A stretch of DNA of 10,058 nucleotides, from NCBI GenBank assembly GCA_015487895.1, contig WFOW01000281.1:1-10058 (forward strand), read 5' to 3'. Each line of letters opens with the position of its first letter. Position 1 is the first letter of the stretch. The position numbers and the translations under genes were made by a program. This DNA comes from Gammaproteobacteria bacterium (GTDB lineage: Bacteria > Pseudomonadota > Gammaproteobacteria > S144-34). Shown here piece after piece: positions 1-10,058 of this stretch. The notes beneath the pieces are model-generated. The model was not told where the DNA came from and did not search any database. It saw only the letters and a list, made by a program, of their open reading frames with translations.

Positions 1-47
1 CCCGTCTCCCGTCTCTCCCGTGACCCCCTCCCGCGCCTCTGCCCCCC
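1..47. repeat. Pyrimidine-rich tract resembling the intergenic repeat arms
   Basis: The first bases are iterations of CCCGTCTC-like words followed by CGCCTCTGCC-like sequence. The same words, in similar order, form the pyrimidine arm of the 131-bp repeats between 5591 and 5943 (around 5660-5690). This suggests that a repeat of that family ends just upstream of gltX. The tract is short, low in complexity and cut by the window edge, so the relationship is tentative. Confidence 0.3.
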
Positions 48-59
48 GGACGCATGGGC

Positions 60-65
60 TACCCT
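60..65 (+). promoter_or_regulatory. Weak -10-like hexamer TACCCT before gltX
   Basis: TACCCT ends 8 nt before the ATG at 74, and there is no Shine-Dalgarno-like sequence between them. The arrangement resembles the clearer TATACT elements before the genes at 6106 and 7148, implying a leaderless or nearly leaderless transcript. It matches the sigma-70 -10 consensus at only three of six positions and I see no convincing -35, so this is a weak call resting on positional analogy. Confidence 0.2.
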
Positions 66-73
66 ATGCCCCC

Positions 74-1519
74 ATGCCCGGCCCGGACTCCAGCCGCGCC
101 CCCGTCACGCGCTTCGCGCCCAGCCCGAGCGGGAGGCTCCACGTCGGCAACGCGCGCACGGCGCTCTTCGCCTGGCTGCTCGCGCGCGGCCGCGGCGGGC
201 GCTTCCTGCTGCGCATCGAGGACACGGACGCGGCGCGCACGGAGCCCGGGGCCGAGGCCGCGATCCTCGAGGACCTGCGCTGGCTGGGGCTCGACTGGGA
301 CGAGGGCCCGGACGTGGGCGGGCCGCACGGGCCCTACCGCCAGTCCGAGCGCGCCGCGCTTCACGCCGGGCTCCTCGCGCGCCTCGAGGCGGCCGGGCAC
401 CTTTACCCCTGCTTCTGCACGCCCGAGACCCTGGAGGCGGCGCGGGCGGCGCAGCGCGCCCGGGGCGAGCCGCCGCGCTACCCCGGCACCTGCGCGCGGC
501 TCGCGCCCGGGGAGGCGCGCCGGCGCCTGGCGCGCGGCGAGCCCGCGGCGCTGCGCTTCCGGGTGCCCGCGGGCCGGCGCGTCGCCTTCGACGACCTCGT
601 GCGCGGGCCGCAGGCCATCGAGAGCGACGCCCTCGGCGACTTCGTCGTGCGGCGCGCCGACGGCCGGCCTGCCTTCCTGTTCGCCTCGGCCGTGGACGAC
701 GCCCACATGGGCGTCACCCACGTCCTTCGCGGCGAGGACCACCTCGCCAACACCCCGCGCCAGCTCCTGCTGCTGGAGGCGCTGGGGCTCGACGCGCCGC
801 GCTACGGGCACCTGCCGCTGGTGGTGGACGCCGCCGGGCGGCCGCTGTCCAAGCGGACGGGCGCGGCGGCGCTCGCGGGGCTGCGCGCCGAGGGCTTCCT
901 GCCGCTCGCGGTGGCGAACCTGCTGGCGCGCCTCGGCCACCGCTACCCCGACGGGGCGCTGCTCGCCCTGGATGCGCTCGCCGCGGGCTTCGACCCGGCG
1001 GCGGTGGCGCGCGCGCCGGCGCGCCTCGATCCCGCGCAGCTCGAGCGCTGGCAGCGCCTCGCCCTGGACGCGCTCGAGGAGGGCGGCTTCGCCGCCTGGG
1101 CCGCGGAGGCGGCACCGTTGCCGGAGGACAAGACGCGCCGCGAGGCCTTCCTGGCCCTCGTGCGGCCCAACGTGCTGCGCCGGCGCGACGTCGCCGCCTG
1201 GGCGGCGATCCTGCTCGAGGGGCGCTTCGAGTATGATGGGCGCGCGCGCGCCGCGCTGGCCGAGGCCGGCGCCGGATGGCTCGAGCGGGCCGCGGCGGCG
1301 GCCGCGGCCGCGGGCGACGGGGGCGCGGTGCCGGAGGCGGTGGCCGCCGAGACGGGCGCGCGCGGGCGGAAGCTGTTCCATCCCCTGCGGGCGGCGCTCA
1401 CGGGCCGGACGGACGGCCCCGCGCTGCGCGACGTGGCCGCCTTCCTCGGCGGCGCCGAGTGCGCCGCGCGCCTGCGGCGCGCGGCCGCCGCCGTGCGGGG
1501 AGGGGGAGAGGGGCCTTGA
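74..1519 (+). CDS. gltX: Glutamyl-tRNA synthetase
   Basis: A class I aminoacyl-tRNA synthetase that activates glutamate with ATP and loads it onto tRNA-Glu in the cytoplasm. Visible: the N-terminal [15 protein letters not shown] block with the HIGH-type motif H23-V-G-N, the LLRIEDTD segment, a zinc-site candidate C113-x-C115...Y136-x3-C140, and the KMSKS-type motif L258-S-K-R-T-G. The C-terminal helical anticodon-binding domain ends in the family-typical [16 protein letters not shown] stretch; an alanine run precedes it. At 481 aa it has the usual length. ATG 74 was chosen because homology begins shortly after it; a GTG at 20 is in frame but would add 18 residues of low-complexity translation. 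No Shine-Dalgarno precedes ATG 74. Oddities are KRTG where KRHG/KRDG is usual, and Arg where E. coli has the last zinc-ligand His. Its stop overlaps the cysS start. Family assignment is certain; whether it is the sole or a second GluRS cannot be told here. Confidence 0.95.
1497..1513 (+). promoter_or_regulatory. Purine-rich ribosome binding region fixing the TTG start of cysS
   Basis: A 17-base all-purine stretch at the very end of gltX contains GGAGG and GGAGAGG and lies directly before TTG 1516. It is the strongest Shine-Dalgarno in this half of the window. It supports initiation at TTG, which gives [11 protein letters not shown] as N-terminus, rather than at any upstream in-frame codon inside gltX. 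Confidence 0.7.
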
Positions 1520-2934
1520 GCAAGCTGCCGGAGATCCGTGTCCACAACACGCTGACGCGCCGCAGGGAGCGGCTCGAGCCGCTCGAGCCGGGGCACGTGC
1601 GCATGTACGTGTGCGGCATGACGGTCTACGACCTCTGCCACCTGGGGCATGCGCGCGTGCTCGTGGTCTTCGACACCTTCGTGCGCTACCTGCGCTCGGT
1701 GGGCTACCGCGTGACCTACGTGCGCAACGTCACGGACATCGACGACAAGATCATCGCCCGCGCCCGCGAGCTCGGGGTCGGCTTCCGCGAGCTGACCGAG
1801 CGCTACATCGCCGCCATGCACGAGGACGCCGCCGCGCTCGGCGTGCTCGCGCCCGACCACGAGCCGCGCGCGACGGGCAACGTGGACGCCATCATCGAGC
1901 TCATCGGGCGCCTGCTCGAGCGCGGCTACGCCTACCGCGCCCCCAACGGCGACGTCTACTACGACGTCTCGCGCTTCGAGGGCTACGGCGGGCTCTCGGG
2001 CAAGCGGCCGGAGGAGCTGCGCGCGGGCGCGCGCGTGGCCGTGGAGGAGGCCAAGGACGATCCCCTCGACTTCGCGCTGTGGAAGGCGGCCAAGCCCGGC
2101 GAGCCGAGCTGGGACTCGCCCTGGGGACCCGGGCGGCCGGGCTGGCACATCGAGTGCTCGACCATGTCCATGCGCTGCCTGGGCGAGCAGTTCGACGTCC
2201 ACGGCGGCGGCATGGATCTCGTGTTCCCGCACCACGAGAACGAGATCGCCCAGTCCGAGGCCGCCACCGGGCGCCATCCCTTCGTGCGCACGTGGATGCA
2301 CGTCGGCTTCGTGCAGGTCGACGAGGAGAAGATGTCCAAGTCGTTGGGCAACTTCTTCACCATCCGCGAGATCCTCGCCCGCCACCGCCCGGAGGCGGTC
2401 CGCGCCTTCATCCTCGGCAGCCACTACCGCAGCCCCCTCAACTACACCGCCGAGGCGCTCACCCAGGCCGAGCACGCCCTCGAGCGCCTCTACACGGCGC
2501 TGCGCGGGCTGGAGCTTGCGCCCGCGGCGACCGCGCCCGAGCCGTGGGCGGGGCGCTTCCACGCCGCCATGGCCGACGACCTCGGCACGCCGGAGGCGCT
2601 CGCCGTGCTCCACGAGATGGCGCGCGAGGTCAACCGCCTGCGCGACGCCGGGCGGCCTGCCGAGGCCGCGCGCCTCGCCGCCGGCATGCGGACACTGGGC
2701 GCGCCCCTGGGGCTGCTCCAGGCCGACCCCGAGGCCTTCCTCAAGGCGGCGCCGGCCGGCGGTGCGGAGGGCCCGGACGAGGCCGAGATCGAGCGCCTGG
2801 TGGCCGCCCGTGCCGAGGCCCGGCGGCGCCGCGACTGGGCCGAGGCCGACCGCATCCGCGACGCCCTGCGCGAGCGCGGCATCGTGCTGGAGGACACGCC
2901 GGAAGGGACGGTCTGGCGCCGCGCGGTGGACTGA
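1516..2934 (+). CDS. cysS: Cysteinyl-tRNA synthetase
   Basis: A class I synthetase that charges tRNA-Cys in the cytoplasm. The diagnostic zinc site is complete: C33 ([10 protein letters not shown]), C214 (HIECSTMS), H239 and E243 (FPHHENE), matching C28/C209/H234/E238 of the E. coli enzyme. The HIGH-type motif is H42-L-G-H and the KMSKS motif K272-M-S-K-S is perfect. The [20 protein letters not shown] block is characteristic of CysRS. The C-terminal part contains the DALR-type helical domain and a charged [17 protein letters not shown] segment typical of the family end. Length 472 aa fits. The start is TTG, supported by a strong purine-rich ribosome binding region; it shares the bases TTGA with the gltX stop, so translation is probably coupled and the two genes form an operon. 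Nothing is missing. Identification is secure; only the exact start is slightly open. Confidence 0.97.
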
Positions 2935-2940
2935 GCCGCA

Positions 2941-2984
2941 CGGGGCGTGCCGGGGCGTGGGGCGCGGCCGCCGCCGGCACCCCG
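2941..2984 (+). terminator. GC-rich hairpin after cysS, without U-tract
   Basis: GTGCCGG at 2947-2953 pairs perfectly with CCGGCAC at 2974-2980, and CGGG outside it can pair with CCCG after a one-base bulge. The structure starts a few bases after the cysS stop and lies before the ZIP gene promoter region. There is no T-run after it, so it is not a canonical intrinsic terminator; it may stabilise the 3' end or contribute to termination in this GC-rich genome. Confidence 0.3.
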
Positions 2985-3022
2985 CTCCCCTCGCCGGCTC
3001 CCGCCGGCAGTGGCACGGCGTG

Positions 3023-3028
3023 TATCAT
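3023..3028 (+). promoter_or_regulatory. Possible -10 element TATCAT for the ZIP gene
   Basis: TATCAT is preceded by TG (extended-like context TGTATCAT) and is a conspicuous AT-rich island in GC-rich sequence. It lies 29 nt before ATG 3058, leaving room for the GGAGG Shine-Dalgarno at 3047-3051. I see no recognisable -35. Identification rests on the hexamer and its position. Confidence 0.35.
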
Positions 3029-3057
3029 CCGCGGCTCGTCCGAGCCGGAGGCCGCAG

Positions 3058-3834
3058 ATGCCGTTGCCCGTCTGGATCCTGCTCTTCTGCCTGCTCGGGG
3101 GCGCGCTGAGCGTCGTGGCGGCCGCCGGCTTCCTGCGGCTCGGGCGGCTGGCCGAGCGGCGGCTGCCGGACCTCGTCAGCTTCGCCACCGGCGCCCTGCT
3201 CGGCACCGCCTTCCTCGCGCTCCTGCCGCACGCGCTCGAGGAGCCGGGCGCGCCCGGGGCGCACCGCGTCATGGGCACCGTGCTGCTCGGCGTGCTCGCC
3301 TTCTTCGCGCTGGAGAAGCTCGTGCTGTGGCGCCACTGCCACGCCCCCGAGTGCGACGCGCACGGCCCCGGCGAGCCCCCCGCACGGCCGGCGGCCGGGG
3401 CCCTGATCCTGGTCGGCGACGCCTTCCACAACTTCGTCGACGGCGTGCTGATCGCAGCGGCCTTCCTCGCCGACATCCATCTCGGCATCGTCACCGCGCT
3501 CGCGGTGGCCGCCCACGAGATCCCGCAGGAGGTGGGCGACTTCGCGATCCTGCTGCACAGCGGCTACGGCCGCGCGCGCGCCTTCGCCTACAACCTGCTC
3601 TCGGGGCTCGCCACCGTCGTCGGGGGGCTGCTCGGCTGGGCGGCGCTCGCGCCCGCGCACGGCGCGCTCGCCTACGTGCTCGCCGTGGCGGCGGCGAGCT
3701 TCGTCTATATCGCCGTCGCCGATCTGATCCCGGACCTGCACCGGCGGCTCGCGCCCGGCGAGACCGCCCGCCAGCTCGCCCTCATCGCCCTCGGCGTCGG
3801 CGTCGTCGCCCTCGGCCACACCTTCGCCCACTGA
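3058..3834 (+). CDS. ZIP-family divalent metal transporter
   Basis: A polytopic inner-membrane protein of 258 aa, predicted to move zinc or another divalent cation toward the cytoplasm. Eight hydrophobic segments can be traced at about residues 3-24, 39-59, 71-90, 112-136, 142-168, 174-198, 203-222 and 236-254. The metal-path signatures of the ZIP family are present: H124-N-F-V-D128-G in segment 4 and H153-E-I-P-Q-E158-x-G-D-F in segment 5. The loop between segments 3 and 4 is rich in His and Cys (around 91-102), as in many ZIP proteins, and could bind metal. The start is ATG 3058 with GGAGG 7 bases upstream; longer in-frame starts would add non-homologous sequence. It has its own probable promoter and is not clearly part of the gltX-cysS operon. 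The family is clear; the substrate (Zn, Fe, Mn) and exact subgroup (ZupT- or GufA-like) cannot be decided from sequence alone. Confidence 0.9.
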   Translation: MPLPVWILLFCLLGGALSVVAAAGFLRLGRLAERRLPDLVSFATGALLGTAFLALLPHALEEPGAPGAHRVMGTVLLGVLAFFALEKLVLWRHCHAPECDAHGPGEPPARPAAGALILVGDAFHNFVDGVLIAAAFLADIHLGIVTALAVAAHEIPQEVGDFAILLHSGYGRARAFAYNLLSGLATVVGGLLGWAALAPAHGALAYVLAVAAASFVYIAVADLIPDLHRRLAPGETARQLALIALGVGVVALGHTFAH

Positions 3835-3839
3835 CCCGG

Positions 3840-4050
3840 CACCGGCCCGCCACCCCTGCGCGCGCCTGCGTGGCCAGGTGGTCGCGGATCGTGAGCGTCC
3901 GCACGCGGCGAACGCCTCCAACGCCGGCATCGCCCTGTCGCCCGTCACGACGGCCTAGGCGCGCCCGGCGAGCGCGCGCCCCAGGATCCGGTTGCCGGCC
4001 TCGTCGGCGAGGGTCCTCAGGCGCAGCCGCGGCCGTACCGTCGCGGAGCG
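3840..4050 (-). pseudogene. Decayed C-terminal half of a PIN-domain (VapC-like) toxin
   Basis: Read on the minus strand from about 4050 downward, the translation runs VRPRLRLRTLADEAGNRIL, then GRALAGRA, a TAG at 3957-3955, then AVVTGDRAMPALEAF, and after a one-base frameshift near 3906-3904 continues VRTLTIRDHLATQ. Joined, this follows the C-terminal half of many PIN toxins: (D)xxNxxLxxALAGRA-E/D-AVVTGDRxLLALExFxGVRILTxRxFL. The stop is one change from GAG (Glu), an acceptable residue there. I see no intact N-terminal half with the first catalytic Asp and no antitoxin beside it; the segment runs into the 5' side of gdh. It is therefore a relic of a toxin-antitoxin locus. The match is from memory of the family pattern, and the outer boundaries are approximate. 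Confidence 0.55.
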
Positions 4051-4089
4051 CTCCGGCACGTCCGGACGCCGGGAGCCGGCGACCCTAAA

Positions 4090-4138
4090 GGCACGTGCCG
4101 CGGGGCCGATAGCCTCTCCGGAAGGCGGCTGGACCGCC
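4090..4138 (+). promoter_or_regulatory. Palindrome GGCACGTGCC and small hairpin before gdh
   Basis: A perfect 10-bp palindrome with a CACGTG core lies at 4090-4099, and a 5-bp GGCGG/CCGCC hairpin with a 5-nt loop lies at 4124-4138, just before the GGAGGGGAGG ribosome binding site of the glutamate dehydrogenase gene. They could be a regulator site and a leader structure. No convincing -35/-10 pair is visible; AT-richer bits at 4086-4089 and 4109-4111 are the only candidates. Short palindromes arise easily at this GC content. Confidence 0.22.
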
Positions 4139-4158
4139 CTGGAGGGGAGGTGCGTGCC

Positions 4159-5589
<1,431 letters not shown>

Positions 5590-5590
5590 A

Positions 5591-5943
5591 CGGGTTGCGG
5601 GAGACGGGTTGCGGGAGACGGGAAAGAATGGCCGCGCGCGGAGCGCGCACCGACCCTCGCCTCCCGACCCCCGTCTCTCGCCTCTGCCGCCGCAGGTGGT
5701 CGCGCCTGGAAGGCGCTTGTAAAGTACGCGGGAGACGGGTTGCGGGGGACGGGAAAGAATGGCCGCGCCCGGAGGGCGCACCGACCCTCGCCCCCCGACC
5801 CCCGTCTCTCGCCTCTGCCGCCGCAGGTGGTCGCGCCTGGAAGGCGCTTGTAAAGTACGCGGGAGACGGGTTGCGAGAGGCGGGAAAGAATGGCCGCGCG
5901 CGGAGCGCGCACCGACCCTCGCCTCCCGACCCCCGTCTCCCGC
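5591..5943 (+). repeat. 131-bp tandem repeat array with nested hairpins
   Basis: The segment starting GAAAGAATGG recurs at 5622, 5753 and 5884, exactly 131 bases apart, as does GGGAGACGGGTTGCG at 5599, 5730 and 5861. Units 1 and 2 are nearly identical; unit 3 stops at about 5943. Each unit has a purine arm (e.g. 5597-5621) and a pyrimidine arm (5657-5681) that pair at 19 of 25 positions plus 2 G-T wobbles. At the apex is a small hairpin GCGCGC-GGA-GCGCGC (5634-5648; 5896-5910 in unit 3). In unit 2 this is GCGCCC-GGA-GGGCGC (5765-5779): both members of one base pair changed together. A second hairpin GCGCCT-GGA-AGGCGC lies at 5702-5716 and 5833-5847. No coding capacity is credible. The array starts 2 bases after the gdh stop and may end its transcript; it resembles REP/BIME-type elements, and mobilisation by a REP-associated transposase is only inference. 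Confidence 0.85.
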
Positions 5944-6029
5944 CACTCTGGATCGTGGGAGGGCTTCCAGCCCTGACCAAATGGCTGCGCGCGAAACGCG
6001 CACCGATCCTCGCCTCCCGCCTCTGGGCG
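5944..6029 (+). repeat. Divergent fourth repeat copy with inverted REP-like hairpin
   Basis: After the third unit the sequence changes to GTGGGAGGGCTTCCAGCCCT (5955-5974; hairpin AGGGCT-TCC-AGCCCT at 5960-5974) followed by GACCAAATGG. A variant apex hairpin GCGCG/CGCGC with loop CGAAA follows at 5987-6001, then CACCGATCCTCGCCTCCCG as in the other units. The spacing from the previous ATGGC word is 91 rather than 131 bases, and the long purine arm is missing. The TCC-loop hairpin is the reverse orientation of the GGA-loop hairpins at 5702 and 5833, including the GACCA tail, so both orientations of one palindrome family occur here, as in REP clusters. From 6030 to 6069 I see nothing further. Confidence 0.65.
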
Positions 6030-6069
6030 CTCGCCGGTCCGCGGGGCGCTCCACCGGGCACCGCATGCC

Positions 6070-6098
6070 GTGAACCGCGAACCGCACCTCTATATACT
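6070..6098 (+). promoter_or_regulatory. Promoter with -10 TATACT placed for a leaderless transcript
   Basis: TATACT (6093-6098, within TATATACT) matches the sigma-70 -10 consensus at five of six positions and is isolated in GC-rich sequence. It ends 7 nt before ATG 6106, so transcription would start at or next to the A of the ATG. A weak -35, GTGAAC (6070-6075), lies 17 bp upstream. No Shine-Dalgarno is present, consistent with leaderless translation. Confidence 0.5.
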
Positions 6099-6105
6099 CA
6101 CCCCC

Positions 6106-6621
6106 ATGCGCCACATGGTCACCGTCGTCGGGCGCGACCGGCCCGGCATCGTCGCCGCCCTCGCGCAGGCCCTCTACGAGGCCGGCTGCAACCTGGCCGA
6201 GGCCTCCATGGCCCGGCTCGCGGGCACCTTCGCCGTCATGGTGATGGTGGCGTGCGAGCGCGACGCCGCGGGCCTGGAGGCGGTGCTGCGGCCCGTGGCC
6301 GAGCGCCTCGGCCTGCGCGTGCACGTCGACCCCGTCGAGGGCGAGGCGGGGCCGAGCCCCGAGCCCGACGTGCGCGTGACGGTCTCGGGCGCCGACCGGG
6401 CGGGCATCGTCGCGCGGGTGGCGGGGGCGCTCGCCGAGGCCGGGGTCAACATCCTCGACCTCGAGTCCGCCGTCGCCACGGGCCCCGGGGGGCCGATCTA
6501 CATCCTCCACATCGAGGGCCAGGCCGCGCGCGGCATCGAGCCCGTGCGCGAGGCCATGGCCGCCGTCGCCAGGGAGGGTATCGACGTGAGCGTGCGCCCC
6601 GTCGAGCCCGTGGTCGGCTGA
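6106..6621 (+). CDS. Double ACT-domain protein, GcvR-like
   Basis: A 171-aa cytoplasmic protein made of two ACT domains, small-molecule-binding folds that usually sense amino acids. ACT 1 covers about residues 3-75 with the signature V-G-R-D11-R-P-G-I-V-A-A-L-A-x(5)-G-C-N-L. ACT 2 covers about 88-165 with S-G-A-D97-R-A-G-I-V-A-R-V-A-x(5)-G-V-N-I-L-D-L-E. This arrangement matches the glycine cleavage system repressor GcvR, which in E. coli acts by binding the activator GcvA rather than DNA. No catalytic domain is present, so it is a regulator or sensor rather than an enzyme; a relation to the ACT part of PurU-type deformylases is the alternative. ATG 6106 is preferred because the -10 element lies 7 nt upstream; ATG 6115 would also keep the domain. 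It is followed 13 bases later by a peptide deformylase gene, probably cotranscribed. No gcv genes are in view, so the target pathway is unproven. Confidence 0.8.
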   Translation: MRHMVTVVGRDRPGIVAALAQALYEAGCNLAEASMARLAGTFAVMVMVACERDAAGLEAVLRPVAERLGLRVHVDPVEGEAGPSPEPDVRVTVSGADRAGIVARVAGALAEAGVNILDLESAVATGPGGPIYILHIEGQAARGIEPVREAMAAVAREGIDVSVRPVEPVVG

Positions 6622-6634
6622 GCCGGGAGGGCCG

Positions 6635-7132
6635 ATGGCGGTCCTGCCGATCCTCACCTATCCGGATCCCCGTCTGAAGCAGGTCTCGGAGCCGGTCGAG
6701 CGCATCGACGACGAGCTGCGTGCCTTTATCGCCGACCTCGAGGAGACCATGCGCGCCGGCCCCGCCGCCGTCGGCATCGCCGCCCCCCAGGTGGGCCGCT
6801 TCCAGCGCATCGTCATCGTCGACGTCTCCGGCGCGCGCCGCGCCAACCCCGACCACCACGGCCGCATGGTCCTGATCAACCCCGAGATCACGGAGTGGGA
6901 GGGCCTGGAGGTCGGTCGCGAGGGCTGCCTTTCGGTGCCGGACTACACCGGCAAGGTCGTGCGGGCCCGGCGCATCACGGTGCGCGCCCTCGACGAGCAC
7001 GGGCGCGCGCGCGAGTACCGCTGCACGGGCTACGAGGCCCGCGCCGTGCAGCACGAGGTCGACCACCTCGACGGCATCCTCTTCCTGGACCGGCTGGTGA
7101 GCCGCCGCGCCGACCTCTTCCGCCGCCGCTGA
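6635..7132 (+). CDS. def: Peptide deformylase
   Basis: A metalloenzyme that removes the formyl group from the initiator methionine of nascent proteins. All three family motifs are visible: A-V-G-I-A-A-P-Q52 (motif 1; the usual first Gly of GxGxAAxQ is Ala45), E96-G-C98-L-S-V (motif 2) and Q-H140-E141-V-D-H144 (motif 3). C98, H140 and H144 are the metal ligands, E141 the catalytic acid/base and Q52 the oxyanion residue. At 165 aa it has normal length and ends soon after motif 3 in a basic tail. ATG 6635 follows a clear GGGAGG Shine-Dalgarno (6625-6630) at proper distance, unlike the gene before it. It lies 13 bases after the ACT-protein stop and most likely shares its transcript. No fmt is adjacent, so this is not the usual def-fmt locus and may be one of two deformylases in the genome, which is inference. 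The function itself is secure. Confidence 0.95.
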   Translation: MAVLPILTYPDPRLKQVSEPVERIDDELRAFIADLEETMRAGPAAVGIAAPQVGRFQRIVIVDVSGARRANPDHHGRMVLINPEITEWEGLEVGREGCLSVPDYTGKVVRARRITVRALDEHGRAREYRCTGYEARAVQHEVDHLDGILFLDRLVSRRADLFRRR

Positions 7133-7134
7133 CC

Positions 7135-7140
7135 TATACT
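7135..7140 (+). promoter_or_regulatory. -10 element TATACT before the antitoxin gene
   Basis: TATACT ends exactly 7 nt before ATG 7148, the same hexamer and spacing as before the gene at 6106. It begins 3 bases after the def stop codon. No Shine-Dalgarno lies between it and the ATG, again suggesting a leaderless mRNA. No good -35 is seen 16-18 bp upstream, where the end of def lies. Confidence 0.45.
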
Positions 7141-7147
7141 TTCCGTC

Positions 7148-7384
7148 ATGGACGCCGAGGCACCCACGCGGTTTGAGCGGATCACCGTCGATCCGGAGGT
7201 GATGGGCGGGCGGGCGTGCATTCGCGGGTTGCGCATCCCCGTGGCCGTGATCGTCCGGCTCGTGGCGCGGGGCGCCTCCTTCGAGGAGATTCTGGCCGGC
7301 TATCCCGATCTTACCAGGGAAGACATCCAGCAGGCGCTCGAGTATGCCGCCTGGCTCACGGACGAGCGGATCCACACGCCCTGA
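7148..7384 (+). CDS. DUF433 antitoxin
   Basis: A 78-aa protein of the DUF433 family, small winged-helix-like proteins that pair with PIN-like toxins and are thought to bind their own promoter and neutralise the toxin. The pattern is clear: I12-T-V-D-P-E-V-M-G-G-R-A-C-I-R-G-L-R-I-P-V, then G-A-S-F-E-E-I-L-A-G-Y-P-D-L-T-R-E-D-I-Q-Q-A-L-E-Y-A-A, the conserved EEIL...YP.LT.EDI helix-turn-helix core. Length is normal. ATG 7148 begins 15 bases after the def stop and is preceded by a -10 hexamer instead of a ribosome binding site. Its TGA stop lies in CTGA, where a toxin gene of this family would usually begin; here the toxin frame is shifted (see the 7344-7760 entry). Base composition is slightly less GC-rich than the flanking housekeeping genes, in keeping with an acquired module. 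Confident family call; toxicity and antitoxicity are inferred from the pairing. Confidence 0.85.
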   Translation: MDAEAPTRFERITVDPEVMGGRACIRGLRIPVAVIVRLVARGASFEEILAGYPDLTREDIQQALEYAAWLTDERIHTP

Positions 7385-7760
7385 GGCTCCTCTCCGGCTC
7401 CTCGTCGATGCCTGCGTGGATACGCGGCTCGCAGCCTGGCTTCGCGGGCGCGGGCACGACGCGCTCCATTTGTGCGAGCTGGGGCTTCAGCGGCTGCCGG
7501 ATCCTGGGGTTTTCGCGCTGGCGGTTGCCGAGCGGCGTATCCTGCTGACACATGACCTCGACTTCGCCGAGATCTGGGCGCTCGGCCGCAGGCACGGTAC
7601 GACGGGAGTGGTTCTGTTCCGGCTCCATGACCCCCGCATCCAACGTCTCCAGGCTCGGCTGGAGATGGTCCTGGCCGAGTGTGGCGCGGCCCTGCGGGAC
7701 GGCGCGGTGGTCCTGGTGGAGGACCGGCGTCACCGGGTGCGGCGGCCGGACGGCCCCTGA
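7344..7760 (+). CDS. DUF5615 PIN-like toxin, start uncertain
   Basis: The downstream partner of the DUF433 gene and a member of the DUF5615 PIN-like fold, probably a Mg-dependent ribonuclease. The family core is L-R-L-L-V-D22-A-C-V-D-T-R-L-A-A-W-L-R-G-R-G-H-D, followed by A-V-A-E-R-R-I-L-L-T-H-D71-L-D73-F-A-E-I and G-V-V-L-F-R-L (numbered from ATG 7344). D22, D71 and D73 are the likely metal-site acids. These proteins normally start with M-R-L-L-x-D, but here the codon in that position is CTC (7392-7394). The only in-frame start that keeps D22 is ATG 7344, which overlaps the antitoxin by 41 bases and adds a 16-residue Pro/Ser-rich extension. An 11-bp tandem duplication (7385-7395, with GGCTCCTC repeated at 7396-7403) sits exactly at the expected start. 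The toxin may thus be start-shifted, weakly expressed or silenced. The GTG codon after D22 would remove an active-site residue. Confidence 0.72.
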   Translation: MPPGSRTSGSTRPEAPLRLLVDACVDTRLAAWLRGRGHDALHLCELGLQRLPDPGVFALAVAERRILLTHDLDFAEIWALGRRHGTTGVVLFRLHDPRIQRLQARLEMVLAECGAALRDGAVVLVEDRRHRVRRPDGP

Positions 7761-7795
7761 GGCGGGTCCCGCGGCCCGTCGCGCGCGGTCCCGCC
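7761..7795 (+). terminator. GC-rich imperfect hairpin after the toxin gene
   Basis: GGCGGG (7761-7766) pairs with CCCGCC (7790-7795), and after a small internal loop CCGCG (7769-7773) pairs with CGCGG (7784-7788). It starts directly after the toxin stop and ends before the clpB promoter. No T-run follows, so true intrinsic termination is doubtful. The next bases to 7815 are GC-rich with no other signal I can support. Confidence 0.3.
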
Positions 7796-7815
7796 GGGGC
7801 CGGCGCCGGCGGTGC

Positions 7816-7843
7816 CTTGAAATGCCCCGGCTCGCCCCCAATC
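7816..7843 (+). promoter_or_regulatory. Sigma-32 heat-shock promoter for clpB
   Basis: A perfect CTTGAAA (7816-7822) is followed by CCCCAATCT beginning at 7836, so 14 bases separate CTTGAA from CCCC. This fits the sigma-32 (RpoH) consensus CTTGAA, 13-15 bp, CCCCATnT; the -10 differs mainly by A for T after CCCCA. Transcription would begin near 7850. The gene downstream, clpB, is a classic RpoH regulon member in gammaproteobacteria, which strongly supports the call. Confidence 0.75.
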
Positions 7844-7856
7844 TGGGCACCTAGCA

Positions 7857-8018
7857 GGAAGCCCTGAAAAATCCGACTTTTTCAGAGCTTCCCCGCGGCC
7901 AGGGACGGCCGCGGAAGGGCCCATGCACATGGAAGTGCATGACGATGCAGGGAGAAATCAAAATGGCCGCGAAGCACCTTAGCGGATCAATCCGCGTAGC
8001 GGATTGATCAGAGTTTCC
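7857..8018 (+). mobile_element. 162-bp MITE-like palindromic element in the clpB leader
   Basis: The left end GGAAGCCCTGAAAAA and the reverse complement of the right end, GGAAACTCTGATCAA, agree at 11 of 15 positions, and the element is flanked by AGCA on both sides (7853-7856 and 8019-8022), as expected for a 4-bp target-site duplication. Inside are four hairpins: 7857-7892 (6 bp, a mismatch, 8 bp; loop TCCGAC), 7893-7914 (8-bp stem CCGCGGCC, loop AGGGAC), 7922-7941 (7-bp stem CATGCAC, loop ATGGAA) and 7985-8009 (11-bp stem GATCAATCCGC, loop GTA). It is clearly AT-richer than its surroundings and has no transposase. It sits between the sigma-32 promoter and clpB, so it would be transcribed as part of the leader. 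The source family is unknown to me; a single palindromic leader of other origin is the alternative. Confidence 0.6.
7963..8007 (+). other. Possible 14-codon leader ORF inside the element
   Basis: ATG 7963 is preceded by AGGGAG (7949-7954) with an 8-nt spacer, a well-placed Shine-Dalgarno, and encodes [14 protein letters not shown] before a TGA at 8005-8007. The stop lies in the descending arm of the 11-bp hairpin at 7985-8009, so a translating ribosome would open that stem. An in-frame ATG at 7945 is a second possible start. The peptide matches no family I recognise, and an ORF this short can occur by chance. Confidence 0.2.
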
Positions 8019-8050
8019 AGCACGTTTTCCGGACCCGGGAGAGAAGATCC

Positions 8051-10058
<2,008 letters not shown>

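Follow-up and report, generated by a model that had tools for sequence, protein, structure and literature searches.

A probable IS5-type miniature element with CsrA-type hairpin loops, dispersed in a gammaproteobacterial genus, lies between a heat-shock-type promoter and clpB

The window, the whole 10,058-nucleotide stretch of DNA analysed here, is part of a gammaproteobacterial genome (G000; 2.31 Mb in 437 contigs, 88% complete) and ends within clpB. Upstream of clpB lies a promoter-like sequence that resembles the sigma-32 consensus, and between this heat-shock-type promoter and the ribosome-binding site of clpB sits a non-autonomous MITE at 7857-8018. The features of the region are as follows.

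7816..7844, plus strand: presumed sigma-32-like promoter, with CTTGAAA (7816-7822), a 13-nt spacer and CCCCAATCT (7836-7844), from the sequence
7853..7856, no strand: left target duplication AGCA, from the sequence and the duplication count of the family
7857..8018, plus strand: short form of the element, most likely an IS5-type MITE, 162 bp, a full-length match to covariance model R1 (184.9 bits)
7857..7892, plus strand: hairpin H1, formed by the left terminal repeat with an inverted copy of it, with a covarying stem
7893..7914, plus strand: hairpin H2, CCGCGGCC[AGGGAC]GGCCGCGG, with a CsrA-type hexaloop at 7901-7906
7922..7941, plus strand: hairpin H3, CATGCAC[ATGGAA]GTGCATG, with a CsrA-type hexaloop at 7929-7934
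7949..7954, plus strand: AGGGAG, Shine-Dalgarno-like and the third GGA, absent from many copies in the related genome G001
7963..8007, plus strand: short ORF within the element (ATG at 7963, 14 codons, TGA at 8005-8007), whose peptide and frame vary between copies
7985..8009, plus strand: hairpin H5, beside the right terminal repeat; the CT of its left arm, present in most other copies, is missing here
8019..8022, no strand: right target duplication AGCA, from the sequence and the duplication count of the family
8037..8043, plus strand: clpB's own Shine-Dalgarno sequence GGGAGAG, from the sequence
8051..10058, plus strand: clpB, its 3' part beyond the contig end, with domains Clp_N, AAA, AAA_lid_9 and AAA_2

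A preliminary description of this DNA had proposed a 162-bp segment flanked by AGCA, with terminal inverted repeats matching at 11 of 15 positions (GGAAGCCCTGAAAAA versus GGAAACTCTGATCAA) and four internal hairpins, and each of these features was recovered where it had been placed. A repeat tool returned a 22-nt arm pair at the element ends (77% complementary) and hairpin arms at 7857-7871/7878-7892, 7893-7900/7907-7914 and 7985-7995/7999-8009; the fourth hairpin (7922-7928/7935-7941) falls below the length limit of the tool and was found by inspection and in alignments. Eight bases separate the end of CTTGAAA-13-CCCCAATCT from the left AGCA, and 28 nt separate the right AGCA from the clpB ATG at 8051. 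Elsewhere in the window, a DUF433 and DUF5615 pair, presumably toxin-antitoxin-like, lies at 7148-7760 between def and the clpB promoter and is absent from that place in G002, and ORF translations at about 5580-6060 show the same peptide words several times, suggestive of a tandem repeat array.

The history of the insertion could be read from two further species of the genus. G002 carries the same clpB insertion, 98% identical across 980 surrounding bases, together with the promoter-like sequence. The clpB leader of G001 (91% identity in the start region) is empty, with the promoter (CTTGGAAA...CCCCATCT) followed by CCTAGC and then by 29 nt to the ATG. When the flanks of G000 and G002 were joined by script without the element and one AGCA and aligned with G001, G000 likewise gave CCTAGC followed by 29 nt to the ATG, and G002 one base more. 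Since G001 has the empty site and G002 shares the insertion, the simplest history places the arrival of the element in the common ancestor of G000 and G002, once the G001 lineage had branched off.

A search of the host genome for further copies, proposed in the same description, found many. Aligned pieces numbered at least 69 in G000, at least 68 in G001 and at least 68 in G002, counted among the best 40 of 64, 161 and 73 candidates, respectively; because several pieces may belong to one copy, we give copy number as dozens per species. The end motif GGAAGCYCTGAAAAA, with at most one mismatch and on both strands, occurs 62 times in G000, 115 times in G001 and 74 times in G002, and many of these occurrences are paired as the arms of an H1 hairpin, while the reversed motif, used as a control, does not occur at all. 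Among 56 genomes, four match by DNA similarity, namely the three of the genus and G021 (a 31-base piece). We extracted 93 copies of at least 120 aligned bases each, leaving out shorter pieces and a long form described below. Both ends were recognised in 73 of these (20 dropped), and after seven more with the same left flank were dropped, an exact 4-bp target duplication was found in 33 of 66 distinct insertions, against a mean of 0.9 and a maximum of 5 in 1000 shuffles; flanking repeats of 2, 3, 5 and 6 bases showed no excess. The duplicated words have no fixed sequence in this genus, indicating a loose choice of target. The element thus has the marks of a MITE: a length of 162 bp, terminal inverted repeats, many copies in three species, a target-site duplication and empty sites (clpB in G001; gatB in G002 and G001). 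The contrary outcome, a leader with neither further copies nor an empty allele, was looked for and not seen. A non-autonomous element in a clpB leader that, judging from the promoter-like sequence, is transcribed is therefore well supported.

Eight copies make up the long form, in which H2 and H3 are separated by an additional conserved segment some 127 bp long; in L212 to L218 this insert was seen to be GC-rich. The leader of lysC carries the short form in G000 and the long form in G002, and another site carries the long form in G000 and the short form in G002. Because two sites hold one form in one species and the other form in the other, recombination between copies is suggested. The lysC-like gene, which we name from its peptide, directly follows the element copy in both genomes, with csrA about 1.5 kb further downstream: in G000 the copy (L219) occupies 2041-2193 of contig C133 and csrA 3695-3850, and in G002 the copy (L212) occupies 1535-1852 of contig C180 and csrA 3353-3508. 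The csrA locus itself may be under control of the element. A solo 43-bp perfect palindrome, consisting of the right-end hairpin with terminal repeats at both sides, was also noted (L153:22-64), and similar stretches are present in L027 and L141.

To follow the family further, we built covariance model R1 from 42 copies and ran it on 369 genomes of the class, taking the best seven candidates per genome. At E<=0.001 at least 17 genomes match, three of them those of the genus itself, and a recognisable element is present in nine of the 14 others (G017, G021, G023, G024, G083, G093, G115, G127 and G214). Matches L257-L261 (G203, G010, G091, G364 and G237; E 9e-6 to 9e-4) were judged by eye to be something other than this element; L258 has an H1-H2-H3-like order with CACGGACG, but without GGAA..CTCTGA ends. 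The diverged set that we read comprises 14 copies, 13 whole and one partial. Most keep the ends, H1, H2, a long H3, an extra hairpin and H5, with stem sequences that differ widely. Exact flanking duplications are present in eight (six TTAA or TTAG, and two TAAA and CTGAG) and absent from six.

A 4-bp YTAR target is typical of IS5. In G127, five copies of a 1158-bp insertion sequence with a DUF772 match end in GGAACTTCTGCAAAAGT / GGATGCTCTGAACAAGT, and four of them are flanked by an identical YTAR word left and right, while the remaining copy has TTAG and CTAG; the one copy scanned encodes an IS5-family transposase (NF033581, 353 bits). In G093, a 1191-bp insertion sequence (GGAAGCTCTGCAAAAG) has CTAA on both sides and a reading frame that is seemingly interrupted (a 228-codon piece, 210 bits). 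The preliminary description had looked to a parent transposase with matching ends: ends that are similar, though not identical, occur in these two other genera, while within the genus itself none of the PF01609, PF13586 and PF05598 matches in G000-G002 has matching ends, and a DUF772 search gave no additional candidate. Two DDE transposase genes (G001 C47 and G002 C192) were rejected as parents, the flanks examined containing no matching end pairs. The ends and the targets of diverged members thus point to IS5 as the probable parent class, with no parent found within the genus in three transposase families, and the element is most likely an IS5-type MITE.

Hairpins like H2 were also seen in other repeats or repeat-like stretches (L169, L145, L178, L152, L171, L176, L115, L159, L184-L186, L257 and L259), whose hosts include Microbulbifer, an Oceanospirillales MAG, MAG Ch67 and Sedimenticola. 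Most of those read have a second GGA hairpin-like site nearby, and the eight tested gave no Rfam match at these positions. No exact match to H2 was found in viral contigs, and the H2 matches listed in Planctomycetota, Pseudomonas, Bradyrhizobiaceae and Lysobacteraceae records had no further likeness to the element.

What goes beyond the preliminary description, as read from these sequences, is that the hairpins covary, that their loops are of CsrA type, that copies are oriented to start codons and that the element can supply one. The window copy folds at -72.1 kcal/mol, below all 200 dinucleotide shuffles (-49.6 +/- 4.2 kcal/mol; z -5.4). Across 93 copies, 3820 of 3947 cells in the four stems are Watson-Crick, the best of 300 column shuffles reaching 3699, and there are 95 double compensatory changes (65 in H1, 25 in H5 and 5 in H3) and 66 broken cells, although these counts and shuffles ignore the relatedness of the copies. 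H2 never varies on both sides in these copies, and the hairpin H4 has poor support within the genus. RNAalifold, applied to 42 copies, gave 40 pairs, 13 of them with double changes. Stem mismatches are G-T in 61 cases versus A-C in 31, a weak hint of a plus-strand RNA signal. At the level of sequence, these data establish that members of the family have the potential to fold as hairpins with compensatory changes.

In the cited parts of PMC7652899, a CsrA site is described as a hairpin whose hexaloop reads ANGGAN; the consensus from SELEX is RUACARGGAUGU, and CsrA bridges two such sites 10-63 nt apart. The canonical CsrA/RsmA site CANGGANG is found in the H3 loop of 92 of the 93 copies, in the form AC[ANGGAN]GU, with the first N free (T in 38, G in 34 and C in 21), and in the H2 loop of 82. 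By comparison, only 4 of 579 perfect 6-bp-stem hexaloop hairpins in the surrounding DNA of the three species have this loop. Both H2 and H3 are thus candidate CsrA hairpins, with an ANGGAN loop closed by C-G, and their GGAs lie 25 nt apart, inside the bridging range. The H2 stem consists of eight G-C pairs, unlike the SELEX hairpins, which mostly have no more than four contiguous pairs (PMC7652899, in the part consulted).

In the diverged set, H2 carries CANGGANG in 13 of 14 copies (in L225 within a partly duplicated H2; lost in L250), a retention that is in part a search bias, given that R1 includes the H2 loop; the H5 loop of R1 has no GGA. None of these copies has CANGGANG in H3, and all 13 that reach H5 have a GGA in its loop (seven CAGGATG, four CGGGACG and two CANGGATG). 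H5 in the original genus is without GGA, so no single GGA site is universal. In two further G127 copies beside the insertion sequence, outside the count of 14, the H5 loop likewise contains CAGGATG; the H2 site is intact in one of them and replaced by CAGTGATG in the other (L228). Two putative GGA sites per element are therefore usual, one of them having changed hairpin in the diverged relatives. One CsrA gene was found in each of the three genomes of the genus; residues 1-58 of its product are a close match to the solved structure 1y00 ('Carbon storage regulator'), presumably the E. coli protein.

The position of copies relative to genes was determined for 82 non-redundant copies of the 93, using a home-made codon-usage ORF caller trained on the window. 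In tandem settings, 32 copies lie sense and 8 antisense within the genus (p=2e-4); by genome the counts are 12:5 in G000 (p=0.14) and 13:2 and 12:3 in the other two. The downstream gene is co-oriented with the element in 60 of 78 cases, and a called start lies 0-17 nt beyond the right end in 17 of 60 cases, compared with 1 of 33 for the left end (p=0.002). An SD-like word precedes 1 of 12 starts at 0-14 nt from the element, 11 of 21 at 15-60 nt and 15 of 24 further away, a count that leaves out three overlapping starts and in which clpB is scored as lacking an SD despite GGGAGAG before 8051, because the caller picks the ATG at 8057. At L106 the caller chose a TTG 17 nt downstream, the frame being open from the element's ATG. 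The placement of the copies establishes that the right end is preferentially directed towards predicted start codons.

The element itself has an ATG after an A-rich segment in 72 of 85 anchored copies (eight without an anchor were excluded), 44 of them with an SD-like word, which is absent from many G001 copies. A conserved leader peptide was ruled out, as frame and sequence vary and the ATG is absent from the other 13 anchored copies. Of 25 copies that adjoin or overlap a start, 19 have both SD and ATG intact, whereas 29 of the 66 remaining copies do (p=0.009; orthologues kept, two copies excluded), with no difference in G001 alone (2 of 4 versus 11 of 29). Seven copies read in frame from the element's ATG into the next gene, a native ATG following the element in three of these (L068, L014 and L105). 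Two genes besides gatB, which we take from their peptides to be patatin-like and PRPP-synthetase-like, are read in frame from the element with their native start to its left.

The clearest case is gatB. In G000 a copy lies within its first codons, after ATGATGGA; the G002 allele reads ATGATGGAATGGGAAGCG without an element, and the G001 allele is empty too. In G000 a stop codon towards the left end of the element closes the GatB frame. Beyond it, the in-frame starts that preserve the conserved VIGLEIH N-terminus are all ATGs belonging to the element, the final one preceded by GGGGGAG. As judged from the reading frames, the element thus supplies the only start that keeps this N-terminus. The G001 gatB match (G001:C54:18824-20020, L264) is 74% identical and passes two TGA codons, which may reflect a frameshift, decay or an assembly error.

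IS5-family MITEs are already known, and the element resembles them in being short and without a conserved protein, in its GGAA..CTCTGA-type terminal repeats and exact 4-bp duplications, in the YTAR targets of diverged members and in the presence of IS5 transposases with similar ends in two genomes; it differs in having RNA-like hairpins with CsrA-type loops and, within its own genus, in a loose target choice with no parent detected. Other parts of the picture are likewise familiar, including MITE RNAs (PMC5896051), elements fused in frame (PMC10969869) and proposed CsrA-binding RNA families (PMC4333381), as far as the parts of these sources used here extend. QMITE1 and QMITE2 of Coxiella number about 50 copies in each family, and QMITE2 has a large and a small form, much as in the present family; small RNAs are transcribed from some QMITE copies, and one QMITE2 copy gives a promoter element rather than CsrA-type loops or a start, and the portion of PMC5896051 consulted does not mention CsrA. 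Rickettsia palindromic elements are also about 150 bp long and enter host genes in frame, leaving a conserved peptide inside proteins (PMC10969869, in part), whereas the present element lies upstream of genes or at their start, can supply that start and has no conserved in-frame peptide.

On the RNA side, the TwoAYGGAY RNA (RF01731) and Bacillaceae-1 are proposed CsrA-binding RNAs that share two hairpins with CsrA-site loops (PMC4333381, in the part consulted); the element differs in being transposable, with terminal repeats and target duplications. RF01731 matched neither window positions 7750-8150 at E up to 1 nor five diverged-member loci at E up to 0.5, and Rfam gave no above-threshold match bearing on the element. 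CsrB/RsmZ sponges and glgC-type leaders have, in the accounts consulted, the same ANGGAN hexaloop closed by C-G and two sites within bridging distance, and CsrB repeats contain the CAGGATG of seven diverged H5 loops (PMC7652899, in part), whereas here the putative sites lie in dispersed mobile leaders. CsrB analogues in Alteromonas are described, in the part of PMC5864184 consulted, without a link to a transposable element. Literature searches of open-licence PMC papers found no report joining CsrA/Rsm sites to a MITE or repeat, and none of the element's end sequence. What appears to be new is that the stems of a transposable element covary and two of its loops carry the canonical site CANGGANG, thereby joining, in no report that we found, a transposable element to putative CsrA sites.

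Taken together, these data make it rather probable that the element acts as a transposable 5' leader, bringing genes under CsrA control and able to supply a start codon, where CsrA binding and the effect on clpB are what we infer. The heat-shock-type promoter would initiate clpB transcription immediately upstream of the element, and H1, H2 and H3 would then form the beginning of the mRNA; more generally, any host promoter reading through a copy would yield an mRNA leader with a pair of CsrA hairpins. A CsrA dimer might then bridge H2 and H3, protecting the 5' end or changing stability or initiation as in the glgC and flhDC leaders, whose control by CsrA serves as our model (PMC7652899, in part), or might extend to the GGGAG that adjoins the ATG of the element, in the manner reported for the same two leaders. 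Where an insertion has cut away the native SD, the A-rich SD/ATG segment would start or restart translation. clpB keeps its native SD, and the expected effect would be that a heat-shock mRNA gains a structured leader responsive to CsrA, which perhaps shares in CsrA titration during a clpB burst. Because this SD lies about 95 nt after H3, direct occlusion by CsrA is unlikely at clpB, and altered stability, or coupling via the short ORF, would be likelier.

Quasi-palindrome correction can create compensatory changes without selection. The element could accordingly be an ordinary IS5 MITE, whose hairpins serve transposition or arise by hairpin-templated repair, whose GGA loops have no RNA role and whose insertion at clpB is neutral. 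The terminal repeats do lie within H1 and H5, where palindromes could serve a transposase or replication, and the 61:31 ratio of stem mismatches is only a weak strand signal; yet DNA-only palindromes would not be expected to keep a loop GGA nearly fixed beside a free N, to retain GGA loops across genera while stems change, or to be biased in orientation to start codons, and we regard this explanation as unlikely, while still giving it some weight. It is quite improbable that the element is a portable translation-initiation leader, retained for its SD/ATG and orientation, with hairpins that insulate or stabilise the mRNA and CsrA irrelevant. The gatB start inside the element, the seven copies in frame with the next gene (three with a native ATG after the element) and the scarcity of SD-like words at starts within 14 nt of it would all fit such a role, which nonetheless leaves unexplained two conserved GGA loops, found also in genera with a different middle part, and sits poorly with an SD that is not conserved in G001. 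We hold it very doubtful that the copies act mainly in trans, their leader transcripts forming a CsrA sponge like CsrB but spread over mRNAs: two sites per copy and dozens of copies per genome would add up, but two sites per mRNA are few against the roughly 18 CsrA subunits per CsrB given in the cited part of PMC7652899. That clpB has always had these hairpins in its leader, with no insertion, as the shared leader and 98% identical region of G002 might have suggested, is contradicted by the empty site in G001, the target duplication and the many dispersed copies, and has next to no chance of being right.

For both clpB and gatB, alleles with and without the element are available among the three species, which makes an effect on a heat-shock gene and on a core gene directly testable. 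There is also a practical warning, in that gene starts in such genomes, as in gatB, can fall inside repeats. Going further, we suggest tentatively, as a possibility short of an even chance, that transposition recruits genes to the Csr network: every insertion would provide a leader with two CsrA hairpins, plus a translation start where one is required, and the leaders taken over in this way would include those of clpB (heat shock), gatB and lysC, the last lying upstream of csrA; the element would then be a mobile builder of a post-transcriptional regulon, kept in several lineages by its RNA function. This would be comparable to promoter-carrying transposons, but at the level of mRNA. Binding sites that travel on a mobile element would, if this is true, directly explain how a global regulator that binds RNA extends its regulon.
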